The notes under the pieces were generated by a model. It saw only the letters and a list, made by a program, of their open reading frames with translations. It was not told the origin of the DNA and searched no databases. Positions 1 through 64,000 of a stretch of DNA of 64,000 nt are shown piece by piece (the stretch's first letter is position 1; the number at the start of each line of letters is the position of its first letter). Position numbers and translations under genes: made by a program. The stretch spans positions 1 through 64,000 of the forward strand of contig NZ_JAPUVI010000029.1 in assembly GCF_029255285.1 (NCBI RefSeq), in the 5' to 3' direction. Origin of the DNA: Accumulibacter sp. (GTDB lineage: Bacteria > Pseudomonadota > Gammaproteobacteria > Burkholderiales > Rhodocyclaceae).

Positions 1-1
1 C

Positions 2-430
2 ATCCTCAACGTCAAGGAAATCATCGAGTACGGCAACCTGACCGAGATCCCGATGATGCCGCCCTTCATCCGCGGCGTCATCAACCTGCGCGGCGCCGTC
101 GTGCCGGTCGTCGATCTCTCGGCGCGCTTCGGCCACGCGAAGAGCGAGGTCGGCAAACGCTCGTGCATCGTCATCGTCGAAGTCAGCGAAGGCGATCTGC
201 GCCACGACATCGGGATCCTGGTCGACGCCGTCTCCGAAGTGCTCGAAATCCCCGCCAGCGAAATCGAGCCGCCGCCCTCCTTCGGCGCCCGCCTGCGCGC
301 CGACTTCATCCAGGGCATGGGCAAGGTCGCCGGAAAATTCGTCATCCTGCTCAACATCGCCAGAGTGCTCTCGGCCGAGGACATAGCACTGCTCGCCGCC
401 GCTCATGTTGACGCCGAGCGCTCGACTTGA
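2..430 (+). CDS. cheW: CheW coupling protein (5' truncated by window edge)
   Basis: This is the C-terminal part of a CheW-type scaffold protein, which links chemoreceptors to the CheA kinase in the inner-membrane signalling array. The reading frame is open from base 2 with no start, so the N-terminus lies outside the window. The visible part has the family core 'FIRGVINLRGAVVPVVDL' followed by the second subdomain ('GILVDAVSEVLEI'). About 142 residues are visible, so only a short N-terminal piece is missing. It is separated from the main chemotaxis cluster by about 6 kb of unrelated genes, so which array it serves cannot be told from the window. Confidence 0.9.
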   Translation: MLNVKEIIEYGNLTEIPMMPPFIRGVINLRGAVVPVVDLSARFGHAKSEVGKRSCIVIVEVSEGDLRHDIGILVDAVSEVLEIPASEIEPPPSFGARLRADFIQGMGKVAGKFVILLNIARVLSAEDIALLAAAHVDAERST

Positions 431-515
431 GCGGCGGATTCTCTCCGGTCTTCCAGCCAGCCATCCTGTCTGCGGACCCGGTGCTCTGTCAGCCGGGATT
501 CGGTGCGCGGCGCTT

Positions 516-1271
516 TTAGAGGACCAGCCTGCCCCCTGGCAGGCCGTGGGCCTTCTGCAGGCGGGCGACGGTAGGCAGGAGATTCAGACCGGTTTCCCGT
601 TTGCATTGCCTGGCACGCTCCGCGAGATCGGCGAAGCAGAGGTCGACCGGGTCACCGGCCGTGGCGAAGACGATGGTGTTGCCGCTGTCGCAGGATGGGA
701 AGGCCAGCGAGCGGCCGCCAAACGCCCGCGTGATGCGATCGACACTGGCCGCAAAGCCGCGCTCGCGGCCCAGAAGATTGATCGCCACGAGCCCTCCGCT
801 GCTTAGGCGCGCGCGGCAGGCCTGATAGAACGGCAGTGTGTCGAGGACGCCGGCACGGGCATGGCGGTCGAAGCCGTCAACCAGGATGTAGTCGTAAGAG
901 GAGCCGCCGCGCAGCATGTATTCGGCGCCATCAGCGATGACGATGCGCAGCCGAAGTGGGTCGTCGGGCAGCCGGAAATGCAGTCGGGCGACCAGTACGA
1001 CTTGCGGGTCGATCTCGATCGCCGTGATCTCGGTTGCCGGCAAGTGGTGATAAACGAACTTGGCGAGTGAGCCGGCGCCCAGGCCGATCAGCAGCGCCTG
1101 GCGTGGCCAGGGCGGGTCGCGCAGCAACAGGCCCGCCATCATCTCCCGCGTGTAGGGCAGTTCGAGTACGTACGGCCGCTGGATGCGCATCGCACCCTGC
1201 ACCCACGCGGACGAGAAGTGAAGGTAGCGCACACCGGACTTCTCGCTGATCTCGATCGACTGGCGTGGCAT
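516..1271 (-). CDS. Spermidine synthase-like SAM-fold protein
   Basis: This protein has the Rossmann core of the spermidine synthase family: a glycine-rich nucleotide-binding turn ('LLIGLGAGSLAKF'), the acidic residues after the next strand ('AIEIDPQVV'), and 'YDYILVDGFD' where true aminopropyltransferases have a DxxD-type motif. It lacks the full N-terminal beta domain, so polyamine synthesis is not assured. Many such short SpeE-like proteins in betaproteobacteria have no proven substrate. The frame can be extended upstream to a TTG at 1370 (284 aa), but no ribosome binding site is seen there. I take the ATG at 1271, which gives 251 residues. It is transcribed away from the cyclase gene. Confidence 0.75.
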   Translation of the reverse strand: MPRQSIEISEKSGVRYLHFSSAWVQGAMRIQRPYVLELPYTREMMAGLLLRDPPWPRQALLIGLGAGSLAKFVYHHLPATEITAIEIDPQVVLVARLHFRLPDDPLRLRIVIADGAEYMLRGGSSYDYILVDGFDRHARAGVLDTLPFYQACRARLSSGGLVAINLLGRERGFAASVDRITRAFGGRSLAFPSCDSGNTIVFATAGDPVDLCFADLAERARQCKRETGLNLLPTVARLQKAHGLPGGRLVL

Positions 1272-1690
1272 CAGACTTTGCCGCAGCCATCCTGGCAGGC
1301 GGAGAGCGGCGGCAAAACGCTGCCGTATCCGGCGGATTCGCTCGGCAACCCTAGTCTTGAAGGAGAGCAAGCGAATGTCCGATCATGCCGCCGGCGTAGG
1401 CTGGCGGTGTGGCGGTAGTCGCGACAGGCCGAAACCGCTTCCCGGCCTTTCGCGGTGCGTCTGGTTTTTGCCGACATGTGTTCTGGTCGTCGATTCTCGG
1501 GGTAGCCAAAGGAGTGTTCCGGGTGGCTGACGGTGCGCCAGTCGGCCTTTCGTTCGCCCGACACCAACGCTTGTGCCAGGGAATATCGGACCTGGCGGGC
1601 GGGTGATCGCACGGCCCGGTGCGCGCGCAGCGCTTGCGTCGCTTCGCTCAGGCGCTATGATACGTCCCGCTACGGTGCAAAGGGTCAATA
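1272..1690. other. Intergenic region between divergent genes
   Basis: About 420 bases separate the SpeE-like gene (minus) and the cyclase gene (plus). If the TTG at 1370 is used, the gap shrinks to 320 bases. I see no further coding signal. The right end holds a probable sigma-70 promoter for the cyclase gene, listed separately. Confidence 0.5.
1634..1661 (+). promoter_or_regulatory. Probable sigma-70 promoter for the cyclase-FHA gene
   Basis: The -35 element TTGCGT (1634-1639) and the -10 element TATGAT (1656-1661) are 16 bases apart. A start near 1668 would give a leader of about 23 bases before the ATG at 1691, which is preceded by an AGGG ribosome binding site. Confidence 0.5.
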
Positions 1691-2566
1691 ATGGAACAGG
1701 CGGTTCTTTTCGTCGATATCACGGGCAGCACCAAACTCTACGAAACGCTCGGCGATAGTCGGGCGAAGGGCTTGGTAGACGCTTGCCTGGGGGTCTTGCG
1801 CGTGGTCGTCGTCGAGTACGGCGGGCGTGTCGTCAAGACGATCGGCGACGAGCTGATGTGCGTTTTTCCCGACTGCGATGCCGTTACTCTGGCGGCCTGC
1901 GAGATGCAAAGCCGGCTTGCCGACGATGATGCGGCGGCGCCGCAAGGACTGTCGATCCGTATCGGCTTCAATGCCGGTCGTTTGATCGAGGAAAACGGCG
2001 ACGTGTTCGGGGATGCGGTCAATACGGCGGCGCGCATCACCGATCTGGCAAAGGCCGGTCAGATCATCACCACGGAAGCGACGGCGCTGACGATGTCGCC
2101 GGAACTGCGTGATTCGACACGCAGCATGGGCAGTTTCGCGGTCAAGGGCAAGACGGATTCGATTGCCATTTGCGAGGTGATCTGGCAGGCCGACAACCTG
2201 ACGGTAATCACCGGCAGCCTGCCGAATCCAGGCGCGACGACGGCGACACTGCGGCTTGCCTACGCTGGCGGCGGGCTGACGTTCAGGCCGGGCGACGAGG
2301 CGGTGACGATCGGCCGTGGTTCGGCCTGCACGATTACGCTGCAGGTGCGATGCGCATCGCGTACGCACGCCCGCATCGAGTTTCGCCGCGACAAGTTTGT
2401 GCTTACCGACAGCAGCACTAATGGCACCTATGTCCAAGCCGATACCGACGGCGAGGTGATTCTCAACCGGGAGGATTTCATCCTGCGCGGCAGCGGCCGC
2501 ATCAGTCTCGGCCACAGCATCGGGGAAGGCGGCGCCGACCTGACGTGGAACGTTGCTTGTGAATGA
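1691..2566 (+). CDS. Class III adenylate/guanylate cyclase with C-terminal FHA domain
   Basis: This 291-residue cytoplasmic protein joins two domains. Residues 1-165 form a class III cyclase catalytic domain. Both metal-binding aspartates are present (D9 in 'FVDITGST', D53 in 'IGDE'). K49 and D108 occupy the purine-specifying positions and favour ATP. N111 and R115 of 'VNTAARI' are the transition-state residues, so the enzyme looks active and probably makes cAMP. Residues 190-280 form an FHA domain with the phosphothreonine-binding residues intact (G208-R209, S223, H226, N244-G245). The pairing suggests that cyclase activity is tied to a Ser/Thr-phosphorylated partner. No kinase gene is adjacent. 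It is monocistronic and converges on tex. Confidence 0.93.
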   Translation: MEQAVLFVDITGSTKLYETLGDSRAKGLVDACLGVLRVVVVEYGGRVVKTIGDELMCVFPDCDAVTLAACEMQSRLADDDAAAPQGLSIRIGFNAGRLIEENGDVFGDAVNTAARITDLAKAGQIITTEATALTMSPELRDSTRSMGSFAVKGKTDSIAICEVIWQADNLTVITGSLPNPGATTATLRLAYAGGGLTFRPGDEAVTIGRGSACTITLQVRCASRTHARIEFRRDKFVLTDSSTNGTYVQADTDGEVILNREDFILRGSGRISLGHSIGEGGADLTWNVACE

Positions 2567-2896
2567 AACGATCGGTTCTGCCGGACGGGTGACGAGCCGA
2601 TCGGGTGTGGCAAGGACTTGCCGGAGAGTCGCTACGCGGGTGAACTACGGCCGCGGGCTTAGCAGGTTCAGCAGGCCTTCGGCCAGGCAATGCACGGTCT
2701 GCGGCTCAGGCATCGGCAGCTTGAGTTAACGTTGCCCGGTGGCCGATCGGTCGGTACCCAGGGCGAGACGGGCGCTCGCCCTGCGAAGCCGCGGCCAGTT
2801 CGAACTGGGCACCGGCGGCCACTAGCAGCGCCCAGGCGTCCGCAGCGGCCGGGCTTGGCGCGCCGGCGGCTGGCTGGCGAGTCGCCGCCGTTTCGC
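2567..2896. other. Convergent intergenic region, no gene recognised
   Basis: About 330 bases lie between the 3' ends of the cyclase gene and tex. An 8-bp inverted repeat (AGGGCGAG / CTCGCCCT, 2760-2782, 7-base loop) could form a hairpin, but no T-tract follows, so it is not a clear intrinsic terminator. A short minus-strand reading frame just past tex has coding-like composition but resembles nothing I recognise. Confidence 0.4.
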
Positions 2897-5218
2897 TCAG
2901 CGCTGCTGCAGACGGGCAAAGGCGCTGGCCATGGCGCTCGTCGGCGCGGGTTGAGCCTGCTGGCGTTGGCGTGCGTTTGCCGAGAGCGCTGCGGAGGCAG
3001 TTCTTGGCGTCGGTGCTTCGTCGGCGAGCCGCATACTCAGCGCGATGCGCTGGCGCGGCAGGTCGACCTCGATTACCTTGACCTTGACGACATCGCCCGC
3101 CTTGACGACAGTGCGCGGATCTTTGACGAAACGGTCGGCGATGGCCGAGATATGTACCAGACCGTCCTGATGGACGCCGATGTCGACGAAGGCGCCGAAA
3201 TTGGCGACGTTGGTGACGACACCTTCGAGGATCATTCCGGGTTGCAGATCTCCGAGCTGCTCGACGCCGTCCCGGAAGGCGGCCGTCTTGAATTCGGGAC
3301 GTGGATCGCGTCCGGGTTTCTCGAGTTCCCTGAGGATGTCGCAAACGGTCGGCAGGCCGAACTTTTCGTCGATGTACTTTTCGGGGGACAGCGTTTTGAG
3401 CGTTCGCGTGTCACCGATGAGTTGGCGGATGCCCATCTTGAGGTCGGCGAGAATGCGCTCGACGAGCGGGTAGGCTTCCGGGTGTACCGCCGAACTGTCG
3501 AGAGGGTTGTCGCTTTCATTGACGCGCAGGAAGCCGGCGGCCAGTTCGAAGGTTTTCTCGCCGAGACGTGGCACGGCCTTGAGCGCCTGTCGGTTGGCGA
3601 AGGCGCCATGCGCATCGCGGTGGGCGACGATGTTCTCCGCCAGCGACGGGCTGAGCCCTGAGACCCGGGCCAGGAGAGGTGCCGAAGCGGTATTGACATC
3701 GACGCCGACGGCGTTTACGCAGTCCTCGACGACCGCGGTGAGTGCCCTGGCCAGGCGGGTCTGGCTGACGTCGTGCTGGTACTGGCCGACACCGATCGAC
3801 TTGGGATCGATCTTCACCAGCTCGGCCAGCGGATCCTGCAGGCGACGGGCGATAGACACGGCGCCGCGCAGGCTGACGTCGATGTCGGGGAACTCGCGGG
3901 AGGCGTATTCGGAAGCCGAATAGACCGAAGCGCCGGCCTCGGAAACGACGATCTTGCGCAGGTGGAGCTCCGGTTGCTGACGGATCAGCTCGGCCGCCAG
4001 GCGATCGGTCTCGCGGGAAGCGGTGCCGTTGCCGATGCTGATCAGGTCTGCCCGGTGTTTGCGTGCCAGTCCGGCCAGGGTGTGCAAGGCGCCGTCCCAG
4101 TCGCGGCGAGGTTCGTGCGGGTAGATCGTGGCTGTCTCCAGGAGTTTGCCCGTGGGATCGACGACGGCGACCTTGACGCCGGTACGCAGGCCGGGATCAA
4201 GTCCGATGGTGGCGTGTTTGCCGGCCGGCGCGGCGAGCAGCAGGTCGTGCAGGTTGGCGCCGAAAACGCGGATCGCTTCGGCCTCGGCGCGCTCGCGCAG
4301 AGCATTCATCAGTTCCGCTTCGAGGTGCAGCGAGATCTTGATGCGCCAGGCCCAGCGCACGGTGTCGGCCAGCCACAGGTCGGCCGCTCGGCCCAGGTCG
4401 GCGATGCCGAAGCGCCGCGCAATACGCGACTCGCAGGGATTGACGCCGCCGGCCGCTTCGTCGATCTCGCTGTCGAGAATCAGGGCCAGTCGCAACAGTC
4501 CCTCGTTGCGTCCGCGGAAGAGCGCCAGCGCGCGATGCGAGGGTATGGCGAGAATCGCTTCCCTGTAGGCGAAGTAGTCCCGAAACTTTGCCGCTTCGTT
4601 TTCCTTGCCGGCGACGACGGTCGACTCGAGGAGGCCGTGATCTTCGAGATAGCCGCGCAGATTACCCAGCAGTTCGGCGTCTTCGGCGAACTGCTCCATC
4701 AGGATCTGACGGGCGCCATCGAGTACGCTCCGCAGGTCGGCAAAGCCGGCTTCGGCGTTCAGGTAACGCTCGGCCTCCCGCTCCGGCGATAGCGTCGGGT
4801 CAGTGAGCAGGGCGTCGGCCAGCGGCGCGAGGCCCGCTTCGCGAGCCACTTGCGCTTTACTCCGCCGTTTCGGCTTGTAGGGCAGGTAGAGGTCTTCGAG
4901 GCGTTGCTTGCTTTCCGCGCCGTCGATTTCGGCCGCCAGTTCGGGTGTCAGCCTGCCCTGTTCGGCGATCGAAGCGAGTACCACGGCACGCCGCTCTTCG
5001 AGCTCACGCAGGTAGCTCAGGCGCTCGTCGAGCCAGCGCAACTGAATGTCGTCCAGGCCACCGGTGACTTCTTTGCGGTAGCGGGCAACGAAGGGAACAC
5101 TGGCGCCTTCGTCGAGCAGCGCGGCGGTGGCCAGAACTTGTTGCCGGTGGCAGCCGATCTCTTCGGCAATGCGCGCGGCGATGCGCTGGGAGGTGGCGTG
5201 ATCTGTCGGTGGTCGCAT
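2897..5218 (-). CDS. tex: Tex, S1-domain transcriptional accessory protein
   Basis: Tex is a cytoplasmic nucleic-acid-binding protein linked to transcription fidelity and stress tolerance. The 773-residue product has the family layout: an N-terminal helical region with '[14 protein letters not shown]', a YqgF/RNase H-like domain around residues 330-450 ('[18 protein letters not shown]'), helix-hairpin-helix motifs near 500-560 ('[16 protein letters not shown]'), and an S1 RNA-binding domain near 650-720 ('[31 protein letters not shown]'-like segment). A short Ala/Gln-rich tail follows. Length matches the E. coli protein YhgF (773 aa). It is transcribed divergently from fliW. Confidence 0.97.
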
Positions 5219-5392
5219 CGGTATGGGCGGGCGGTGGTGGCAGGGCTCTTCGAAAGAACGCGAACTATGCTCAATCGGGCGTCAAAACTCAAGGCAGCGG
5301 CGGCTTGTTCAGGCCGCCGAATTGCCGCTGCTTGCGAATCGCGCTAATCTGGCACCCTTGGCAGCCCGGTAAGGCTGCGCTTCGGGGGCCAC

Positions 5393-5830
5393 ATGAAAAT
5401 CGACATCGAACACTTTGACTTGAAGGACGTGCCGGTCGATCCGGAAACGGTATTCACTTTTGCCGAGGGACTGGCCGGTTTCGCCGACTGCAAGCGTTTC
5501 AAGGTCTTTCACGAGGAAGGCCGGGAAGGCAAGCCGACGGTTTTCTGGCTGCAATCACTCGACGATTCCGCGGTCATGTTCCCGATTGTCGCCCCCGAAA
5601 CGCTGGATCTGGAATATGAGATCGAACTCTCGGATGCCGATTGCCGCTTGCTCGAACTCGATAACGCCGACGACGCGACGGTGGTGGTCATCGTCTATCG
5701 TAACGAGGCAGAGGGCGGCAAGATCGCGGCCAACACGCGCTCTCCGATCATTCTGAACTTGCGTAACCGCCGGGCGATGCAGAAAGTGTTGCAGGAAGTC
5801 CATCCGACCTTGTTGTATCGGGCGCGCTGA
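5393..5830 (+). CDS. fliW: FliW flagellar assembly factor
   Basis: FliW binds flagellin in the cytoplasm and antagonises the translational repressor CsrA, linking flagellin translation to filament assembly. The 145-residue product has the typical FliW features: 'FTFAEGLAGFADCKRF' near the N-terminus, 'VFWLQSLDDSAVMFPIVAP' in the middle, and 'NTRSPIILNLRNRRAMQKVL' near the C-terminus. The ATG at 5393 follows a GGGGG ribosome binding site. Neither csrA nor flagellin is adjacent, so its partners are encoded elsewhere. It is probably transcribed alone. Confidence 0.93.
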   Translation: MKIDIEHFDLKDVPVDPETVFTFAEGLAGFADCKRFKVFHEEGREGKPTVFWLQSLDDSAVMFPIVAPETLDLEYEIELSDADCRLLELDNADDATVVVIVYRNEAEGGKIAANTRSPIILNLRNRRAMQKVLQEVHPTLLYRAR

Positions 5831-5979
5831 CGACCGCTGTTAGGCGGACAAGGTGCGCTGCTTGGGCGCCGGCTTTTTCCCAGCTCGCGATGAGTAGGGG
5901 TGGCCAGTAACGCGTTCCCGGGTCGACCTCGGGCGCTACCGATCGTCGCGCGGACTACGGCCGCTTCGTTAGCCCTCAG

Positions 5980-6006
5980 TAAAGATCTGGGTTCTCGCAC
6001 CGCAAA
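5980..6006 (+). promoter_or_regulatory. Weak candidate sigma-28 (FliA) promoter for the chemoreceptor gene
   Basis: TAAA (5980-5983), 15 bases, then ACCGCAAA (5999-6006), compared with TAAA-N15-GCCGATAA. The -35 and spacing are exact, but the -10 matches at only 5 of 8 positions. Chemoreceptor genes are commonly class 3 genes, which supports the assignment. Confidence 0.4.
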
Positions 6007-6063
6007 CATGTCCTATGATGAGAGAGAACATAACTAGAAAACGATCGCGAGGAGGAGGCGGGA

Positions 6064-7761
6064 ATGAATGGACTAGCCTGGAGAATTCGCGCGGCAATGG
6101 CCGTCCCGTTGGCCGCCGCGGCGCTGTTTGGAGGGGTGGCGATTGGGGTGTACGGGGGTAGCGATTATGCTTGGCCGGTGGCGCTCGGCTTGCTCGTGCT
6201 GACCACCGGTGTCGTCGCGGCCGTCTTCGAGAGGAGCATGATTGGCCGCCTGCAACGGTTACGCGAGGTCATTGCGGCGATGTACGGTGATGGGGATCTG
6301 ACACGGCGAGCCGCCGTCGAAGGCAAGGACGAAATCGCTGCGCTGGCGGCTGACTTCAACCGACTGATCGGGAGTTTCGCGACCATCGTCGGCAAGGTGC
6401 TGTTCAACTCGGCCGAGGTGGTCAAGGCGTCCGGACTTTTGATCGACGATTCGGCCCGTGTCGCGTCGGGTTCGAAGCAGCAACGCGATGCGGCACTGGC
6501 GACGGCCAGCGCGATGAGCGAACTGACCGAAAGCATGACTCAGGTCAGTCGGAATGCGAGCGATACCGCGGCGATTGCCGAAGCGTCGAACCGCCTGTCG
6601 AACGACGGAATGGCGATCGCGCATGGTGCTTCAGCCGAGATGAAGCAGATCGCGGCGACGGTGACGCAGTCGGCGGAGGTGGTAGGTGCGCTGGGCGAGC
6701 GCTCGAAAGCAATCAGCGGCATCGTTCAAACGATACGCGAGATTGCCGACCAGACCAACTTGCTGGCGCTCAACGCCGCGATAGAAGCGGCGCGCGCCGG
6801 TGAACAGGGGCGTGGTTTCGCGGTCGTGGCCGATGAGGTGCGCAAGCTTGCCGAACGGACATCCCAGGCTACCGGCGAAATCAGTCAAATGATTGGTGCG
6901 ATTCAGGGCGAGACCGAGAGTGCGATCAGTAGCATCGCGGCCGGGACAGGACAAGCTCACGTTGGCGCGGATCTTGCGATGCAGGCCGCTCAGTCGCTGG
7001 AACGTATCAACGAAGGGGCGCGCGAAACGATGGAGAAGGTCGAGGCTATCGCTGCCTCGGTTGCTCAGCAGAGCCGCACGGGGCAGAGCATCGCCGAGCA
7101 CGTCGGTCGTATCCGGGAGATGGCCGAAACCAACAACGCGCTCACCGAGCAGGCTCTGGTGGCCGTCGATCAGGTTCAGTGTTTGGCCGAAAATCTCAAA
7201 GAAATCAGTAATGTATTCCAACTCGGCGAGGCCGGCGAGCAGGCGGTCGCGACGCACGCTCAGATGCCGGAGATCGTCGGTCAAGCCGCCCAGGGAGTGG
7301 GCCGAATGTTCGAGCAGGCGATCGATACGGGGCGGATTGCGCTCGAGGAATTGTTCGACGATCGGTATCAGCCGATCCCGAATACACGGCCGCAGAAATT
7401 CAAGACGCGTTTTGATGACTTCACCGATCAGTTCGCTTTGCCTTTGCAGGAGAACTTGTTGGCCCAGCACAAGTGGCTGACCTACGCGGTCTGCATCGAT
7501 CGCAACGGCTATGTGCCGACGCACAACCAAAAGTTTTCGCAGCCTCTGACCGGAGACGAAAAGATCGATTTCGCGAACAACCGTACCAAACGGATTTTCG
7601 ACGACCCGGTCGGCAAGCGCAGCGGCACGCACCGACATCCCTTCCTGTTGCAGACCTATCGACGCGACACCGGCGAACTGTTGCATGACATTTCGTCTCC
7701 GATCTATGTCAAGGGCAGACACTGGGGCGGTTTTCGCATGGGGTACCAGACCGTGATGTAA
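6064..7761 (+). CDS. Methyl-accepting chemotaxis protein with C-terminal sensory module
   Basis: This is a 565-residue chemoreceptor. Two hydrophobic segments at about 10-55 are joined by only a few residues, so there is almost no periplasmic sensing domain. A HAMP-like segment (about 58-110) follows. The methyl-accepting coiled coil has the conserved hairpin tip near residues 226-262 ('[19 protein letters not shown]', '[12 protein letters not shown]'). Unusually, about 135 residues follow the signalling domain (about 430-565) with motifs '[12 protein letters not shown]', 'NRTKRIFDD', '[11 protein letters not shown]' and '[11 protein letters not shown]'. I take this as a Cache/PAS-like sensory module acting in the cytoplasm, a pattern I recall from other betaproteobacterial receptors. 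It stands just upstream of the cheV genes. Confidence 0.93.
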
Positions 7762-7873
7762 AGCGCTGTCCGATGCGGCCTGCGCAGCCGGTGGATCATT
7801 GGTCAGCGGCGTTCATTTGAATTAAGATGTTTCGCTATGGCCTTGTGCGGGTCTTGCTGCGAGGGAACGAAAA

Positions 7874-8842
7874 ATGTCCGACCTATTGAAGAATATTGAT
7901 GCCCGCACCAAGCTGGCGGGAACCAACAAGCTGGAGATTCTGCTGTTCATGCTCGGTACCGACGCCCGCACCGGCCGGCGCGAGACCTTCGGCATCAACG
8001 TCTTCAAGGTGCGCGAGGTGATGCGTACGCCGCCGATCACGTCGGCGCCGGAAATGCCTCCTTCGGTCGAGGGAATGGTCAGCTTGCGCGGCTCCCTTGT
8101 TCCAGTCGTCGATCTGGCACGTTATGCGGGCGTGGATACCGAGGCGCCGCGCTCGATCATGATCGTTACCGAATACGCTGGGCACACCCAGGGTTTTCTC
8201 GTCGAAGGCGTGGATACCATCCTACGCCTCGACTGGAGCCAGATGCGGGTGCCACCGGCGATGTTGCTGGCCGAAATGGGTGGTTTGGTGACGGCGGTCA
8301 CGGAATTGCCCGACGGTCGCCTGGTGATGTTGATGGATGTCGAGAAAATCCTTTCGGAAACGACGAACTACGACGACGAGCACGTCTACCGGAATATCAA
8401 GCCGCTGGACCATCCAGGCTTGACCGTGTTTTTCGCCGACGATTCGTCGGTTGCGCGCAAGCAGATTCAGCGGACCTTGGACGCCATGGGAGTGAAATCC
8501 CAGGCGGCGATCAATGGCCGCGAAGCGTGGGACGAACTGGAAAAGGTAGCGGCCTACGCGCAGGCTTCGGGCCAAAACGTGACCGACCTGATCAGCCTGG
8601 TGCTGACCGACATCGAAATGCCGGAGATGGATGGTTACATTCTGACCAAGAAGATAAAGTCCGACCCCCGCTTCACCGGCGTGCCGGTGATCATGCATTC
8701 CTCCTTGTCCGGGATGTCCAACCAGCAACTTGGTAAGTCTGTCGGTGTTGATGAGTATGTGCCGAAGTTCGAACCGCAACGCCTGTCGGAGACGCTCACG
8801 CGCCGGTTGCTGGGGGTGGCTCCGGTTGTGCAGTTGACCTGA
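7874..8842 (+). CDS. cheV: CheV chemotaxis coupling protein (first copy)
   Basis: CheV joins a CheW scaffold domain to a receiver domain and tunes receptor-kinase coupling by phosphorylation from CheA. The 322-residue product has a CheW domain at about 20-165 ('SVEGMVSLRGSLVPVVDL') and a receiver domain at about 182-315. The receiver has the acidic pair D189/D190 ('FFADDS') and the phospho-acceptor D246 in 'VLTDIEMPEMDG'. It is followed 28 bases later by a second cheV that is clearly paralogous. It differs from that copy by an inserted 'TDARTGR' segment near residue 30. Confidence 0.95.
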   Translation: MSDLLKNIDARTKLAGTNKLEILLFMLGTDARTGRRETFGINVFKVREVMRTPPITSAPEMPPSVEGMVSLRGSLVPVVDLARYAGVDTEAPRSIMIVTEYAGHTQGFLVEGVDTILRLDWSQMRVPPAMLLAEMGGLVTAVTELPDGRLVMLMDVEKILSETTNYDDEHVYRNIKPLDHPGLTVFFADDSSVARKQIQRTLDAMGVKSQAAINGREAWDELEKVAAYAQASGQNVTDLISLVLTDIEMPEMDGYILTKKIKSDPRFTGVPVIMHSSLSGMSNQQLGKSVGVDEYVPKFEPQRLSETLTRRLLGVAPVVQLT

Positions 8843-8870
8843 TTTCGGGATCTCTCGGGAGCGCTTTACG

Positions 8871-9809
8871 ATGGATTTGGCAGAAAAGAAAAACCTGCTC
8901 GAGGGCGTGGATGCGCGTACGCGGCTGGCCGGGTCGAACAAGATGGAGATCCTGCTCTTCTCTCTGGGTACTCGCGAGACCTTCGGGATCAACGTGTTCA
9001 AGGTAAGGGAAGTCGGCCGGACGCCGCACATCACCAGAACGCCGAACATGCCGCGCGGGGTCGAAGGACTGATTTCGCTGCGTGGCAATGTCATCCCGGT
9101 ACTGTCGCTGATTTCGTTTCTCGATCATCAGGGTCAGCCGCACGAATACGGCAAGACCATGATGGTGGCCGAATACTCCAAGCGTACGCTCGGTTTCCTG
9201 GTCCATGAGGTGGACCGCATTATCCGCGTGGACTGGGAGAGGGTGAAAGCCCCGGAAAGCGTCCTGTCGACCAATCAGGGTTTGATCACGGCGATCACCG
9301 AACTGGACGACGGCAACCTCGTGTCGATTCTCGACGTCGAGCAGATCCTGGCCAATGCCTTTGGCGAGGCGATCATCGTCGATATTCCGCCGGCCAACGT
9401 GGATGAGGATATTAGCATATTTTTCGCCGATGACTCGATTGTCGCGCGACGCAAGATCGGCGAAGTGCTCGACAAACTCGGGGTCAAGCACAAGCATGCG
9501 ACGAATGGCGCCGAGGCATGGAGTCGTCTGCAGGCCATTGCCGCGCACGCCGGGCAGACCGGCAGAGGGGTGCGTGACGAAGTTCGCCTGATCCTGGTGG
9601 ACGCCGAAATGCCCGAGATGGACGGCTATGTGCTGACCAAGAACATCAAGGGCGATGCGCGTTTTGCCGGCATTCCGGTGATCATGCATTCATCGCTGTC
9701 GTCGCAGGCCAATCACGCGATGGGGAAAGCCGTTGGCGTCGATGCCTACGTTGCCAAGTTTGACGCTGAGGTCCTTGCCGATACCTTGCGTCCCTGGCTC
9801 GAGCACTGA
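8871..9809 (+). CDS. cheV: CheV chemotaxis coupling protein (second copy)
   Basis: This is a second CheW-receiver fusion of 312 residues, in tandem with the first. The CheW domain occupies about 20-165 ('GVEGLISLRGNVIPVLSL'). The receiver occupies about 180-310 with D187/D188 and the phospho-acceptor D244 ('LVDAEMPEMDG'). Both N-termini share the 'VDARTRLAGSNKMEILLF'-type opening, so a local duplication is likely. The sequences have diverged through the CheW half, which would fit specialisation for different receptors. The two genes are probably cotranscribed. Confidence 0.95.
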   Translation: MDLAEKKNLLEGVDARTRLAGSNKMEILLFSLGTRETFGINVFKVREVGRTPHITRTPNMPRGVEGLISLRGNVIPVLSLISFLDHQGQPHEYGKTMMVAEYSKRTLGFLVHEVDRIIRVDWERVKAPESVLSTNQGLITAITELDDGNLVSILDVEQILANAFGEAIIVDIPPANVDEDISIFFADDSIVARRKIGEVLDKLGVKHKHATNGAEAWSRLQAIAAHAGQTGRGVRDEVRLILVDAEMPEMDGYVLTKNIKGDARFAGIPVIMHSSLSSQANHAMGKAVGVDAYVAKFDAEVLADTLRPWLEH

Positions 9810-9960
9810 AAGAACCGTGCGCTCATGGCTTTCGGCGGATATCGTCGATGATAAGCCATGACCGCTTGCGCTCACGCCCACGCTCCGTCTTCCGCTAGGC
9901 GGGCAAGGAGTGATTCGCCAATGGCGCACGGCTTTAAGGTAATGCAACCTGGAGGAAAGA

Positions 9961-10350
9961 ATGGCTGATCCGAAGATGAGAATTCTGGTGGTGGATGATT
10001 TTTCGACAATGCGCCGTATCGTCAGGAATCTTCTCAAGGAACTCGGGTTTTCCAATGTAGACGAGGCCGAAGATGGTGCGATGGCCTTGCAGAAGCTGCA
10101 GAACGATTCGTTCGAGTTCGTCGTCACCGATTGGAACATGCCGAACATGGACGGCCTGCAACTCCTCCAAGCGATTCGCAAGTCGGCAGCGCTCAAGCAC
10201 TTGCCGGTGCTGATGATCACCGCCGAGGCGAAGCGCGAGAACATCATCGCCGCGGCGCAGGCCGGCGCCTCGGGTTACATCGTCAAACCGTTTACCGCCG
10301 CGACCTTGGCCGAGAAGCTGCAGAAGATTTTTGACAAGATGGGTGGCTGA
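9961..10350 (+). CDS. cheY: CheY chemotaxis response regulator
   Basis: This is a single-domain receiver of 129 residues that, when phosphorylated by CheA, binds FliM at the motor and changes rotation. All catalytic and signalling residues align with E. coli CheY numbering: D12/D13, phospho-acceptor D57 ('[10 protein letters not shown]'), T87, Y106 and K109. A GGAGG ribosome binding site precedes the ATG. It lies one base upstream of cheZ and is followed by cheA, forming a cheY-cheZ-cheA unit. Confidence 0.97.
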
Positions 10351-10351
10351 A

Positions 10352-11224
10352 ATGAGCAATTCCAACATCTCTGGTGACTCGAAGGATCTCGAGGATTTGT
10401 TCGACAGCATCGCCTCGCAGGCCGGCGCGGCCGTGGCGCCGGTGGCGCCGCCCGTCTCGGCACGACCGTCCGTGATACAGCAGTTGCGTGAAGGGGGGGG
10501 CGAGGTCGACGACAGCGACGAGTTGCAGGCGCTGTTCGACTCCGTAGCCTCGGCACGCTCGCCTGGCTCTCACGCCGGTGAGGCTGGCGCATCGCCGAGC
10601 GGCGATTCGTGGCCGGGTCAGAATAAAGTATTCCATCGCGTCGGCCAGATGGCGAGGCAGTTGCACGACACCCTCGGTCAGCTTGGCTACAGCGAACTTC
10701 TCGAGAACACGGTGGCCGCCATTCCGGACACCCGCGACCGCCTGACCTATGTCGCCAACCTTACCGAACAGGCGGCCTGCAAGGTGCTCAACGCGACCGA
10801 TATCGCCAACCCCTTGCAGGACGCCCTGGAGTCCGGTTCGGCGGCGCTGGCGCTGAAGTGGGACGCGTTGTTCGCCAATCAGATCGGCGTCGAGGAGTTC
10901 AAACGCCTGGCCGAGGACACGCGCGCCTTCCTGAAGCGGGATTTGCCCGAGAAAACGGCGGCCACCAAAGCGCAACTGCTCGAGATCATGATGGCGCAGG
11001 ACTTCCAGGATCTAACGGGGCAGGTGATCAAGAAAATCATCGGTGTCGCTCAGGAACTCGAGACGGAACTGATGGGGGTTCTGATCGAAACCATGCCCGG
11101 CGAGCGGCGGACGGATTCGGTGATGAGCCTGCTCAACGGGCCGGTGATCAACGCCGAGGGGCGCAGCGACGTGGTTGCGTCGCAGCAGCAGGTCGATGAC
11201 CTGCTCGGTAGCCTGGGATTTTAG
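10352..11224 (+). CDS. cheZ: CheZ phosphatase of CheY-P
   Basis: CheZ speeds dephosphorylation of CheY-P. The ATG at 10352 begins one base after the cheY stop, giving 290 residues. The frame also opens further upstream at a TTG inside cheY, which I reject. The N-terminal 80 residues are low-complexity and contain repeated 'DLEDLFDSIAS' / 'ELQALFDSVAS' segments. The helical body carries the catalytic-type stretch 'MAQDFQDLTGQVIKKI', including the conserved Gln. The C-terminus 'QQQVDDLLGSLGF' matches the CheY-binding tail of the family. Confidence 0.95.
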   Translation: MSNSNISGDSKDLEDLFDSIASQAGAAVAPVAPPVSARPSVIQQLREGGGEVDDSDELQALFDSVASARSPGSHAGEAGASPSGDSWPGQNKVFHRVGQMARQLHDTLGQLGYSELLENTVAAIPDTRDRLTYVANLTEQAACKVLNATDIANPLQDALESGSAALALKWDALFANQIGVEEFKRLAEDTRAFLKRDLPEKTAATKAQLLEIMMAQDFQDLTGQVIKKIIGVAQELETELMGVLIETMPGERRTDSVMSLLNGPVINAEGRSDVVASQQQVDDLLGSLGF

Positions 11225-11234
11225 GAGGTTCACG

Positions 11235-13160
11235 ATGAGCGCTTTTGCCGGGATGGAAGACCTGCTGCAGGATTTTCTTCAGGAAGCCGGTGATCTGCTG
11301 TCGGATGTCGACAACAAGCTCGTTGATCTCGAGCGGAGTCCCGACGATCATCGCCTGCTGAACGAGATTTTCCGCGGCTTCCATACGATCAAGGGAGGGG
11401 CCGGGTTTCTCAACGCTACGGAACTGGTCAAGCTCTGCCACTTGACCGAAAACCTGTTTGACAAGCTGAGGAACGCCGAGATGGCGCTGACGCCGGCACT
11501 GATGGATACCATCATGGCGGCGACTCAGGGTGTGCGCAACATGTTTGGCGAGATCGCCCAGGGCCGCCAGCCTGATCCGGCACCGGCCGAGGTGGTTACG
11601 ACCTTGCGCGCTGCCCTGGAGGGGGCGGCCGAACAGAAAAAGGCGCCGTCGGCGGCACCCGCTGCTGCCACCGCACCGTCCACCACTACGCCGCCTTCGT
11701 CGGCCCCACTCGCTGGCCCGATGCGGGGTCTGGACTGGCAGGCGCTGCACGGAGCCGTGACTGGACGGCCTGCCGAGTTGCCGGTCGCGAAGCCGGCGGT
11801 CGAACCCGTGGCAAAGGTCGACGTGGCTGGGCTGCAGCCGCATTTTCCGCCCGAAGGGCGGCGCGCGTCGGACAAGCCGGGTGCCGTGGCGAGTGGCACC
11901 ACCTCCGGTCGGCGGGCGGACGAAAGGGCGGCCGCTCGCGAGACGACGATCCGGGTGGACACGGCGCGCTTGGATCAGGTGCTCAATCTGTCAGGCGAGA
12001 TCGGTTTGACGAAGAACCGTCTGACCAGCCTGCGGGTCGATATTCTCGCTGGCAGAACCGACACGGACACGCTCCAGGCGCTCGATCAGGCGGTCAGCCA
12101 ACTGGATCTGCTGGTCTCCGATTTGCAGAATTCGGTGATGAAGACGCGGATGCAACCCATCGGGCGCTTGTTCCAGAAGTATCCGCGGATTGCCCGCGAT
12201 CTGGCGCGGCAACTGGGCAAGGACGTCGAACTGGCGCTGGTTGGCGAGGAGACCGAAGTCGACAAGACGATGATCGAGGATCTTGCCGATCCGCTGATTC
12301 ACCTGATTCGAAATGCCGTCGATCACGGTGTCGAGTCGCCGCAGGAGCGTCTGGCGGCGGGCAAGCAGGTAAAGAGCGTCGTCCGCCTGGAAGCGCGGCA
12401 GGAGGGCGATCACATCGTCCTGATCATCGCCGACGACGGGCGCGGCATGAGTCCGGAGCGTATTCGGGCGAAGGCCGTCGAGAAGGGCATCATCAACGAA
12501 GAAGAAGCCAACACGCTGGACGACCGGCAGAGCCTGAATCTGATTTTTCTTCCCGGTTTCTCTACGATGTCCCAGGCGTCGGCGGTATCGGGCCGTGGCG
12601 TCGGCATGGATGTCGTCAAGACCAACATCCAGAAACTCAACGGTTCGATCGAAATCCGCTCGGAACCTGGCAAGGGTTCGGTGTTCGTCATTTCGCTGCC
12701 CTTGACGCTGGCCATTCTGCCGGTCCTGCTGGTCCTGCTCGGTGATCAGCCGTTTGCCCTGCCGCTGTCCATGGTCAGGGAGATTCTGCCGATCGACCAT
12801 GCGCGCATGCAGGAAGTCGGAGGCAAGGAGACCCTCGTTGTCAGGGGTGAGATTCTGCCGGTCATTTCCCTGGCGCGCTTGCTCGGCTGGCCACAGGTCA
12901 GGCCGCCCGAGTACGGTGTACTCATGCAGGCGGCCGAGCGCAGTTTCATTCTCGCGGTCGACAACTTTGCCGGGCGCGACGACGCCGTGATCAAGGCGCT
13001 GGACGATTTTCGCCCGCGCGGCGTCGCCGGAGTGACGACGCTCTCGAACGGGCAGATCGTCCTGATTCTGGACATGAAGGAGTTGCTCGTCGATCTGGCT
13101 TCACCCAACGACCGGGAGACGCGCGGCGGCCACGCACGGGCACTGGAAATCTTTGCCTGA
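11235..13160 (+). CDS. cheA: CheA chemotaxis histidine kinase
   Basis: CheA is the receptor-coupled kinase that phosphorylates CheY and CheV. The ATG at 11235 follows an AGGAGG site, giving 641 residues. P1 (Hpt) carries the phospho-accepting H50 in 'GFHTIKGGAGF'. The P3 dimerisation domain starts near 240 ('LDQVLNLSGEIGL'). The P4 ATPase has the N box near 355 ('LIRNAVDHGVESP'), G1 'DDGRGM', the F box 'FLPGFST' and G2 'SGRGVGMDVV'. P5, the CheW-like domain, fills about 495-620. Between P1 and P3 is an Ala/Pro-rich linker of roughly 120 residues where no P2 CheY-docking domain can be seen. Confidence 0.97.
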   Translation: MSAFAGMEDLLQDFLQEAGDLLSDVDNKLVDLERSPDDHRLLNEIFRGFHTIKGGAGFLNATELVKLCHLTENLFDKLRNAEMALTPALMDTIMAATQGVRNMFGEIAQGRQPDPAPAEVVTTLRAALEGAAEQKKAPSAAPAAATAPSTTTPPSSAPLAGPMRGLDWQALHGAVTGRPAELPVAKPAVEPVAKVDVAGLQPHFPPEGRRASDKPGAVASGTTSGRRADERAAARETTIRVDTARLDQVLNLSGEIGLTKNRLTSLRVDILAGRTDTDTLQALDQAVSQLDLLVSDLQNSVMKTRMQPIGRLFQKYPRIARDLARQLGKDVELALVGEETEVDKTMIEDLADPLIHLIRNAVDHGVESPQERLAAGKQVKSVVRLEARQEGDHIVLIIADDGRGMSPERIRAKAVEKGIINEEEANTLDDRQSLNLIFLPGFSTMSQASAVSGRGVGMDVVKTNIQKLNGSIEIRSEPGKGSVFVISLPLTLAILPVLLVLLGDQPFALPLSMVREILPIDHARMQEVGGKETLVVRGEILPVISLARLLGWPQVRPPEYGVLMQAAERSFILAVDNFAGRDDAVIKALDDFRPRGVAGVTTLSNGQIVLILDMKELLVDLASPNDRETRGGHARALEIFA

Positions 13161-13182
13161 AACCTGTCGTCAGAAGCTTTCC

Positions 13183-13210
13183 AGGGGGCTGCGGCCCCCT
13201 GTTCTTTTTG
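13183..13210 (+). terminator. Intrinsic terminator after cheA
   Basis: A 7-bp GC-rich stem (AGGGGGC / GCCCCCT) with a TGCG loop is followed by GTTCTTTTTG. It lies 22 bases after the cheA stop and separates the cheYZA unit from the flhB operon. Confidence 0.8.
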
Positions 13211-13260
13211 TTCCAAGACGACAACTGTTGCTCTTCTGCCACTATCCGAGAACCAGTCTA

Positions 13261-13310
13261 AATAAACACCCATACCTGTCTATTTTTTATAGTTTTTTTC
13301 TATAATAGGC
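13261..13310 (+). promoter_or_regulatory. AT-rich promoter region before flhB
   Basis: This stretch is far more AT-rich than its surroundings and ends in TATAAT at 13301-13306, a perfect -10 element, 27 bases before the flhB ATG. No good -35 lies at 16-18 bases, so an activator may be needed. It also contains TATAG-T7-CTATA, a small inverted repeat. Confidence 0.4.
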
Positions 13311-13332
13311 TTGAGTACATGGGAAGCTCGAA

Positions 13333-14472
13333 ATGGCTGAGGAAAGCGACCTCGAAAGAACCGAACCGGCGTCGGCAAGGCGCTTGGAACAAGCCCGCGA
13401 AGAGGGGCAAGTCCCTCGTTCGCGCGAGGTCGGTGCGTTCTTGATTTTGATCGTCGGCGCCGCCGCGTTCTGGTTCGTCGGCCCTTGGATGGTGCAGCGG
13501 GTGGCGGCCATCTTCCGGCGCGGCCTGGTGCTCGACGGCGGCTCGCTGCGCGAGCCGCCGTCGATGCTGGTCCGCCTGGCCGATATCTCGCTCGACGCCC
13601 TGTTGTCCTTCACCCCGTTGCTTTTGGCGCTGCTCGTTGCCGCCTTGTTCTCGCCGTTCTTCGTTGGCAGTTGGAACTTTTCCCCCAAGGCCCTGCAGCC
13701 CGATTTCTCGCGTCTGGACCCGCTCAAGGGTTTGATGCGACTCGTTTCCTGGAGCGGGCTGGTGGAACTCGCCAAGGCCGTTGCCAAGGCCTTTCTGGTC
13801 GGCGGCGTTGCGGTCTGGGTGCTGTGGAGTGAGCGCGGCGACTTGCTTGCCATGTTCACGCAGTCGAGCGAGGCCGGCATGGCCAGTGCCGGCCATCTGC
13901 TGAGTTTCAGCTTTCTGGTGATCGTCGCGACGATGCTGGTCATCGTCGCCATCGACGTTCCTTTCCAGCTTTGGCAATTCCACGACAAGCTCAAGATGAG
14001 TCGGGAGGAAGTCAAACAGGAAAGCAAGGAGCTGGAAGGCAACCCGGAAATCAAGGGACGTATCCGCCAACTCCAGCGTGAGGCCGCGCGCAAGCGAATG
14101 ATGGCGGCCGTGCCGGCAGCCGATGTGATCGTCACCAATCCGACGCATTACGCGGTGGCACTGGCTTACAGCAGTGGGATGCGGGCGCCCAAGGTGCTGG
14201 CCAAGGGAATGGGTGAAGTGGCGCTGACGATTCGCCGGATCGGCGCCGAGAGCCGCGTCCCGATGCTCGAAGCGGCGCCGCTGGCGAGGGCGCTCTATCG
14301 TCACGTCGACGTCGATCAGGAGATTCCCTCGACGCTCTACGCGGCGGTTGCCGAGGTGCTGGCCTACGTTTATCAGTTGAGCCACTGGCAGCGGAGCGGT
14401 GGCAGCCATCCCGTTCCACCCGAGGCGATCGCGGTGCCCGCCGATTTGCTGCCAGAGGCTTTGAATGGCTAG
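13333..14472 (+). CDS. flhB: FlhB flagellar export specificity switch protein
   Basis: FlhB is an inner-membrane component of the flagellar type III export gate. It switches substrate class from rod/hook to filament proteins after self-cleavage. The 379-residue product has four hydrophobic segments in residues about 30-215, then a cytoplasmic domain with the autocleavage motif N269-P270-T271-H272, at the same position as in Salmonella. It is the first gene of the flhB-flhA-flhF-flhG-fliA-motC-motD set and overlaps flhA by 8 bases. Confidence 0.98.
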   Translation: MAEESDLERTEPASARRLEQAREEGQVPRSREVGAFLILIVGAAAFWFVGPWMVQRVAAIFRRGLVLDGGSLREPPSMLVRLADISLDALLSFTPLLLALLVAALFSPFFVGSWNFSPKALQPDFSRLDPLKGLMRLVSWSGLVELAKAVAKAFLVGGVAVWVLWSERGDLLAMFTQSSEAGMASAGHLLSFSFLVIVATMLVIVAIDVPFQLWQFHDKLKMSREEVKQESKELEGNPEIKGRIRQLQREAARKRMMAAVPAADVIVTNPTHYAVALAYSSGMRAPKVLAKGMGEVALTIRRIGAESRVPMLEAAPLARALYRHVDVDQEIPSTLYAAVAEVLAYVYQLSHWQRSGGSHPVPPEAIAVPADLLPEALNG

Positions 14473-16552
14473 CGCGGGCATCGCCTTGCAGAGCATCTTC
14501 GTCCGCTTCGGTCAGCGGCAGTTGGCGGGGCCGCTGCTGATCTTGCTGATCCTGGCCATGATGGTCCTGCCACTGCCGGCTTTCGCCCTGGATCTCTTTT
14601 TTACTTTCAATATCGCCATTTCAGTCGTCGTCATGCTGGTCGCCATGAGCGTCGTCAAGCCACTGGACTTTTCTGTTTTTCCGACGGTCCTGCTGGTCAC
14701 CACGCTGCTGCGCTTGTCGCTCAACGTCGCTTCGACGCGCGTCGTTCTGCTCGAGGGCCATACCGGCCCCGGAGCCGCGGGGCGGGTCATCGAAGCTTTC
14801 GGGCACTTCCTGGTCGGAGGCAACTACGCGGTCGGGCTGGTGGTGTTTACGATTCTCGTCATCATCAATTTTGTGGTCATTACCAAGGGCGCCGGTCGGG
14901 TCGCCGAAGTGGCTGCGCGCTTTACGCTCGATGCCATGCCGGGTAAACAGATGGCGATCGATGCCGACCTCAATGCCGGCCTGATCGGCGAGGACGAGGC
15001 ACGCAAGCGGCGCGCCACGATCGCCGAGGAAGCCAACTTCTTCGGGTCGATGGACGGTGCCTCGAAGTTCGTCCGCGGCGACGCGGTGGCCGGCATCCTG
15101 ATCATGCTGATCAATGTCCTGGGCGGCTTGGTCGTCGGTGTGCTGCAGCACAATCTCGACATCGGCACGGCGGCGCGAACCTATACTCTGCTGGCGATCG
15201 GCGATGGCCTGGTGGCGCAGATTCCGGCACTGATCATCTCGATTGCCGCTGGTCTGGTCGTCACCCGCGTTGGCGACGCCGAAGACGTTTCACAGCAGTT
15301 TACGTCGCAGCTTTTCAGCAACCCGAAACTCCTGTATCTGACGGCGGCCATCATCGGTCTGCTGGGGCTGATTCCCGGTATGCCGAACTTCGTCTTCCTG
15401 CTTCTGGCGGGTGGTCTGGCGGCCTTGGCCTGGTGGATCGAGAAGCGTGCGAGCGGCGCCGCGGTGCCGCTGCCGGTAGCTGCGCCGCCGCCAGCGCCGC
15501 GCGAGACGCAGGAGGCGAGTTGGGCCGACGTGACGCCAGTCGATGTTCTGGGCCTCGAAGTCGGCTATCGCCTCATTCCGTTGGTAGACAAGGGGCAGGA
15601 CGGCGAACTTCTGCGCAGAATCAGAGGACTGCGCAAGAAATTTGCGCAGGAAGTGGGTTTTCTGGTGTCTCCGGTACATATTCGCGACAACCTGGAACTG
15701 AAGCCGAACGCCTACAAGATTCTGCTGAAAGGTGTCGAAATCGGTGACGGGGAAGCCTTTCCCGGCAGCCTGCTGGCGATCAATCCCGGCCGGGTGGCGG
15801 GTCAGGTAGCGGGTACGCTGACCAGAGATCCGGCGTTCGGCTTGCCCGCGGTGTGGATTGAGCCGGGGCTGCGTGAGCAGGCGCAGGCCTACGGTTACAC
15901 GGTCGTCGATGCCAGTACCGTCACCGCGACGCACCTCAACCATCTGATTCTTTCGCACGCCGCGGAGCTTCTTGGCCGCCAGGAGACTCAGGCGCTGCTC
16001 GATCATCTGGCCAAGGAAATGCCCAAGCTGGTCGAGGATGTCGTGCCCAAGGCCATGCCCTTGGGGGCGCTGCAGAAAGTGTTGCGCAATCTGCTCGAAG
16101 AAGGAGTGCCGATTCGCGACATGCGGACGATCATCGAAGCGCTCGCCGACAGCGCGCCCCGCTCCCAGGATCCCGAGTTTCTGACTACCCAGGTAAGGGT
16201 CGCGCTCGGTCGTTCGATCGTCCAGGATCTCTATCCGGGAAGCGCGGAAATGCAGGTCATGTCGCTTGATCCGCAACTCGAACGCTTGCTGCTGCAGGCC
16301 GTGGCCGGTACGGGCGAGGGCGCGGCGATCGAACCGGGTCTCGCCGATACGCTGGTGCGCGAGGCGGTGGCCGCAGCGCAGCGCCAGGAGAGCGCCGGAT
16401 TGCCGAGCGTGTTGCTGGTTCCCGCCGCGCTGCGTACGCTGTTGTCGCGCTTTCTGCGGCGAAGCATCAGTCAGTTGAAGGTTCTCGCGCACAGCGAAGT
16501 GCCTGAAAACCGGATCATCAAAGTTACCTCTATCATTGGAGGCAGGGTATGA
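14465..16552 (+). CDS. flhA: FlhA flagellar export gate protein
   Basis: FlhA is the large export-gate protein that uses proton motive force and docks chaperone-substrate complexes through its cytosolic domain. The 695-residue product has about eight membrane segments in the first 320 residues and the conserved FHIPEP-type loop ('TRVVLLEGHTG', 'VITKGAGRVAEVAARFTLDAMPGKQMAIDAD'-like region). A cytoplasmic domain follows to the end. Length matches Salmonella FlhA (692). It overlaps flhB at its start and flhF at its end (ATGA). Confidence 0.98.
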   Translation: MASAGIALQSIFVRFGQRQLAGPLLILLILAMMVLPLPAFALDLFFTFNIAISVVVMLVAMSVVKPLDFSVFPTVLLVTTLLRLSLNVASTRVVLLEGHTGPGAAGRVIEAFGHFLVGGNYAVGLVVFTILVIINFVVITKGAGRVAEVAARFTLDAMPGKQMAIDADLNAGLIGEDEARKRRATIAEEANFFGSMDGASKFVRGDAVAGILIMLINVLGGLVVGVLQHNLDIGTAARTYTLLAIGDGLVAQIPALIISIAAGLVVTRVGDAEDVSQQFTSQLFSNPKLLYLTAAIIGLLGLIPGMPNFVFLLLAGGLAALAWWIEKRASGAAVPLPVAAPPPAPRETQEASWADVTPVDVLGLEVGYRLIPLVDKGQDGELLRRIRGLRKKFAQEVGFLVSPVHIRDNLELKPNAYKILLKGVEIGDGEAFPGSLLAINPGRVAGQVAGTLTRDPAFGLPAVWIEPGLREQAQAYGYTVVDASTVTATHLNHLILSHAAELLGRQETQALLDHLAKEMPKLVEDVVPKAMPLGALQKVLRNLLEEGVPIRDMRTIIEALADSAPRSQDPEFLTTQVRVALGRSIVQDLYPGSAEMQVMSLDPQLERLLLQAVAGTGEGAAIEPGLADTLVREAVAAAQRQESAGLPSVLLVPAALRTLLSRFLRRSISQLKVLAHSEVPENRIIKVTSIIGGRV

Positions 16553-17907
16553 ACGTCAGGAAATTCATCGCCGCAACGACGCGAGACGCTTTGCGCAAGG
16601 TCAAGGAGACGCTCGGCCCGGATGCCATCATCTTGTCCAATCGCGGCATTCCCGGAGGCGTGGAAATCATGGCGGTTGCCGCGCGGGACATGGAGATGAT
16701 CGTCCCGACGCCCGAGCGTGAAGCGCCGCCGCGCGCCAAGCCGCAGCCGCTTCCCGAGGCGGCGACGGAAACCCCTGCCGCGCGTGCCGTGGCGCCGCAG
16801 CCGCCGGTGCGGAGTGCTCCGCCCGTCCGCCAGCCGGTGACGGGCCAGCCGTCGGCCCGACCGCTGCCACCGCCGTTGGCGGCGCGCCCGCTGCCGCCGG
16901 TCGACCTGCCGCGGCCGTCGCCGAGGGCGGCGGCGCAACCCGAAGCGGAAGTGGTTCCCGCCGCGGTGATGGAGGAGATTCGGACGCTGCGTCGGATCGT
17001 CGAGCAACAACTGGCCGGTTTCGCTTGGGGAGAGTCGGCGCGTGCCGAGCCAGTGAAGAACGAAATGCTGCGCCAGATGCTCGACGCGGGCTTCTCGCCG
17101 CAGTTTGCGCGTGAATTGCTGGTCGATCTGCCGCGCGACCTGGATACCGGACACGCCCTGGCTTGGGTGAAGGGTGGGGCCGATCGTTCGATGCTGACCA
17201 TCAACAGCGAAACCGACATCGTCGACCGGGGTGGGTTCTACGCTTTGGTCGGGCCCACCGGGGTCGGCAAGACGACCACCACGGCCAAGCTCGCGGCACG
17301 CTGCGTGCTGCGCCACGGGGCCAGGAAACTGGCGCTGGTGACGACCGACGGTTACCGGATAGGTGCGCACGAGCAACTGCGAATCTATGGTCGGATCCTC
17401 GGCGTTTCGGTCCATCTGGCGAGAGATGCCGACGATCTGAGGGCGACCTTGAGCGACTTGCAGCATAAACACATGGTGCTGATCGACACGATGGGGATGA
17501 GCCAGCGCGACCGTCTGGTCAGCGAGCAGGTGGCGATGTTCGGTGACAGCAAAGTCAAGTCTCTGTTGCTGCTCGCGGCGACCAGCGGCGGTGATACGCT
17601 CGACGACGTCGTCAGGGCTTACAGTGGTTTGAACTTGGCCGGTTGTATTCTGACCAAGGTCGACGAGGCGGCCGGTCTGGCTCCGTCGTTGGATGTCATC
17701 ATCCGTCACCGCCTGCGCCTGTTCTACGTCTCCAATGGACAGCGAGTGCCGGAAGACCTGCATCTGCCCAATCGGACCTATTTGTTGCACCGCGCGTTCA
17801 AGGATCTGCCCGAGATGTCGCCGCATCGCTTGGCCGGCGTCGAGCCCGGTTTGCTGATGGCCAGCTCGGCGACCGGCATGCTGTCCGCTGGAGGCCAGCG
17901 TGGCTGA
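16549..17907 (+). CDS. flhF: FlhF SRP-type GTPase for flagellar placement
   Basis: FlhF is a signal-recognition-particle-type GTPase that sets the place of polar flagellum assembly. The 452-residue product has a basic N-terminal segment ('VRKFIAATTRDALRKVKETLGPDAIIL'-type), a Pro/Ala-rich linker (about 60-140), and an NG GTPase domain. The GTPase domain has the P-loop 'GPTGVGKTTTTAKLA' near residue 237, 'LIDTMGMSQRD' as G3 and 'TKVDEAAGL' as G4. Its presence with flhG argues for polar flagellation. It overlaps flhA by four bases and flhG by eight. Confidence 0.97.
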   Translation: MNVRKFIAATTRDALRKVKETLGPDAIILSNRGIPGGVEIMAVAARDMEMIVPTPEREAPPRAKPQPLPEAATETPAARAVAPQPPVRSAPPVRQPVTGQPSARPLPPPLAARPLPPVDLPRPSPRAAAQPEAEVVPAAVMEEIRTLRRIVEQQLAGFAWGESARAEPVKNEMLRQMLDAGFSPQFARELLVDLPRDLDTGHALAWVKGGADRSMLTINSETDIVDRGGFYALVGPTGVGKTTTTAKLAARCVLRHGARKLALVTTDGYRIGAHEQLRIYGRILGVSVHLARDADDLRATLSDLQHKHMVLIDTMGMSQRDRLVSEQVAMFGDSKVKSLLLLAATSGGDTLDDVVRAYSGLNLAGCILTKVDEAAGLAPSLDVIIRHRLRLFYVSNGQRVPEDLHLPNRTYLLHRAFKDLPEMSPHRLAGVEPGLLMASSATGMLSAGGQRG

Positions 17908-18781
17908 GTTTCGAGCCGACCAGGCGGCTGGTCTGCGTCGCCTCTTTGGCCGTCCGCCGCTACGGGTCGTCACGTTTGCCGCGGGCAGCGTCGGTGTTGG
18001 CAAGAGCGTCGCGGTGGCCAATCTGGCGGCGTCACTGGCCGCGCAGGGCAGGGAAGTCCTGGTACTCGATGAAAATCCCGATGACAACATTGCCGGCTAT
18101 TTCGGCGTTTGCGCGCCCCACGACCTGCAGCAGGTGATCGACCGTCAGAGGAGCTTGTCCGAGGTGATGGTTACGGTGGCACCGGGAGTGCGTGTGCTGC
18201 CTACGGTGCGCGTCGTCGGGCGGCTCGCCAGGCTGAACGCTGGTCAGCAGCGGGTTTTGCTCGAGTGCCTGAGCGAGATCGGGCAGCCGGCCGATGTCGT
18301 CCTCGTCGACGCGTCGCTCGATCATCCGCTTGGTTTTTCACCGCTCGGCCTCGCGGCGCACGAGACGGTGGTCGTCGTTTCACCGAACAGCAGCGCGATC
18401 ACCGCCGCCTACGCCCTGATCAAGAAAGTGAGTCTGGGCTATGCACGCAAGCATTTCCGATTAATGGTGAACAAAGTACGCCTGGGTAGTGAGGCGCAGG
18501 CGATACATGACAACATCGCGCAGGTGACCGGCAGTCGTCGGCTGGCGCACCTGGAATACGCCGGCTTCGTTCCCTTCGACGAGTGTTTGCGCCAGGCCGC
18601 GAGACTGTGCCAGCCGGTTGCCGGGCTATTTCCGGATGCACCGGCCGCGCAGGCGTACCGGCAGATGGCTCGTGACCTGTTGGAGTGGCCGCGCGTCGAC
18701 GATCTCGGTGGGCTCGAACAATTCGTCGAACAACTGCTACACTTGAGCCGACACATCGATCCGACTGCTATCTACGCCTGA
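17900..18781 (+). CDS. flhG: FlhG/FleN MinD-like ATPase, atypical P-loop
   Basis: FlhG is the MinD/ParA-family partner of FlhF that limits flagellar number. Position directly after flhF and overall pattern support the assignment. The 293-residue product starts at a GTG overlapping flhF. Its nucleotide site departs from the family consensus. The deviant Walker A is 'GSVGVGKS', lacking the signature lysine of KGGxGKT, and the next motif reads 'LVLDENPDDN' instead of the usual 'LLDADLGLAN'. Weak ATPase activity or a mainly structural role is possible. The C-terminal half is helical with no known extra domain. Confidence 0.88.
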   Translation: MAEFRADQAAGLRRLFGRPPLRVVTFAAGSVGVGKSVAVANLAASLAAQGREVLVLDENPDDNIAGYFGVCAPHDLQQVIDRQRSLSEVMVTVAPGVRVLPTVRVVGRLARLNAGQQRVLLECLSEIGQPADVVLVDASLDHPLGFSPLGLAAHETVVVVSPNSSAITAAYALIKKVSLGYARKHFRLMVNKVRLGSEAQAIHDNIAQVTGSRRLAHLEYAGFVPFDECLRQAARLCQPVAGLFPDAPAAQAYRQMARDLLEWPRVDDLGGLEQFVEQLLHLSRHIDPTAIYA

Positions 18782-18798
18782 TAGCCACGCCCATAAGA

Positions 18799-19545
18799 AT
18801 GTACAACGCTGCTGGTCAGCTCAATAGGGATCAGCTGGTCCAGCACTTCGTACCGCTGGTCAAGCGCATCGCCTGCCACCTCATGGCTCGCTTGCCGGCG
18901 AGTGTTCAGCTCGACGATCTGGTGCAGAATGGAATGCTGGGTCTGCTCGACGCTCTCGGTCGTTTCGAGGTGGCCATGGGGGCGCAGTTCGAGGCCTACG
19001 CGGCGCAGCGGGTGCGCGGCGCGATGCTCGACGGTTTGCGCGAGAATGACTGGTTGCCGCGCAGCCTGCGCAGCGATTGCCGGCGAATAGAGTCCGCGAT
19101 TGCTCGACTGGAGCAGGAACATGGCCGCGCACCGAGCGAAAAGGAACTTGCCGAGTCCTTGGGCATGGTGCTCACCGATTACCAGAAGATGCTGCAGGAG
19201 GCCAGGGGCCATCAACTCGTTTATCTGGAGGACATGGTTGTCGAGCGCGGAGAAGACTTTCTCGAACGTCATCTGGTCGACGAGGCCGCTGATCCCTCGA
19301 AGCTGTTCGAGGACGAAAGCTTTCGCCAGTTGTTGGTGCAGGCGATCGACGGCCTGCCCGAGCGCGAGCGCTTGATGATGGCGCTTTACTACGAGCAGGA
19401 TCTCAATCTGCGCGAGATCGGGGAAGTCATGGGTGTCACCGAATCACGCGTCTGCCAGATGCACAGCCAGGTGGTGATGCGCTTGCGCGCCCGTCTTTTC
19501 GGCCTTGATCGCCCGAAGACGGCAAAAGCCCCGCGCCATGGATAG
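18799..19545 (+). CDS. fliA: FliA, flagellar sigma-28 factor
   Basis: FliA directs RNA polymerase to class 3 flagellar and chemotaxis promoters and is held inactive by FlgM until the hook is complete. The ATG at 18799 gives 248 residues, close to E. coli FliA (239). Region 2 appears as 'LDDLVQNGMLGLLDALGRF' and 'FEAYAAQRVRGAMLDGLREND'. Region 4 contains 'LPERERLMMALYYEQDLNLREIGEVMGVTESRVCQ'-type helices. Its predicted targets in this window are the sites before flgM and flgK. It follows flhG by 17 bases and overlaps motC by eight. Confidence 0.97.
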   Translation: MYNAAGQLNRDQLVQHFVPLVKRIACHLMARLPASVQLDDLVQNGMLGLLDALGRFEVAMGAQFEAYAAQRVRGAMLDGLRENDWLPRSLRSDCRRIESAIARLEQEHGRAPSEKELAESLGMVLTDYQKMLQEARGHQLVYLEDMVVERGEDFLERHLVDEAADPSKLFEDESFRQLLVQAIDGLPERERLMMALYYEQDLNLREIGEVMGVTESRVCQMHSQVVMRLRARLFGLDRPKTAKAPRHG

Positions 19546-20278
19546 AACCAGCGCGCTTGGCCTGCTGATCGGATTTCTGGCCATCGTCGGTGGCCAGCTT
19601 CTCGAAGGCGGCCACGTAGGCTCGCTGGCCCAGCCGACGGCGATGCTGATCGTCGTCGGCGGTACGCTGGGTGCGGTCATGCTGCAGAGCCCCTATACCA
19701 CTTTCGTGCGCGGCATGCGGATGGTGAAATGGGTATGGTATCCCCCAACGGTCAATCATCTGCAGTTGATCCAGCAGGTTTCGAGCTGGAGCCAAGTGTC
19801 GCGCCGAGAAGGACTGCTGGCTCTCGACGCAATGGTTGGCGAACTGAAGGACGAATTCGTTCGCAAGGGCCTGCAGCTTCTGGTGGACGGGGCGGAGCCG
19901 GAAAGGCTGCGGGAAGTGCTCGAAGTCGAGATCAATACCTTCGAACAAGAAATGAAACTCGCGGCCCGAATCTGGGAAGCCGCGGGTGGATATTCGCCGA
20001 CGATCGGCATACTTGGCGCCGTAATGGGCTTGATTCAGGTCATGGAGAACCTGTCCGACCCATCCAAACTGGGCGCCGGCATCGCCGTCGCCTTCGTCGC
20101 CACGATCTACGGCGTTGGTTTGGCGAACCTGGTGTACCTGCCGATGGCCAACAAGCTCAAGACGCACATCAATCGGCTCATCGTGCAGCGGGAGATGGTC
20201 GTCGACGGCTTGGTCGGCATTGCCAATGGCGACAACCCGCGCATCATCGAAAGTCGTTTGCGCGGCTATCTCTTCTAG
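19538..20278 (+). CDS. motC: MotC (MotA-family) flagellar stator protein
   Basis: This is a MotA/PomA-family stator subunit that, with MotD, conducts ions to drive the motor. The ATG at 19538 gives 246 residues. It has four membrane segments: 'ALGLLIGFLAIVGGQLL', 'TAMLIVVGGTLGAVMLQ', 'YSPTIGILGAVMGLIQVM' and 'GAGIAVAFVATIYGVGLANLVYLP'-type. The conserved prolines lie in the third and fourth. Like Pseudomonas MotC, it is encoded in the fliA/chemotaxis region beside motD. It overlaps the end of fliA by eight bases, so translation is likely coupled. Confidence 0.93.
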   Translation: MDRTSALGLLIGFLAIVGGQLLEGGHVGSLAQPTAMLIVVGGTLGAVMLQSPYTTFVRGMRMVKWVWYPPTVNHLQLIQQVSSWSQVSRREGLLALDAMVGELKDEFVRKGLQLLVDGAEPERLREVLEVEINTFEQEMKLAARIWEAAGGYSPTIGILGAVMGLIQVMENLSDPSKLGAGIAVAFVATIYGVGLANLVYLPMANKLKTHINRLIVQREMVVDGLVGIANGDNPRIIESRLRGYLF

Positions 20279-20281
20279 GCC

Positions 20282-21112
20282 ATGGCACGTCTACGGCGTG
20301 AAGAAGAGCACGACAATCACGAGCGCTGGCTCGTTTCGTATGCCGACTTCATTACCCTTCTCTTCGCCTTCTTCGTCGTGATGTACGCCTTGTCCTCGGT
20401 GAACGAGGGCAAGTACCGGATCCTCAGCAGTTCGATGGTCAGTGCGTTTCGCAATGTGCCGGTCAACAGCTCCGGACAAACGCCGATGGTCGTCCCGACT
20501 CCGGCCGCGGCCACCAAGAGCAGCTTGGCGAGCAAGGCGAACGAGGTGGCCCGGCAAAAGCAGCGCGACAAGATGCGCAACGTCGCCAAGGAGATTCTCG
20601 ACGTGATGGCGCCACTGATCGCGCAGGGCAAGGTTCGCGTTCTCGAAACCAGCCGTGGCGTGACCATCGAGATCAACGACAGCATACTGTTCTCGCCTGG
20701 CCAGGCAGTTCTTCAGCCGGCACTCGTCAAGGCCATGCAATCCGTTGCCGAGGTGCTGGTGGCGGCCGATTTCCCGATCACGATAGAGGGGCATACCGAC
20801 AACGTGCCGATAAAGAACGCCCAGTTTCCGTCCAACTGGGAACTGTCGGCAGTGCGTGCGACGACGGTTCTGCGCTTGTTCGCCGATGCGGGAATAGCCG
20901 CCGAACGCCTGACGGCGATCGGCTATGCCGATACGCGGCCGGTGGAGCCCAATCTGCTGGCTGACGGGCGGGCACGTAATCGCCGGGTCAGCATATTGAT
21001 CGACTCGGCGATTCCAGAAAAGGGAACGGAAGTAACTCTTCGCCCACCATCGTCCCAAGCCGCCAAGCTGCCCAACGCGACAGGAGAAGCGGTCATGCCG
21101 CCGCTACGCTAG
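20282..21112 (+). CDS. motD: MotD (MotB-family) flagellar stator protein
   Basis: This is the peptidoglycan-anchored stator partner of MotC. The 276-residue product has a single membrane helix right after a charged N-terminus. It carries the ion-binding aspartate D22 in 'YADFITLLFAFF', which argues for a proton-type channel residue. Residues 140-265 form an OmpA-like peptidoglycan-binding domain with 'IEGHTDNVPI' and 'RARNRRVSILI'. The start lies three bases after motC. It is the last gene of the flhB-to-motD set and converges on flgN. Confidence 0.93.
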   Translation: MARLRREEEHDNHERWLVSYADFITLLFAFFVVMYALSSVNEGKYRILSSSMVSAFRNVPVNSSGQTPMVVPTPAAATKSSLASKANEVARQKQRDKMRNVAKEILDVMAPLIAQGKVRVLETSRGVTIEINDSILFSPGQAVLQPALVKAMQSVAEVLVAADFPITIEGHTDNVPIKNAQFPSNWELSAVRATTVLRLFADAGIAAERLTAIGYADTRPVEPNLLADGRARNRRVSILIDSAIPEKGTEVTLRPPSSQAAKLPNATGEAVMPPLR

Positions 21113-21117
21113 TTGGG

Positions 21118-21594
21118 CTAGGCGCTGTCGCTGATCCGGCGCCCACTGGACGGCGCACTTTGTCCGTCCGGGCCGTAGAGATTGAGTGAGGCGTTCGCGC
21201 CGAGCAGCGCTTCCAGCGCCAGAGCGTTGTCCTGCAGGCGAATCTGAATGAGTTCGCCATTTTGACGATTCAACTCACGTGCCTGGCCGGCGAGCGACAA
21301 TAGCGAGGACCACAGATCTCGCGCCCGTGTTTCCGCCGGGTGGGCGGCGAACCAGGCGGCGATGCCGGAGCGATCCGCCGTCAAGGCGGCCGCCTCGAGT
21401 GCCTCGCTACGCCGACTGGCGAGGGCGGCGAGCTGAGCGGCCAGTTCGCTCTTCTCCCGGACAACGTCGGCCAACTGGTCGACTTGACCCTTGACCAGCA
21501 TCCCGTGCTCGCTCTCCAGGAGGCTGAGGAAGCGTCGGACCGCCGCCACTTCGGCTTCGGTCGTGGGAAAGCAATTGCTTGCTGGTGCGCTCAT
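21118..21594 (-). CDS. flgN: FlgN export chaperone for hook-associated proteins
   Basis: FlgN is a small cytoplasmic chaperone for FlgK and FlgL. The 158-residue product is largely helical ('LLESEHGMLVKGQVDQLADVVREKSELAAQLAAL'-type coiled region) with the C-terminal 'QNGELIQIRLQDNALALEALLG' that matches the substrate-binding helix of the family. It lies 14 bases downstream of flgM in the minus-strand flgA-flgM-flgN set and presumably shares the sigma-28 promoter before flgM. Confidence 0.9.
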   Translation of the reverse strand: MSAPASNCFPTTEAEVAAVRRFLSLLESEHGMLVKGQVDQLADVVREKSELAAQLAALASRRSEALEAAALTADRSGIAAWFAAHPAETRARDLWSSLLSLAGQARELNRQNGELIQIRLQDNALALEALLGANASLNLYGPDGQSAPSSGRRISDSA

Positions 21595-21608
21595 CCGGAT
21601 AGCGGGTT

Positions 21609-21890
21609 TCAGGCGCGCCGCTGAGAATCCACCAGTTCGCTGGCCGAGCTGATCAGCCGGTCGGCGATCGCTTCGGCATTGATCGTGAACCGACCTTCGG
21701 CGATCGCCTGCTTGATCTCTGAAACGCGACCAACATCGAACGATGTCGGGTCGCCGGTGCCCTGCAGTTGCGCGGCCAGCGCACTGAGGTGGACTTCCGC
21801 AGCCGCACTGGCCGTTGGTCTGGCCACTGCCGGGCGCTGGCGCGCTTCACCGACGGTGCTCGCGGTGTTGCTGGTGCTTTCGATCTTCAC
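21609..21890 (-). CDS. flgM: FlgM anti-sigma-28 factor
   Basis: FlgM binds and inhibits FliA and is secreted through the completed hook, coupling late gene expression to assembly. The 93-residue product has a disordered, Ala/Thr-rich N-terminal half and a C-terminal helical half ('DVGRVSEIKQAIAEGRFTIN', 'IADRLISSASELV') typical of FlgM. It has its own sigma-28 promoter upstream, giving the usual feedback loop. It lies between flgA and flgN on the minus strand. Confidence 0.95.
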   Translation of the reverse strand: MKIESTSNTASTVGEARQRPAVARPTASAAAEVHLSALAAQLQGTGDPTSFDVGRVSEIKQAIAEGRFTINAEAIADRLISSASELVDSQRRA

Positions 21891-21924
21891 GGTGATGTCC
21901 CTTGAACGGTTGTACTCAATCCCG

Positions 21925-21951
21925 GTATCGGCGAAGTAGGCGGGAACTTTA
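21925..21951 (-). promoter_or_regulatory. Sigma-28 (FliA) promoter for flgM-flgN
   Basis: Read on the minus strand: TAAA (21951-21948), 15 bases, then GCCGATAC (21932-21925). This matches TAAA-N15-GCCGATAA at all but the last base. It lies about 35 bases upstream of the flgM start. FlgM under FliA control is the standard arrangement. Confidence 0.85.
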
Positions 21952-21983
21952 GCATTTTTTCTTGCGCTGCCGCGGTTTCAGTG

Positions 21984-22694
21984 TCAATAGGAGACTTCGA
22001 CGATGCCCGACGCGCGGGCGACGCCGCTGACCACTTGTCCGCTGGCCGTCCGGACCTGGGTAACCTGGCCTTCGACGGCGTTGTTCAACGCCTTCCCCTC
22101 GTTGCTGACCGCAAAGCCGGCGCCGGTGGATAGCAGCTTGACGCTCTGGCCTTGCTGTACCGCCCATGCGGCAATCAGCAAGTCACCGCGCAGTGGCTGA
22201 CCTGCTGCAATGCCGTTCTTGACCGTCTTACCTATGGCCTGTGCCGGGTCGGTCAGCACGCTGCTGGGCAGCGCTCCGAGATCGCCACTTTGCGCGCGCA
22301 GGTCGGCCGCACCGACGATTTGGCCGGGTGCCAATTGCCGTGCCGTCAGCAGGTAGGTGCCGGTGATCCGGATCTGCACCGGGACGTACACAGTCCATGG
22401 CGTCGGCCCGAGACAGCGGACACCGACGGTCGTTTTCCCCCACAGGCGGCCGCCGGTCGGCAGAAATGGCTCGAAGGCGCTGCACGGCGCCTTTTGTGCA
22501 TGTTGGTCGAGTTGGCCGACAGTGTAGCTGACCTGGCCGGGCAAGCCCTGGATCTGGAGACGGAGGTAGTCGTCCAGAGCAGCCGTCAGCGTAGGTTCGG
22601 CACCAGCATTGTGGGTCGCGATGATGAGCAGCAGTGCGCAGAGGTAGCGTCGCAGAGGCTGTCCCAGGCGGTCAATTGGGCTGTGAAGAGACAT
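21984..22694 (-). CDS. flgA: FlgA P-ring assembly chaperone
   Basis: FlgA is a periplasmic chaperone for FlgI during P-ring assembly. The ATG at 22694 gives 236 residues starting with a signal peptide ('LRRYLCALLLIIATHNAGA', cleavage after about residue 30). An upstream extension of the frame into the intergenic region is rejected because it lacks a signal sequence. The SAF/ChapFlgA domain is visible in the C-terminal half ('LLTARQLAPGQIVGAADL', 'GIAAGQPLRGDLL', 'AVEGQVTQVRTASGQVVSG'). It diverges from flgB. Confidence 0.95.
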   Translation of the reverse strand: MSLHSPIDRLGQPLRRYLCALLLIIATHNAGAEPTLTAALDDYLRLQIQGLPGQVSYTVGQLDQHAQKAPCSAFEPFLPTGGRLWGKTTVGVRCLGPTPWTVYVPVQIRITGTYLLTARQLAPGQIVGAADLRAQSGDLGALPSSVLTDPAQAIGKTVKNGIAAGQPLRGDLLIAAWAVQQGQSVKLLSTGAGFAVSNEGKALNNAVEGQVTQVRTASGQVVSGVARASGIVEVSY

Positions 22695-22796
22695 CCCGCC
22701 ATTCTGCCTGATTGTTGCCCCCTCGCGAAGGCCGTCTGTCAGGCGCCAGCGCTGTGAGTCGTAGGCGATTCGGGGGGCTGTCGCATTACCCGGCAA

Positions 22797-22820
22797 GATT
22801 TGCCGGCAAACCGGCAAATC
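22797..22820. repeat. 24-bp perfect inverted repeat between flgA and flgB
   Basis: Two 10-base arms GATTTGCCGG and CCGGCAAATC surround a CAAA spacer. It lies about 60 bases upstream of the sigma-54 promoter of flgB, the usual place for an activator (enhancer) site. FleR is a candidate binder. A transcript hairpin is unlikely to matter, since the site is outside the predicted flgB transcript. Confidence 0.6.
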
Positions 22821-22879
22821 GCGGCCCGGCCTCCCGGCACGCCTTCGCCGAACTCGTCCGGGCTGCCGCCACCAAGCCG

Positions 22880-22895
22880 TGGCATGCCTATTGCT
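22880..22895 (+). promoter_or_regulatory. Sigma-54 promoter for the flgB operon
   Basis: TGGCATG-CCTA-TTGCT fits TGGCACG-N4-TTGCW, with the invariant GG (22881-22882) and GC (22893-22894) ten bases apart. A start near 22905 would give a leader of about 28 bases before flgB. Confidence 0.85.
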
Positions 22896-22932
22896 TGGGA
22901 TGTCATCATCGATCTGGTCAATGAGGTTTCCC

Positions 22933-23334
22933 GTGGTTAGCAAGCTCGACAGCGCACTTTCGTTTCAACACCAGGCGTTGACACTGCGTGCCAATCGGCA
23001 GCAGGTGTTGGCGGGCAACATCGCGAACGCCGATACGCCCAATTTCAAGGCGCGCGATTTCGATTTTTCCGCCGCGCTGGCCAAAGCGGTCGATGGTCGG
23101 GGCGACGGCACTCTAGCTTTGACGACGACCTCTCCTCACCACCTGTCGGGAAACGCGGAATCGGGTTTGGCGTCCTTGCTGTATCGCCAGCCGACGCAAG
23201 CTGGCGCTGACGGCAACACCGTCGACATGGATGTCGAGCGGGCGCAGTTTTCCGAGAACGCGATGTACTACGAGGCCGGAATGACCTTCCTCAGCGGCCA
23301 GATCAAGACCTTGCTGACCGCCGTTCAGGGTTAG
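22933..23334 (+). CDS. flgB: FlgB proximal rod protein
   Basis: FlgB is a rod protein at the base of the flagellar axis, exported through the type III apparatus. I choose the GTG at 22933, which follows GAGG at six bases and gives a 133-residue protein starting '[15 protein letters not shown]', the usual N-terminus. An ATG at 22921 in the same frame would overlap the ribosome binding site. The axial-family motif '[20 protein letters not shown]' is present. It is the first gene of flgBCDEFGHIJ. Confidence 0.95.
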
Positions 23335-23339
23335 AATCC

Positions 23340-23744
23340 ATGAGTATTCTCAATACTTTACAGGTGGCTGGCAGCGCCTTGACGGCCCAGGCGATGCGCC
23401 TCAACGCGGTGGCCAGCAACCTGGCCAATGCCGACAGCGTCGTCGGCTCCGACGGCAAGCCGTATCGCGCCAAACAGGTCGTTTTTGCGGCCACGCCCAT
23501 GGGCAGCCCGGCCGCGCAAGGGGTGCGGGTCAAGCAGGTGGTCGAGGACAGCAGCCCAGGCCGGATGGTCTATGATCCGCGCAGCCCGGCGGCGGACGAG
23601 AGAGGTTATGTGACGATGCCCAACGTCAGCGTGGTCGAGGAAATGACCAACATGATCTCGGCGGCGCGTTCCTACCAGACCAACGTCGAGGTGATGAACA
23701 CGGCCAAGCAACTACTGCTCAAGACACTGACGATCGGCCAGTAG
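23340..23744 (+). CDS. flgC: FlgC proximal rod protein
   Basis: This rod protein of 134 residues has the flagellar axial N-terminal signature ('[19 protein letters not shown]') and the C-terminal coiled segment ('[32 protein letters not shown]'-type) that pack together in the rod. Length equals that of Salmonella FlgC (134). It starts five bases after flgB. Confidence 0.97.
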
Positions 23745-23769
23745 GCAGGCAGAATTCAAGGAGAGAAGC

Positions 23770-24453
23770 ATGGCAACCGTAGCACCAAGCACTTCGGCAA
23801 GCGACATCTTCGCCACCCTCAATGCCCAGTCGAGATCCGGAGCCGCTGAATCGGCGTCCGCGAGCGAGGCTGTACAGAATCGCTTTCTGACTCTTCTGGT
23901 GACGCAACTCAAGAACCAGGATCCCCTCAATCCGCTCGACAATGCTGCCGTGACGAGCCAGATTTCCCAGATCAATACCGTGACGGGCATCGAGCGGCTC
24001 AACGCGACGCTAGAAACCCTGCTCGGTACCTACGCCGATGGTCAGGCGATGCAGGCTGCCGGTCTGATCGGCAAAAATGTCCTGGTGCCCGGTTCTCAGC
24101 TTTCGCTGGCCGGCGGCGTGGCGAATGGCGGTGTCAGCCTGAGCGAGCCGGCCGACAGCGTGAAGCTGACGATTCTCGATGCCGCCGGCCGAGTGGTGCA
24201 AAGCCAGAAACTCGGTGCGCACGAGGCGGGCAGCTTCAACTTCGTGTGGGATGGCAAGACCGATGCTGGCACGGCGGCGCCGGACGGCAAGTACCGCTTC
24301 TCGGTTGAAGCCACACGTGGCGGAGAGAAGGTGCCGGCCGAGACACTGCAGATTGGCACGGTTTCTGCTCTGGTCAGGGACAAGAACCGCTTCCAGCTTG
24401 ACCTCGGTGAACTGGGAAGAGTGGAGTTCGACAAAGTGCAGACGATTCTCTAA
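23770..24453 (+). CDS. flgD: FlgD hook-capping protein
   Basis: FlgD is the scaffold that caps the growing hook. The 227-residue product has the conserved N-terminal export/capping segment 'NRFLTLLVTQLKNQDPLNPLDNA' in split form. It is followed by two beta-rich domains, the Tudor-like and FnIII-like FLGD domains ('GSFNFVWDGKTDAGTAAPDG'). A GGAGAG site precedes the ATG. Confidence 0.97.
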   Translation: MATVAPSTSASDIFATLNAQSRSGAAESASASEAVQNRFLTLLVTQLKNQDPLNPLDNAAVTSQISQINTVTGIERLNATLETLLGTYADGQAMQAAGLIGKNVLVPGSQLSLAGGVANGGVSLSEPADSVKLTILDAAGRVVQSQKLGAHEAGSFNFVWDGKTDAGTAAPDGKYRFSVEATRGGEKVPAETLQIGTVSALVRDKNRFQLDLGELGRVEFDKVQTIL

Positions 24454-24468
24454 GAGCAGGGGAAAGAC

Positions 24469-25722
24469 ATGAGTTTCCAACAGGGTTTGAGTGGGCTGAA
24501 TGCCTCGGCGACGGCGTTGAACGTGATCGGCAATAACGTGGCCAATGCCAGTACGGTGGGCTTCAAGGGTGCCAACGCCCATTTTTCGGATGTTTTCGCG
24601 GCGTCGCTGGGTATCGTCGGCGCATCGCAGGTAGGGATCGGCGTTGGCGTTTCGTCGATTGCGCAGCAGTTTACTCAGGGCAACCTGACGACCACCAATA
24701 ATGGCCTCGATCTGGCGCTCAACGGCGGCGGTTTTTTCCGCATGAGCGACCAGGGAACGATCACGTATACCCGTAACGGTCAGTTCCACATCGACAAGGA
24801 AGGGTACCTGATCAACGACCTGAAGCTCCGCCTGACGGGATATCCGGCCGATGACCTCGGCGAGATTTCTCCCTCCAGCCCGGTCGAACTTCAGTTGTCG
24901 GCCAACCAGATTCCTCCGCGGGCGACCAGCGACCCGCTTTCGGGAAACCTCTCGGCGGTGCTCAATCTCGACTCGCGGGAAACGGTGCCGCCGATTTCTC
25001 CGTTCAATTTCGCCAACCCGGACACCTACAATTTTTCGACCGCCGTCACCGTCTACGACACACTTGGTGTGGCGCACAACATGACGACCTTCTACATCCT
25101 CAACACTCCCACGCCGCCGGCCGGCGGCGAATGGACGGTCTGGGCGACCCTCGACGGCGCGAGTCCGCAGATTCTCCCGGGTGGAAATCTGGTCTTCGAC
25201 ACGTCGGGCGCGCTGACCGCCGCCTCGGCCAAACAGGTTCTGCCCAGTTGGGCGCTGACCAGCGGAGCGGTGACGCCGTGGTCGCCGGGAACCCTCGACT
25301 TCACGGGAAGCACGCAATACGGCAGCGAATCGAGCGTCGACCGCCTGACACAGGGGGGTTACGGTGCCGGCAATCTGGCGGGCATGGGCGTCGGCACCGA
25401 CGGCATCATCCAGGGCCGCTACAGCAATGGTCAGACGCGCAACCTGGGGCAAGTGGTACTGGCCAGTTTTGCCGATCCGAATGGTTTGCTGAATCTCGGC
25501 AACAACCAGTGGAGTTCATCGTCGGTGTCCGGTCCCGAACTGGTCGGCGCGCCGGGTACGGGAAGTCGCGGCGTGATTCAGTCGGCGGCGGTGGAGGATT
25601 CGAACGTCGATCTGACCAAGGAGTTGGTCGACATGATTACCGCGCAGCGCAACTATCAAGCCAATGCACAGACGATCAAGACGCAGGACCAAGTCCTGCA
25701 GACTCTGGTCAACCTGCGCTAG
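24469..25722 (+). CDS. flgE: FlgE hook protein
   Basis: FlgE is the main subunit of the flagellar hook, the universal joint. The 417-residue product has the N-terminal axial signature ('ASATALNVIGNNVANASTVGFKG'), the FlgE D2 region in the middle, and the C-terminal axial segment ending 'QTIKTQDQVLQTLVNLR'. Length is close to Salmonella FlgE (403). It lies between flgD and flgF as usual. Confidence 0.97.
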   Translation: MSFQQGLSGLNASATALNVIGNNVANASTVGFKGANAHFSDVFAASLGIVGASQVGIGVGVSSIAQQFTQGNLTTTNNGLDLALNGGGFFRMSDQGTITYTRNGQFHIDKEGYLINDLKLRLTGYPADDLGEISPSSPVELQLSANQIPPRATSDPLSGNLSAVLNLDSRETVPPISPFNFANPDTYNFSTAVTVYDTLGVAHNMTTFYILNTPTPPAGGEWTVWATLDGASPQILPGGNLVFDTSGALTAASAKQVLPSWALTSGAVTPWSPGTLDFTGSTQYGSESSVDRLTQGGYGAGNLAGMGVGTDGIIQGRYSNGQTRNLGQVVLASFADPNGLLNLGNNQWSSSSVSGPELVGAPGTGSRGVIQSAAVEDSNVDLTKELVDMITAQRNYQANAQTIKTQDQVLQTLVNLR

Positions 25723-25757
25723 TCCGCTGAAGCGAGCCCATCGAGCCGCGGGTCACC

Positions 25758-26507
25758 ATGGACCGTCTGATCTACACCGCCATGAGCGGGGCCAAGCAGA
25801 GCTTCCTGCAGCAGGCCGGCGTGGCGCAGAATCTGGCCAACGCCGCGACGATCGGCTACCGCGCCATGGAGCATCGCTTCCGCGCCGTTCCGGTGCTCGG
25901 TCCCGGCGCGCCGACGCGCGCCTTTGCCGTCGACGCCTCGGTCGCCAACGTCTACGAACAGGGCCCGTTGCTGACCACCGGCCGGCCGCTCGACATTGCG
26001 ATTCAGGGCCAGGGCTGGATCGCGGTGCAGGGGGCCGACGGTCGCGAAGCCTATACGCGCGCTGGCAACCTCAAGACCGACGCCAACGGCGTGCTGCAGA
26101 CCAGTGCCGGCTTCAACGTGCTCGGCGAAGGGGGGCCGATTTCGCTGCCGCCCGACAACAACATCGCGCTGGCGCCCGATGGGACGGTGTCGGCCATTCC
26201 GCGCGTCGGCGCGGGGGCGATCAACAACACCAACGTCGTCGGCCGGATCAAACTGGTCAATCCGCCGGAAAGCGAACTCGTGCGCGGTGATGACGGGCTT
26301 TTTCGGACGGCCAGTGGTGTGCCGGCGGAAACCGACGAGACAGTCAAAGTCGTTACCGAGGCGCTGGAAGGCAGCAACGTCAATTCGGTGGACGCCATGG
26401 TTCGCATGATCAGTCTGGCGCGCCAGTTCGAAATGCAGATCAAGATGTTGCAGACCGCCGACAGCAACGCCCGGGCGGCGACCCAGCTTCTCTCGATGAA
26501 CCGTTGA
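25758..26507 (+). CDS. flgF: FlgF proximal rod protein
   Basis: FlgF is a rod protein of 249 residues (Salmonella 251). It has the axial N-terminus ('[25 protein letters not shown]'-type), '[21 protein letters not shown]' in the core, and the C-terminal '[22 protein letters not shown]' helix. It lies 35 bases after flgE and 16 bases before flgG. Confidence 0.96.
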
Positions 26508-26523
26508 TGGAGACGACAAGCCA

Positions 26524-27306
26524 ATGATCCGCTCGCTGTGGACCGCCAGCACCGGTCTCAACGCCCAGCAGGTGCAGATCGACATCATTGCCAACAATCT
26601 GGCAAACGTCAGCACCAACGGCTTCAAGCAGGCGCGCGGAATTTTTGCCGATCTGCTCTATCAGACCCTGCGCCAGCCGGGCGCCCAGTCGTCACAAACC
26701 ACCCAGATCCCGGATGGCTTGCAGATCGGCTTGGGCACCACTCCGGTGTCCACCGGGAGAATCTTTACTCAGGGTTCTTTGCAGCAAACCGGCAACAGTC
26801 TCGATATGGCGATCGACGGCGCGGGTTTCTTTCAGGTACTACTGCCCGACGGGACGACCGCCTACACGCGCGATGGATCGTTCCAGAAGGACAATCAGGG
26901 GCAGATCGTCACCGCCAATGGCTACCCGTTGCAGCCGGCGATCACGATTCCGGCCAACGCGCTGACCATCACCGTCGGCACGGACGGCGTGGTCAGCATC
27001 ACGCAGTCGGGTTCGGCGGCGACAGTGCAGATCGGCACTGTCCAGGTGGCGACTTTCATCAACAACGGCGGCCTGCAGAGCATTGGCGAGAATCTCTATC
27101 TGGAGACGGCCTCGAGCGGGACACCGACGCCCAATACTCCGGGAACGAACGGCTCCGGCGTCGTCGTACAGAACTACGTCGAGGCGTCGAACGTCAACGT
27201 GGCGCAGGAATTGGTTCTAATGATCCAGACGCAGCGCGCCTACGAGCTCAACTCCAAGGTAGTGTCTACCTCCGACCAGATGCTTGCGCGTCTGACGCAG
27301 CTGTAA
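26524..27306 (+). CDS. flgG: FlgG distal rod protein
   Basis: FlgG forms the distal rod. The 260-residue length equals the Salmonella protein (260). Signature segments are '[24 protein letters not shown]'-type at the N-terminus, '[14 protein letters not shown]' in the core, and the C-terminal '[25 protein letters not shown]'-type coil. Strong conservation makes the assignment secure. It lies between flgF and flgH. Confidence 0.98.
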
Positions 27307-27315
27307 GTGACCATC

Positions 27316-28008
27316 ATGACTCGGTTCTCTGCCCTCGCGCAACGGCGGCTGCTGGTGTTCTCGCTGCTCCTCTTGGCGGCCTGCACGACCGTGCCACCGA
27401 CCAACGTTCATCAGCCGATGACCGCTCGGCCGCAGCACCGGCCGGAAGCGCTCGCCGCCAGTCTGGCGTCGACCGGCAGCATCTATCAGGCAGGCGCCTC
27501 CCGAACGCTGTTCGAAGACCGGCGCGCGCGTTACGTCGGCGACACGATCACGGTGAGTATCACCGAAAACACTTCGGCGGCCACCAAGTCGAATACCGCG
27601 GTCAGCAAGACCGGTAGCATCAGCGCCGCGGCGGGACCGATCATCGGCTTGCCCGGCAAGTCGTTTCAGGGCATGGAATTGAAGGGGAGTAGCAGCAACG
27701 TCGCCAACGGCAAGGGCGACGCCGCGGCCAACAACGTTTTCACTGGCACGATTGCGGTGACGGTGATCGAAGTGCTGCCTAATGGCAATCTGCTGGTTTC
27801 CGGGGAAAAACAGGTGGCGATCGGTCATGGACAGGAATACATCCGGCTTTCGGGCGTCGTCAATCCGTATTTCATCAATGCGGCCAACACGGTCGCGTCG
27901 TCGCAGATCGCCGATGCGCGCATCGAATACAAGGAAAGCGGTACGATCAGCGAAGCCCAGGTCATGGGCTGGCTGGCACGCTTCTTCCTTACTTTCCTTC
28001 CGTTTTGA
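27316..28008 (+). CDS. flgH: FlgH L-ring lipoprotein
   Basis: FlgH is an outer-membrane lipoprotein that forms the L-ring bushing around the rod. I use the ATG at 27316 (230 aa). A GTG at 27307 is possible and adds three residues. The signal sequence ends in a lipobox, 'LLAAC', with the lipidated Cys near residue 20. The mature part has 'YVGDTITVSITENTSA' and 'VLPNGNLLVSGEKQV', both family hallmarks. It follows flgG directly. Confidence 0.97.
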   Translation: MTRFSALAQRRLLVFSLLLLAACTTVPPTNVHQPMTARPQHRPEALAASLASTGSIYQAGASRTLFEDRRARYVGDTITVSITENTSAATKSNTAVSKTGSISAAAGPIIGLPGKSFQGMELKGSSSNVANGKGDAAANNVFTGTIAVTVIEVLPNGNLLVSGEKQVAIGHGQEYIRLSGVVNPYFINAANTVASSQIADARIEYKESGTISEAQVMGWLARFFLTFLPF

Positions 28009-28020
28009 GGAGCGCGGCAC

Positions 28021-29157
28021 GTGTCAAGGACGATCGATGGTTGCCTCCGCCGGGTGGTGTGCCTGACGACGATGCTTGCCGGCTTGGCCTGCGCGCTGTC
28101 GAGTGCTCCCGTGGGGGCCGAACGGATAAAGGATCTGGCCTCCGTGCAGGGAGTTCGCAACAACCAGCTCGTCGGTTACGGACTCGTCTTCGGCCTCGAC
28201 GGGACCGGTGACCAGACCACGCAGACGCCCTTTACTCAACAGAGCATCATCAATATGCTGGCCCAGCTCGGCACCACTTTGGCGACCACTCAGTCGCTTC
28301 AGCTCAAGAACGTGGCGGCGGTGATGGTGACCGCGGTATTGCCTCCCTTCGCCAGAATCGGGCAGCAGATCGACGTCACGGTATCGTCGATGGGCAACGC
28401 CAAGAGCCTGCGCGGCGGCACCCTCGTGATGACGCCGCTGAAGGGCGCCGACGGCCAGATCTACGCGCAGGCACAGGGTAATCTGCTGGTCGGTGGGGCT
28501 GGCGCGGCGGCTGGCGGCAGCAAGGTGGCGATCAACCATTTGTCCGCCGGTCGTGTCGTCGGTGGCGCGACGGTCGAGCGGGAGGTGCCGACAGCGCTGG
28601 GTCAAGGTCCGTTCATCCACTATGAGATGGCGACCACCGACTTCGGGACGACGCAGCGCGTGGTCGAAGCGATCAACCGGGAAATCGGTCCGGGGACCGC
28701 GCAGGCGCTCGACGGACGGGTGATTCGCGTCGCCGCGCCCGAGGAGGCCGACGGCCGGGTGGCCTTTCTCGGACGGCTGGAGAATCTGGAGGTTCGCCCG
28801 GCGAAAAGCGTCGCTAAAGTGATCATTAACCCGCGCAGCGGCTCGGTGGTGATGAACCAGATGGTCACCATCGAGTCGTGTGCGGTGGCTCATGGCAGTC
28901 TTTCCGTGGTCGTCAATACCGAGCAGAAAGTCAGTCAGCCCAACGCCTTGGCGGGTGGGCAGACGGTGACCACGACGCAGAGCGAGATCGATGTCAAACA
29001 GGGTGGCGGTTCGCTGATGCAGTTGAAGGCCGGCGTCAAACTTTCCGACGTGGTGAAGGCGATCAATGCGCTGGGTGCCGGGCCGCAGGATTTGCTCTCC
29101 ATTCTGCAGTCGATGAAGGCCGCGGGCGCGCTACGCGCCGAGCTCGAGATCATTTGA
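28021..29157 (+). CDS. flgI: FlgI P-ring protein
   Basis: FlgI forms the periplasmic P-ring. The GTG at 28021 is preceded by a GAGGAG site and gives 378 residues with a cleavable signal sequence (about 1-34). The mature protein begins '[31 protein letters not shown]'-like, the most conserved stretch of the family. Length is close to E. coli FlgI (365). FlgA, encoded divergently, is its chaperone. Confidence 0.98.
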
Positions 29158-29190
29158 GCGGCCGCTCGGCTCACACCGGGATCCCCGTCC

Positions 29191-30153
29191 ATGAAATCCA
29201 CTGACGCCATCACTAATCGCCTGATTCTCGACCAGGCCGCGGCCGCAGACCTGCGTACGAAGCTCCGACAGGATCCGCAAGCCGGGCTTAAACAGGCGGC
29301 GCAGCAGTTCGAAGGGATGCTCCTGCACCTGATGTTGAAAAGCATGCGTGACGCGACGCAGAGCAACGGCCTGCTGGACAGCGAGCAGAGCCGCTTCTTC
29401 ACCAGCATCGGTGATCAGCAACTGGCGCAGAACCTGGCGTCGCAGGCTCCGCTCGGCTTTGCCGCGATGATTGAGCGGCAGTTGGCCCGCCAAGCCAATG
29501 TTGCGCAGGCCGATATCGCTGTGCCGTCGCCACTGGACGCGTTGCAGCAGTCCCTGCTGTCGCGCCATGCGACGCCGCCCACGGTTCCGGCACGGCCAGT
29601 CAGCCCGAGCAACTCGGCCGAGCCAGTGGCCGGTAAGGCGGCGGCAAACGGTGTGGTCGGTGGTGCCGCGGGCGCCTCGACCGGAGCCCGTGCCTTCGTC
29701 GACCGGGTCTGGCCGCACGCCGTCGAAGCGGCGGCGCTTACCGGCGTGCCACCGCATTTTCTGGTTGCCCATTCGGCACTCGAAAGTGGCTGGGGCAAGC
29801 GCGAAATCAGGAGGGCGGACGGTTCGCCGAGCTTCAACATCTTCGGTATCAAGGCCGGGCGTGGCTGGTCTGGACCAACGACCGAGGTGCAGACCACCGA
29901 GTTCGTCAATGGCGTGGCGCAGAGCGAGCGGGCGAAGTTTCGAGTCTATGGCTCCTATGCCGAAGCGTTTCGCGACTATGCGCAACTGCTGAGCAGCAAA
30001 CCGCGCTTCGCAGGGGTCATCGGTCAGCAGAATGCCGTGCAGTTTGCGCGCTCATTGCAGCAAGCGGGCTACGCGACCGATCCGATGTATGCTGACAAGC
30101 TGGCTCGCATCATTGGCGGCGCGACGCTACGACAGGCCCTGACCGTTGCCTGA
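29191..30153 (+). CDS. flgJ: FlgJ rod cap and peptidoglycan hydrolase
   Basis: FlgJ caps the growing rod and digests peptidoglycan to let it through. The 320-residue product has the N-terminal rod-cap domain ('QFEGMLLHLMLKSMRDA') and, after an Ala/Pro-rich linker (about 110-165), a glucosaminidase/muramidase domain. The likely catalytic glutamate is E198 in 'HSALESGWGKREI'. The dual-domain form is typical of beta- and gammaproteobacteria. Confidence 0.97.
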   Translation: MKSTDAITNRLILDQAAAADLRTKLRQDPQAGLKQAAQQFEGMLLHLMLKSMRDATQSNGLLDSEQSRFFTSIGDQQLAQNLASQAPLGFAAMIERQLARQANVAQADIAVPSPLDALQQSLLSRHATPPTVPARPVSPSNSAEPVAGKAAANGVVGGAAGASTGARAFVDRVWPHAVEAAALTGVPPHFLVAHSALESGWGKREIRRADGSPSFNIFGIKAGRGWSGPTTEVQTTEFVNGVAQSERAKFRVYGSYAEAFRDYAQLLSSKPRFAGVIGQQNAVQFARSLQQAGYATDPMYADKLARIIGGATLRQALTVA

Positions 30154-30173
30154 ACGAATACTTGCTGCGCCGC

Positions 30174-30200
30174 TAAAGATCTTGCCCAGGCTGCCGTTTA
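30174..30200 (+). promoter_or_regulatory. Sigma-28 (FliA) promoter for flgK-flgL
   Basis: TAAA (30174-30177), 15 bases, then GCCGTTTA (30193-30200). The -35 and spacing are exact, and the -10 matches GCCGATAA at 6 of 8 positions. A start near 30208 would lie about 19 bases before the flgK ATG. FliA control of flgKL is standard. Confidence 0.7.
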
Positions 30201-30226
30201 CAAAATAGTCGAAGAGGATCTCCGCC

Positions 30227-32269
30227 ATGGGCACAGGAATGATCGGTAGCAGTCTCACGGGCATGAACGCGGCCAAGTTTGGTCTGCAGACCACGCAGCA
30301 CAATATTGCCAATGCTGAAACCCCCGGCTTCACACGCCAGCAGACGGTGCAGGGGAGCAACGCCGGTTTGCTGACCGGCGCTGGCTTTCTCGGGCAGGGC
30401 ACGCATGTGGCGACGATAGAGCGTATCTACAGCCGCTTCCTGACCGACCAGGTCAACCGTTCGCAAGGAAGTGCGAGCGAACTGGCGAGCTACTCCGAGC
30501 AAATCGCACAGATCGACAGGATGTTGGCCGATCCGAGCGCTGGCCTGTCGCCGGCCTTGCAGGATTTCTTCAAGGGCGTGCAGCAGGTCGCCGCGAATCC
30601 GTCTCAATTGCCGAGTCGGCAGGCGATGGTCGCCAGTGCGCAGGCGCTGAGTGCGCGCTACCAGTCGCTCGGCGGTCAGCTCGCACAGATGTACGACGGC
30701 GTCGATACCCAGGTGGCGGCGAGTGTCGCGTCGATCAATACCTTTGCCGAGCAGATTGCTTCGCTAAATCAGCGAATTGGTGTCGCCGAGGCGGCCACCG
30801 GCCAGCCTGCGAACGATTTGCAGGATATCCGGGACCGCCTGATTCTGGACCTCAACAAACTGGTCAAGACCAAGACGACGATCAATGGCGATGGCAGTTA
30901 TAACGTTTTCATCGGCAGCGGCCAGCAACTGGTCGTCGGCTCGGAGTTCAATCCCCTGACCACCACGGCGTCGGCCAGCGACCGCACCCGGCTGGTGGTC
31001 GGCACGAAAACCGCAACCGGTGTGCAGGAGGTGCCCGAGCGCCTGATTACCGGTGGCAGCCTGGGCGGCTTGCTGGCCTTTCGCCGGGAGTCGCTCGATC
31101 GGGCGAGCAACGACCTGGGGCGGAGCGCTGCGTCCCTCGCTTTGACTTTCAACGCACAAAGCGCTCTCGGTCAGGATCTTCTCGGTCAGTCGCAGCTCTC
31201 AGCGTCGCCCAGCAGCTTTTCGCCGGCGCTTTTCAACGTGGCACCGCCGACCGTGCTGGCCAACGCCAGCAATCCCGCCGGCAGTCCGACGGTGAGCGCG
31301 GCTTATGTCGATCCGCCACCTTATAGCGGCAATTTCTACACCGACCTTGGCAGCAGCGACTACCGGTTGAGCGCCGATGCCACCAGCGTGACCTTGACCC
31401 GCCTGTCCGATAACAAGACATGGACAGGGGCGGACTTGGCGGCGGTTAACGTGGCCCTGGCAGCCGATCCGCAAGGTTTTACGCTGTTGGCTTCGGCGGG
31501 CGCGCTGGCCGGATCGAGCTATCTCATCCAGCCGACACGCAATGCCGCCCTCAACCTCGCGGTGAACTCGGCGGTGGTCAACGATCCTCGTCTGATCACG
31601 GCCGCCGGGCCAGTCCGTACCTTGCCCGGGGCGAGCAATACCGGGGCGGCGGCGATTTCGGCCGGCACCGTGGGACCTGGCTATCCGGCCGCCGTGCCGG
31701 TCGCCGCAACGCCGATTACCCTGCGCTACCAGGACGGCAAGCTGCTAGGCTTTCCGGCGGGAGCGCAAGTCTCCATCAATGGCGGCACGGCGGCGGCCGT
31801 TCCTGCCACGGGTCTGGACTATGTGAGTGGAAACAACATCACGCTGGTCGGGTCAGTCGCCACGGTTCCGCCTTCCGGCTTCAGCTTCGCGATAACCGGC
31901 CTGCCCAACAACGGCGATACATTTTCGATTTCGCGTAACGCTGGTGGGACGGCGGACGGGCGCAATGTCTTGGCCTTGGGCCAGCTCCAGGCGCAGAAAA
32001 CGATGTCCGGCAAAACCACCTCATACCAGGACGCGTATGCGCAGTTGGTCAGCGACATCGGTAGCAAGACGCGCCAGATACAGATCAGCAACGATGCGCA
32101 GCAGGCGCTGCTCGAACAGGCCCAGGCCAATCGCGATTCCCTGTCGGCAGTCAACCTCGACGAGGAGGCGGCCAATCTGCTGCGTTACCAGCAGGCCTAT
32201 CAGGCGTCGGCCAAAGCGCTGCAAATCGGCGCCAGCCTGTTCGAGACGATTCTGCAAATCGGCGCCTAG
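30227..32269 (+). CDS. flgK: FlgK hook-associated protein 1 (long)
   Basis: FlgK joins hook and filament. The 680-residue product is longer than Salmonella FlgK (553). Both ends are conserved: 'LTGMNAAKFGLQTTQHNIANAETPGFTRQ'-type at the N-terminus and 'NLDEEAANLLRYQQAYQASAKALQ'-type at the C-terminus. The extra length lies in the centre (about 300-570), which is Ala/Gly/Pro-rich and probably surface-exposed. It lies nine bases before flgL. Confidence 0.97.
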   Translation: MGTGMIGSSLTGMNAAKFGLQTTQHNIANAETPGFTRQQTVQGSNAGLLTGAGFLGQGTHVATIERIYSRFLTDQVNRSQGSASELASYSEQIAQIDRMLADPSAGLSPALQDFFKGVQQVAANPSQLPSRQAMVASAQALSARYQSLGGQLAQMYDGVDTQVAASVASINTFAEQIASLNQRIGVAEAATGQPANDLQDIRDRLILDLNKLVKTKTTINGDGSYNVFIGSGQQLVVGSEFNPLTTTASASDRTRLVVGTKTATGVQEVPERLITGGSLGGLLAFRRESLDRASNDLGRSAASLALTFNAQSALGQDLLGQSQLSASPSSFSPALFNVAPPTVLANASNPAGSPTVSAAYVDPPPYSGNFYTDLGSSDYRLSADATSVTLTRLSDNKTWTGADLAAVNVALAADPQGFTLLASAGALAGSSYLIQPTRNAALNLAVNSAVVNDPRLITAAGPVRTLPGASNTGAAAISAGTVGPGYPAAVPVAATPITLRYQDGKLLGFPAGAQVSINGGTAAAVPATGLDYVSGNNITLVGSVATVPPSGFSFAITGLPNNGDTFSISRNAGGTADGRNVLALGQLQAQKTMSGKTTSYQDAYAQLVSDIGSKTRQIQISNDAQQALLEQAQANRDSLSAVNLDEEAANLLRYQQAYQASAKALQIGASLFETILQIGA

Positions 32270-32278
32270 GGGTTAGCC

Positions 32279-33622
32279 ATGCGTATCAGCACAAGTCAGA
32301 TTTATGGCGCGGGTCTGCGCAACATTCAGCGCAACCAGGAGCAGCTCGTCAAGCTGCAGAACCAGATTTCGAGCGATCGTCGGATGCTGACTCCAGCGGA
32401 CGATCCCGTCGCCGCCGCTCGTGCTCTCACGATCACACAGGCCAAGGAACTGACGACGCAGTACGCGGCGAACCAAGCTGAGGCCAGCGGTCGCCTCGGT
32501 CTAATCGATAGCCAACTCACTTCCGTGAACGATTTGCTGGCAAGTGCTCGCGACCGGGTCATTCAGGCGGGTAATACGATTCTCAGCGACAGTGACCGCC
32601 AAGCGATTGCCACCGAACTGAGCGCTCGTTTTGACGAGTTGCTGGGTATCGCCAACAGCCGCAATGCGCAAGGCGACTACTTGTTCGCCGGTTACCAGAG
32701 CGAGACAGCGCCGTTTGCGCGCACTGCGGCCGTGCCGCCAGCGACCAGTACGTCGGTCGCCTATGCCGGGGATGATGGCCAGCAACTCTTGCAGGTCGCC
32801 GCCTCTCAGCAAATGGCGACCAATGTCGCGGGCAGCGAACTGTTCATGAACATCCCGGAGGGGAACGGCAGCTTCGCGGTGAGCGCAGGGCGTGCCGGCA
32901 CCGGCGCGACCAACCTGGGATCGGGAGTAGTCGACTCATCTTCGCTGCTCGATCCGGCGATGTGGCGCAGCGCGGTGAATGGTTTTGCCTGGCAGGGCGC
33001 CAGCAGTCGCGCGCTGCAGCTACAGTTTTCGACGGTGGCCGGGGTCAGCCAGTACCAATGGTTCGATATCTCGACTGCGGCGCCGCCGGCGGCCGCCTTG
33101 CCGCCCGTAGCCGTCAGCGCGCCACAGCCTTTTACGCCGGGGATGGCCATTCGCGTGGCGACGACGGCGCCACCGGCAGCGGTGGCGACCGACTTTGGTG
33201 CGCAAGTCGTGGTCAGCGGCGCACCCGCCGACGGCGACGCATTCACTGTCCGGCCAAGTACCCAGAAGAGCGTTTTTCAGACCATGCAGGAGATAATCGA
33301 TCTCTTGAATGCGCCGCTGGCGTCGAGCTCGGGGCGAATCGAGTTTTCCGGCGAGCTGGCGGCTCACTTGACCAATCTGGACCGGGCCATTGCCAACGTG
33401 AGCCGCGTACAATCGAGCGTCGGAGCGCGCATGCAGGAACTCGACGCACTAAGCAGCAATTCGTCAGCGGTGGATATTCAGTATCAGCAGATGCTTTCCG
33501 GACTGCAGGATCTGGACTATGCGCAGGCGATCACGGACTTTACCCGGCAGCAGGTCGTTCTCGAGGCGGCGCAGAAGTCTTTTGTCTCGATCAGCGACCT
33601 GAGTCTGTTCAAATACATTTGA
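32279..33622 (+). CDS. flgL: FlgL hook-associated protein 3 (long)
   Basis: FlgL is the second hook-filament junction protein, related to flagellin at both ends. The 447-residue product is longer than Salmonella FlgL (317). The N-terminus 'MRISTSQIYGAGLRNIQRNQ' and a C-terminal segment with 'LQDLDYAQAITDFTRQQVVLEAAQKSF'-like sequence are diagnostic. The middle (about 180-330) is expanded and rich in Ala, Pro and Val. It is cotranscribed with flgK. Confidence 0.96.
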   Translation: MRISTSQIYGAGLRNIQRNQEQLVKLQNQISSDRRMLTPADDPVAAARALTITQAKELTTQYAANQAEASGRLGLIDSQLTSVNDLLASARDRVIQAGNTILSDSDRQAIATELSARFDELLGIANSRNAQGDYLFAGYQSETAPFARTAAVPPATSTSVAYAGDDGQQLLQVAASQQMATNVAGSELFMNIPEGNGSFAVSAGRAGTGATNLGSGVVDSSSLLDPAMWRSAVNGFAWQGASSRALQLQFSTVAGVSQYQWFDISTAAPPAAALPPVAVSAPQPFTPGMAIRVATTAPPAAVATDFGAQVVVSGAPADGDAFTVRPSTQKSVFQTMQEIIDLLNAPLASSSGRIEFSGELAAHLTNLDRAIANVSRVQSSVGARMQELDALSSNSSAVDIQYQQMLSGLQDLDYAQAITDFTRQQVVLEAAQKSFVSISDLSLFKYI

Positions 33623-33640
33623 TCGGCGCGGATTCCTGGC

Positions 33641-34177
33641 ATGCGCTTCGTCTGGGTTCTTGCGCTGGCCGCGCTGTCGGCGGCCTGCGGAACCATCAAC
33701 TGGGACGTGGCGTCGCGTGCCGAGCGCAGCGTCGCGGATGAGTCCTACACCCAGTCGCCGAATCCGACCGTCCGCCTCGAACCGGCGAAGGCCGTTGCTC
33801 TGGCCGGTGCCGTGGGCTATGCCGCGAACCACTATGTCGGTCCGGCGGCAAACCTGCAGATGAGCGCTGCCGCGGCAATCGTGGCTTACGTGATATATGA
33901 TCCGCTGTCGCCCAACTGGACGATCGAGGAGAAAGCCCTGAACGGCGACACCTACCTGTTATCGATGCGTGCCAAGAGCTTTCGTATCGGCGGCGATGGC
34001 GAGTCCGGCTTGATCATCCGGCGTCGGGCGCTTCAGTTGCAGCGCGAGCGCGGTTTTGCTGGCTACCGGATCGTCAACTACTCGGAGGGCGTCGAGTCGA
34101 GCACGCCGTTTACCCATCGCTACGCCGAGGGCACCATACAGCTCGTCCGCGCCGATCCTGGGAAGCCGCTGCCCTAG
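33641..34177 (+). CDS. Putative lipoprotein of unknown function
   Basis: I do not recognise this 178-residue protein. It begins with a signal sequence and a lipobox ('LSAACG', Cys at about residue 16), so it is probably an envelope lipoprotein. A hydrophobic Ala-rich segment near residues 50-90 ('AVALAGAVGYAANHYVG', 'AAAAIVAYVIYDPLSPNW') is followed by a mixed alpha/beta C-terminal part with 'YLLSMRAKSFRIGGDGESG'. The start is 18 bases after flgL, so it may be transcribed with flgKL and have an envelope role in flagellated cells. The 3' end overlaps the fliR stop by four bases in convergent orientation. Confidence 0.75.
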   Translation: MRFVWVLALAALSAACGTINWDVASRAERSVADESYTQSPNPTVRLEPAKAVALAGAVGYAANHYVGPAANLQMSAAAAIVAYVIYDPLSPNWTIEEKALNGDTYLLSMRAKSFRIGGDGESGLIIRRRALQLQRERGFAGYRIVNYSEGVESSTPFTHRYAEGTIQLVRADPGKPLP

Positions 34178-34959
34178 CGGGTGACGGCCGGAAAATGGCC
34201 GAGCATCGACTGCAGACCGTACTCGAACAACTGCTGCAAGGGTGCGCTGAGATACGGCAGGCCGACGATCAGCGCGATAAACCCGAGCGCGATGGTAAGC
34301 GGAAAACCGATGGCGATCAGGTTCAGTTGCGGTGCCGCGCGGCTCAGGACAGCCAGGGCGAGGTTGCTGATCATCAAGGCAACGACGATTGGCAGGACGA
34401 GGAGCAGCCCGGCGGAAAACATGATGGCGGCCGACTTCGCCAGGCTAGACCAAGTGTCGGCGGCGAGCTGGGCGGTACCGACGGGAATGGCCGAGAAGCT
34501 TTGCGTCAAGGTGGCGAGTACCATCAGGTGGCCGTTGATGCCCATGAAGACGAGCAGCGCCAGCAGACCCATGAACTCGGAAATGACCGCCGTCTGACCC
34601 GCCGTCTGCGGATCATAAGCACTGGCAAAGCCCAGACCCATTTCCAGACTGACGACGTTGCCGGCCAAGTCAACGGCGCTGAAGACCAGGCGCATGGCGA
34701 AACCCATCCCCGTGCCGATGAGCAACTCCTGAGCGAGAAACAGCAAGCCGGCACCCGACGCCGGGTCGAGCGCCGGAATGCGCGGCAGCGCCGGGGCGAT
34801 GGCCACGGTGATTGCCAGGCCCAGGGCCAAGCGGACGCGTGCCGTCAAGGCGGGGTTGTTGAAGGGTGGTGCAGCGGCCAGCAAGGCGAGAACGCGGGCC
34901 AGCGGGAAAAGGTAAGAGATTATCCAGGCGTTGATCTCGGCTGTCGTCAGGCTGACCAT
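34174..34959 (-). CDS. fliR: FliR export gate protein
   Basis: FliR is one of the core membrane subunits (with FliP and FliQ) of the flagellar export channel. The 261-residue product (Salmonella 264) has about six hydrophobic segments and family motifs 'LAAAPPFNNPALTARVRLALGLAI'-type near the N-terminus and 'EMGLGFASAYDPQTAGQTAVI' in the middle. It is the last gene of the long minus-strand fliF-to-fliR operon and follows fliQ by seven bases. Confidence 0.97.
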   Translation of the reverse strand: MVSLTTAEINAWIISYLFPLARVLALLAAAPPFNNPALTARVRLALGLAITVAIAPALPRIPALDPASGAGLLFLAQELLIGTGMGFAMRLVFSAVDLAGNVVSLEMGLGFASAYDPQTAGQTAVISEFMGLLALLVFMGINGHLMVLATLTQSFSAIPVGTAQLAADTWSSLAKSAAIMFSAGLLLVLPIVVALMISNLALAVLSRAAPQLNLIAIGFPLTIALGFIALIVGLPYLSAPLQQLFEYGLQSMLGHFPAVTR

Positions 34960-34966
34960 CAGCGAC

Positions 34967-35236
34967 TCAGCCGATCAACAGTGGAATGCTCTCGAACAGC
35001 CGCCGCACGTACTCGACCATCATCTCCAGCATCCACGGGCCGGCCAGGAGGAGAATCAGGAACATGCCGACCAGCTTGGGGACGAAAGCCAGCGTCTGCT
35101 CGTTGATCTGGGTCGCTGCCTGAAAGACGCTGACAATCAGGCCGATGACCAGCGCTCCCAGGAGCAGCGGTGCCGACAGCAGCAGGGTCATTTCCACAGC
35201 CTGCCGCCCGACGTCCATGACCAGCTCGGGGGTCAT
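34967..35236 (-). CDS. fliQ: FliQ export gate protein
   Basis: FliQ is a small export-channel subunit. Its 89 residues equal the Salmonella length. It has two membrane helices ('[23 protein letters not shown]' and '[20 protein letters not shown]'-type) joined by the conserved '[14 protein letters not shown]' loop. The same frame is open far upstream, but the ATG at 35236 overlaps the fliP stop (ATGA), the normal arrangement. Confidence 0.96.
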
Positions 35237-35985
35237 GAGGCAAAGCTCGCCACGAGCGAGCCGAGCAGCAGGTGCCAGCCGTCTACGAGGACGAACAGCA
35301 TCAGCTTGAACGGCAACGCTACCATGACCGGCGACATCATCATCATGCCCATCGACATGAGAACGCTGGCCACGACCATGTCGACGATGAGAAACGGAAT
35401 GAAGATGATGAAGCCGATCTGGAAAGCTGTCTTCAGCTCGCTGGTGACGAATGCCGGGATCAGCAGACGCATCGGAATCTCGTCGCTGGACTGGAAGCGC
35501 GGGGCGTTCGTCATGCGGGCGAAGAGCGCGATATCCGACTCGCGCGTCTGTTTGAGCATGAACTTGCGCAATGGGACAGAACCTCGTTCGATCGCCTGGA
35601 CATAATCGATCCGGTTTTCCGACAGCGGAAGATAGGCATCCGTGTATATGGTATCCAGCACCGGCGACATGATGAAGAAAGTCAGAAACAGCGACAGCCC
35701 GAGCAGAACCTGATTCGGCGGCGAGGTCTGAGTGCCCAGCGCGTGGCGCAGCAAAGACAGGACAATGATGATGCGCGTGAAGCTGGTCATCATCAGAAGC
35801 GCGGCGGGGATGAAGGTAAGCGCGGTCAGCGTCAGCAGCGTCTGGATCGATAGCGTGTAGGTCTGGCCGCCGCCGGCTGACGGTGTGCTGGTCAGCATCG
35901 GCAGTCCGCCGGTCTGCCCCCAGGCACCCAGCGGCCAAGCCAGTCCGAGCAGGAGAAGCCAGCAAAGGGGCCTAACCGTTCTCAT
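35233..35985 (-). CDS. fliP: FliP export gate protein
   Basis: FliP is the main pore-forming subunit of the flagellar export gate. The 250-residue product has a cleavable signal sequence (about 1-23) and four membrane segments. Conserved stretches are '[22 protein letters not shown]', split across a helix, and '[18 protein letters not shown]'. Length is close to Salmonella (245). It overlaps fliO by 14 bases and fliQ by four. Confidence 0.97.
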
Positions 35986-36391
35986 TCTTACGTTCTACGA
36001 TCTGTTTCAGCCATTGCGCGAAAAGTCGGTCGCCCTCGCCGCTTGCTTTGAGTTCGCCCTTCGGCAGCGTGTGCAGTGTTCGGATCTGACCGGGTACGAG
36101 GCCCACCACCAGCCAGGTGTCGCCGACTTCGACAAGAACGACACGTTCGCGAGGGCCGAGCATCAATCCGCCGACGACGCGCAAGGGACCGTGGCTACCG
36201 AATCCCCGACCGCCGTTGGTCTTGCGCAGAAGGTACGCGACGAGGAAGAGGACGCCGACGACCAGTGCCAGAGCCAGCACCGTCTGCAGCATCATGGTCA
36301 CCGAAATAGCGGCCGGCGCTTCCGCGACCGCGGTCTGTGCCGCCGCGGCGCCGGAAATAGAGGCGAGCCCTGCCCACCGCACGCCTGGCAT
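35972..36391 (-). CDS. fliO: FliO export apparatus assembly protein
   Basis: FliO is a membrane protein that helps FliP assemble into the export gate. The product is short and weakly conserved. It has one strong hydrophobic helix ('[23 protein letters not shown]') followed by a small cytoplasmic beta domain ('[20 protein letters not shown]') that is the FliO hallmark. The start is uncertain. The ATG at 36391 gives 139 residues, and a TTG at 36427 would add 12. It lies between fliN and fliP. Confidence 0.88.
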
Positions 36392-36557
36392 CTGGGTGAA
36401 ACCGATCACTCCACGATATCGAATCAAGATTGTCCGCCGCCCATGTTTCCCGCTATCTTAAACTGAAAAAAGACCGTCGATGACCAATGATTCGCTCTTC
36501 GAACGCCGGTCGGGAGTGACGGCACGGCGGGTTCGCGAGGAGCCGTGGGGGCGAAGG

Positions 36558-36995
36558 TCAATGTCCGATCTTGCGGGCCCGTTCGGCGGGCGTCACGATA
36601 TCGGTCAGGCGTATGCCGAACTTGTCGTTGACCACGACGACTTCGCCTTGCGCGATCAGCGTACCGTTGACGAAAACGTTCAGTGGCTCGCCGGCCATCG
36701 CATCGAGCTCGACGACCGAGCCGTGGGCAAGTTGCAGAAGATTCTTGATCGTGATCCGGGTGCGCCCAAGTTCGACCGACATCTGGACCGGGATGTCCAG
36801 GATCATGTCGAGTTCGTTCAGCAGCGTACCCTGGCTGGTCTGTTCGCCGAAGCTGGGAAAGATGTTGGCGCGCTGTACTTCGGCAGCCGGTGCGGCGTCG
36901 GCCAGCGCCTGTTCGGCCATCGCCGCCGCCCAGTCGTCGTCCGTGGCGTCGTCATCGGCCGGCGCGCTCACGAAACTCTCGGTGTCCTTAGCCAC
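36558..36995 (-). CDS. fliN: FliN motor switch protein
   Basis: FliN forms most of the cytoplasmic C-ring with FliM and binds CheY-P and FliH. The 145-residue product has a disordered acidic N-terminal half and the C-terminal SpoA domain ('LDMILDIPVQMSVELGRTRI', 'LLQLAHGSVVELD', 'VVNDKFGIRLTDIV'). It overlaps fliM by eight bases and is followed by a 166-base gap before fliO in which I find no promoter. Confidence 0.97.
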   Translation of the reverse strand: MAKDTESFVSAPADDDATDDDWAAAMAEQALADAAPAAEVQRANIFPSFGEQTSQGTLLNELDMILDIPVQMSVELGRTRITIKNLLQLAHGSVVELDAMAGEPLNVFVNGTLIAQGEVVVVNDKFGIRLTDIVTPAERARKIGH

Positions 36996-37992
36996 TGCTT
37001 TCTCCCAGAGCGGTGTCCTGGTTTTCGGAAGCGATGAAATGGTCGATTTTCAGCGCGTATTGCCCATGCTGCTGCCCGTAGCGGCATTCCATCAGGGGCA
37101 CATCGTCAACCAGGGCGATGACTTTTTCGGGGATGTCTATGGGGACGACATCACCGACCTTCATGTTGAGAATTTGGCGCAGACTGACGGTCGTCGTCGC
37201 CAGCTTCGCGGTGATTTCCACTTCGGCATTCTTCAACTGTTTGCGCAACATGATGATCCAGCGCCGATCGGTCGACAGTTGATCGCTCTGCATGGTGCTG
37301 AACAGCAGATCGCGAATAGGTTCGATCATCGAATACGGGAAACAGATGTGCAAATCGGCGCTCGAACCGCCGAATTCGAGCGAGAAGGTTGTTGACACGA
37401 CGATTTCCGACGGCGTTGCGATATTGGCGAACTGTGAGTTCATTTCCGAGCGCACGTACTCGAAAGTGAGGTCGTACACCGGCTTCCAGGAGCGGGCATA
37501 CTCCGCAAACACGACGCCCAGCAAGCCCTGGATGATGCGGTGTTCGGTAGCCGTGAAATCCCGCCCTTCGACGCGAGTATGGAAGCGACCATCGCCGCCG
37601 AACATGTTGTCGACCACCAGGAATACCAGACTGGGATCGAAAACGAGCAGTGCCGTGCCGCGCAACGGTTTGGCGTTGATCAGATTGAGATTGGTCGGGA
37701 CGACAAGGTTGCGGGTGAACTCGCTGTACTTCTGAACCCGGATCGACCCCACCGAAATCTCGGTGCTGCGATGCATGTAGTTGAAGAGGCCGATGCGCAG
37801 GTAGCGGGCGAAGCGTTCATTGACCAGTTCGAGCGTCGGCATCCGCCCGCGAACGATTCGCTCCTGTGTTCCGAGGTTGTAAGTGCGCGGACCGTCGGAC
37901 GACTCCTCGTCGGGTTCCGGTTCGCTGGCCTCCCCGCTAACGCCCTTCAGCAGGGCGTCGACTTCATCCTGGGAAAGGAAATCGGCACTCAT
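36988..37992 (-). CDS. fliM: FliM motor switch protein
   Basis: FliM is the CheY-P receptor of the motor switch. The 334-residue length equals Salmonella FliM (334). The N-terminal 'LSQDEVDALLKG' is the CheY-P binding motif. The middle CheC-like domain contains 'LVFDPSLVFLVVDNMFGGDGRFH'-type sequence, and the C-terminal SpoA domain pairs with FliN. It lies 11 bases after fliL in the minus-strand operon. Confidence 0.98.
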   Translation of the reverse strand: MSADFLSQDEVDALLKGVSGEASEPEPDEESSDGPRTYNLGTQERIVRGRMPTLELVNERFARYLRIGLFNYMHRSTEISVGSIRVQKYSEFTRNLVVPTNLNLINAKPLRGTALLVFDPSLVFLVVDNMFGGDGRFHTRVEGRDFTATEHRIIQGLLGVVFAEYARSWKPVYDLTFEYVRSEMNSQFANIATPSEIVVSTTFSLEFGGSSADLHICFPYSMIEPIRDLLFSTMQSDQLSTDRRWIIMLRKQLKNAEVEITAKLATTTVSLRQILNMKVGDVVPIDIPEKVIALVDDVPLMECRYGQQHGQYALKIDHFIASENQDTALGESSG

Positions 37993-38003
37993 GACCGCTT
38001 ATC

Positions 38004-38552
38004 TTACTGAATGATGAACGACGTGAACAGTACTTCCTTGACGGGTCCGTCACGTTTGCTCGCCTTGCCGGCCGGATCGAGAATACCGTTGATCTGCTCC
38101 TTGATCTCGAGCGCCAAGGTCTCCTTGCCCTCCTTGGTGATCAACTGCGACGCCTTCTTGCTCGACAAGAGCAAGGTCAGGTCGTTGCGTAGCTTAGGGG
38201 TATACATTTTGAGCAGGTCACCGACCTGGGAGTCCTGGACCTCGAGCGAGAAGACCAACTGCAGAAACTGGTCGCCGTTGTCGGGCGCGAGATTGACGGT
38301 GAAAGCGTCGATGGCGACATAGATCGGCACCTCGCGCTCGGCTTTCTTCTTCTTGTTCGGCTTGGCTTTTTCCACGGCGACTTCGCCTTCGTCGTCCGCC
38401 TCCGGGCTGTGTCGCAACAGTACGAAGGTGGCGACCCCTCCGAGTCCGAGCACGAGCACCACCACCGCGATGATGATGATCAGCAGCTTCTTGCTGCGCT
38501 TCGGTGGCGCGACTTCGGCGCCTTCAGTGGCGGGCTTCGTATCCTTGGCCAT
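38004..38552 (-). CDS. fliL: FliL stator-associated protein
   Basis: FliL is a single-pass inner-membrane protein that surrounds and supports the stator. The 182-residue product has a basic cytoplasmic N-terminus, a membrane helix ('LLIIIIAVVVLVLGLGGVATFVLL'-type) and a periplasmic domain related to stomatin-like folds ('YVAIDAFTVNLAPDNGDQFL'). It lies 92 bases downstream of fliK, heading the fliLMNOPQR part of the operon. Confidence 0.95.
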   Translation of the reverse strand: MAKDTKPATEGAEVAPPKRSKKLLIIIIAVVVLVLGLGGVATFVLLRHSPEADDEGEVAVEKAKPNKKKKAEREVPIYVAIDAFTVNLAPDNGDQFLQLVFSLEVQDSQVGDLLKMYTPKLRNDLTLLLSSKKASQLITKEGKETLALEIKEQINGILDPAGKASKRDGPVKEVLFTSFIIQ

Positions 38553-38644
38553 GCGGCACTTTTCTCCCTGTCTCTTTTCGCTCGGTCGTGACGTTCAAAG
38601 CCGGCAGACGTTCGGTTTGGCCAAGTGGGCGAGCCACATCTAGA

Positions 38645-39781
38645 TCAAGCGAAGGTGTCGACCAGTGAACGACCGTGTGGCATGCTCGAGAACTGCCCCG
38701 GCGCGCCGCTCAGCGATCCGGCCCCAAGTATAGCCGCATCGGCCAATGCGCGGGGTTCCGGCGACGGCTTTGGCTGGCTCTGCGCCTGTTGCCGGAACGA
38801 CTCGCTACCGACACTGACCTGGCCCAGATCGATGCCCGCGCTGGCGAACATTTCACGCAGCCGCGGCAACGCCGCTTCGATGCTTCCTCTCACCTCGGCG
38901 TTGGCCGAGCTGAAGTGCGCGTTGGCGTTGCCCTTGTCCACGTTGACGGTGACTTCTATGGCTCCAAGTTGTGGCGGATTGAGGGTCAGTTGCGCAGTCT
39001 GCTTCTCGTTGCCGACGAACCACAACACCTTCTGACCAAAATCCGTGGCCCAGGACGCGTCGCGCAGCGGTGTCGGAAGGTCGACGATTGTGTCGGCGGG
39101 ACGCGTCGCGCCCGAGGGCAGGTGGATGGGCGGCAAGGTCGCGAGAGTCGTCGGGCTGACGGCCGGTGCGACAAGGTCCGGCGCGTGTGGCGACATGGTC
39201 GGGGCGGCTTGCTCGGCTGTCGAGCCAGTGAAAGTGGCCACGGCAAATCTTGCCGGCGCTTCTCCGGGATCGGGCGTTGCCGACGGCGACGCCTGCCGCT
39301 CGTTGCCGCCGGCCGCCCGCGGGTCGACCGGCGCGGCGCTCAGTCGGATCGTGGCTTTTGCCGGCGACGCTTCGGCGCGCGCCTGTTCCGGTGGGGCGAC
39401 GACTGGTTTTCCGTCGGCGGCTGGCAGGCCAGCCGGTTGCACTGGCGGATTCCAGCCAAGCGCGACCGGAAGAAGCACTACGCCATCCGGAAGAGTGACC
39501 TCGCCTGCGTCGGCCTCGCCGTCGACAGCTTTCTCGTTTGCCGGTGGCGCCTGATCGGTGGTGGCCGGCAGCGCGAACGAAAGCGGCGCCACCTGCGCGC
39601 TTCGGCTCGTGTCGGCCGGTAACGACGGCGCACCCGAAGCCATCGGCAGACCGAGAAGGATGCTCGCAAAGTCGCCACCAGCGGCGGCGACGGCCGTTGT
39701 CAGTAGTTCGTCACCCGTGCCGGCGTTGGTTCTACTGATGGTCGGTGCTCGGGCGAAGCTTGAAACGACGGCAATGCTCAT
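38645..39781 (-). CDS. fliK: FliK hook-length control protein
   Basis: FliK measures hook length and triggers the FlhB specificity switch. The ATG at 39781 follows a GAGGAAAG site and gives 378 residues. An upstream extension is rejected. Most of the protein is low-complexity Ala/Pro-rich ruler sequence. The conserved C-terminal domain (about 265-350) has 'TAQLTLNPPQLGAIEVTVNV' and 'LPRLREMFASAGIDLGQVSV', diagnostic for the family. It lies between fliJ and fliL. Confidence 0.95.
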   Translation of the reverse strand: MSIAVVSSFARAPTISRTNAGTGDELLTTAVAAAGGDFASILLGLPMASGAPSLPADTSRSAQVAPLSFALPATTDQAPPANEKAVDGEADAGEVTLPDGVVLLPVALGWNPPVQPAGLPAADGKPVVAPPEQARAEASPAKATIRLSAAPVDPRAAGGNERQASPSATPDPGEAPARFAVATFTGSTAEQAAPTMSPHAPDLVAPAVSPTTLATLPPIHLPSGATRPADTIVDLPTPLRDASWATDFGQKVLWFVGNEKQTAQLTLNPPQLGAIEVTVNVDKGNANAHFSSANAEVRGSIEAALPRLREMFASAGIDLGQVSVGSESFRQQAQSQPKPSPEPRALADAAILGAGSLSGAPGQFSSMPHGRSLVDTFA

Positions 39782-39840
39782 GATCTTTCCTCTTCGGCAG
39801 GCGGATGCCCGATTGAAGCAAGTCCCGCGCCAGATGCCGG

Positions 39841-40287
39841 TCAAGTTCCTGGGTCGTCTTCCTTGCCACGGCTCGCAAATTCATCCTGTGCTTTTTGTTC
39901 TTGTCGGAGTTCGGACCTCGCTTCACTGGCGCGATGCCGTTGTGAGAGCGCATCAAAGGCTTGCAGACGGCTCCGCTGCTGTTGCCATGCCGCTTGGCCG
40001 GCGGCAGTGCGGCTCTCTTGCTGACGGACCGCCTCGCTTTGCTGGTCGACCGCCTGGTCGAGGCGGTTCATGAATTCCTGATAGTTGCGCCATTCCGGTT
40101 GTCCCAATCCCTGTTGCGCCGCCTGGCGAAAGCGCAGCGCGTATTCGTCCCGATACTGGCGCAGAAGCGCCAGCTTGTTGCGCGCGTCACGCTCGGCGGC
40201 CAGCAGGCGGGCGAGACGTTGCGTCGCCTCGTCGGCGCGACTCTGCATCAGCTCGAGCACGGTTTGCAGGGAGAAGGGTCGGGTCAC
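39841..40287 (-). CDS. fliJ: FliJ export chaperone escort protein
   Basis: FliJ is a coiled-coil protein that sits in the FliI ATPase ring and recycles chaperones. The 148-residue product (Salmonella 147) starts at a GTG and is almost wholly predicted coiled coil ('SRADEATQRLARLLAAERDARNKLALL'-type, then 'QAVDQQSEAVRQQESRTAAG'). Sequence conservation in the family is low, so the assignment also rests on position between fliI and fliK. Confidence 0.93.
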   Translation of the reverse strand: MTRPFSLQTVLELMQSRADEATQRLARLLAAERDARNKLALLRQYRDEYALRFRQAAQQGLGQPEWRNYQEFMNRLDQAVDQQSEAVRQQESRTAAGQAAWQQQRSRLQAFDALSQRHRASEARSELRQEQKAQDEFASRGKEDDPGT

Positions 40288-40342
40288 GGCGAACTCGTCA
40301 GAACGTCGGACGGCTTTCTTGCTCTAGCTTGCGCACGGCATT

Positions 40343-41761
40343 TCAGCCAGTGTTTCCGAACAGCGCTTGCAACTGCGCGACGCTGCTGCCGAAGTTTGCT
40401 GGTTGGCCCAGGCTTTGCTGCAGGAAGGCTTCGAACTGCGGATAGATGGCGATGGCCTGGTCGAGCTGCGGGTCGGATCCGGCCGCGTAGGCTCCGACGC
40501 TGATCAGATCGCGTGAACGTTGGTAGCGCGAAAACAAGCGCTTGAAGCGTCGGATCTGTTCGAGATGCGTCGGGGTGACCAGGTTGACCATGGCGCGTGA
40601 AATCGATTGCTCGATGTCGATGGCCGGATAGTGTCCGGCATCGGCCAGGGTGCGCGAAAGGACGATGTGACCGTCGAGAATCGCCCGCGCGGAATCGGCG
40701 ATCGGATCCTGTTGGTCGTCACCCTCGGCGAGGACGGTATAGAAACCGGTGATGGAACCGCCGCCATCGGCGCCGTTTCCGGCGCGCTCGACCAATTGTG
40801 GCAGGCGTGCGAAAACCGACGGCGGGTAGCCGCGGGTGACCGGCGGTTCGCCGATCGCCAGGGCAATCTCGCGCTGTGCCATGGCATAGCGTGTCAGCGA
40901 GTCCATGATCAACAGCACGTGTCGTCCCCGGTCGCGGAAATATTCGGCGACGGCGGTCGCGTAGGCGGCGCCTTGCAGGCGCATCAAGGGGCTGACGTCA
41001 GCCGGTGCAGCAATGACCACGGCCCGACGAAGGCCTTCCTCGCCCAGGATTTGCTCAATGAATTCCTTGACCTCACGGCCGCGTTCGCCGATCAGGCCAA
41101 CGACGATCACTTCCGCCTCGGTGTAGCGCGCCATCATGCCGAGCAGGACGCTTTTGCCCACACCCGAACCGGCAAAGAGTCCCATGCGTTGCCCGCGGCC
41201 GACGCAGAGCAGGGCATTGATGGCGCGCACTCCGACATCGAGCGCCTGATCGATCGGCGACCGGGACATCGGGTTGATCGGCCGGCTTTGCAGCGGCCGC
41301 AGCGATTTGGCATGCAGCGGGCCGAGCCGGTCGAGCGGCCGTCCGGCTCCGTCGAGGACACGACCGAGGAGCGACTCGCCGACCGGAACCAGCTTCGCAC
41401 GGTCGATAGAGCGCCGACGTGCCGGTGGCGGACGACCGATCCGCGGCGGCGGGTTGCGCGTCTCGAGTGCGACCACCCGAGCTCCCGGTGACAATCCGTA
41501 AACGTCTTCCGATGGCATCAGGAAGAGCCGCTCGCCGTTGAAGCCGACCACCTCCGCCTCGACCGGCGAGCCGCCTAACGGTGTGATACGGCACGAACTG
41601 CCAAGCGGCAACTTGAGTCCGGAAGCCTCCATCACCAATCCGTTGATGCGTGTCAGGTGGCCGCTCGGGAGCAGCGAATTGATCTGGCCGGCGGCTCGAC
41701 AGCAACCTTCCAGGAAGTGCCGCCAGTCGGCGAGATGCGGGTTCTCGGCGCTCGCACTCAT
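40343..41761 (-). CDS. fliI: FliI flagellum-specific ATPase
   Basis: FliI is the F1-like ATPase of the flagellar export apparatus. The ATG at 41761 overlaps the fliH stop (ATGA) and gives 472 residues (Salmonella 456). The Walker A '[15 protein letters not shown]' and Walker B region '[27 protein letters not shown]'-type are clear, as is '[13 protein letters not shown]', a hallmark of export ATPases. It stands between fliH, its regulator, and fliJ. Confidence 0.98.
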
Positions 41762-42483
41762 CGCGCCGCTTCCCGACTGTCCAGGTCGGCGGTTTTCAGC
41801 CACTCGTCGCTGACACCGATCGCTTCGATGACACGTCGCCAGCGTGTCTCGAGGGTCGCGTCGACTTCGCTGGCGCCGAGTTCGACGCGACAGCCGCCGG
41901 GCGACAATCCGTCATCTTCGGCGATTCGCCAGTTGTTGTGCGACAGTTGATCGCCGAGGTGGCGGCGTACGAGCGCGGCATCGTCGGGGTGAACGAACAG
42001 CATCGGCTGCCCATGATGGGCGTGCAATACGGCAATCGCTTCCCTGACCACCGGCAGGAGCAAGTCCGGCTGCACGCGCAGACTCTGCCGCAACACCTGC
42101 TGGGCAATCTCGATTGCCAAGGCAAGCAACTGGTCGGCGACGCCTTGATCGATCGTCGCCAGGGCCTGCTGGAGATTGTTCAACAAGGTCGCCAGGCGGG
42201 ATGCCATGGCCTGCGCGGCGGCGCTGCCTTCCTGATAGCCCGTGGCATAGCCGGCCGCCTGTGCCTCGCGGTGCATACGTTCGATGTCTTCCGCCGTCGG
42301 CAAGGCAAGCGGTGGTTCCGGTGGTGGGGCCGCTTGTTCCGGCAGAACGTCGACGGGGGCTGCGGCCGGCGGCGGGGCAGCGGTAACGTGGGGTGGTTTT
42401 ACGGCGCTCTTCTTTTCGTCGAAGGCGGCCAGCTCCCAGCGTTGATAGGCGGTCAGCTTTTCTTTGGGGATCCAGTTGGTCAT
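41758..42483 (-). CDS. fliH: FliH regulator of the export ATPase
   Basis: FliH binds FliI and tethers it to the C-ring. The 241-residue product (Salmonella 235) has an N-terminal '[15 protein letters not shown]' of the type bound by FliN/FlhA, an Ala/Pro-rich stretch, the GxxxG-like coiled segment ('[18 protein letters not shown]'), and a C-terminal domain similar to the V/F-ATPase peripheral stalk. It lies between fliG and fliI. Confidence 0.95.
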
Positions 42484-42496
42484 GGCCTGGCTGTAG

Positions 42497-43495
42497 TCAA
42501 ATCATTTCCTCGCCACCCGCGCCGCCGATTACGATCTGGCCCTCGTCGGCAAGGCGACGAACGATCTTGAGAATTTCCTTCTGCTCGGCTTCGACCTCGG
42601 AAAGGCGTACGGGACCACGCGAATCCAGGTCCTCACGAAGCATTTCCGAGGCGCGCTGCGACATGTTGCGGAAAATCTTTTCGCGCAGCGGCTCGGTGGC
42701 GCCCTTCATGGCCAGGATCAGGGACTCGGACTGGATCTCGCGCAGCAGGAGTTGGATCGCCCGATCGTCGAGATCGAGAAGGTTCTCGAAGACGAACATC
42801 TCGTCGAGGATCTTTTGTGCCAAGTCGGGATCGTATTCGCGGATCGAGTCGAGGATCGCAGTTTCGTTGGCGCTGCCCATGAAGTTCAGGATTTCGGCGA
42901 CCGCTCCGGCCCCTCCTTTGGCGGCCTGTTTCATGCTTGCCGAACCCGAGAGCAGGCGAAGCATGACGTCGTTCAGTTCTCTCAGCGCTTCCGGCTGAAT
43001 GCCTTCGAGGGTTGCGATGCGCAGTACGACATCGTTGCGCAGACGCTCGGTGAACTGGTTGAGTATGTCCCCGGCGTGATCATGTTCGAGGTGGACGAGA
43101 ATCGTCGCGATGATTTGGGGGTGCTCGTTCTTGATCAGCTCGGCGACCGTCGGCGCATCCATCCACTTGAGGCCTTCAATGCCCTTGGTTTCGCCAGGTT
43201 GCAGGATGCGCGAGATCAGGTTGGACGCCTTGTCGTCGCCCAGCGCCTTGGTGAGAACCGAACGGACGTAGGCGTCGGTATCGACGTGTACCGCGGCCGA
43301 TTCTTCGGCCGATTTGTGGAAATCGGCCAGCACTTCTTCGACACGGGTGCGCGGCACCGACTTCAGGCCGGCCATCGCCAGGCCGAGCTTCTGCACTTCC
43401 TTCGGGCCGAGGTGCTTGAGCACCTCGGCCGCATAATCCTCGCCGAGACTGAGCAGCAAGATGGCGCTCTTTTCGATGCCGTCCTCAGCCGCCAC
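42497..43495 (-). CDS. fliG: FliG motor switch and torque protein
   Basis: FliG is the C-ring protein that contacts the stator. The 332-residue length (Salmonella 331) and motifs fit: 'EHPQIIATILVHLEHDHAGDIL' in split form in the middle domain and the C-terminal charged torque helix ('LDDRAIQLLLREIQSESLILAMKGA'-type). It starts at a GTG inside the end of fliF (11-base overlap). Confidence 0.98.
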   Translation of the reverse strand: MAAEDGIEKSAILLLSLGEDYAAEVLKHLGPKEVQKLGLAMAGLKSVPRTRVEEVLADFHKSAEESAAVHVDTDAYVRSVLTKALGDDKASNLISRILQPGETKGIEGLKWMDAPTVAELIKNEHPQIIATILVHLEHDHAGDILNQFTERLRNDVVLRIATLEGIQPEALRELNDVMLRLLSGSASMKQAAKGGAGAVAEILNFMGSANETAILDSIREYDPDLAQKILDEMFVFENLLDLDDRAIQLLLREIQSESLILAMKGATEPLREKIFRNMSQRASEMLREDLDSRGPVRLSEVEAEQKEILKIVRRLADEGQIVIGGAGGEEMI

Positions 43496-45239
43496 CGCCG
43501 CCCGTCCATTCCTTGATGATGTTGGCTACGAGTTGCGGATCACGCTGGGTCAGTTCGCGCGCCGCAGCGATCCGCTTGTCCAGCAACTCGGTGGGTGATG
43601 GCCGGTGCTCTCGTTCCTCACCCTCGCCTTCCTCGCCGGCGTGGATGTCGATCGTGCCGCCGATTCCTCCCGCGGCGGTGGCCGGGCGCTCGAGCATCGT
43701 CTTGAGCAGCGGGCGTACGACACCCAGCAGCAGATAGGCGATGAGACCGGCGATCACGCCGTACTTGACCAAGTCTTTGGTCAGCGAAACGGTCTCCGGA
43801 TCGCGCCATGGTGGCAGGCTGTCCTCTTTCTCGATCGCCGTGAAGGGGGCGTTGGCGACCGAAATCGTGTCGCCGCGCTCCTTGCTGAAACCCATCGCCT
43901 CTTTGACGAGATCGCTGATTTGCTTCAATTCGGTGTCCGGCAACGGTTTGCTGACCAGTTTGCCGTCCTTGGCGACTTCCTTGCGCTGGTTGATCACCAC
44001 AGCGGCAGACAGGCGCTTGACTGTCCCCACGGATTGCCGGACGTGCCGGATGGTCTTGTCGAGCTCGTAGTTGATCGTCGCGTTCTTGCTCGTATTGATC
44101 GGTTGGCCGACACTGGCGATCGGCGCCTGCACGCCGGCGGCGTTGATCTGCCCCGGCAGCGGCGCGGCCGCGGCCGCGGCCGCGCCGGCCGGGCCGCTGC
44201 CGGGAACGGGCGGTTGGGTCAGCGGCGCGGTGGCCGGTACGGGCGGCTGATTGGTCAGTGCGCCGGGTACTCCTTGCGCCGTCGGGTTGGTGCTCGCCGT
44301 CTCGCTGGTCTGCTGGCTGCGAATCGCGATGTCGGGTGGCGTCGTGTTGGGTCGATGCGTTTCCGCCGTCTGCTCGCTTTGCGAAAAATCGATATCGGCA
44401 GCGATCTGCACGCGTGCGTTTCCGGGACCGACGATCGGCGCCAGAATGTCTTCGACGCGCTTGATGATACTCGCTTCGACCTGCTGAATGTACTTCACCT
44501 GTGTCGGGTCGAGGCCGGCTTCGAGCAGTTTGCTCTTCATCTGGGACAGTAGTGCGCCACTCTGGTCGAGCAAGGTGACGCTGGCTGGAGAGAGCTGCGG
44601 CACGCTGGCGGCGACTAGGTTCTGAATCCCGGCGATCTGCGGCGGATCGAGCGAGCGTCCCGGGTAAAGATTGAGCAGCACCGAGGCCGATGGCTTCAGT
44701 TCTTCGCGCATGAAAACGCTCGGCTTGGGGATCGCCAGATGGACGCGCGCCGCCTGTACGGCGGCGATCGACTGGATCGTGCGAGAGAGCTCGCCTTCCA
44801 GCCCGCGCTGATAATTCACCTGTTCGGCAAACTGGCTGATACCGAACTTTTGACTCTCCATCAGTTCGAAGCCGACGGCGCCGCCTCTTGGCAAACCCTG
44901 CGCGGCGAGACGTAGGCGGACGTCGTGGACCCGGCTGGCGGGGACCAGGATGGCGCTGCCCGAGTCGCTGAAGCGGTAGGGAACGTTCATCTGCTCGAGC
45001 GCCGCGATGATCGCGCCACCGTCGCGCTCGCCGATATTGGAGAAGAGGATCTTGTACTCGCTTTGTCGGAGCATCATGCCGCCGACCACCAGCAAGGCCA
45101 CGACGGCGGCGACGGATACCATCAGCAGGACCTTCTGCCGGTTGCTCAGTCGCGCCAGCGCCTCGCGCGCGCGATCGAGCGGATTGCCCGCGCCTGTCGT
45201 TTCTGTCGTCCCGGTGGTTCCGATTCCCGCTGCCGCCAT
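43485..45239 (-). CDS. fliF: FliF MS-ring protein
   Basis: FliF forms the MS ring, the base on which the motor is built. I take the ATG at 45239, giving 584 residues (Salmonella 560). A TTG at 45284 would add 15 residues of unlikely sequence. It has two membrane helices, near residue 35 ('VLLMVSVAAVVALLVVGGMML') and near 495 ('YGVIAGLIAYLLLGVVRPLL'). YscJ/FliF ring-building domains lie between ('VPYRFSDSGSAILVPASRVHDVRLRLAAQGLP'-type). The periplasmic loop holds an Ala/Pro-rich insert near 330-370. It is the first gene of the fliF-to-fliR operon. Confidence 0.97.
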   Translation of the reverse strand: MAAAGIGTTGTTETTGAGNPLDRAREALARLSNRQKVLLMVSVAAVVALLVVGGMMLRQSEYKILFSNIGERDGGAIIAALEQMNVPYRFSDSGSAILVPASRVHDVRLRLAAQGLPRGGAVGFELMESQKFGISQFAEQVNYQRGLEGELSRTIQSIAAVQAARVHLAIPKPSVFMREELKPSASVLLNLYPGRSLDPPQIAGIQNLVAASVPQLSPASVTLLDQSGALLSQMKSKLLEAGLDPTQVKYIQQVEASIIKRVEDILAPIVGPGNARVQIAADIDFSQSEQTAETHRPNTTPPDIAIRSQQTSETASTNPTAQGVPGALTNQPPVPATAPLTQPPVPGSGPAGAAAAAAAPLPGQINAAGVQAPIASVGQPINTSKNATINYELDKTIRHVRQSVGTVKRLSAAVVINQRKEVAKDGKLVSKPLPDTELKQISDLVKEAMGFSKERGDTISVANAPFTAIEKEDSLPPWRDPETVSLTKDLVKYGVIAGLIAYLLLGVVRPLLKTMLERPATAAGGIGGTIDIHAGEEGEGEEREHRPSPTELLDKRIAAARELTQRDPQLVANIIKEWTGGGGG

Positions 45240-45343
45240 ACTCGCGATTCGTGACAATCCTGCGATAGGACAGGAAAAAAGCAAAAAAAAGCCGATAATT
45301 GCTTGACTATTGTAGCGGTTAACGGGGGCGGACTTTCCATCGC

Positions 45344-46519
45344 ATGAGCGAAGTCACACAAATGCCTGGCTCGGAACGCCAGGCGCAGGATCTACAACGC
45401 GCTTTCGATGTGTTCAACCAGGTGTCTCTGGCCCTCACCGAGTCCTACCAGGGCTTGCAGGGCCGGGTCGAGTCGCTGACCACCGAACTGGCGGTGGCCA
45501 ACGGCGAACTGCGTCGCCAGTACGAAGCCAAGGAAGCGCTTTCAGAGCGACTCTCGTTGTTGCTCAACGCGCTGCCCGCGGGGGTCGTGGTGCTCGACAG
45601 CGCGGCCGTCGTCAGCGAGGCGAATCCAGCGGCACGGCGGATGTTCGGCCAGTCCCTCGTCGGCGAACCCTGGCCGAATCTGGCTCAGGCGAGGCTGGTG
45701 GCGACCGAGGCGCCGGACGAATGGCAGCTCGAAGCGCGGCGGCTGTCGATCGTCGAGAGTCCGCTCGATTCGGCCGGCGGGCGAATCCTTCTGATGCACG
45801 ACGTCACCGCAGCGCACAGCCTGAAAACGGAACTGGAGCGCAATCAACGCTTGGTCGCCATGGGCGAGATGGCGGCGTCGCTGGCGCACCAGTTGCGCAC
45901 GCCGTTGGCCACCGCCTTGCTCTACAGCGCCAATCTTGGCCAGCCGGAGTTGGCCGACGCGGCGCGCATCCGTTTTGCCGGCAAGGCCATCGCCCAACTC
46001 AGACGGCTCGAGCGCCTGATTCAGGAGGTCCTGCTGTTCGCTCGCGGCGAACGCCTCGGTCGCGACGCGGTGGCCGTCCGTCTACTGCTGGCCGACGCCC
46101 TGCAGGCCGTCGAGCCTTTGTTCGCTGAGCGGCGGGTCGGTCTCCGGGTGATCAGCGAGGCTGATAACAGGATCATTACCGGCAGCCGAAAGGCATTGGC
46201 CGGCGCCTTGGTGAATTTGCTCGAGAATGCCTTGCAGGCCTGTACGGCGGGTGGGCTGGTAAGCGTCGCGGCGCGCGTCGTCGATGGGCAGGTGCACATT
46301 GGTGTGCGCGACAGCGGGTCCGGAATTGCCCCCGAGATTCAGGCACGCGTCTTCGAGCCGTTTTTTACGACACGCGGCCAAGGGACCGGGCTTGGCCTGG
46401 CCATTGCCCTCGGCGTCGCGCGCGCCCACGGAGGGACGATTAAAGTCAGTTCAGTTCCGCACAGCGGGTCGGAGTTCGTCATCATGCTGCCTGTCGACGC
46501 GACGGCGGTGGATCACTGA
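45344..46519 (+). CDS. fleS: FleS/FlrB-type sensor histidine kinase
   Basis: This is a soluble two-component kinase of 391 residues. No membrane helix is seen. An N-terminal coiled coil (about 10-75) precedes a PAS-like domain ('LSLLLNALPAGVVVLDSAAVV', about 75-145). The dimerisation domain carries the phospho-accepting H182 in 'SLAHQLRTPLA'. The ATPase has the N box 'NLLENALQAC', the G1 box 'VRDSGSGI' and 'GQGTGLGLAIA'. Its neighbours (fleR, fliE, fliF) and lack of membrane anchor match the FleS/FlrB kinases that control mid-class flagellar genes. Confidence 0.92.
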   Translation: MSEVTQMPGSERQAQDLQRAFDVFNQVSLALTESYQGLQGRVESLTTELAVANGELRRQYEAKEALSERLSLLLNALPAGVVVLDSAAVVSEANPAARRMFGQSLVGEPWPNLAQARLVATEAPDEWQLEARRLSIVESPLDSAGGRILLMHDVTAAHSLKTELERNQRLVAMGEMAASLAHQLRTPLATALLYSANLGQPELADAARIRFAGKAIAQLRRLERLIQEVLLFARGERLGRDAVAVRLLLADALQAVEPLFAERRVGLRVISEADNRIITGSRKALAGALVNLLENALQACTAGGLVSVAARVVDGQVHIGVRDSGSGIAPEIQARVFEPFFTTRGQGTGLGLAIALGVARAHGGTIKVSSVPHSGSEFVIMLPVDATAVDH

Positions 46520-46534
46520 GGAAGTGCTGATTTT

Positions 46535-47908
<1,374 letters not shown>

Positions 47909-47928
47909 TCGCCGATTGGCCGTCCTGG

Positions 47929-47945
47929 GGCACGTTTTTTGCTTA
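47929..47945 (+). promoter_or_regulatory. Sigma-54 promoter for fliE
   Basis: GGCACG-TTTT-TTGCTT is a full match to the consensus, with GG (47929-47930) and GC (47941-47942) ten bases apart. A start near 47954 lies about 20 bases before the fliE ATG. Confidence 0.9.
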
Positions 47946-47973
47946 GCTTGTCAGACAGCGTTTGGAGAAACGA

Positions 47974-48297
47974 ATGGACACCAAAGGTATTGACCAGATG
48001 TTGAGCATGCTGCGCGCCACATCGGCCGCGGCGGGAAGTCGTTCTGCCGAGCCGGCCAGCGCCCCGGCGGCCTCTACGGACTTCGCGCAGGTACTCCAGA
48101 ATTCGATTGCGGCCGTCAGCCAGACGCAGCAGCAGGCGCAGGCGATGGCGGCAAATTTTGCCGCCGGCAACGGCGGCGAGAATCTGCACGACGTGATGAT
48201 TGCCTTGCAGAAAGCGAACATCTCCTTCCAGGAAATGGTGCAGGTCCGCAACAAGCTTGTTTCGGCTTACAACGACGTGATGAATATGCAGGTCTAG
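47974..48297 (+). CDS. fliE: FliE MS ring-rod junction protein
   Basis: FliE joins the MS ring to the rod and is among the first exported proteins. The ATG at 47974 follows GGAGA and gives 107 residues (Salmonella 104). The conserved C-terminus 'LHDVMIALQKANISFQEMVQVRNKLVSAYNDVMNMQV'-type is clear. It has its own sigma-54 promoter and is separate from the divergently placed fliF operon. Confidence 0.97.
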   Translation: MDTKGIDQMLSMLRATSAAAGSRSAEPASAPAASTDFAQVLQNSIAAVSQTQQQAQAMAANFAAGNGGENLHDVMIALQKANISFQEMVQVRNKLVSAYNDVMNMQV

Positions 48298-48304
48298 GGT
48301 GCTG

Positions 48305-48622
48305 TCAGGCGATGCGTGCGGTGCCCCACGCCAGGCCGCCGTATATCGCGAGCAGCGATCCGACGAGCAAGGTCAGGCAGATCGCGTAGTAGGTCTTCGG
48401 GTTGTCGTCGCGGTCGGCCAGTGCCAGGATGTGCAGGGCGCCCCAGGCGACGGCCAGTCCGGCGAGCAGCGGTATGGCGAGCACCTGCATCTCGATGCCG
48501 TTGAGCGACAGCAGGCGGCTCTCGCGCCAGGGGACGGCGAGAAATACTCCGAAGGTCCAGAACAGGGCGGTGCTGCCGCCGGCGCAGAGCACCGCGACGA
48601 CGCGGGTTATCCATTTTTCCAT
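48305..48622 (-). CDS. Small integral membrane protein, unknown function
   Basis: This 105-residue protein has three hydrophobic segments (about 5-28, 45-65 and 78-100) and a short charged loop ('LADRDDNPKTYY'). I do not recognise a family. The stop lies seven bases from that of fliE in convergent orientation, so it is not part of the flagellar operon. The start ATG at 48622 gives 'MEKWITRVVAVLCAGG'. Coding bias and hydrophobic periodicity make it a likely gene, with moderate certainty. Confidence 0.65.
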   Translation of the reverse strand: MEKWITRVVAVLCAGGSTALFWTFGVFLAVPWRESRLLSLNGIEMQVLAIPLLAGLAVAWGALHILALADRDDNPKTYYAICLTLLVGSLLAIYGGLAWGTARIA

Positions 48623-48680
48623 CGACGGTTCCGGTTCGTAGACGGCCGAGTCAAAGGCGAAGGCGCATGGCGTTGGCCGG

Positions 48681-49502
48681 TCAATAGATGAAGCGATCGT
48701 GCAGTTCTTCGAGATTCAGCGCCGACAAGATCTCCTCCAGGCGCGCCATCGCGTCGCCGCGTCGCTCCTTGCCGCGCCGGGCAATGATCAGCTCATTCTT
48801 GAGCGAGTGCTCCCAGCCGACGAGTTCAGTGACCGTCAGTTGATAACCCTGCGCTTCGAGTTGCAGACAGCGCAAGGCATTGGTCACCTGGCTGCCGAAT
48901 TCGCGGGTGTGGATGGGATGGCGCCAAAGTTCGGCGAGCGGTGTTCTGGCCAGCGAGACATTCTTGTTGCGGCGCAGCAGGGCGGCGACCTCAGCCTGGC
49001 AGCAGGGGACCAGGACGATGAAACGTGCCTGCTTGTGAAGCGCGAAGCGAATCGCATCGTCGGTGGCGGTGTCGCAAGCGTGCAGTGCGGTCACGATGTC
49101 GAAGCTTGCCGGTAAGTCCGGCGTGTCGATCGCCGCGCTGACGCGCAGATCGAGGAAGGTCATGCGCGCGAAAGCGAGTCGCTCGGCCAGACGGCGTGCC
49201 CGTTCGACGAGGTCGGCACGCGCCTCGATACCGTAGATGTGCCCCTGGCTCCTCGCCTTGAAGAACAGGTCGTAGAGCAGGAAGCCGAGGTAGGACTTGC
49301 CGGCGCCGTGATCGGCCAGCGTCAGTCCGGCGCCGTCGGTGAGGAGTTCGACGAGCAGCGGCTCGATGAACTGGAACAGATGGTAGACCTGCTTCAGCTT
49401 GCGTCGGCTGTCTTGGTTCAGTTTGCCGTCGCGTGTCAGGATGTGCAGTTCCTGGAGCAGTTCGATCGACTGCCCAGGCCTGATTTCGGGGATGGCCGGC
49501 AA
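48681..49502 (-). CDS. Class I SAM-dependent methyltransferase (Methyltransf_32-like)
   Basis: This 273-residue protein is a predicted cytoplasmic methyltransferase. The SAM-binding loop is 'LADHGAGKSYLGFLLYDLF' near residue 62, followed by the acidic strand end 'IYGIEARADLV'. Later motifs 'ALHACDTATDDAI' and 'VLVPCCQAEVA' are typical of the PF13679-type group, some of which modify RNA or protein. No substrate can be assigned. It starts at a TTG that is preceded by AGGAACC at good spacing, and no ATG lies nearby in frame. It diverges from rbgA. Confidence 0.8.
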   Translation of the reverse strand: MPAIPEIRPGQSIELLQELHILTRDGKLNQDSRRKLKQVYHLFQFIEPLLVELLTDGAGLTLADHGAGKSYLGFLLYDLFFKARSQGHIYGIEARADLVERARRLAERLAFARMTFLDLRVSAAIDTPDLPASFDIVTALHACDTATDDAIRFALHKQARFIVLVPCCQAEVAALLRRNKNVSLARTPLAELWRHPIHTREFGSQVTNALRCLQLEAQGYQLTVTELVGWEHSLKNELIIARRGKERRGDAMARLEEILSALNLEELHDRFIY

Positions 49503-49635
49503 GAGGTTCCTGATTCGGATGTGTGAAGGAGCGACATTCTAGCGCTTTGCGGCTTGTCCCGAGCCTGGCAAAAATCGGCCGGCCGGGGCCAAGCGGTGGG
49601 ATAATTCCCGGATCTCCAACAAGTTGCAATAGTCC

Positions 49636-50520
49636 ATGGCCATCCAGTGGTACCCCGGTCACATGAACTCGGCGCGCAAGAAGGCCGCCGAAACGATGGC
49701 GTCGATCGATGTGGTCATCGAAGTGGTGGACGCGCGCTTGCCGGAGGCGAGCACCAACCCGATGATTCGCGAACTGCGGCTGCAACGTCAGCGCCCGTGC
49801 CTCAAAGTGCTCAACAAGGCCGATCTGGCCGATCCGCTGGTCACCCAGGCGTGGATCGACTATTACCAGCGTCAGGCCGACGTGCGTCCGGTTGCGCTAT
49901 CCTGCCGGAGGCTTGGTGACGTGGCGCGTCTGCCGGCTTTGTGCCAGCCCCTGGCGCCACACCGCAAGGACAATGGCAAACCCTTGCGGATGCTGATCAT
50001 GGGCATTCCGAACGTCGGCAAGTCAACCCTGATGAATGCCCTGCTCAAGCGCCGGCTGGCCAAGGTCGGCGACGAACCGGCGGTGACCAAATCGCAGCAG
50101 ACTTCGCAACTCGACATCCGCCATTGGTTGACGGATACGCCTGGTCTGCTCTGGCCGAAGATTGAATACCCTAGTGATGGCCTGATGCTGGCGGCTAGTA
50201 ATGCCATCGGCCGCAATGCGATCGTCTACGAAGAGGTGGGGACTTTTCTGGCCGATCTGCTGCTGGCGCGTTATCCGCTCCTCGTCTCCGGCCGCTACGG
50301 ATTTCCGGTGGAAGCGGCGGCCCATTTCGACGCCGTCAAACTCATCGAAACCATCGCTCAGCGCCGCGGCTTGCGTAGGCGTGGCGGTGACGCGGATTTC
50401 GAGAAGGCCGCCAAGACCTTGCTGCAGGACTATCGCGACGGCGCGCTCGGCCGCATCAGCCTGGAGACGCCGGGGACACGCAGCGCGATGTTGGCCAGCT
50501 TGCCCGCGACGACCTGTTGA
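49636..50520 (+). CDS. ylqF: RbgA/YlqF ribosome biogenesis GTPase
   Basis: This is a circularly permuted GTPase that acts late in large-subunit assembly in bacteria. The 294-residue product starts 'MAIQWYPGHMNSARK', diagnostic for the family. The permuted order is visible: G4 'LNKADLAD' near residue 57 comes before G1 'MGIPNVGKST' near 123 and G3 'DTPGLLWP' near 170. It overlaps the frame of the acyltransferase gene that follows, suggesting one operon. Confidence 0.95.
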   Translation: MAIQWYPGHMNSARKKAAETMASIDVVIEVVDARLPEASTNPMIRELRLQRQRPCLKVLNKADLADPLVTQAWIDYYQRQADVRPVALSCRRLGDVARLPALCQPLAPHRKDNGKPLRMLIMGIPNVGKSTLMNALLKRRLAKVGDEPAVTKSQQTSQLDIRHWLTDTPGLLWPKIEYPSDGLMLAASNAIGRNAIVYEEVGTFLADLLLARYPLLVSGRYGFPVEAAAHFDAVKLIETIAQRRGLRRRGGDADFEKAAKTLLQDYRDGALGRISLETPGTRSAMLASLPATTC

Positions 50521-50552
50521 ATCATCGCGCCAGTCGTTACGACATCTCGCCC

Positions 50553-51455
50553 ATGCTCGCTTTCCTGCCTGCCCCGCTAATCGGTCTGATCGCCTCGCTG
50601 CTGCTCGGACTGAATAGCCTGTTCTGGGTACCGCTCCTGTTGCTGGTCGCCTTGTTCAAGCTCGTCCTGCCCTTGCACGCCGTTCGCCTGCGTCTCGATC
50701 CGATTCTGATCCGGATTGCGGAAGCGTGGATAGGGTGCAACAGTGCCTGGATGGCGCTGACCCAGAACGCGGTGTGGGATGTGCAAGGCATCGCCGGACT
50801 GGACGCCCGTGGCTGGTATCTCGTCAACTGCAATCATCAGACCTGGGCCGACATTCTAGTGCTCCAGCACTTGCTGACGCGCCGCATTCCGCTGCTCAAG
50901 TTCTTTCTCAAGGAGCAACTGCTGTGGGTGCCGGTGATGGGTCTTGCCTGGTGGGCACTCGATTTTCCCTTCATGCGCCGGCACAGTGAAGAAGTGCTCA
51001 GCCAGCACCCGGAGCTGCGCGCCAAAGACCAGGACGCGACGCGCCGCGCTTGCCAGAGGTTCGCGCTGCTGCCGACCAGCGTCGTGAACTTCTGCGAAGG
51101 GACTCGTTTCACGTCAGTCAAACATCAGCGTCAGCAGTCGCCGTATCGCTACCTGCTGAAGCCCAAGGCCGGTGGGATTGCTCTGGCGCTCAATGTGATG
51201 GGTGACAAGTTCCGGGCGATTCTCGACGTCACCATCGTCTATCCTGACGGCGCGCCCGACTTCTGGGCGTTCCTGAGTGGCCGGATGAAGCGCGTGCGGG
51301 TTCGTGTGCAGGCGCTGCCGGTGCCGATCGATCTGGCGAAAGCTGACTACGCGGGTGACCCGGCGGTTCGCGAGGCGTTTCAGAAGTGGATTCAAAGCCT
51401 CTGGCGCGACAAGGATGAACAGATTGCCCGCTTGCTCGAAAGGTCTGCACGATGA
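50553..51455 (+). CDS. YihG-type 1-acylglycerol-3-phosphate acyltransferase
   Basis: This is a membrane-bound lysophosphatidate-type acyltransferase (PlsC superfamily) of 300 residues. Two hydrophobic segments occupy the first 45 residues. Catalytic motif I is 'NHQTWAD' (HX4D), and motif III is 'FCEGTRF'. It resembles E. coli YihG, which is similar in length. The ATG at 50553 is preferred over a TTG at 50517. It ends in an ATGA overlap with the LuxR-family regulator gene. Confidence 0.88.
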   Translation: MLAFLPAPLIGLIASLLLGLNSLFWVPLLLLVALFKLVLPLHAVRLRLDPILIRIAEAWIGCNSAWMALTQNAVWDVQGIAGLDARGWYLVNCNHQTWADILVLQHLLTRRIPLLKFFLKEQLLWVPVMGLAWWALDFPFMRRHSEEVLSQHPELRAKDQDATRRACQRFALLPTSVVNFCEGTRFTSVKHQRQQSPYRYLLKPKAGGIALALNVMGDKFRAILDVTIVYPDGAPDFWAFLSGRMKRVRVRVQALPVPIDLAKADYAGDPAVREAFQKWIQSLWRDKDEQIARLLERSAR

Positions 51456-54163
51456 GTGTCGGGCTGGCAGCACACACCGTCCAGATCGTCTTCAGCAAGC
51501 TGCGGCCTCCGCCGCTGGTCGCGGACTATTTCCCACGCAGTGAATTGCTGCGGCGGCTCGAGGTCGGCTGCGAATTGCCACTGACCGTCCTGTCGGCGCC
51601 GGCCGGTTATGGCAAGACTTCGCTCGCCGCCTGCTGGCTCGAGGGCCGCGAAGGGCCGGCCGCTTGGCTGTCGCTCGACGACGACGATGGCGAACTGATC
51701 GCTTTCGCAAGCTATTTCGTCGCCGCTGTGCACAGTGCGTTTCCCGATGCCTGCGCCGAGACGGTGCGCTACCTGAATTCCGGTCAACCCTGCTCGCCGA
51801 CCATTCTTGCCGGCCGTCTGAGCAACGATCTCGATGCCTTGCCAGTGCCCTTGGTGCTGGTTCTCGACAACTATCAGCGCGTCGACTCGACGCCGGTGCA
51901 AACCTTGCTGGATCGTTTGCTGGCTCACTCGTCGGACGGCTTGCGGCTGGTGATCGTCACCCGCCGTACGCCGCAGTTGTGTCTCAGCGCGCTGCGCGTA
52001 GGCGGCGCCTTGGCCGAGATCGGCACGGCGGACCTGCAGTTCTCCGAACGCGAAAGCGCCATGCTGGTCGAACGCTGCGTTGGACACGTGATGGTGGCGA
52101 CAACGCTTGCCCGGTTGCAGGAGACTACGGAAGGTTGGCCGGTCGGTGTTCGACTGGCGGCGCTAGCGATGCGCAACGGCGGGGGAGGCGACGATGTGGA
52201 CCTCGTCTGCCGAGGCGACTTGCCGCAAGTTCAGCAATATTTCTTTGAAGAACTGTTTGCCCAACAGGTGCCGGAGGCGATTGACGGTCTGCTGCGTACC
52301 TCGATCTTGGAGCGCTTCTGCGCGCCTCTCTGTGATGTCATGCTCGCGACCGGAGAGGCGCCGGGCGGCGCCGCCGGAAGCCAGCCGTTGCTGCAGGCCG
52401 TGTCGAGCGGCGCCCTGCTGTGCAGCGCGATCGGTGACGACGGCGAGTGGTATCGCTATCATCGGATGTTTCGCGAATTCCTCCTGTGCCAACTCAAACT
52501 GCGCCTGGGACCCGGCGAGATTGCGGAATTGCACCGGCGGGCGGCCGATTGGCTGGAAACGCGGGGTTGCCTGGAAGAGGCCATCCCGCACGCGCTTGCC
52601 GGTGGCGGCGCGGCGGTAGCCGGGCGTCTGTTGGCGCGCCATCGCCACGTCTTGGTAAGCCGCGAACAGCGTTACCGGCTCGATCGCTGCCTGCGGCGGC
52701 TGCCGCCCGACATTGTCGAGAACGACGCGGAACTGCTCGCCCTGAAGTCCTGGCTGATGTATCACCAGGGGCGGCACGTGGAAATTCCGGCAGTCTGCGA
52801 CCGGATCGAATGGCTGATCGAAAACGGGGTTGGCGGCCTTTCTACCGTAGCCCATGAGGCCCTGTCCGGCCACGTTTTCGCGTTGCGCAGCCTGCAGGCT
52901 TACTTCGAAGGCCGGGCCGAGGTCACCGTGGCTTTTGCCGAGCGGGCACTGCGGCTCCTGCCGGTCGCCTGCGTACACGCTCGTGTCACCGCCCAGGCAC
53001 TTTTGGCCGGGGGGCGGCAACTCGCTGGCGACCTCGACGGCGCTCGCCACGCCATTCAGCAGGCCCTGGTGCAGGCCACCGGGCCGATCGACGCCTGCCA
53101 GGCGCCACTGGTCGCCACCCTTTGCCTGATTGACTGGATGGCGGCCGATCTGTCAGCGTTGCAGTGGACCGCCAACCAGTACTACCCGCTACCCGATTCG
53201 GGTTTCGGTACCGGCGGCGAGATTGCTCTCGGGCGCTACTTTCTCGGTCTCGTTCAGTACCAGCGGAATGAGCTGGCACTTGCCGAGGCGACGCTGGTGC
53301 CGGCAGTCGCGCCGTCGAACGCGCCGCGACTCGGCTATCGTACCGAGATTTCGTACGTCCTGGCCGCCGTTCATCAGGCGCTGGGCCAGGCCGATCGGGC
53401 GCGTGAGATCGTCGACCGGGTGTGTGCGCATCTGCAGCAGAACGCCGACTTGCCGGCGCTGTTCCGCGCTCGCGCGTTTCAGGCCGACCTCGCGCTGCGC
53501 CAGGGGCGCCTCAACGACGCTGTGGAATGGGCGAGGGGCTTCGACCCCGGGCCTGTCCACTATGTTTATAGGTTCTTCAGCGCGCCGCATCTGACGTTGG
53601 CCAAAGTGTGGATTGCCGAGGGTACTGCCGAGGCGCACCAGCAGGCGGGCCGTCTTCTGCAGCTACTGGAGGAGGATCTGGCGTCACGGCACAACGTCCG
53701 TTTTCTGGTCGAAGTGCTGGCGCTGCAGGCGTTGCTTCAGCACGCGATGGCGAACGAGGTCGCTGCTACCGACTACCTCGGCCGTGCCGTGGCCTTGGCG
53801 CAGCCGGCAGGTCTGATCCGTGTTTTCGTCGATCTAGGTCAGGACCTGGTCAAGCCGTTGAAACGTTTGGACGCTGGCCATGGTCACGCGAGCTACGTTG
53901 GGCGGCTTCTCGCCGCGCTCAACGACGACTGGCTGGTGACGGCGGGTCGCCAGCAGGTGGGCGCCGATCTCACCCGGCGCGAGCTGAAAATCCTCAAGCT
54001 GCTCGCCGTCCGGCTGAGCAACGTCGAAATCTCGGAGGAGCTGTGTATCTCGCGGGCGACCGTCAAGCGGCATACGCAGAACATCTATCGCAAATTGCGT
54101 GCCTCGAGTCGCCGCGAAGCGGTCGTCAGGGCGAGGACGCTCAATCTCCTCGCCGACGGCTGA
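51452..54163 (+). CDS. MalT-like large ATP-binding LuxR-family regulator (LAL)
   Basis: This 903-residue transcription factor has the LAL/STAND layout. The N-terminal NTPase domain has the Walker A 'APAGYGKTSLAA' near residue 50 and a Walker B-like 'LVLVLDNYQRVDS' near 130. A long helical-repeat region (about 350-830), rich in Ala and Leu, follows. The C-terminal LuxR-type helix-turn-helix is at about 840-895 ('LTRRELKILKLLAVRLSNVEIS', 'SRATVKRHTQNIYRKL'). MalT is the best-known relative. The inducer and targets are unknown. Its ATGA overlap with the acyltransferase gene suggests cotranscription and a possible link to lipid metabolism. Confidence 0.93.
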   Translation: MSVGLAAHTVQIVFSKLRPPPLVADYFPRSELLRRLEVGCELPLTVLSAPAGYGKTSLAACWLEGREGPAAWLSLDDDDGELIAFASYFVAAVHSAFPDACAETVRYLNSGQPCSPTILAGRLSNDLDALPVPLVLVLDNYQRVDSTPVQTLLDRLLAHSSDGLRLVIVTRRTPQLCLSALRVGGALAEIGTADLQFSERESAMLVERCVGHVMVATTLARLQETTEGWPVGVRLAALAMRNGGGGDDVDLVCRGDLPQVQQYFFEELFAQQVPEAIDGLLRTSILERFCAPLCDVMLATGEAPGGAAGSQPLLQAVSSGALLCSAIGDDGEWYRYHRMFREFLLCQLKLRLGPGEIAELHRRAADWLETRGCLEEAIPHALAGGGAAVAGRLLARHRHVLVSREQRYRLDRCLRRLPPDIVENDAELLALKSWLMYHQGRHVEIPAVCDRIEWLIENGVGGLSTVAHEALSGHVFALRSLQAYFEGRAEVTVAFAERALRLLPVACVHARVTAQALLAGGRQLAGDLDGARHAIQQALVQATGPIDACQAPLVATLCLIDWMAADLSALQWTANQYYPLPDSGFGTGGEIALGRYFLGLVQYQRNELALAEATLVPAVAPSNAPRLGYRTEISYVLAAVHQALGQADRAREIVDRVCAHLQQNADLPALFRARAFQADLALRQGRLNDAVEWARGFDPGPVHYVYRFFSAPHLTLAKVWIAEGTAEAHQQAGRLLQLLEEDLASRHNVRFLVEVLALQALLQHAMANEVAATDYLGRAVALAQPAGLIRVFVDLGQDLVKPLKRLDAGHGHASYVGRLLAALNDDWLVTAGRQQVGADLTRRELKILKLLAVRLSNVEISEELCISRATVKRHTQNIYRKLRASSRREAVVRARTLNLLADG

Positions 54164-54432
54164 CAGGCCCGCCGCGAACGCTGCCCGGAGCCCCTTTGCC
54201 AGCTTGTCCAGGCGGCTCGTCAGTCGGTTTTGACTAAGCAAATTGCCCGCCATTGCAGGGCGCCGAACCGCTTTTCATTGACTTAAGTCAGGCATTCGCC
54301 AATTCGGCGAAAAATGGCCCGTTTCATGGCCCTTCCAGGAGTCAATTCCGGCTTCCCGCTTTTCCGCATGGTGGCATAATTGCCCGCTATGCAAATTCTC
54401 CCTACCCGTAGTCCGCTCGCGAAACGGATGCC
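54164..54432. other. Regulatory intergenic region before parA
   Basis: About 270 bases without a gene. It holds a perfect 12-bp palindrome TGACTTAAGTCA (54279-54290) inside ATTGACTTAAGTCAGG, which resembles an FNR/Anr-type site. A -10-like CATAAT lies at 54375-54380. The same place also reads GG-N10-GC (TGGTGGCATAATTGC), a poor sigma-54 match. The parA start lies 52 bases further on. Confidence 0.45.
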
Positions 54433-55098
54433 ATGTCAATGTCCCTAGCCCGGGTGATCGCTGTCGTGTCGCAGAAGGGCGGCGCCGGGAAAACCACTGT
54501 CGCGATGCAACTCGGTGGCGGGTTCCATGCGATCGGTGCCAGCGTGCTTCTGGTCGACCTTGACCCCCAGGAGAGCGCGTTTCGCTGGGCCGAGTCAGCC
54601 CCCTTGCTCGACTCCGAACTGCAGCTCGATGTGCGCAAAATGTCCGGGCTCGAACTGATCAAGCATGTCGGTGACCTGCAGCGCGAGGCGGACTATGTGG
54701 TGCTGGACACCCCACCGTCGATTTATCACCCGTCGACTCTTGCCGCGCTGGCCGTCGCGCATTTGGCGATCATCCCGGCCGTGCCGAGTCCGACCGATCT
54801 CTGGTCGACCCTTGCCGTCGAGCGGCTGATTCTCAACCGCATGGAGCAAAGCCATCGGCTGCACGGCTGCATCGTCCCCAACCGGGTGCAAAACACGGCG
54901 CTGGCGACCGATGTGCTCGAATTGCTGCACGAATTTACCTTGCCGATCCTCGACGCCACGCTCTGCCAGCGCAATGCCTATGCGCAGAGCGCGGTCATCG
55001 GGGCCTCGGTCTTTCAGCTCGGCGCGGCTGCGGAGGCCGCGCAGGATGAAGTCCGTAGATTGATCGCCGCCGTTCTTAAACAACTGGGAGACACCTGA
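54433..55098 (+). CDS. ParA-family partition ATPase
   Basis: This is a 221-residue ParA/MinD-type ATPase without an N-terminal DNA-binding extension, like plasmid type Ib ParA and the orphan ParAs that position protein cargos. The deviant Walker A is complete, K15-G-G-A-G-K20-T ('SQKGGAGKTT'), with the next motif 'LLVDLDPQESA' and the Walker B 'VVLDTPPS'. It overlaps the following gene by one base and is tightly coupled to it. It lies far from rnpA/gidA-type origin genes and is not the chromosomal parA. The cargo is not known. Confidence 0.92.
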   Translation: MSMSLARVIAVVSQKGGAGKTTVAMQLGGGFHAIGASVLLVDLDPQESAFRWAESAPLLDSELQLDVRKMSGLELIKHVGDLQREADYVVLDTPPSIYHPSTLAALAVAHLAIIPAVPSPTDLWSTLAVERLILNRMEQSHRLHGCIVPNRVQNTALATDVLELLHEFTLPILDATLCQRNAYAQSAVIGASVFQLGAAAEAAQDEVRRLIAAVLKQLGDT

Positions 55099-55856
55099 TG
55101 ACGACACCGACCCGAGCCGCCAGTTCCAACAAGTCCGCGCTGCGCGCCAGCCTCAAGAAAGAGGACGAATCGCTCGCCGAGCGGCTGGCTGCCACCGACG
55201 TTCCGTTGGTTGCCGAGCCGGAAGCCGAAACCCCCGTCGTTGCCGTACCGGCTAGTGAGCCCGCGCCAACTGCCGGCAAGGCGGCCAAGGTTGCGGTGAA
55301 GACGGTGGCGGCCCAGGCGAGTGGCGAAACGAAGTCTGCCGTGGCGAAGGCGCCGGCCAAGACCGGGAAGAAGCCTGCTCGCGCAAAGTCGCCAGCCGCG
55401 AAAACTGCCGTGCCGGAAGCGGCGCCGGCGGCGGCGCCGAAAGCCCGGCCGGTAGCTCGCAAAGCGGCTGCCGAGGCAAAGTCGGCTGCGCTGGAGAAAC
55501 CGGCCAAACGGGAAACAACGAGGAAAAAGCGCGGACCCGTAACGACCGCCGCGCCGACGACCAAGGAGTCGGCGGGCAAGCCACTGGCCACGCTCGAGGA
55601 GGCAGTAGTGAAGGTGGAGCGGGTGACCAAGGACAAGGGCGACAAGCTCGTGCGTTACACGGTCGAGCTGCTGAAGAGCGAAGCGGCGGCTATCGAGTCG
55701 CTGCGCGTCGAGCTGGCAAAAGCCGCCGGCTGGGCGGCGAGCAAGTCGGACATCCTGCGCGCTGGGGTGAAGGTTTTTGCCGAGCAGAAACTCGACGAGA
55801 TGAAGTCGGTGCTCGGTGCTCTGGCTGGGGCTTCGAAGGCTGGAAAAAAGGGTTGA
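55098..55856 (+). CDS. Lys/Ala-rich protein with C-terminal ribbon-helix-helix-like domain
   Basis: This 252-residue protein begins one base before the parA stop. Residues about 50-165 are a low-complexity tail of Ala, Lys and Pro repeats ('KAPAKTGKKPARAKSPAAKTA') like histone H1 or AlgP tails, and should bind DNA or polyanions. The C-terminal part (about 170-240) shows a strand 'KLVRYTVELLKSE' and helices 'SLRVELAKAAGWAASKSDILRAGVKVFAEQ', the pattern of a ribbon-helix-helix domain. The natural reading is the ParB-like adaptor of the ParA just upstream. The granule-bound basic proteins PhaF and AlgP have comparable tails. Function is inferred. Confidence 0.8.
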   Translation: MTTPTRAASSNKSALRASLKKEDESLAERLAATDVPLVAEPEAETPVVAVPASEPAPTAGKAAKVAVKTVAAQASGETKSAVAKAPAKTGKKPARAKSPAAKTAVPEAAPAAAPKARPVARKAAAEAKSAALEKPAKRETTRKKRGPVTTAAPTTKESAGKPLATLEEAVVKVERVTKDKGDKLVRYTVELLKSEAAAIESLRVELAKAAGWAASKSDILRAGVKVFAEQKLDEMKSVLGALAGASKAGKKG

Positions 55857-55889
55857 TCGGGGCGAGGAGTTGGGCGGGTTGGCGTCCGT

Positions 55890-55905
55890 CGCCGGCAAAC
55901 CGGCG
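55890..55905 (+). terminator. Hairpin after the parA unit
   Basis: CGCCGG-CAAA-CCGGCG forms a 6-bp stem 34 bases after the stop, with outer arms CCGTCG/CGACGG also able to pair. No T-tract follows, so terminator activity is uncertain. Confidence 0.35.
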
Positions 55906-55961
55906 GGATGCGCCCGACGGCGTGTTGTAGTGGTTGGCGTGTTGTAGTGCTTGTCGTGGTG

Positions 55962-55990
55962 CCGACAGACGATCGGCGAAGACGTATTTT
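55962..55990 (+). promoter_or_regulatory. Candidate promoter for the first DUF47-pit unit
   Basis: CCGACA (55962-55967), 17 bases, TATTTT (55985-55990). A start near 55997 would place a small hairpin CTGCTC-GTTG-GAGCAG (56008-56023) in the leader, just before the GGGAGG ribosome binding site. Confidence 0.4.
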
Positions 55991-56041
55991 AGGCTTTTTT
56001 CTGTGCGCTGCTCGTTGGAGCAGATAACCAAGGGAGGTCGT

Positions 56042-56680
56042 ATGTTTAGTAGTTTGATGCCGCAACGCAAGGAATTCTTTGAACTTCTCGCTGCGCATTC
56101 CGAACAAGTGGTGGCTGGAGCCAACGCAACCTTGCGTCTGATCAATGGTCTGGGCGACGCCGGGACAAACCTCGCGGCGCTGGTCGACGAAGTCAATCAG
56201 CACGAGCAGAACGGTGACCAGATCAAGGCCAAGGTGATCAGTCGCTTGCACCAGTCGTTCACCACCCCGATCAACCGCGATCAGATCCACGCGCTGATCA
56301 GCGACCTCGACATGACGCTGAATGTGCTGCAAAGCGTTGCCAATGCGTTGGGCATGTACAACATCAAGCAGTCGACGGTGGAAGCGCGCGAAATGGCGGC
56401 CCTGAGCGCCGATGCGTGCATGCGTCTGAATCGCGCGGTGGCGGCCTTGGGCGACAAGTCGCGCGGCGAGGAGACGCTGAACTTGTGCAAGGAGATCGAG
56501 GAGATCGAGTCGAAGGCCGACAAGATTCAGCACAAGGCAATTACCGCCTTGTTCCAGGAGGGTGCCAACATCTGGCAGACGATGAAGATGCGGGAGTTCT
56601 ACTCGCTTCAGGAAGCCGTCCTCGATTCCTGCCAGGAAGCGGCCAAGATGATCGAAGAGATCCTGATCGAAAACTCCTGA
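56042..56680 (+). CDS. DUF47/PhoU-like protein (first copy)
   Basis: This is a helical cytoplasmic protein of 212 residues of the DUF47 family, distant relatives of PhoU that accompany PiT phosphate transporters. The ATG at 56042 follows GGGAGG; a longer frame upstream is rejected. Family pattern: 'FFELLAAHSEQVVAGANATLRLI' at the N-terminus, 'EQNGDQIKAKVISRLHQSF' with metal-ligand-type acidic residues, and 'EIEEIESKADKIQHKAI' in the second three-helix bundle. It lies 13 bases before pit and probably regulates its activity. Confidence 0.93.
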   Translation: MFSSLMPQRKEFFELLAAHSEQVVAGANATLRLINGLGDAGTNLAALVDEVNQHEQNGDQIKAKVISRLHQSFTTPINRDQIHALISDLDMTLNVLQSVANALGMYNIKQSTVEAREMAALSADACMRLNRAVAALGDKSRGEETLNLCKEIEEIESKADKIQHKAITALFQEGANIWQTMKMREFYSLQEAVLDSCQEAAKMIEEILIENS

Positions 56681-56693
56681 GAGGTAGCCGAAA

Positions 56694-57707
56694 ATGGAAG
56701 GCCTAAATATGAGCATCTGGACGCTGGCGCTGCTGATTGCAGTGGCACTGGCGTTCGACTTCATGAACGGGTTTCACGACGGCGCCAACTCGATCTCGAC
56801 GATCGTTGCGACCGGAGCCCTGACCCCGAAACAGGCGGTGCTGTTCGCCGCGTTCTTCAACTTCGCCGCGCTCTGGGTATTCCAGCTCAAGGTGGCGGCA
56901 ACCATCGGCAAGGGCACGGTCGATCCCAGCTTCGTCGATTATTACGTGATTTTCGGGGCCTTGATCGGCGCTTTGGCCTGGAACATCATCACCTGGTACT
57001 ACGGCATTCCGTCGTCGTCATCGCACGCCCTGGTCGGTGGTCTGGTCGGCGCGACGGTGGCCAAGGCCGGCTCGGGGGCGCCCATCGTTTGGGAGGGTTT
57101 CGGCAAGATCCTCGCTTTCATCATCATTTCGCCGCTGGTCGGGGTCATCATCGGCGGCCTGCTGATGGTGCTTGTCGCCTGGATCTTTCGTGGCACTTCG
57201 CCGTATCAGGCCGGCAAGTTCTTCAAGGGCGGGCAGTTGTTCGCCGCTGCTGCGTACAGTCTGGGCCACGGTGGTAACGACGCGCAGAAAACCATCGGCA
57301 TCATCTGGCTGCTGATGATCACTGCCGGCGTAGCGACCAAGGACGTTGCGACCCTGCCCACCTGGGTGATTTACGCGTGCTACTTCGCTATCGCCTGGGG
57401 AACGTATCTCGGTGGCTGGCGAATCGTCAAGACGATGGGAACCAAGATCACCAAGCTCAACGCGATCAGCGGATCGTGCGCTTCGATGGGTGGCGCGATC
57501 ACTCTTGGACTGGCGACGCTGGGCGGCATTCCGGTGTCGACGACGCATACCATCACCGGTGCCATCATCGGCGTCGGTGCGGCGACCGACGTCAAGGCGG
57601 TGCGCTGGGCGATCACTGCCAATCTGCTGGTTGCCTGGGTGTTGACCATCCCGGCCTCGGGCCTGATCGCCGCGGTCTTCTGGTACATCGGAACCAAGTT
57701 CCTGTAA
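56694..57707 (+). CDS. pit: PiT-family low-affinity phosphate transporter (first copy)
   Basis: This is an inner-membrane phosphate symporter of 337 residues with about ten hydrophobic segments. The two PiT signature repeats are present: 'FDFMNGFHDGANSISTIVATGAL' in split form near residue 25 and 'LGHGGNDAQKTIGIIWL' near 195. 'GIPVSTTHTITGAIIGVG' is also conserved. PiT proteins carry metal-phosphate complexes with protons. It is flanked on both sides by DUF47 genes. Confidence 0.95.
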   Translation: MEGLNMSIWTLALLIAVALAFDFMNGFHDGANSISTIVATGALTPKQAVLFAAFFNFAALWVFQLKVAATIGKGTVDPSFVDYYVIFGALIGALAWNIITWYYGIPSSSSHALVGGLVGATVAKAGSGAPIVWEGFGKILAFIIISPLVGVIIGGLLMVLVAWIFRGTSPYQAGKFFKGGQLFAAAAYSLGHGGNDAQKTIGIIWLLMITAGVATKDVATLPTWVIYACYFAIAWGTYLGGWRIVKTMGTKITKLNAISGSCASMGGAITLGLATLGGIPVSTTHTITGAIIGVGAATDVKAVRWAITANLLVAWVLTIPASGLIAAVFWYIGTKFL

Positions 57708-57726
57708 GCCACAAGTATTCGCCCTA

Positions 57727-57753
57727 GCGGACGCGCCGGCAACGGGCGTCCGC
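57727..57753 (+). terminator. Hairpin between pit and the second DUF47 gene
   Basis: Stem GCGGACGC / GCGTCCGC (8 bp) with an 11-base inner segment, 19 bases after pit. No T-tract follows, so it may act as an attenuator or 3' end stabiliser rather than a full terminator. Its core, CGCCGGCAACGGGCG, resembles the terminator after the second DUF47 gene. Confidence 0.5.
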
Positions 57754-57812
57754 CGACCCAGCCACCGGAATCAGTCAATCGTCGTTACAAGAGTCATTCA
57801 AGGGAGGTATTC

Positions 57813-58448
57813 ATGTTACCCAAGCGGTCCGAGTTTTTTGAGCTTCTCGCGGCACACAGCGAGCGCGTCCTGGCCGGAGCCAATGCCATGCTGCGCCTGG
57901 TGAACAGCCTGGGGGTCAGCAAGCAGGACGTTGCCGCGCTGGTCGAGGAAATCAATATGAACGAGACCAGTGCGGACCAGATCAAGGCGGATCTGCTGAC
58001 CATGCTGCACAAGTCCTTTGTCACGCCGCTCAACCGTGACCAGGTTTATGCCCTGACGCTAGACATCGACAGCGTGATGAACGCGGTACAGGATGTCGCA
58101 CAAGCGGCCAGCATCTACAACATCACCGAGGTAAATACCGAGTCGCACGAGCTGGCATCGATGACGGTCGACGCCTGCACGCGCCTGACGCGTGCGATTG
58201 CCTCGCTGAAGGCCAAGGAGCGCAACAAGGAGACGGTCGATCTGTGCGTCGAGATCGAGCACATCGAAGAGAAATCCGTCGCGGTGATGTACAAGGCCAT
58301 CAAGAGCCTGTTCGATACCGAGGGAGACGAGGCCGCCGCTCTGCGGGCCATGCGCATGCGGCAGTTCTATTCATTGCAGGAGAAGGTGCTGCGGGCCAGC
58401 AAGAAGTCGGCCCAGACGCTCGAGGAAATTCTGCTCCAGAATGCTTGA
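57813..58448 (+). CDS. DUF47/PhoU-like protein (second copy)
   Basis: This is a 211-residue paralogue of the first DUF47 protein, alike along its whole length ('FFELLAAHSERVLAGANAMLRLV', 'SADQIKADLLTMLHKSF', 'MRMRQFYSLQEKVLRASKKSA'). A GGGAGG site precedes the ATG, again as in the first copy. Duplication of a DUF47 unit around pit is the simplest origin. It may share the upstream transcript or start its own. Confidence 0.93.
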   Translation: MLPKRSEFFELLAAHSERVLAGANAMLRLVNSLGVSKQDVAALVEEINMNETSADQIKADLLTMLHKSFVTPLNRDQVYALTLDIDSVMNAVQDVAQAASIYNITEVNTESHELASMTVDACTRLTRAIASLKAKERNKETVDLCVEIEHIEEKSVAVMYKAIKSLFDTEGDEAAALRAMRMRQFYSLQEKVLRASKKSAQTLEEILLQNA

Positions 58449-58821
58449 GAACTGACCGGGCGTGCATTGCCCGGACGTTTGGTTCAGCAAACGGACGCCC
58501 CGGCAACGGGGCGTTGCGCTTTTATTGATCGGTCGCGGTGCGCCAGCCCGGCTCTCGCCAACTTACTTGTTCAGGTCGTTCGGGCTGCGGCACCGGGCAC
58601 GGAACTCAAGCGCGCGAAACGACCACCCGCTACCGCAGGCGCGTCGGATGAGCACTGAGTGGCAAAGCCTCACGGATGGCGAACTTCGGACTACAATCTG
58701 CGCCGGAAGCGGAGCGTCGCCGGTTTGCCGGGGCGATGGCCGGTGCTGGTCGCCGCCCCGGGCTATGGATGTCCGTTTCTCCATTTTGCAGGAGCTTACA
58801 AGCGCGTCAACGGAGGCACCG
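58449..58821. other. Intergenic region between second and third DUF47 genes
   Basis: About 370 bases with no supported gene. The left part holds an intrinsic terminator (listed separately). The right part must contain the promoter of the third DUF47 gene, but I see no convincing -35/-10 pair. A frame open through it has no recognisable protein. Confidence 0.5.
58495..58525 (+). terminator. Intrinsic terminator after the second DUF47 gene
   Basis: ACGCCCCG-GCAA-CGGGGCGT is a perfect 8-bp stem with a GNRA-type loop, followed by TGCGCTTTTATT. The T-tract is offset but present. Confidence 0.65.
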
Positions 58822-59505
58822 ATGTTACCGACCAACCCGATAGCAGCGTTGTTTGGCAGATCGCCGTTCAAGCCGCTGCAGCAGCACATGCGCGTCGTCA
58901 TCGAATGCGTCAGTGAGGTTCCGGCCCTTTTTCGGGCGTTGATCGACAATGACCAGGAGCAGCTCGAAGAGCAGAAAAACCGGATTTTCGTCAAGGAAAG
59001 CGCAGCGGACGCGATCAGGGCCGACATGTGCGACCACTTGCCGCGCAGCCTGCTCCTTGCCGTGGACCGGCAGGACCTTCTCGAACTGCTGGCCATGCAG
59101 GACGCGATCGCCGACACGGCGCAGGATATCGCCGGTTTGCTGGTCGAGCGCCGGATGGAGGTGCCGGCAGGCATGGCCGAACCGCTGATGCGGTTGGTAG
59201 CTCGTTGCGTCGATACCTGCGAACTGGCGCACCAGATCATCGAGCAGATCGACGAGCTCCTGGAGAGCGGCTTCCGCGGTCGTCCTGCCGAGCGTGTGCA
59301 GGCAATGGTCATCGAACTCGGGCATATGGAGAGTGATACGGATGTCATGGGAATGGACTTGGCGCGAGCGCTTTTTGCCGAGGAGGATAACCACAAGCCG
59401 GTGTCCGTGATGTTCTGGTATCAGTTGATCCAGTGGGTCGGGACGCTGGCCGACCACGCTGAGCGGGTGGGAGAGGTACTGCGTCTGCTGATTGCCCGCC
59501 GCTAG
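58822..59505 (+). CDS. DUF47/PhoU-like protein (third, divergent copy)
   Basis: This 227-residue DUF47 protein belongs to a different branch from the first two. It starts 'MLPTNPIAALFGRSPFKPLQQHM', like the TIGR00153 proteins paired with Pit in many proteobacteria. Acidic positions such as 'DNDQEQLEEQKNRIFVKESAADAIR'-type and 'MESDTDVMGMDLARALF' are kept. A GGAGG site lies seven bases before the ATG. The longer frame upstream is rejected. It is followed 242 bases later by the second pit gene. Confidence 0.92.
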   Translation: MLPTNPIAALFGRSPFKPLQQHMRVVIECVSEVPALFRALIDNDQEQLEEQKNRIFVKESAADAIRADMCDHLPRSLLLAVDRQDLLELLAMQDAIADTAQDIAGLLVERRMEVPAGMAEPLMRLVARCVDTCELAHQIIEQIDELLESGFRGRPAERVQAMVIELGHMESDTDVMGMDLARALFAEEDNHKPVSVMFWYQLIQWVGTLADHAERVGEVLRLLIARR

Positions 59506-59747
59506 CGCCGTTGGTTGACCAGGTGAGCCAAGCCCGATGATGAGATTTGTAGCCTTCACGCTCGGTGGAGGGGTGCCTGTCGGCGTGGCCGTCGGGCGTG
59601 AGCGGTGGGTGAAGCGAAGGCTTCGCGGTTGGCGTCTCCGCCTCCGGAGTCGTCGCGCTAGCGAGGTGTTTTTTCGGAGAGATCGTGCCGCTGGCAGGCA
59701 TCGCGCTCGTCCGTCACGTCTTCGACCCGGGCGCTAGGGGTTGCCGC

Positions 59748-61010
59748 ATGGAGATCATCGCTCAGCATCAATCCGTTTTTCTGGCTCTGGCTTTCGGCTG
59801 CGGCCTTTACATGACCTGGGGCATAGGAGCTAACGATGTTGCCAACGCCATGGGGACCACCGTCGGGTCGGGAGCCATCACGGTCAGGCAGGCCGTCGTT
59901 CTGGCCGCCGTAATGGAGTTTCTCGGCGCCTATCTGGCGGGCGGCGAAGTGGCTGACACGATCGCGCAAGGTATCATCGATGGCGCACGTTTTGCGCCGG
60001 TGCCGCATCTGCTGATGTTCGGGATGCTCGCCGCCTTGTTGGCCACCGGCATCTGGCTGATGGTTGCCACTTTACGCGGCTGGCCGGTATCCACGACGCA
60101 TACCATCGTCGGCGCCGTTTGCGGCGTCGGCGTGGCCGCTCTTGGCTCCGACGCGGTGCAATGGGAGAAGATGGGTGAGATCGTCGCCAGTTGGTTCATA
60201 TCACCGGTGCTTGGTGGAATCGTTGCCCTGTCGCTGACCCTGAGCATCCGGCGGTTCATTTTCAACACTCGCGACCCGGTTGGTCAGGCGCGTAAATGGG
60301 GGCCAGTTTATGCTTTTCTGGTCGGCTGGGTCGTTTCGCTGATCGTCATTGCCAGGGGTCTGCAGCACATCAACATCAATTTTGGCATTCTCGAAGGTCG
60401 GCTACTGGCGGTCGCGATCGGTATCGTCGTCGCCGTAGGTGCCTGGCTGATGATGAAGCGCGTCAAACTCGGCGCGCATGCCGATCGAGCCTCCCAGCAT
60501 GCCAGCGTCGAGCGACTGTTCATCCCACAGATGGTGTTGACCGGGGCGGCGATGGCCTTCGCGCACGGTTCCAACGACGTGGCCAATGGTATCGGTCCGA
60601 TGGCGGCAGCAATCCAGATCATCGAGACGCGGGCGGTGTCGGCGACCTCGCCGGTGACACCCTTGATGCTGCTCATCGGTGGCCTGGGAATCGTCGTCGG
60701 TCTGGCGACCTATGGCTACAAAGTGATGGCCACGCTTGGCCACAAAATCACCGAGTTGACGCCGACCCGGGCCTACTGCGCGACGATCGCCGCCGCTTTC
60801 GTCACCGTGGCAGCTTCCGGTCTGGGTTTGCCGGTTTCGGCGTCGCATATTGCCGTTGGTGCCGTGATGGGCGTCGGCATCGCCCGTGGTATCGGCGCTC
60901 TCGACCTGCGAGTCGTGAGCGGAATCGTCGTTTCGTGGTTCATCACGGTTCCGGTTGGCGGCCTCCTCGCGGCCATCGTGTTCCATGGCCTCAAAGCGTC
61001 GTTTTCCTAG
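59748..61010 (+). CDS. pit: PiT-family phosphate transporter (second copy, longer type)
   Basis: This is a 420-residue PiT transporter of the longer subtype, with about ten membrane segments and a cytoplasmic loop near 245-265. Signatures are 'WGIGANDVANAMGTTVGSGAI' in split form near residue 25 and 'AHGSNDVANGIGPMAAAI' near 275, plus 'GWPVSTTHTIVGAVCGVG'. It is only distantly similar to the first Pit, so it is probably an independent lineage with its own DUF47 partner and not a recent duplicate. Start ATG 59748 removes a non-hydrophobic extension. Confidence 0.95.
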   Translation: MEIIAQHQSVFLALAFGCGLYMTWGIGANDVANAMGTTVGSGAITVRQAVVLAAVMEFLGAYLAGGEVADTIAQGIIDGARFAPVPHLLMFGMLAALLATGIWLMVATLRGWPVSTTHTIVGAVCGVGVAALGSDAVQWEKMGEIVASWFISPVLGGIVALSLTLSIRRFIFNTRDPVGQARKWGPVYAFLVGWVVSLIVIARGLQHININFGILEGRLLAVAIGIVVAVGAWLMMKRVKLGAHADRASQHASVERLFIPQMVLTGAAMAFAHGSNDVANGIGPMAAAIQIIETRAVSATSPVTPLMLLIGGLGIVVGLATYGYKVMATLGHKITELTPTRAYCATIAAAFVTVAASGLGLPVSASHIAVGAVMGVGIARGIGALDLRVVSGIVVSWFITVPVGGLLAAIVFHGLKASFS

Positions 61011-61081
61011 AGTGGTGACGAGTCGTCGATCTACCGGGCGGGCGTCGGCGGGCGGTTCGCCGAGCCGGCCAGCCTGAAGCA

Positions 61082-61696
61082 ATGGCCGACTTGCCCACCC
61101 AGTTCGTCGAGTCGCTGCAGAACTACAAGGGCATCGACTTTCCGGCTGATATTCGCTATCGCCAGATTCTGGTGACCGGTCCTCCGGGTGCCGGCAAGAG
61201 CACCTTGATCGTGCACCTCGGCGGCTGGTCTGAGGAAGGCTATCTGGATCTCGGAAAGAAGCACTGGTGGCGATCGGAAATTCTTTCGGTTCGACCGCGT
61301 GAAATTCACTTGGGAATGCCTTTCGTCGGTCTTGAAAACGCAGTGTCGGTTTTCGATGCCGAGTTTCTAGATCGCAACCCGTTGCCGCTGGTCGACTTTG
61401 CTCGCCTGGTGTTGCCGCCACGAAAGCGCTTTTTTTTCTCAGTCGACTGGTATCGGCGCTATGTGTTCGAGTTCCTGCTGCCGCCTGCGGATCTCGTCTT
61501 CGAGCGGCGTAGCGAGCGGGCACGGCATAGCACGCATCCGGTGGACGCCCAACTCAGCCTGGCGATCTGCACGGCGCAACTCGAGGTGTTTCGCCGTGTC
61601 GCGGAGTTTCTGCATGAGAAGGGTTTCTACGTCTATCTCCGTGAAGGGATGGACAGCGCTCCGAGGCGTTTCGTCGGCGCCCGGCCTCTGCCGTGA
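61082..61696 (+). CDS. P-loop NTPase of unknown function, partner of the PPP phosphatase
   Basis: This 204-residue cytoplasmic protein has a clear Walker A ('GPPGAGKST', residues 33-41, K39), the form common in small-molecule and polynucleotide kinases. A possible Walker B region lies near 'SVFDAEFLDRNP'. I cannot assign a substrate. Its stop overlaps the GTG of the next gene (GTGA), so the two products are probably made in fixed ratio and may work on the same substrate. Aromatic-rich 'KKHWWRSEI' and 'FFFSVDWYRRYVFEF' are distinctive. Confidence 0.8.
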   Translation: MADLPTQFVESLQNYKGIDFPADIRYRQILVTGPPGAGKSTLIVHLGGWSEEGYLDLGKKHWWRSEILSVRPREIHLGMPFVGLENAVSVFDAEFLDRNPLPLVDFARLVLPPRKRFFFSVDWYRRYVFEFLLPPADLVFERRSERARHSTHPVDAQLSLAICTAQLEVFRRVAEFLHEKGFYVYLREGMDSAPRRFVGARPLP

Positions 61697-63153
61697 AGAG
61701 GCGTACTGCCAGACGCCCCCGCCGCATAGCGAGTCTTGTCGCCCGGTTGAAGGCGATCTCTGCCCGGCTCGGATTTGGCTGGGGCCATAACCTGAAGCTC
61801 GGCGACGCTTATCGGCTGGGCAGCACCAAGGTGCGTGTACCGCTCGACGGCATTCCGATCGAGATCACTCTGGGCTTGAATGACAGGCGCCTTCACCTGT
61901 ACCCGGAAACTCGTCTAAACCAGCGGGGCGAGACGATCCGGCTCAGCAGTTTCATCATTTTCGACCCGCGCACCCATCTTCGTCGCATCGGTGGCTTTCT
62001 ACGGCTCAGCCCGAAGAGCTGGCTGGCCCTGGGTTCCGGGGACGCAACCCAACAAGCGATGTTCGACTACCCTTCGGCCGTCGATGAGCAGCACCTCGTC
62101 GTGATCTACGGTCGGGATGCACTGGTTTTTCGTAATTTGAGCGATGCGGGAACGGCCATTGCACCGATGCTCGACGAGGTCAAATCGATCCGCATGAGCA
62201 AGTTGCGGCGCTTGCGCGACATTTTTGGCGGCCCGATCGAAGCCTTGGCGAGAGACGAAGCCTTGGCGTTGATCGAGGCGGTCATTCGCCTGTTGCGTGA
62301 TGAGGTCTATCGTCCGCGCGACGACCGTGGCCTGCCGGGTGGTCTGCTGATATTGCCGCCGACAGTGACTCCGATCCTGGTCGCCGACCTGCACGCTCAG
62401 GTGGACAATCTCTTGACGGTGTTGAGCCAGAATGCCTTTCTCGAAGCACTGGAAGACGGCAGTGCGGTTCTGGTGATACTGGGCGACGCCGTGCACTCGG
62501 AGGTGGATGGGCAACTCAGGGAGATGGTCGGGTCGATGGTGTTGATGGATCTCATTTTCCGACTCAAGTTGCGTTTCCCGGAGCAGGTCTTCTACCTTCG
62601 TGGCAACCACGATTCCTTTTCCGAGGACATCGCCAAGGACGGAATTCCGCAGGGCCTCTTGTGGGCCAAGGAACTCAGCGAGCGGCGCGGTACCGCCTAT
62701 CTGAAAGCGATGGGGGAATTCTATCGGCTGTTGCCCTATGTCGCGGTTTCGCCGAATTTCCTGGCGAGCCATGCGGCAGCGCCGAAGACCAAGGTCAACC
62801 GGGAGATGCTGGTGCAGATTCATCGTCATCCGGACTTGGTTCTGGAGCTGATCAACAACCGCCTGTATCGTGCAAACCGCCCCCAGGGCTACAACCGCCG
62901 TGACGTAAAGCGCTTCCGCCGCGCGCTGCAGGTCGATCCGAAGACGCCTTTCATCGTCGGCCATACGCCGATCGACCGCGAAGGGACCCTGTGGTTGAAC
63001 GTCGACGCTATCGCCAATCATCACGTGCTGTTCAGTGCCCATCCCGACCAAGTCGGCGTGTTCACCCTCATCGACGATACCATGGTACCGCTGGTTTACC
63101 CGGTGGATGCTTTGACGCCGATCATCAATGGCCTGGAGGGGAATGCGGGCTGA
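61693..63153 (+). CDS. PPP-family metallophosphatase with FHA-like N-terminal region
   Basis: This is a 486-residue protein. The C-terminal half (about 225-470) is a calcineurin-like phosphatase with the PPP motifs in order: 'ADLHAQ' (D232, H234), 'GDAVHSE' (D265, a variant of GDxxDRG lacking the Arg), 'GNHD' (about 304-307), then 'ASHAA' and 'VGHTP' histidines. Residues about 100-160 look FHA-like ('LALGSGD', 'EQHLVVIYG', 'NLSDAGTAI'), but the phosphothreonine-binding Arg is not visible. The first 30 residues are very basic. It could remove phosphate from protein, nucleotide or RNA. Its overlap with the P-loop gene recalls kinase-phosphatase pairs. Confidence 0.83.
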   Translation: MKRRTARRPRRIASLVARLKAISARLGFGWGHNLKLGDAYRLGSTKVRVPLDGIPIEITLGLNDRRLHLYPETRLNQRGETIRLSSFIIFDPRTHLRRIGGFLRLSPKSWLALGSGDATQQAMFDYPSAVDEQHLVVIYGRDALVFRNLSDAGTAIAPMLDEVKSIRMSKLRRLRDIFGGPIEALARDEALALIEAVIRLLRDEVYRPRDDRGLPGGLLILPPTVTPILVADLHAQVDNLLTVLSQNAFLEALEDGSAVLVILGDAVHSEVDGQLREMVGSMVLMDLIFRLKLRFPEQVFYLRGNHDSFSEDIAKDGIPQGLLWAKELSERRGTAYLKAMGEFYRLLPYVAVSPNFLASHAAAPKTKVNREMLVQIHRHPDLVLELINNRLYRANRPQGYNRRDVKRFRRALQVDPKTPFIVGHTPIDREGTLWLNVDAIANHHVLFSAHPDQVGVFTLIDDTMVPLVYPVDALTPIINGLEGNAG

Positions 63154-63216
63154 TCGCACTCCTCGTTTGGAGCAGTATAGGTCGCGCAGATTACGGGTTC
63201 CGTACCTAGGAGTCGA

Positions 63217-63246
63217 TTGACCAGCTTAGCGCGCAGCCGCTATACT
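63217..63246 (+). promoter_or_regulatory. Sigma-70 promoter for secG
   Basis: TTGACC (63217-63222), 18 bases, TATACT (63241-63246). This is a good match to consensus. The predicted start near 63253 leaves a leader of about 115 bases before secG, in which I recognise no riboswitch. Confidence 0.75.
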
Positions 63247-63367
63247 TCCAAAGTTTTTTCGGCCGGCAATTGGCCCGTTCGAAAATTCTGCTCGGCGAGC
63301 TTTCGCCGTTGTGCGGGCCAGTATTGTCAGGCTTTCTTGTCAAGCGTCGGGTCGAGTGAGAGGCTAT

Positions 63368-63739
63368 ATGGATTATCTTTTTTCGGTGGTCTTGGTGGTG
63401 CACATCCTGGCGGCGATAGGAGTCATAGGTCTCGTCCTGGTTCAGCACGGCAAAGGCGCCGACATGGGCGCGGCGTTCGGTAGTGGCGCTTCCGGGAGCC
63501 TGTTCGGGGCAACAGGTTCGGCTAATTTCCTGAGTCGCGCCACCGCAGTGCTGGCGACCATCTTCTTCATGACTAGTCTGTCGCTGGCCTATATTGCTTC
63601 AAGCAAGCCAAAAACGGCTGGCAGTGTGATGCAGGATGCAGTAAACTCTTCGCCTGTTCCGGTGAGCCCGGCGAGTGGTGCTGACAAGGCGGCGAGCTCG
63701 GGAGAACCGGATTCGAAAGCAAAGGATATTCCAAAGTAA
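63368..63739 (+). CDS. secG: SecG protein translocase subunit
   Basis: SecG is a small inner-membrane subunit of the SecYEG channel. The ATG at 63368 gives 123 residues. There are two membrane helices ('[23 protein letters not shown]' and '[20 protein letters not shown]') joined by the conserved '[20 protein letters not shown]' loop, diagnostic for SecG. The C-terminal 45 residues form a polar Ser/Ala/Lys tail. It is followed by tRNA-Leu(GAG), as in E. coli (secG-leuU), and then by nuoA. Confidence 0.97.
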
Positions 63740-63804
63740 TTGGTTTGGCGGGAGGGACGGGAAGTGCAGCAGCCCTCGGTTAACTCGTCCCTCTCTGTGG
63801 CAAT

Positions 63805-63889
63805 GCCGACGTGGTGAAATTGGTATACACGCTATCTTGAGGGGGTAGTGACTTCGGTCGTATGAGTTCGAGTCTCATCGTCGGCACCA
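63805..63889 (+). tRNA. tRNA-Leu (anticodon GAG)
   Basis: A full cloverleaf can be drawn. Acceptor stem GCCGACG / CGTCGGC, D arm GTG/CAC, anticodon stem CTATC / GGTAG with loop TTGAGGG giving anticodon GAG (63839-63841), a long variable arm (GAC-TTCG-GTC) typical of leucine tRNA, and T arm ATGAG / CTCAT. CCA is encoded (63887-63889). It probably shares a transcript with secG. Confidence 0.97.
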
Positions 63890-63948
63890 GGAGATGTCAT
63901 CCGCTGCGGGTGGCTGCAGTCTGAATCGAAGTGCTTGTGGGGCGAATG

Positions 63949-64000
63949 ATGCTGGAAAGTTATTTCCCGGTATTTGTCTTCATCCTGGTTGGCGTCGCTT
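63949..64000 (+). CDS. nuoA: NuoA, NADH-quinone oxidoreductase subunit A (3' truncated)
   Basis: Only the first 17 residues are inside the window ('MLESYFPVFVFILVGVA'), matching the start of NuoA, a small membrane subunit of complex I. Two ATGs stand in a row. The second (63949) is better spaced from GGGG at 63939. The location after secG and tRNA-Leu is the usual start of the nuo operon in betaproteobacteria. The rest lies beyond the window. Confidence 0.85.
   Translation, partial: MLESYFPVFVFILVGVA

Follow-up and report, generated by a model that had tools for sequence, protein, structure and literature searches.

Several described systems bear on the locus reported here. In alpha-carboxysome McdAB, a small ParA without a helix-turn-helix (HTH) is encoded beside a partner with an N-terminal basic helix and a Lys/Ala/Pro-rich linker. 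In type Ib plasmid partition, ParF works with ParG, a ribbon-helix-helix (RHH) protein with a flexible N-terminus, to which the partner described below can be likened. AlgP and PhaF of Pseudomonas are KPAA-tailed granule proteins with a Lys/Ala/Pro-rich, basic, disordered stretch, and phosins are CHAD proteins located on polyphosphate granules. The contact that ParA/MinD ATPases make with their partners is reported to run through the partner's N-terminus, which is basic and disordered (PMC10241942); 20 N-terminal residues suffice in McdB (PMC12204374, a preprint), and the even spacing of polyphosphate granules requires the KPAA-rich AlgP (PMC9239181). A 2025 review lists as unknown whether polyphosphate and PHB granules are positioned in an ATP-dependent way (PMC13052382).

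The window, by which we mean the whole stretch of 64,000 nucleotides analyzed, belongs to a contig of 140.7 kb in a Candidatus Accumulibacter genome of 4.19 Mb; the genus is a model polyphosphate accumulator (PMC12604563). The first-pass annotation had reported a complete ParA-type ATPase overlapping a partner gene by one base, and both open reading frames (ORFs) were confirmed, with base 55098 shared (Table 1). The five phosphate genes it placed next door are indeed present downstream, as two Pit/PHO4 transporters and three DUF47/PhoU_div proteins. A MalT/LuxR-type regulator gene (51452-54163) lies upstream of parA, and a 17-bp tandem repeat of 2.4 copies (55919-55958) separates the partner from the first DUF47 gene. 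After the second Pit gene (61082-63153), P-loop NTPase-like and metallophosphatase genes form a conserved pair at most loci of the genus.

Table 1. Features of the parA-partner locus and its phosphate genes (positions in the window).
Feature	Position	Strand	Basis or remark
Tandem 12-bp-spaced repeat TGGCCC-GTTTCA-TGGCCC	54315..54332	+	Proposed RHH operator or centromere-like site
Promoter-like element	54352..54380	+	First hexamer 54352-54357, 17-nt spacer, CATAAT 54375-54380
ParA-type ATPase, 221 aa	54433..55098	+	ORF and family matches
Adaptor partner, 252 aa	55098..55856	+	N-helix, Lys/Ala/Pro-rich linker, RHH domain, basic end
N-terminal basic helix of partner (residues 11-31)	55128..55190	+	Conserved; proposed ParA-contacting element
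Variable Lys/Ala/Pro-rich linker (residues 40-170, approximate)	55215..55607	+	Alignment, low-confidence model
RHH domain (residues 181-240)	55638..55817	+	Sequence pattern, model
DUF47/PhoU_div protein	56042..56680	+	PF01865 E=7.7e-24
Pit-type phosphate transporter	56694..57707	+	PF01384 E=3.5e-89
DUF47/PhoU_div protein	57813..58448	+	PF01865 E=1e-17
DUF47/PhoU_div protein	58822..59505	+	PF01865 E=3.4e-50; start picked by homology within longer ORF
Pit-type phosphate transporter	59685..61010	+	PF01384 E=3.3e-109

The ATPase matches PF13614 (E=1.4e-17) and related nucleotide-binding families, and it scores 179.6 bits against NCBIfam NF041546 ('ParA family partition ATPase'), for which the curated cut-off is 180. 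Its P-loop (residues 14-21) carries the deviant Walker A sequence QKGGAGKT. This sequence is kept in 27 of the 28 ParA proteins of the genus; the remaining row is probably L055, whose late called start gives 209 aa. KGGxGK is also invariant between genera, in an alignment of 10 rows. At 221 aa, the protein leaves no room for an N-terminal HTH. Judged by its sequence, it has both the deviant Walker A and the short, HTH-free form of ParF/McdA-like type Ib ParA/MinD ATPases.

At E<=0.1 the partner has no match among Pfam or NCBIfam families, and its alignment resolves three parts. Among 21 partners with all parts, the mean majority fraction is 0.93 for residues 11-31, 0.34 for the linker, and 0.83 for the RHH region. 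The linker has a net charge of +18 over residues 61-160 and is of low confidence in the predicted model, as expected of disorder. The first-pass annotation was right about a C-terminal RHH pattern, whereas the Lys/Ala/Pro stretch that it took for a tail is an internal linker, and the protein ends in KKG. The partner shares with AlgP and PhaF a Lys/Ala/Pro-rich, basic, disordered stretch. However, AlgP combines a helical N-terminal domain with C-terminal KPAA repeats, whereas the basic stretch of the partner is internal and its C-terminal part is the RHH domain. Unlike phosins, the partner shows no CHAD domain in Pfam.

The full-length AlphaFold model of the partner is of low confidence (pLDDT 54.8), with a helix predicted at residues 9-32 (block pLDDT 77 and 75). 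Modelled alone, the RHH domain reaches a pLDDT of 80.1; the monomer shows helices and lacks a strand. Its top four PDB fold matches, none of them significant (E>1), include ParB of pCXC100 and, twice, ParD2, both RHH proteins. The sequence pattern and the model are compatible with RHH at the C-terminus, with weak support from curated families, and the domain changes together with the repeat upstream of parA, as described below. A toxin-antitoxin reading of this domain was rejected, as the ParD antitoxin model matches two relatives only weakly (E 0.0086 and 0.049); no toxin gene was noticed next to the pair.

Called partner lengths across the genus range from 182 to 324 aa. The 182-aa partner of G004 (L043) keeps the helix, the linker and a KKKG end without the RHH domain, which may be a true loss or an assembly fault. 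In G010 (L038), a C-run just past the partner start puts the frame out of register and leaves no called ORF, from either a sequencing error or a phase-variable tract. The partner in G003 stops at a contig edge, and that in G027 contains an N-run.

Within Accumulibacter the pair is universal among the genomes sampled. A ParA orthologue at 81-95% identity is present in 28 of 28 genomes, the window's own included, and partner sequence adjoins it in all 28, in one only to the contig end. The order parA-partner-DUF47-Pit is kept in 26 of the 27 loci fetched, the exception being a contig edge, and DUF47 follows the pair in 27 of 28 genomes. The pair is chromosomal: two of the genomes that carry it consist of one contig each (5.17 and 5.04 Mb). 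A search of named genomes returned 25 ParA loci, 24 of them at 82-95% identity and one a short 50% match in a Sphingomonadaceae bin. The MalT-like regulator was not found at eight loci of the genus, seven of which are the seven without the GGCCC doublet described below. At seven of these eight loci the first DUF47-Pit-DUF47 block was also not found, and the second directly follows the pair. In a single-contig genome (G009:C1:1680263-1682016), the first Pit gene matches as two pieces, as if interrupted.

A search with the RHH profile matched 86 of 297 genomes of the family (E<=0.01), and the ParA profile matched 70 of 297 (E<=1e-40), in 16 of 68 genera. ParA scores above 320 bits in 61 genomes from 13 of the 68 genera, and the remaining matches reach at most 216 bits. 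The idea of a genus-specific gene, suggested by the distant-only ParA proteins in nine other family genera sampled, was overturned by the RHH search of the 297 genomes. ParA was present at 32 of 40 loci fetched around family RHH matches. At all 32 pair loci outside the genus, an RHH domain starts less than 0.9 kb downstream of ParA on the same strand. The N-terminal helix is also found at all 32 (26 by pattern, six by eye or with a second pattern), although in diverged form in L156.

The gene context of the pair varies between genera. A polyphosphate or phosphate gene lies within 8 kb of it in four of 11 pair genera (p=0.0013 against controls, by genus): Accumulibacter (Pit, DUF47), two genera with PPK2 (8/8 and 2/2 loci) and one with PstS (2/2 loci). 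The protein from one of the PPK2 genera clears the equivalog cut-off for PPK2. In the other seven genera, the queries used found no such gene within 8 kb.

At class level, ParA relatives from many families (L190-L218) are McdA-like, and those loci that were read encode short partners ending ...WPD. We read these loci as alpha-McdAB, and their partners appear to share the N-helix and linker plan. The partner described here resembles KTRQKLVDSMRKTK-type partners by eye. It differs from them in having a C-terminal RHH domain and a KKG end rather than a short ...WPD end, and in being followed by DUF47/Pit phosphate genes rather than carboxysome genes. The ATPase shares 37% identity, across 97% of its length, with a plasmid-borne Nitrobacter ParA that sits beside carboxysome genes. 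Leaving aside the window's own genome, the top ParA score in the class sample was 188 bits. A BMC shell protein is encoded near some WPD-type loci, and others show no shell gene within the short flank read.

The RHH domain is distributed more widely than the pair. Of 300 genomes taken from across the order, 68 matched an extended RHH profile. Among 30 order loci read at about 3.2 kb, ParA was present only at the window's own. In solo loci with wider flanks the helix pattern was absent (0/34), and two of these 34 hold a weak ParA-like match, one about 5 kb away and the other a divergent gene 77 bp away. The N-terminal helix thus nearly always accompanies ParA, with two loose ends. L155, a family locus, has the helix and no ParA within 19 kb, and a PPK2 match lies about 0.6 kb away. 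L249 (G161, 6997-8268) is the helix-less solo RHH gene with the divergent ParA-like gene, which is of another kind, 77 bp away.

Clustering of the ORFs around solo RHH genes revealed ppk1, ppk2, ppx, sixA-like, CHAD and pst genes as recurrent neighbours in several families. Representatives pass the curated cut-offs for PPK1, polyphosphate:AMP phosphotransferase (PAP), PhoB, PstS and PstA, and PPX/GppA and CYTH-CHAD neighbours pass in Pfam; the SixA-like neighbour falls just under its cut-off (66.2 versus 74.5 bits). The CYTH-CHAD genes near some solo relatives recall the phosins. We scored ppk1, sixA-like, ppk2/PAP, ppx, CYTH-CHAD, pstS and pst-permease genes within 8 kb. At least one occurs at 19 of 34 solo loci and at none of 40 control regions (Fisher p=8.7e-9). 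This p-value is optimistic, since the controls were hand-picked and most queries derive from the very loci being counted and were chosen once the neighbours there were known. By family, the linkage is seen in eight of 14; with the family set aside in which all six loci are arranged alike, the count is 13 of 28 loci (p=1.2e-6). Six later solo loci with 6-kb flanks, none with a ParA match, gave such a gene in two of six (p=0.014), one of the two in the shared-arrangement family. No polyphosphate or phosphate gene was found at 15 of the 34 loci or at four of the six later ones.

The 34 loci comprise 31 of the 68 matched order genomes, the window's own second site included, and three from the family search; they come from the upper and middle part of the ranking, whose order was followed only loosely. 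At six of them, SixA-like starts had already been noticed upstream before the flanks were retrieved. The solo loci themselves supplied the query proteins for PPK1, SixA, PAP, PPX, CYTH-CHAD, PstS and pst-permease, a pair locus supplied the PPK2 query, and the window those for Pit and DUF47. The controls are round positions in 19 of the same genomes. The second site in the window's genome (L248, G000:C22, 7979-8351) is a more distant solo RHH gene of 124 aa. By clustering and by eye, it sits between two pstS-like genes, ahead of pst-permease-like genes.

We propose that the pair is a two-protein positioning system of the McdAB kind with a different, new adaptor, and that its cargo is most likely polyphosphate granules. 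We give this reading a probability of about one in two. It is favoured because the N-terminal helix matches what is reported for ParA/MinD partners, the basic linker is AlgP-like, and polyphosphate genes recur in the neighbourhoods. ATP-bound ParA would coat the nucleoid, and the basic N-terminal helix of the partner would touch the ParA dimer, leading to ATP hydrolysis and release. The Lys/Ala/Pro linker would keep the partner on its cargo, which would most likely be polyphosphate granules. The RHH domain would dimerize the partner and bind the repeat upstream of parA, controlling the operon, and it may also tether the cargo to DNA. Granules tracking the ParA gradient would be held apart and shared between daughter cells. 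What the computation shows is the genes and their conservation, the three-part partner, the coupling of the helix to ParA, the upstream repeat and the linkage of the adaptor family to polyphosphate and phosphate genes. The contact with ParA, the binding of polyphosphate, the granule cargo and its movement are put forward here from sequence comparison.

The main rival is a chromosomally captured type Ib (ParFG-like) DNA-partition cassette, in which the RHH domain would bind the upstream repeat as a centromere and the N-terminus would activate ParA, so as to move a chromosomal locus or a formerly plasmid-borne replicon. In PDB the ATPase matches best the plasmid partition protein ParF (E 7.4e-14), along with another ParA of 214 aa, and among plasmids it matched 930 records. 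In a tree, 17 of 17 sampled ParA proteins of the pair clade group together (local support 0.837). With five of the plasmid-borne ParA proteins included, this clade appears next to four of them, and ParB follows in two of these four; McdA proteins lie nearby. An upstream repeat together with an RHH protein is the make-up of a type Ib cassette, tandem repeats precede parA, and the ParB of pCXC100 among the non-significant top fold matches is centromere-binding.

The place of the ParA clade beside a few ParA proteins from plasmids, and the repeat that precedes parA, make a plasmid-derived origin plausible, the alternative that the first-pass annotation had offered. Linkage to plasmid replication genes, which that annotation had named as refuting its granule reading, was not seen. 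No replication gene was noticed at the pair locus among the window ORFs and their family matches, and a search of 72,556 plasmids returned nothing for the partner. Unlike ParFG, the pair is chromosomal and its partner has a long Lys/Ala/Pro linker. Moreover, the RHH family mostly occurs without ParA and is often near polyphosphate genes, and the context of the pair differs between genera. We consider the partition cassette unlikely.

The upstream repeat bears on this question and on the next alternative. It is a single site of two or three 12-bp-spaced units. Of the 28 genomes of the genus, 19 carry the exact pattern at the parA locus, and it occurs at only two places elsewhere, both inside ORFs. 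Dispersed parS-like sites were considered and rejected, as the exact double repeat is approximately unique in each genome, and the five further sites that were read, exact or with one mismatch, all fall within ORFs. A promoter-like CTTG...GGCATAAT is conserved downstream of the TGGCCC repeat (genus alignment, by eye), although a strict consensus scan returned no promoter at this element. By its sequence and position, the repeat fits autoregulation of its own operon by the RHH protein, and it fits a centromere equally well.

Alternatively, the partner may be a phosphate- or polyphosphate-responsive RHH transcription regulator. Polyphosphate would titrate the basic linker off DNA, ParA would tune DNA binding, and positioning would not be the point. 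Repeats occur in the promoter regions of paired and solo genes, with sequences that differ between subfamilies (partly by eye). Several other genera have AATAC-N-GTATTAC-like palindromes upstream of parA, and many solo RHH genes have GTATAAAC/GTTTATAC-like elements upstream (both by eye, uncounted). The GGCCC doublet is present in 19 of 26 regions upstream of parA; the seven without it comprise all six with the RHH strand VS..K (not VR..E) and one with VR. The strand and the repeat thus change together in six Accumulibacter genomes, although this may be a single event, since the six are probably one clade. Solo genes, in addition, often lie within phosphate or polyphosphate clusters. However, the exact double site occurs about once per genome, so no regulon of that exact site is visible, and a regulator would leave unexplained a ParA with a conserved P-loop and a coupled helix. 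We regard this alternative as less probable still.

The cargo is very improbably PHA granules, as for PhaF or PhaM: the linker resembles the PhaF and AlgP tails and phaC is present in each of the 31 pair-bearing genomes tested, but genomes lacking the pair have phaC almost as often (38 of 40), none of 31 genomes from 13 genera has it close to the pair (the nearest on the same contig being about 45 kb away, within the limits of draft contigs), and the partner has no phasin family match in Pfam or NCBIfam. PPK2 behaves similarly: all 31 pair-bearing genomes have it, and so do 39 of the 40 that lack the pair. Genome-wide co-occurrence of phaC and ppk2 is therefore uninformative, as nearly every genome has both. 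The first-pass annotation had suggested surveying the pair against pit/DUF47 or phaC/ppk genes; the pit/DUF47 linkage holds in Accumulibacter, whereas phaC and ppk2 presence does not separate the genomes. Its idea that a granule is positioned, perhaps of polyphosphate, gains from the solo RHH neighbourhoods and the four pair genera, and the organism is a polyphosphate accumulator; PHA is not supported.

Returning to the positioning of polyphosphate granules, we tentatively extend this proposal to the wider family. The Lys/Ala/Pro-linked RHH proteins may be unnamed, order-wide adaptors between polyphosphate and the nucleoid. In one family, which includes Accumulibacter, the adaptor may have gained a ParA-docking helix and a ParA, giving what would be the first ATP-driven machine for polyphosphate granule positioning and inheritance. 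Among the matches listed, the titles and abstract starts of openly licensed PubMed Central papers gave no description of such a ParA/RHH polyphosphate system. The pair is thus a candidate granule-positioning system in a model organism of biological phosphorus removal, and its solo relatives are a candidate family of polyphosphate-associated proteins.
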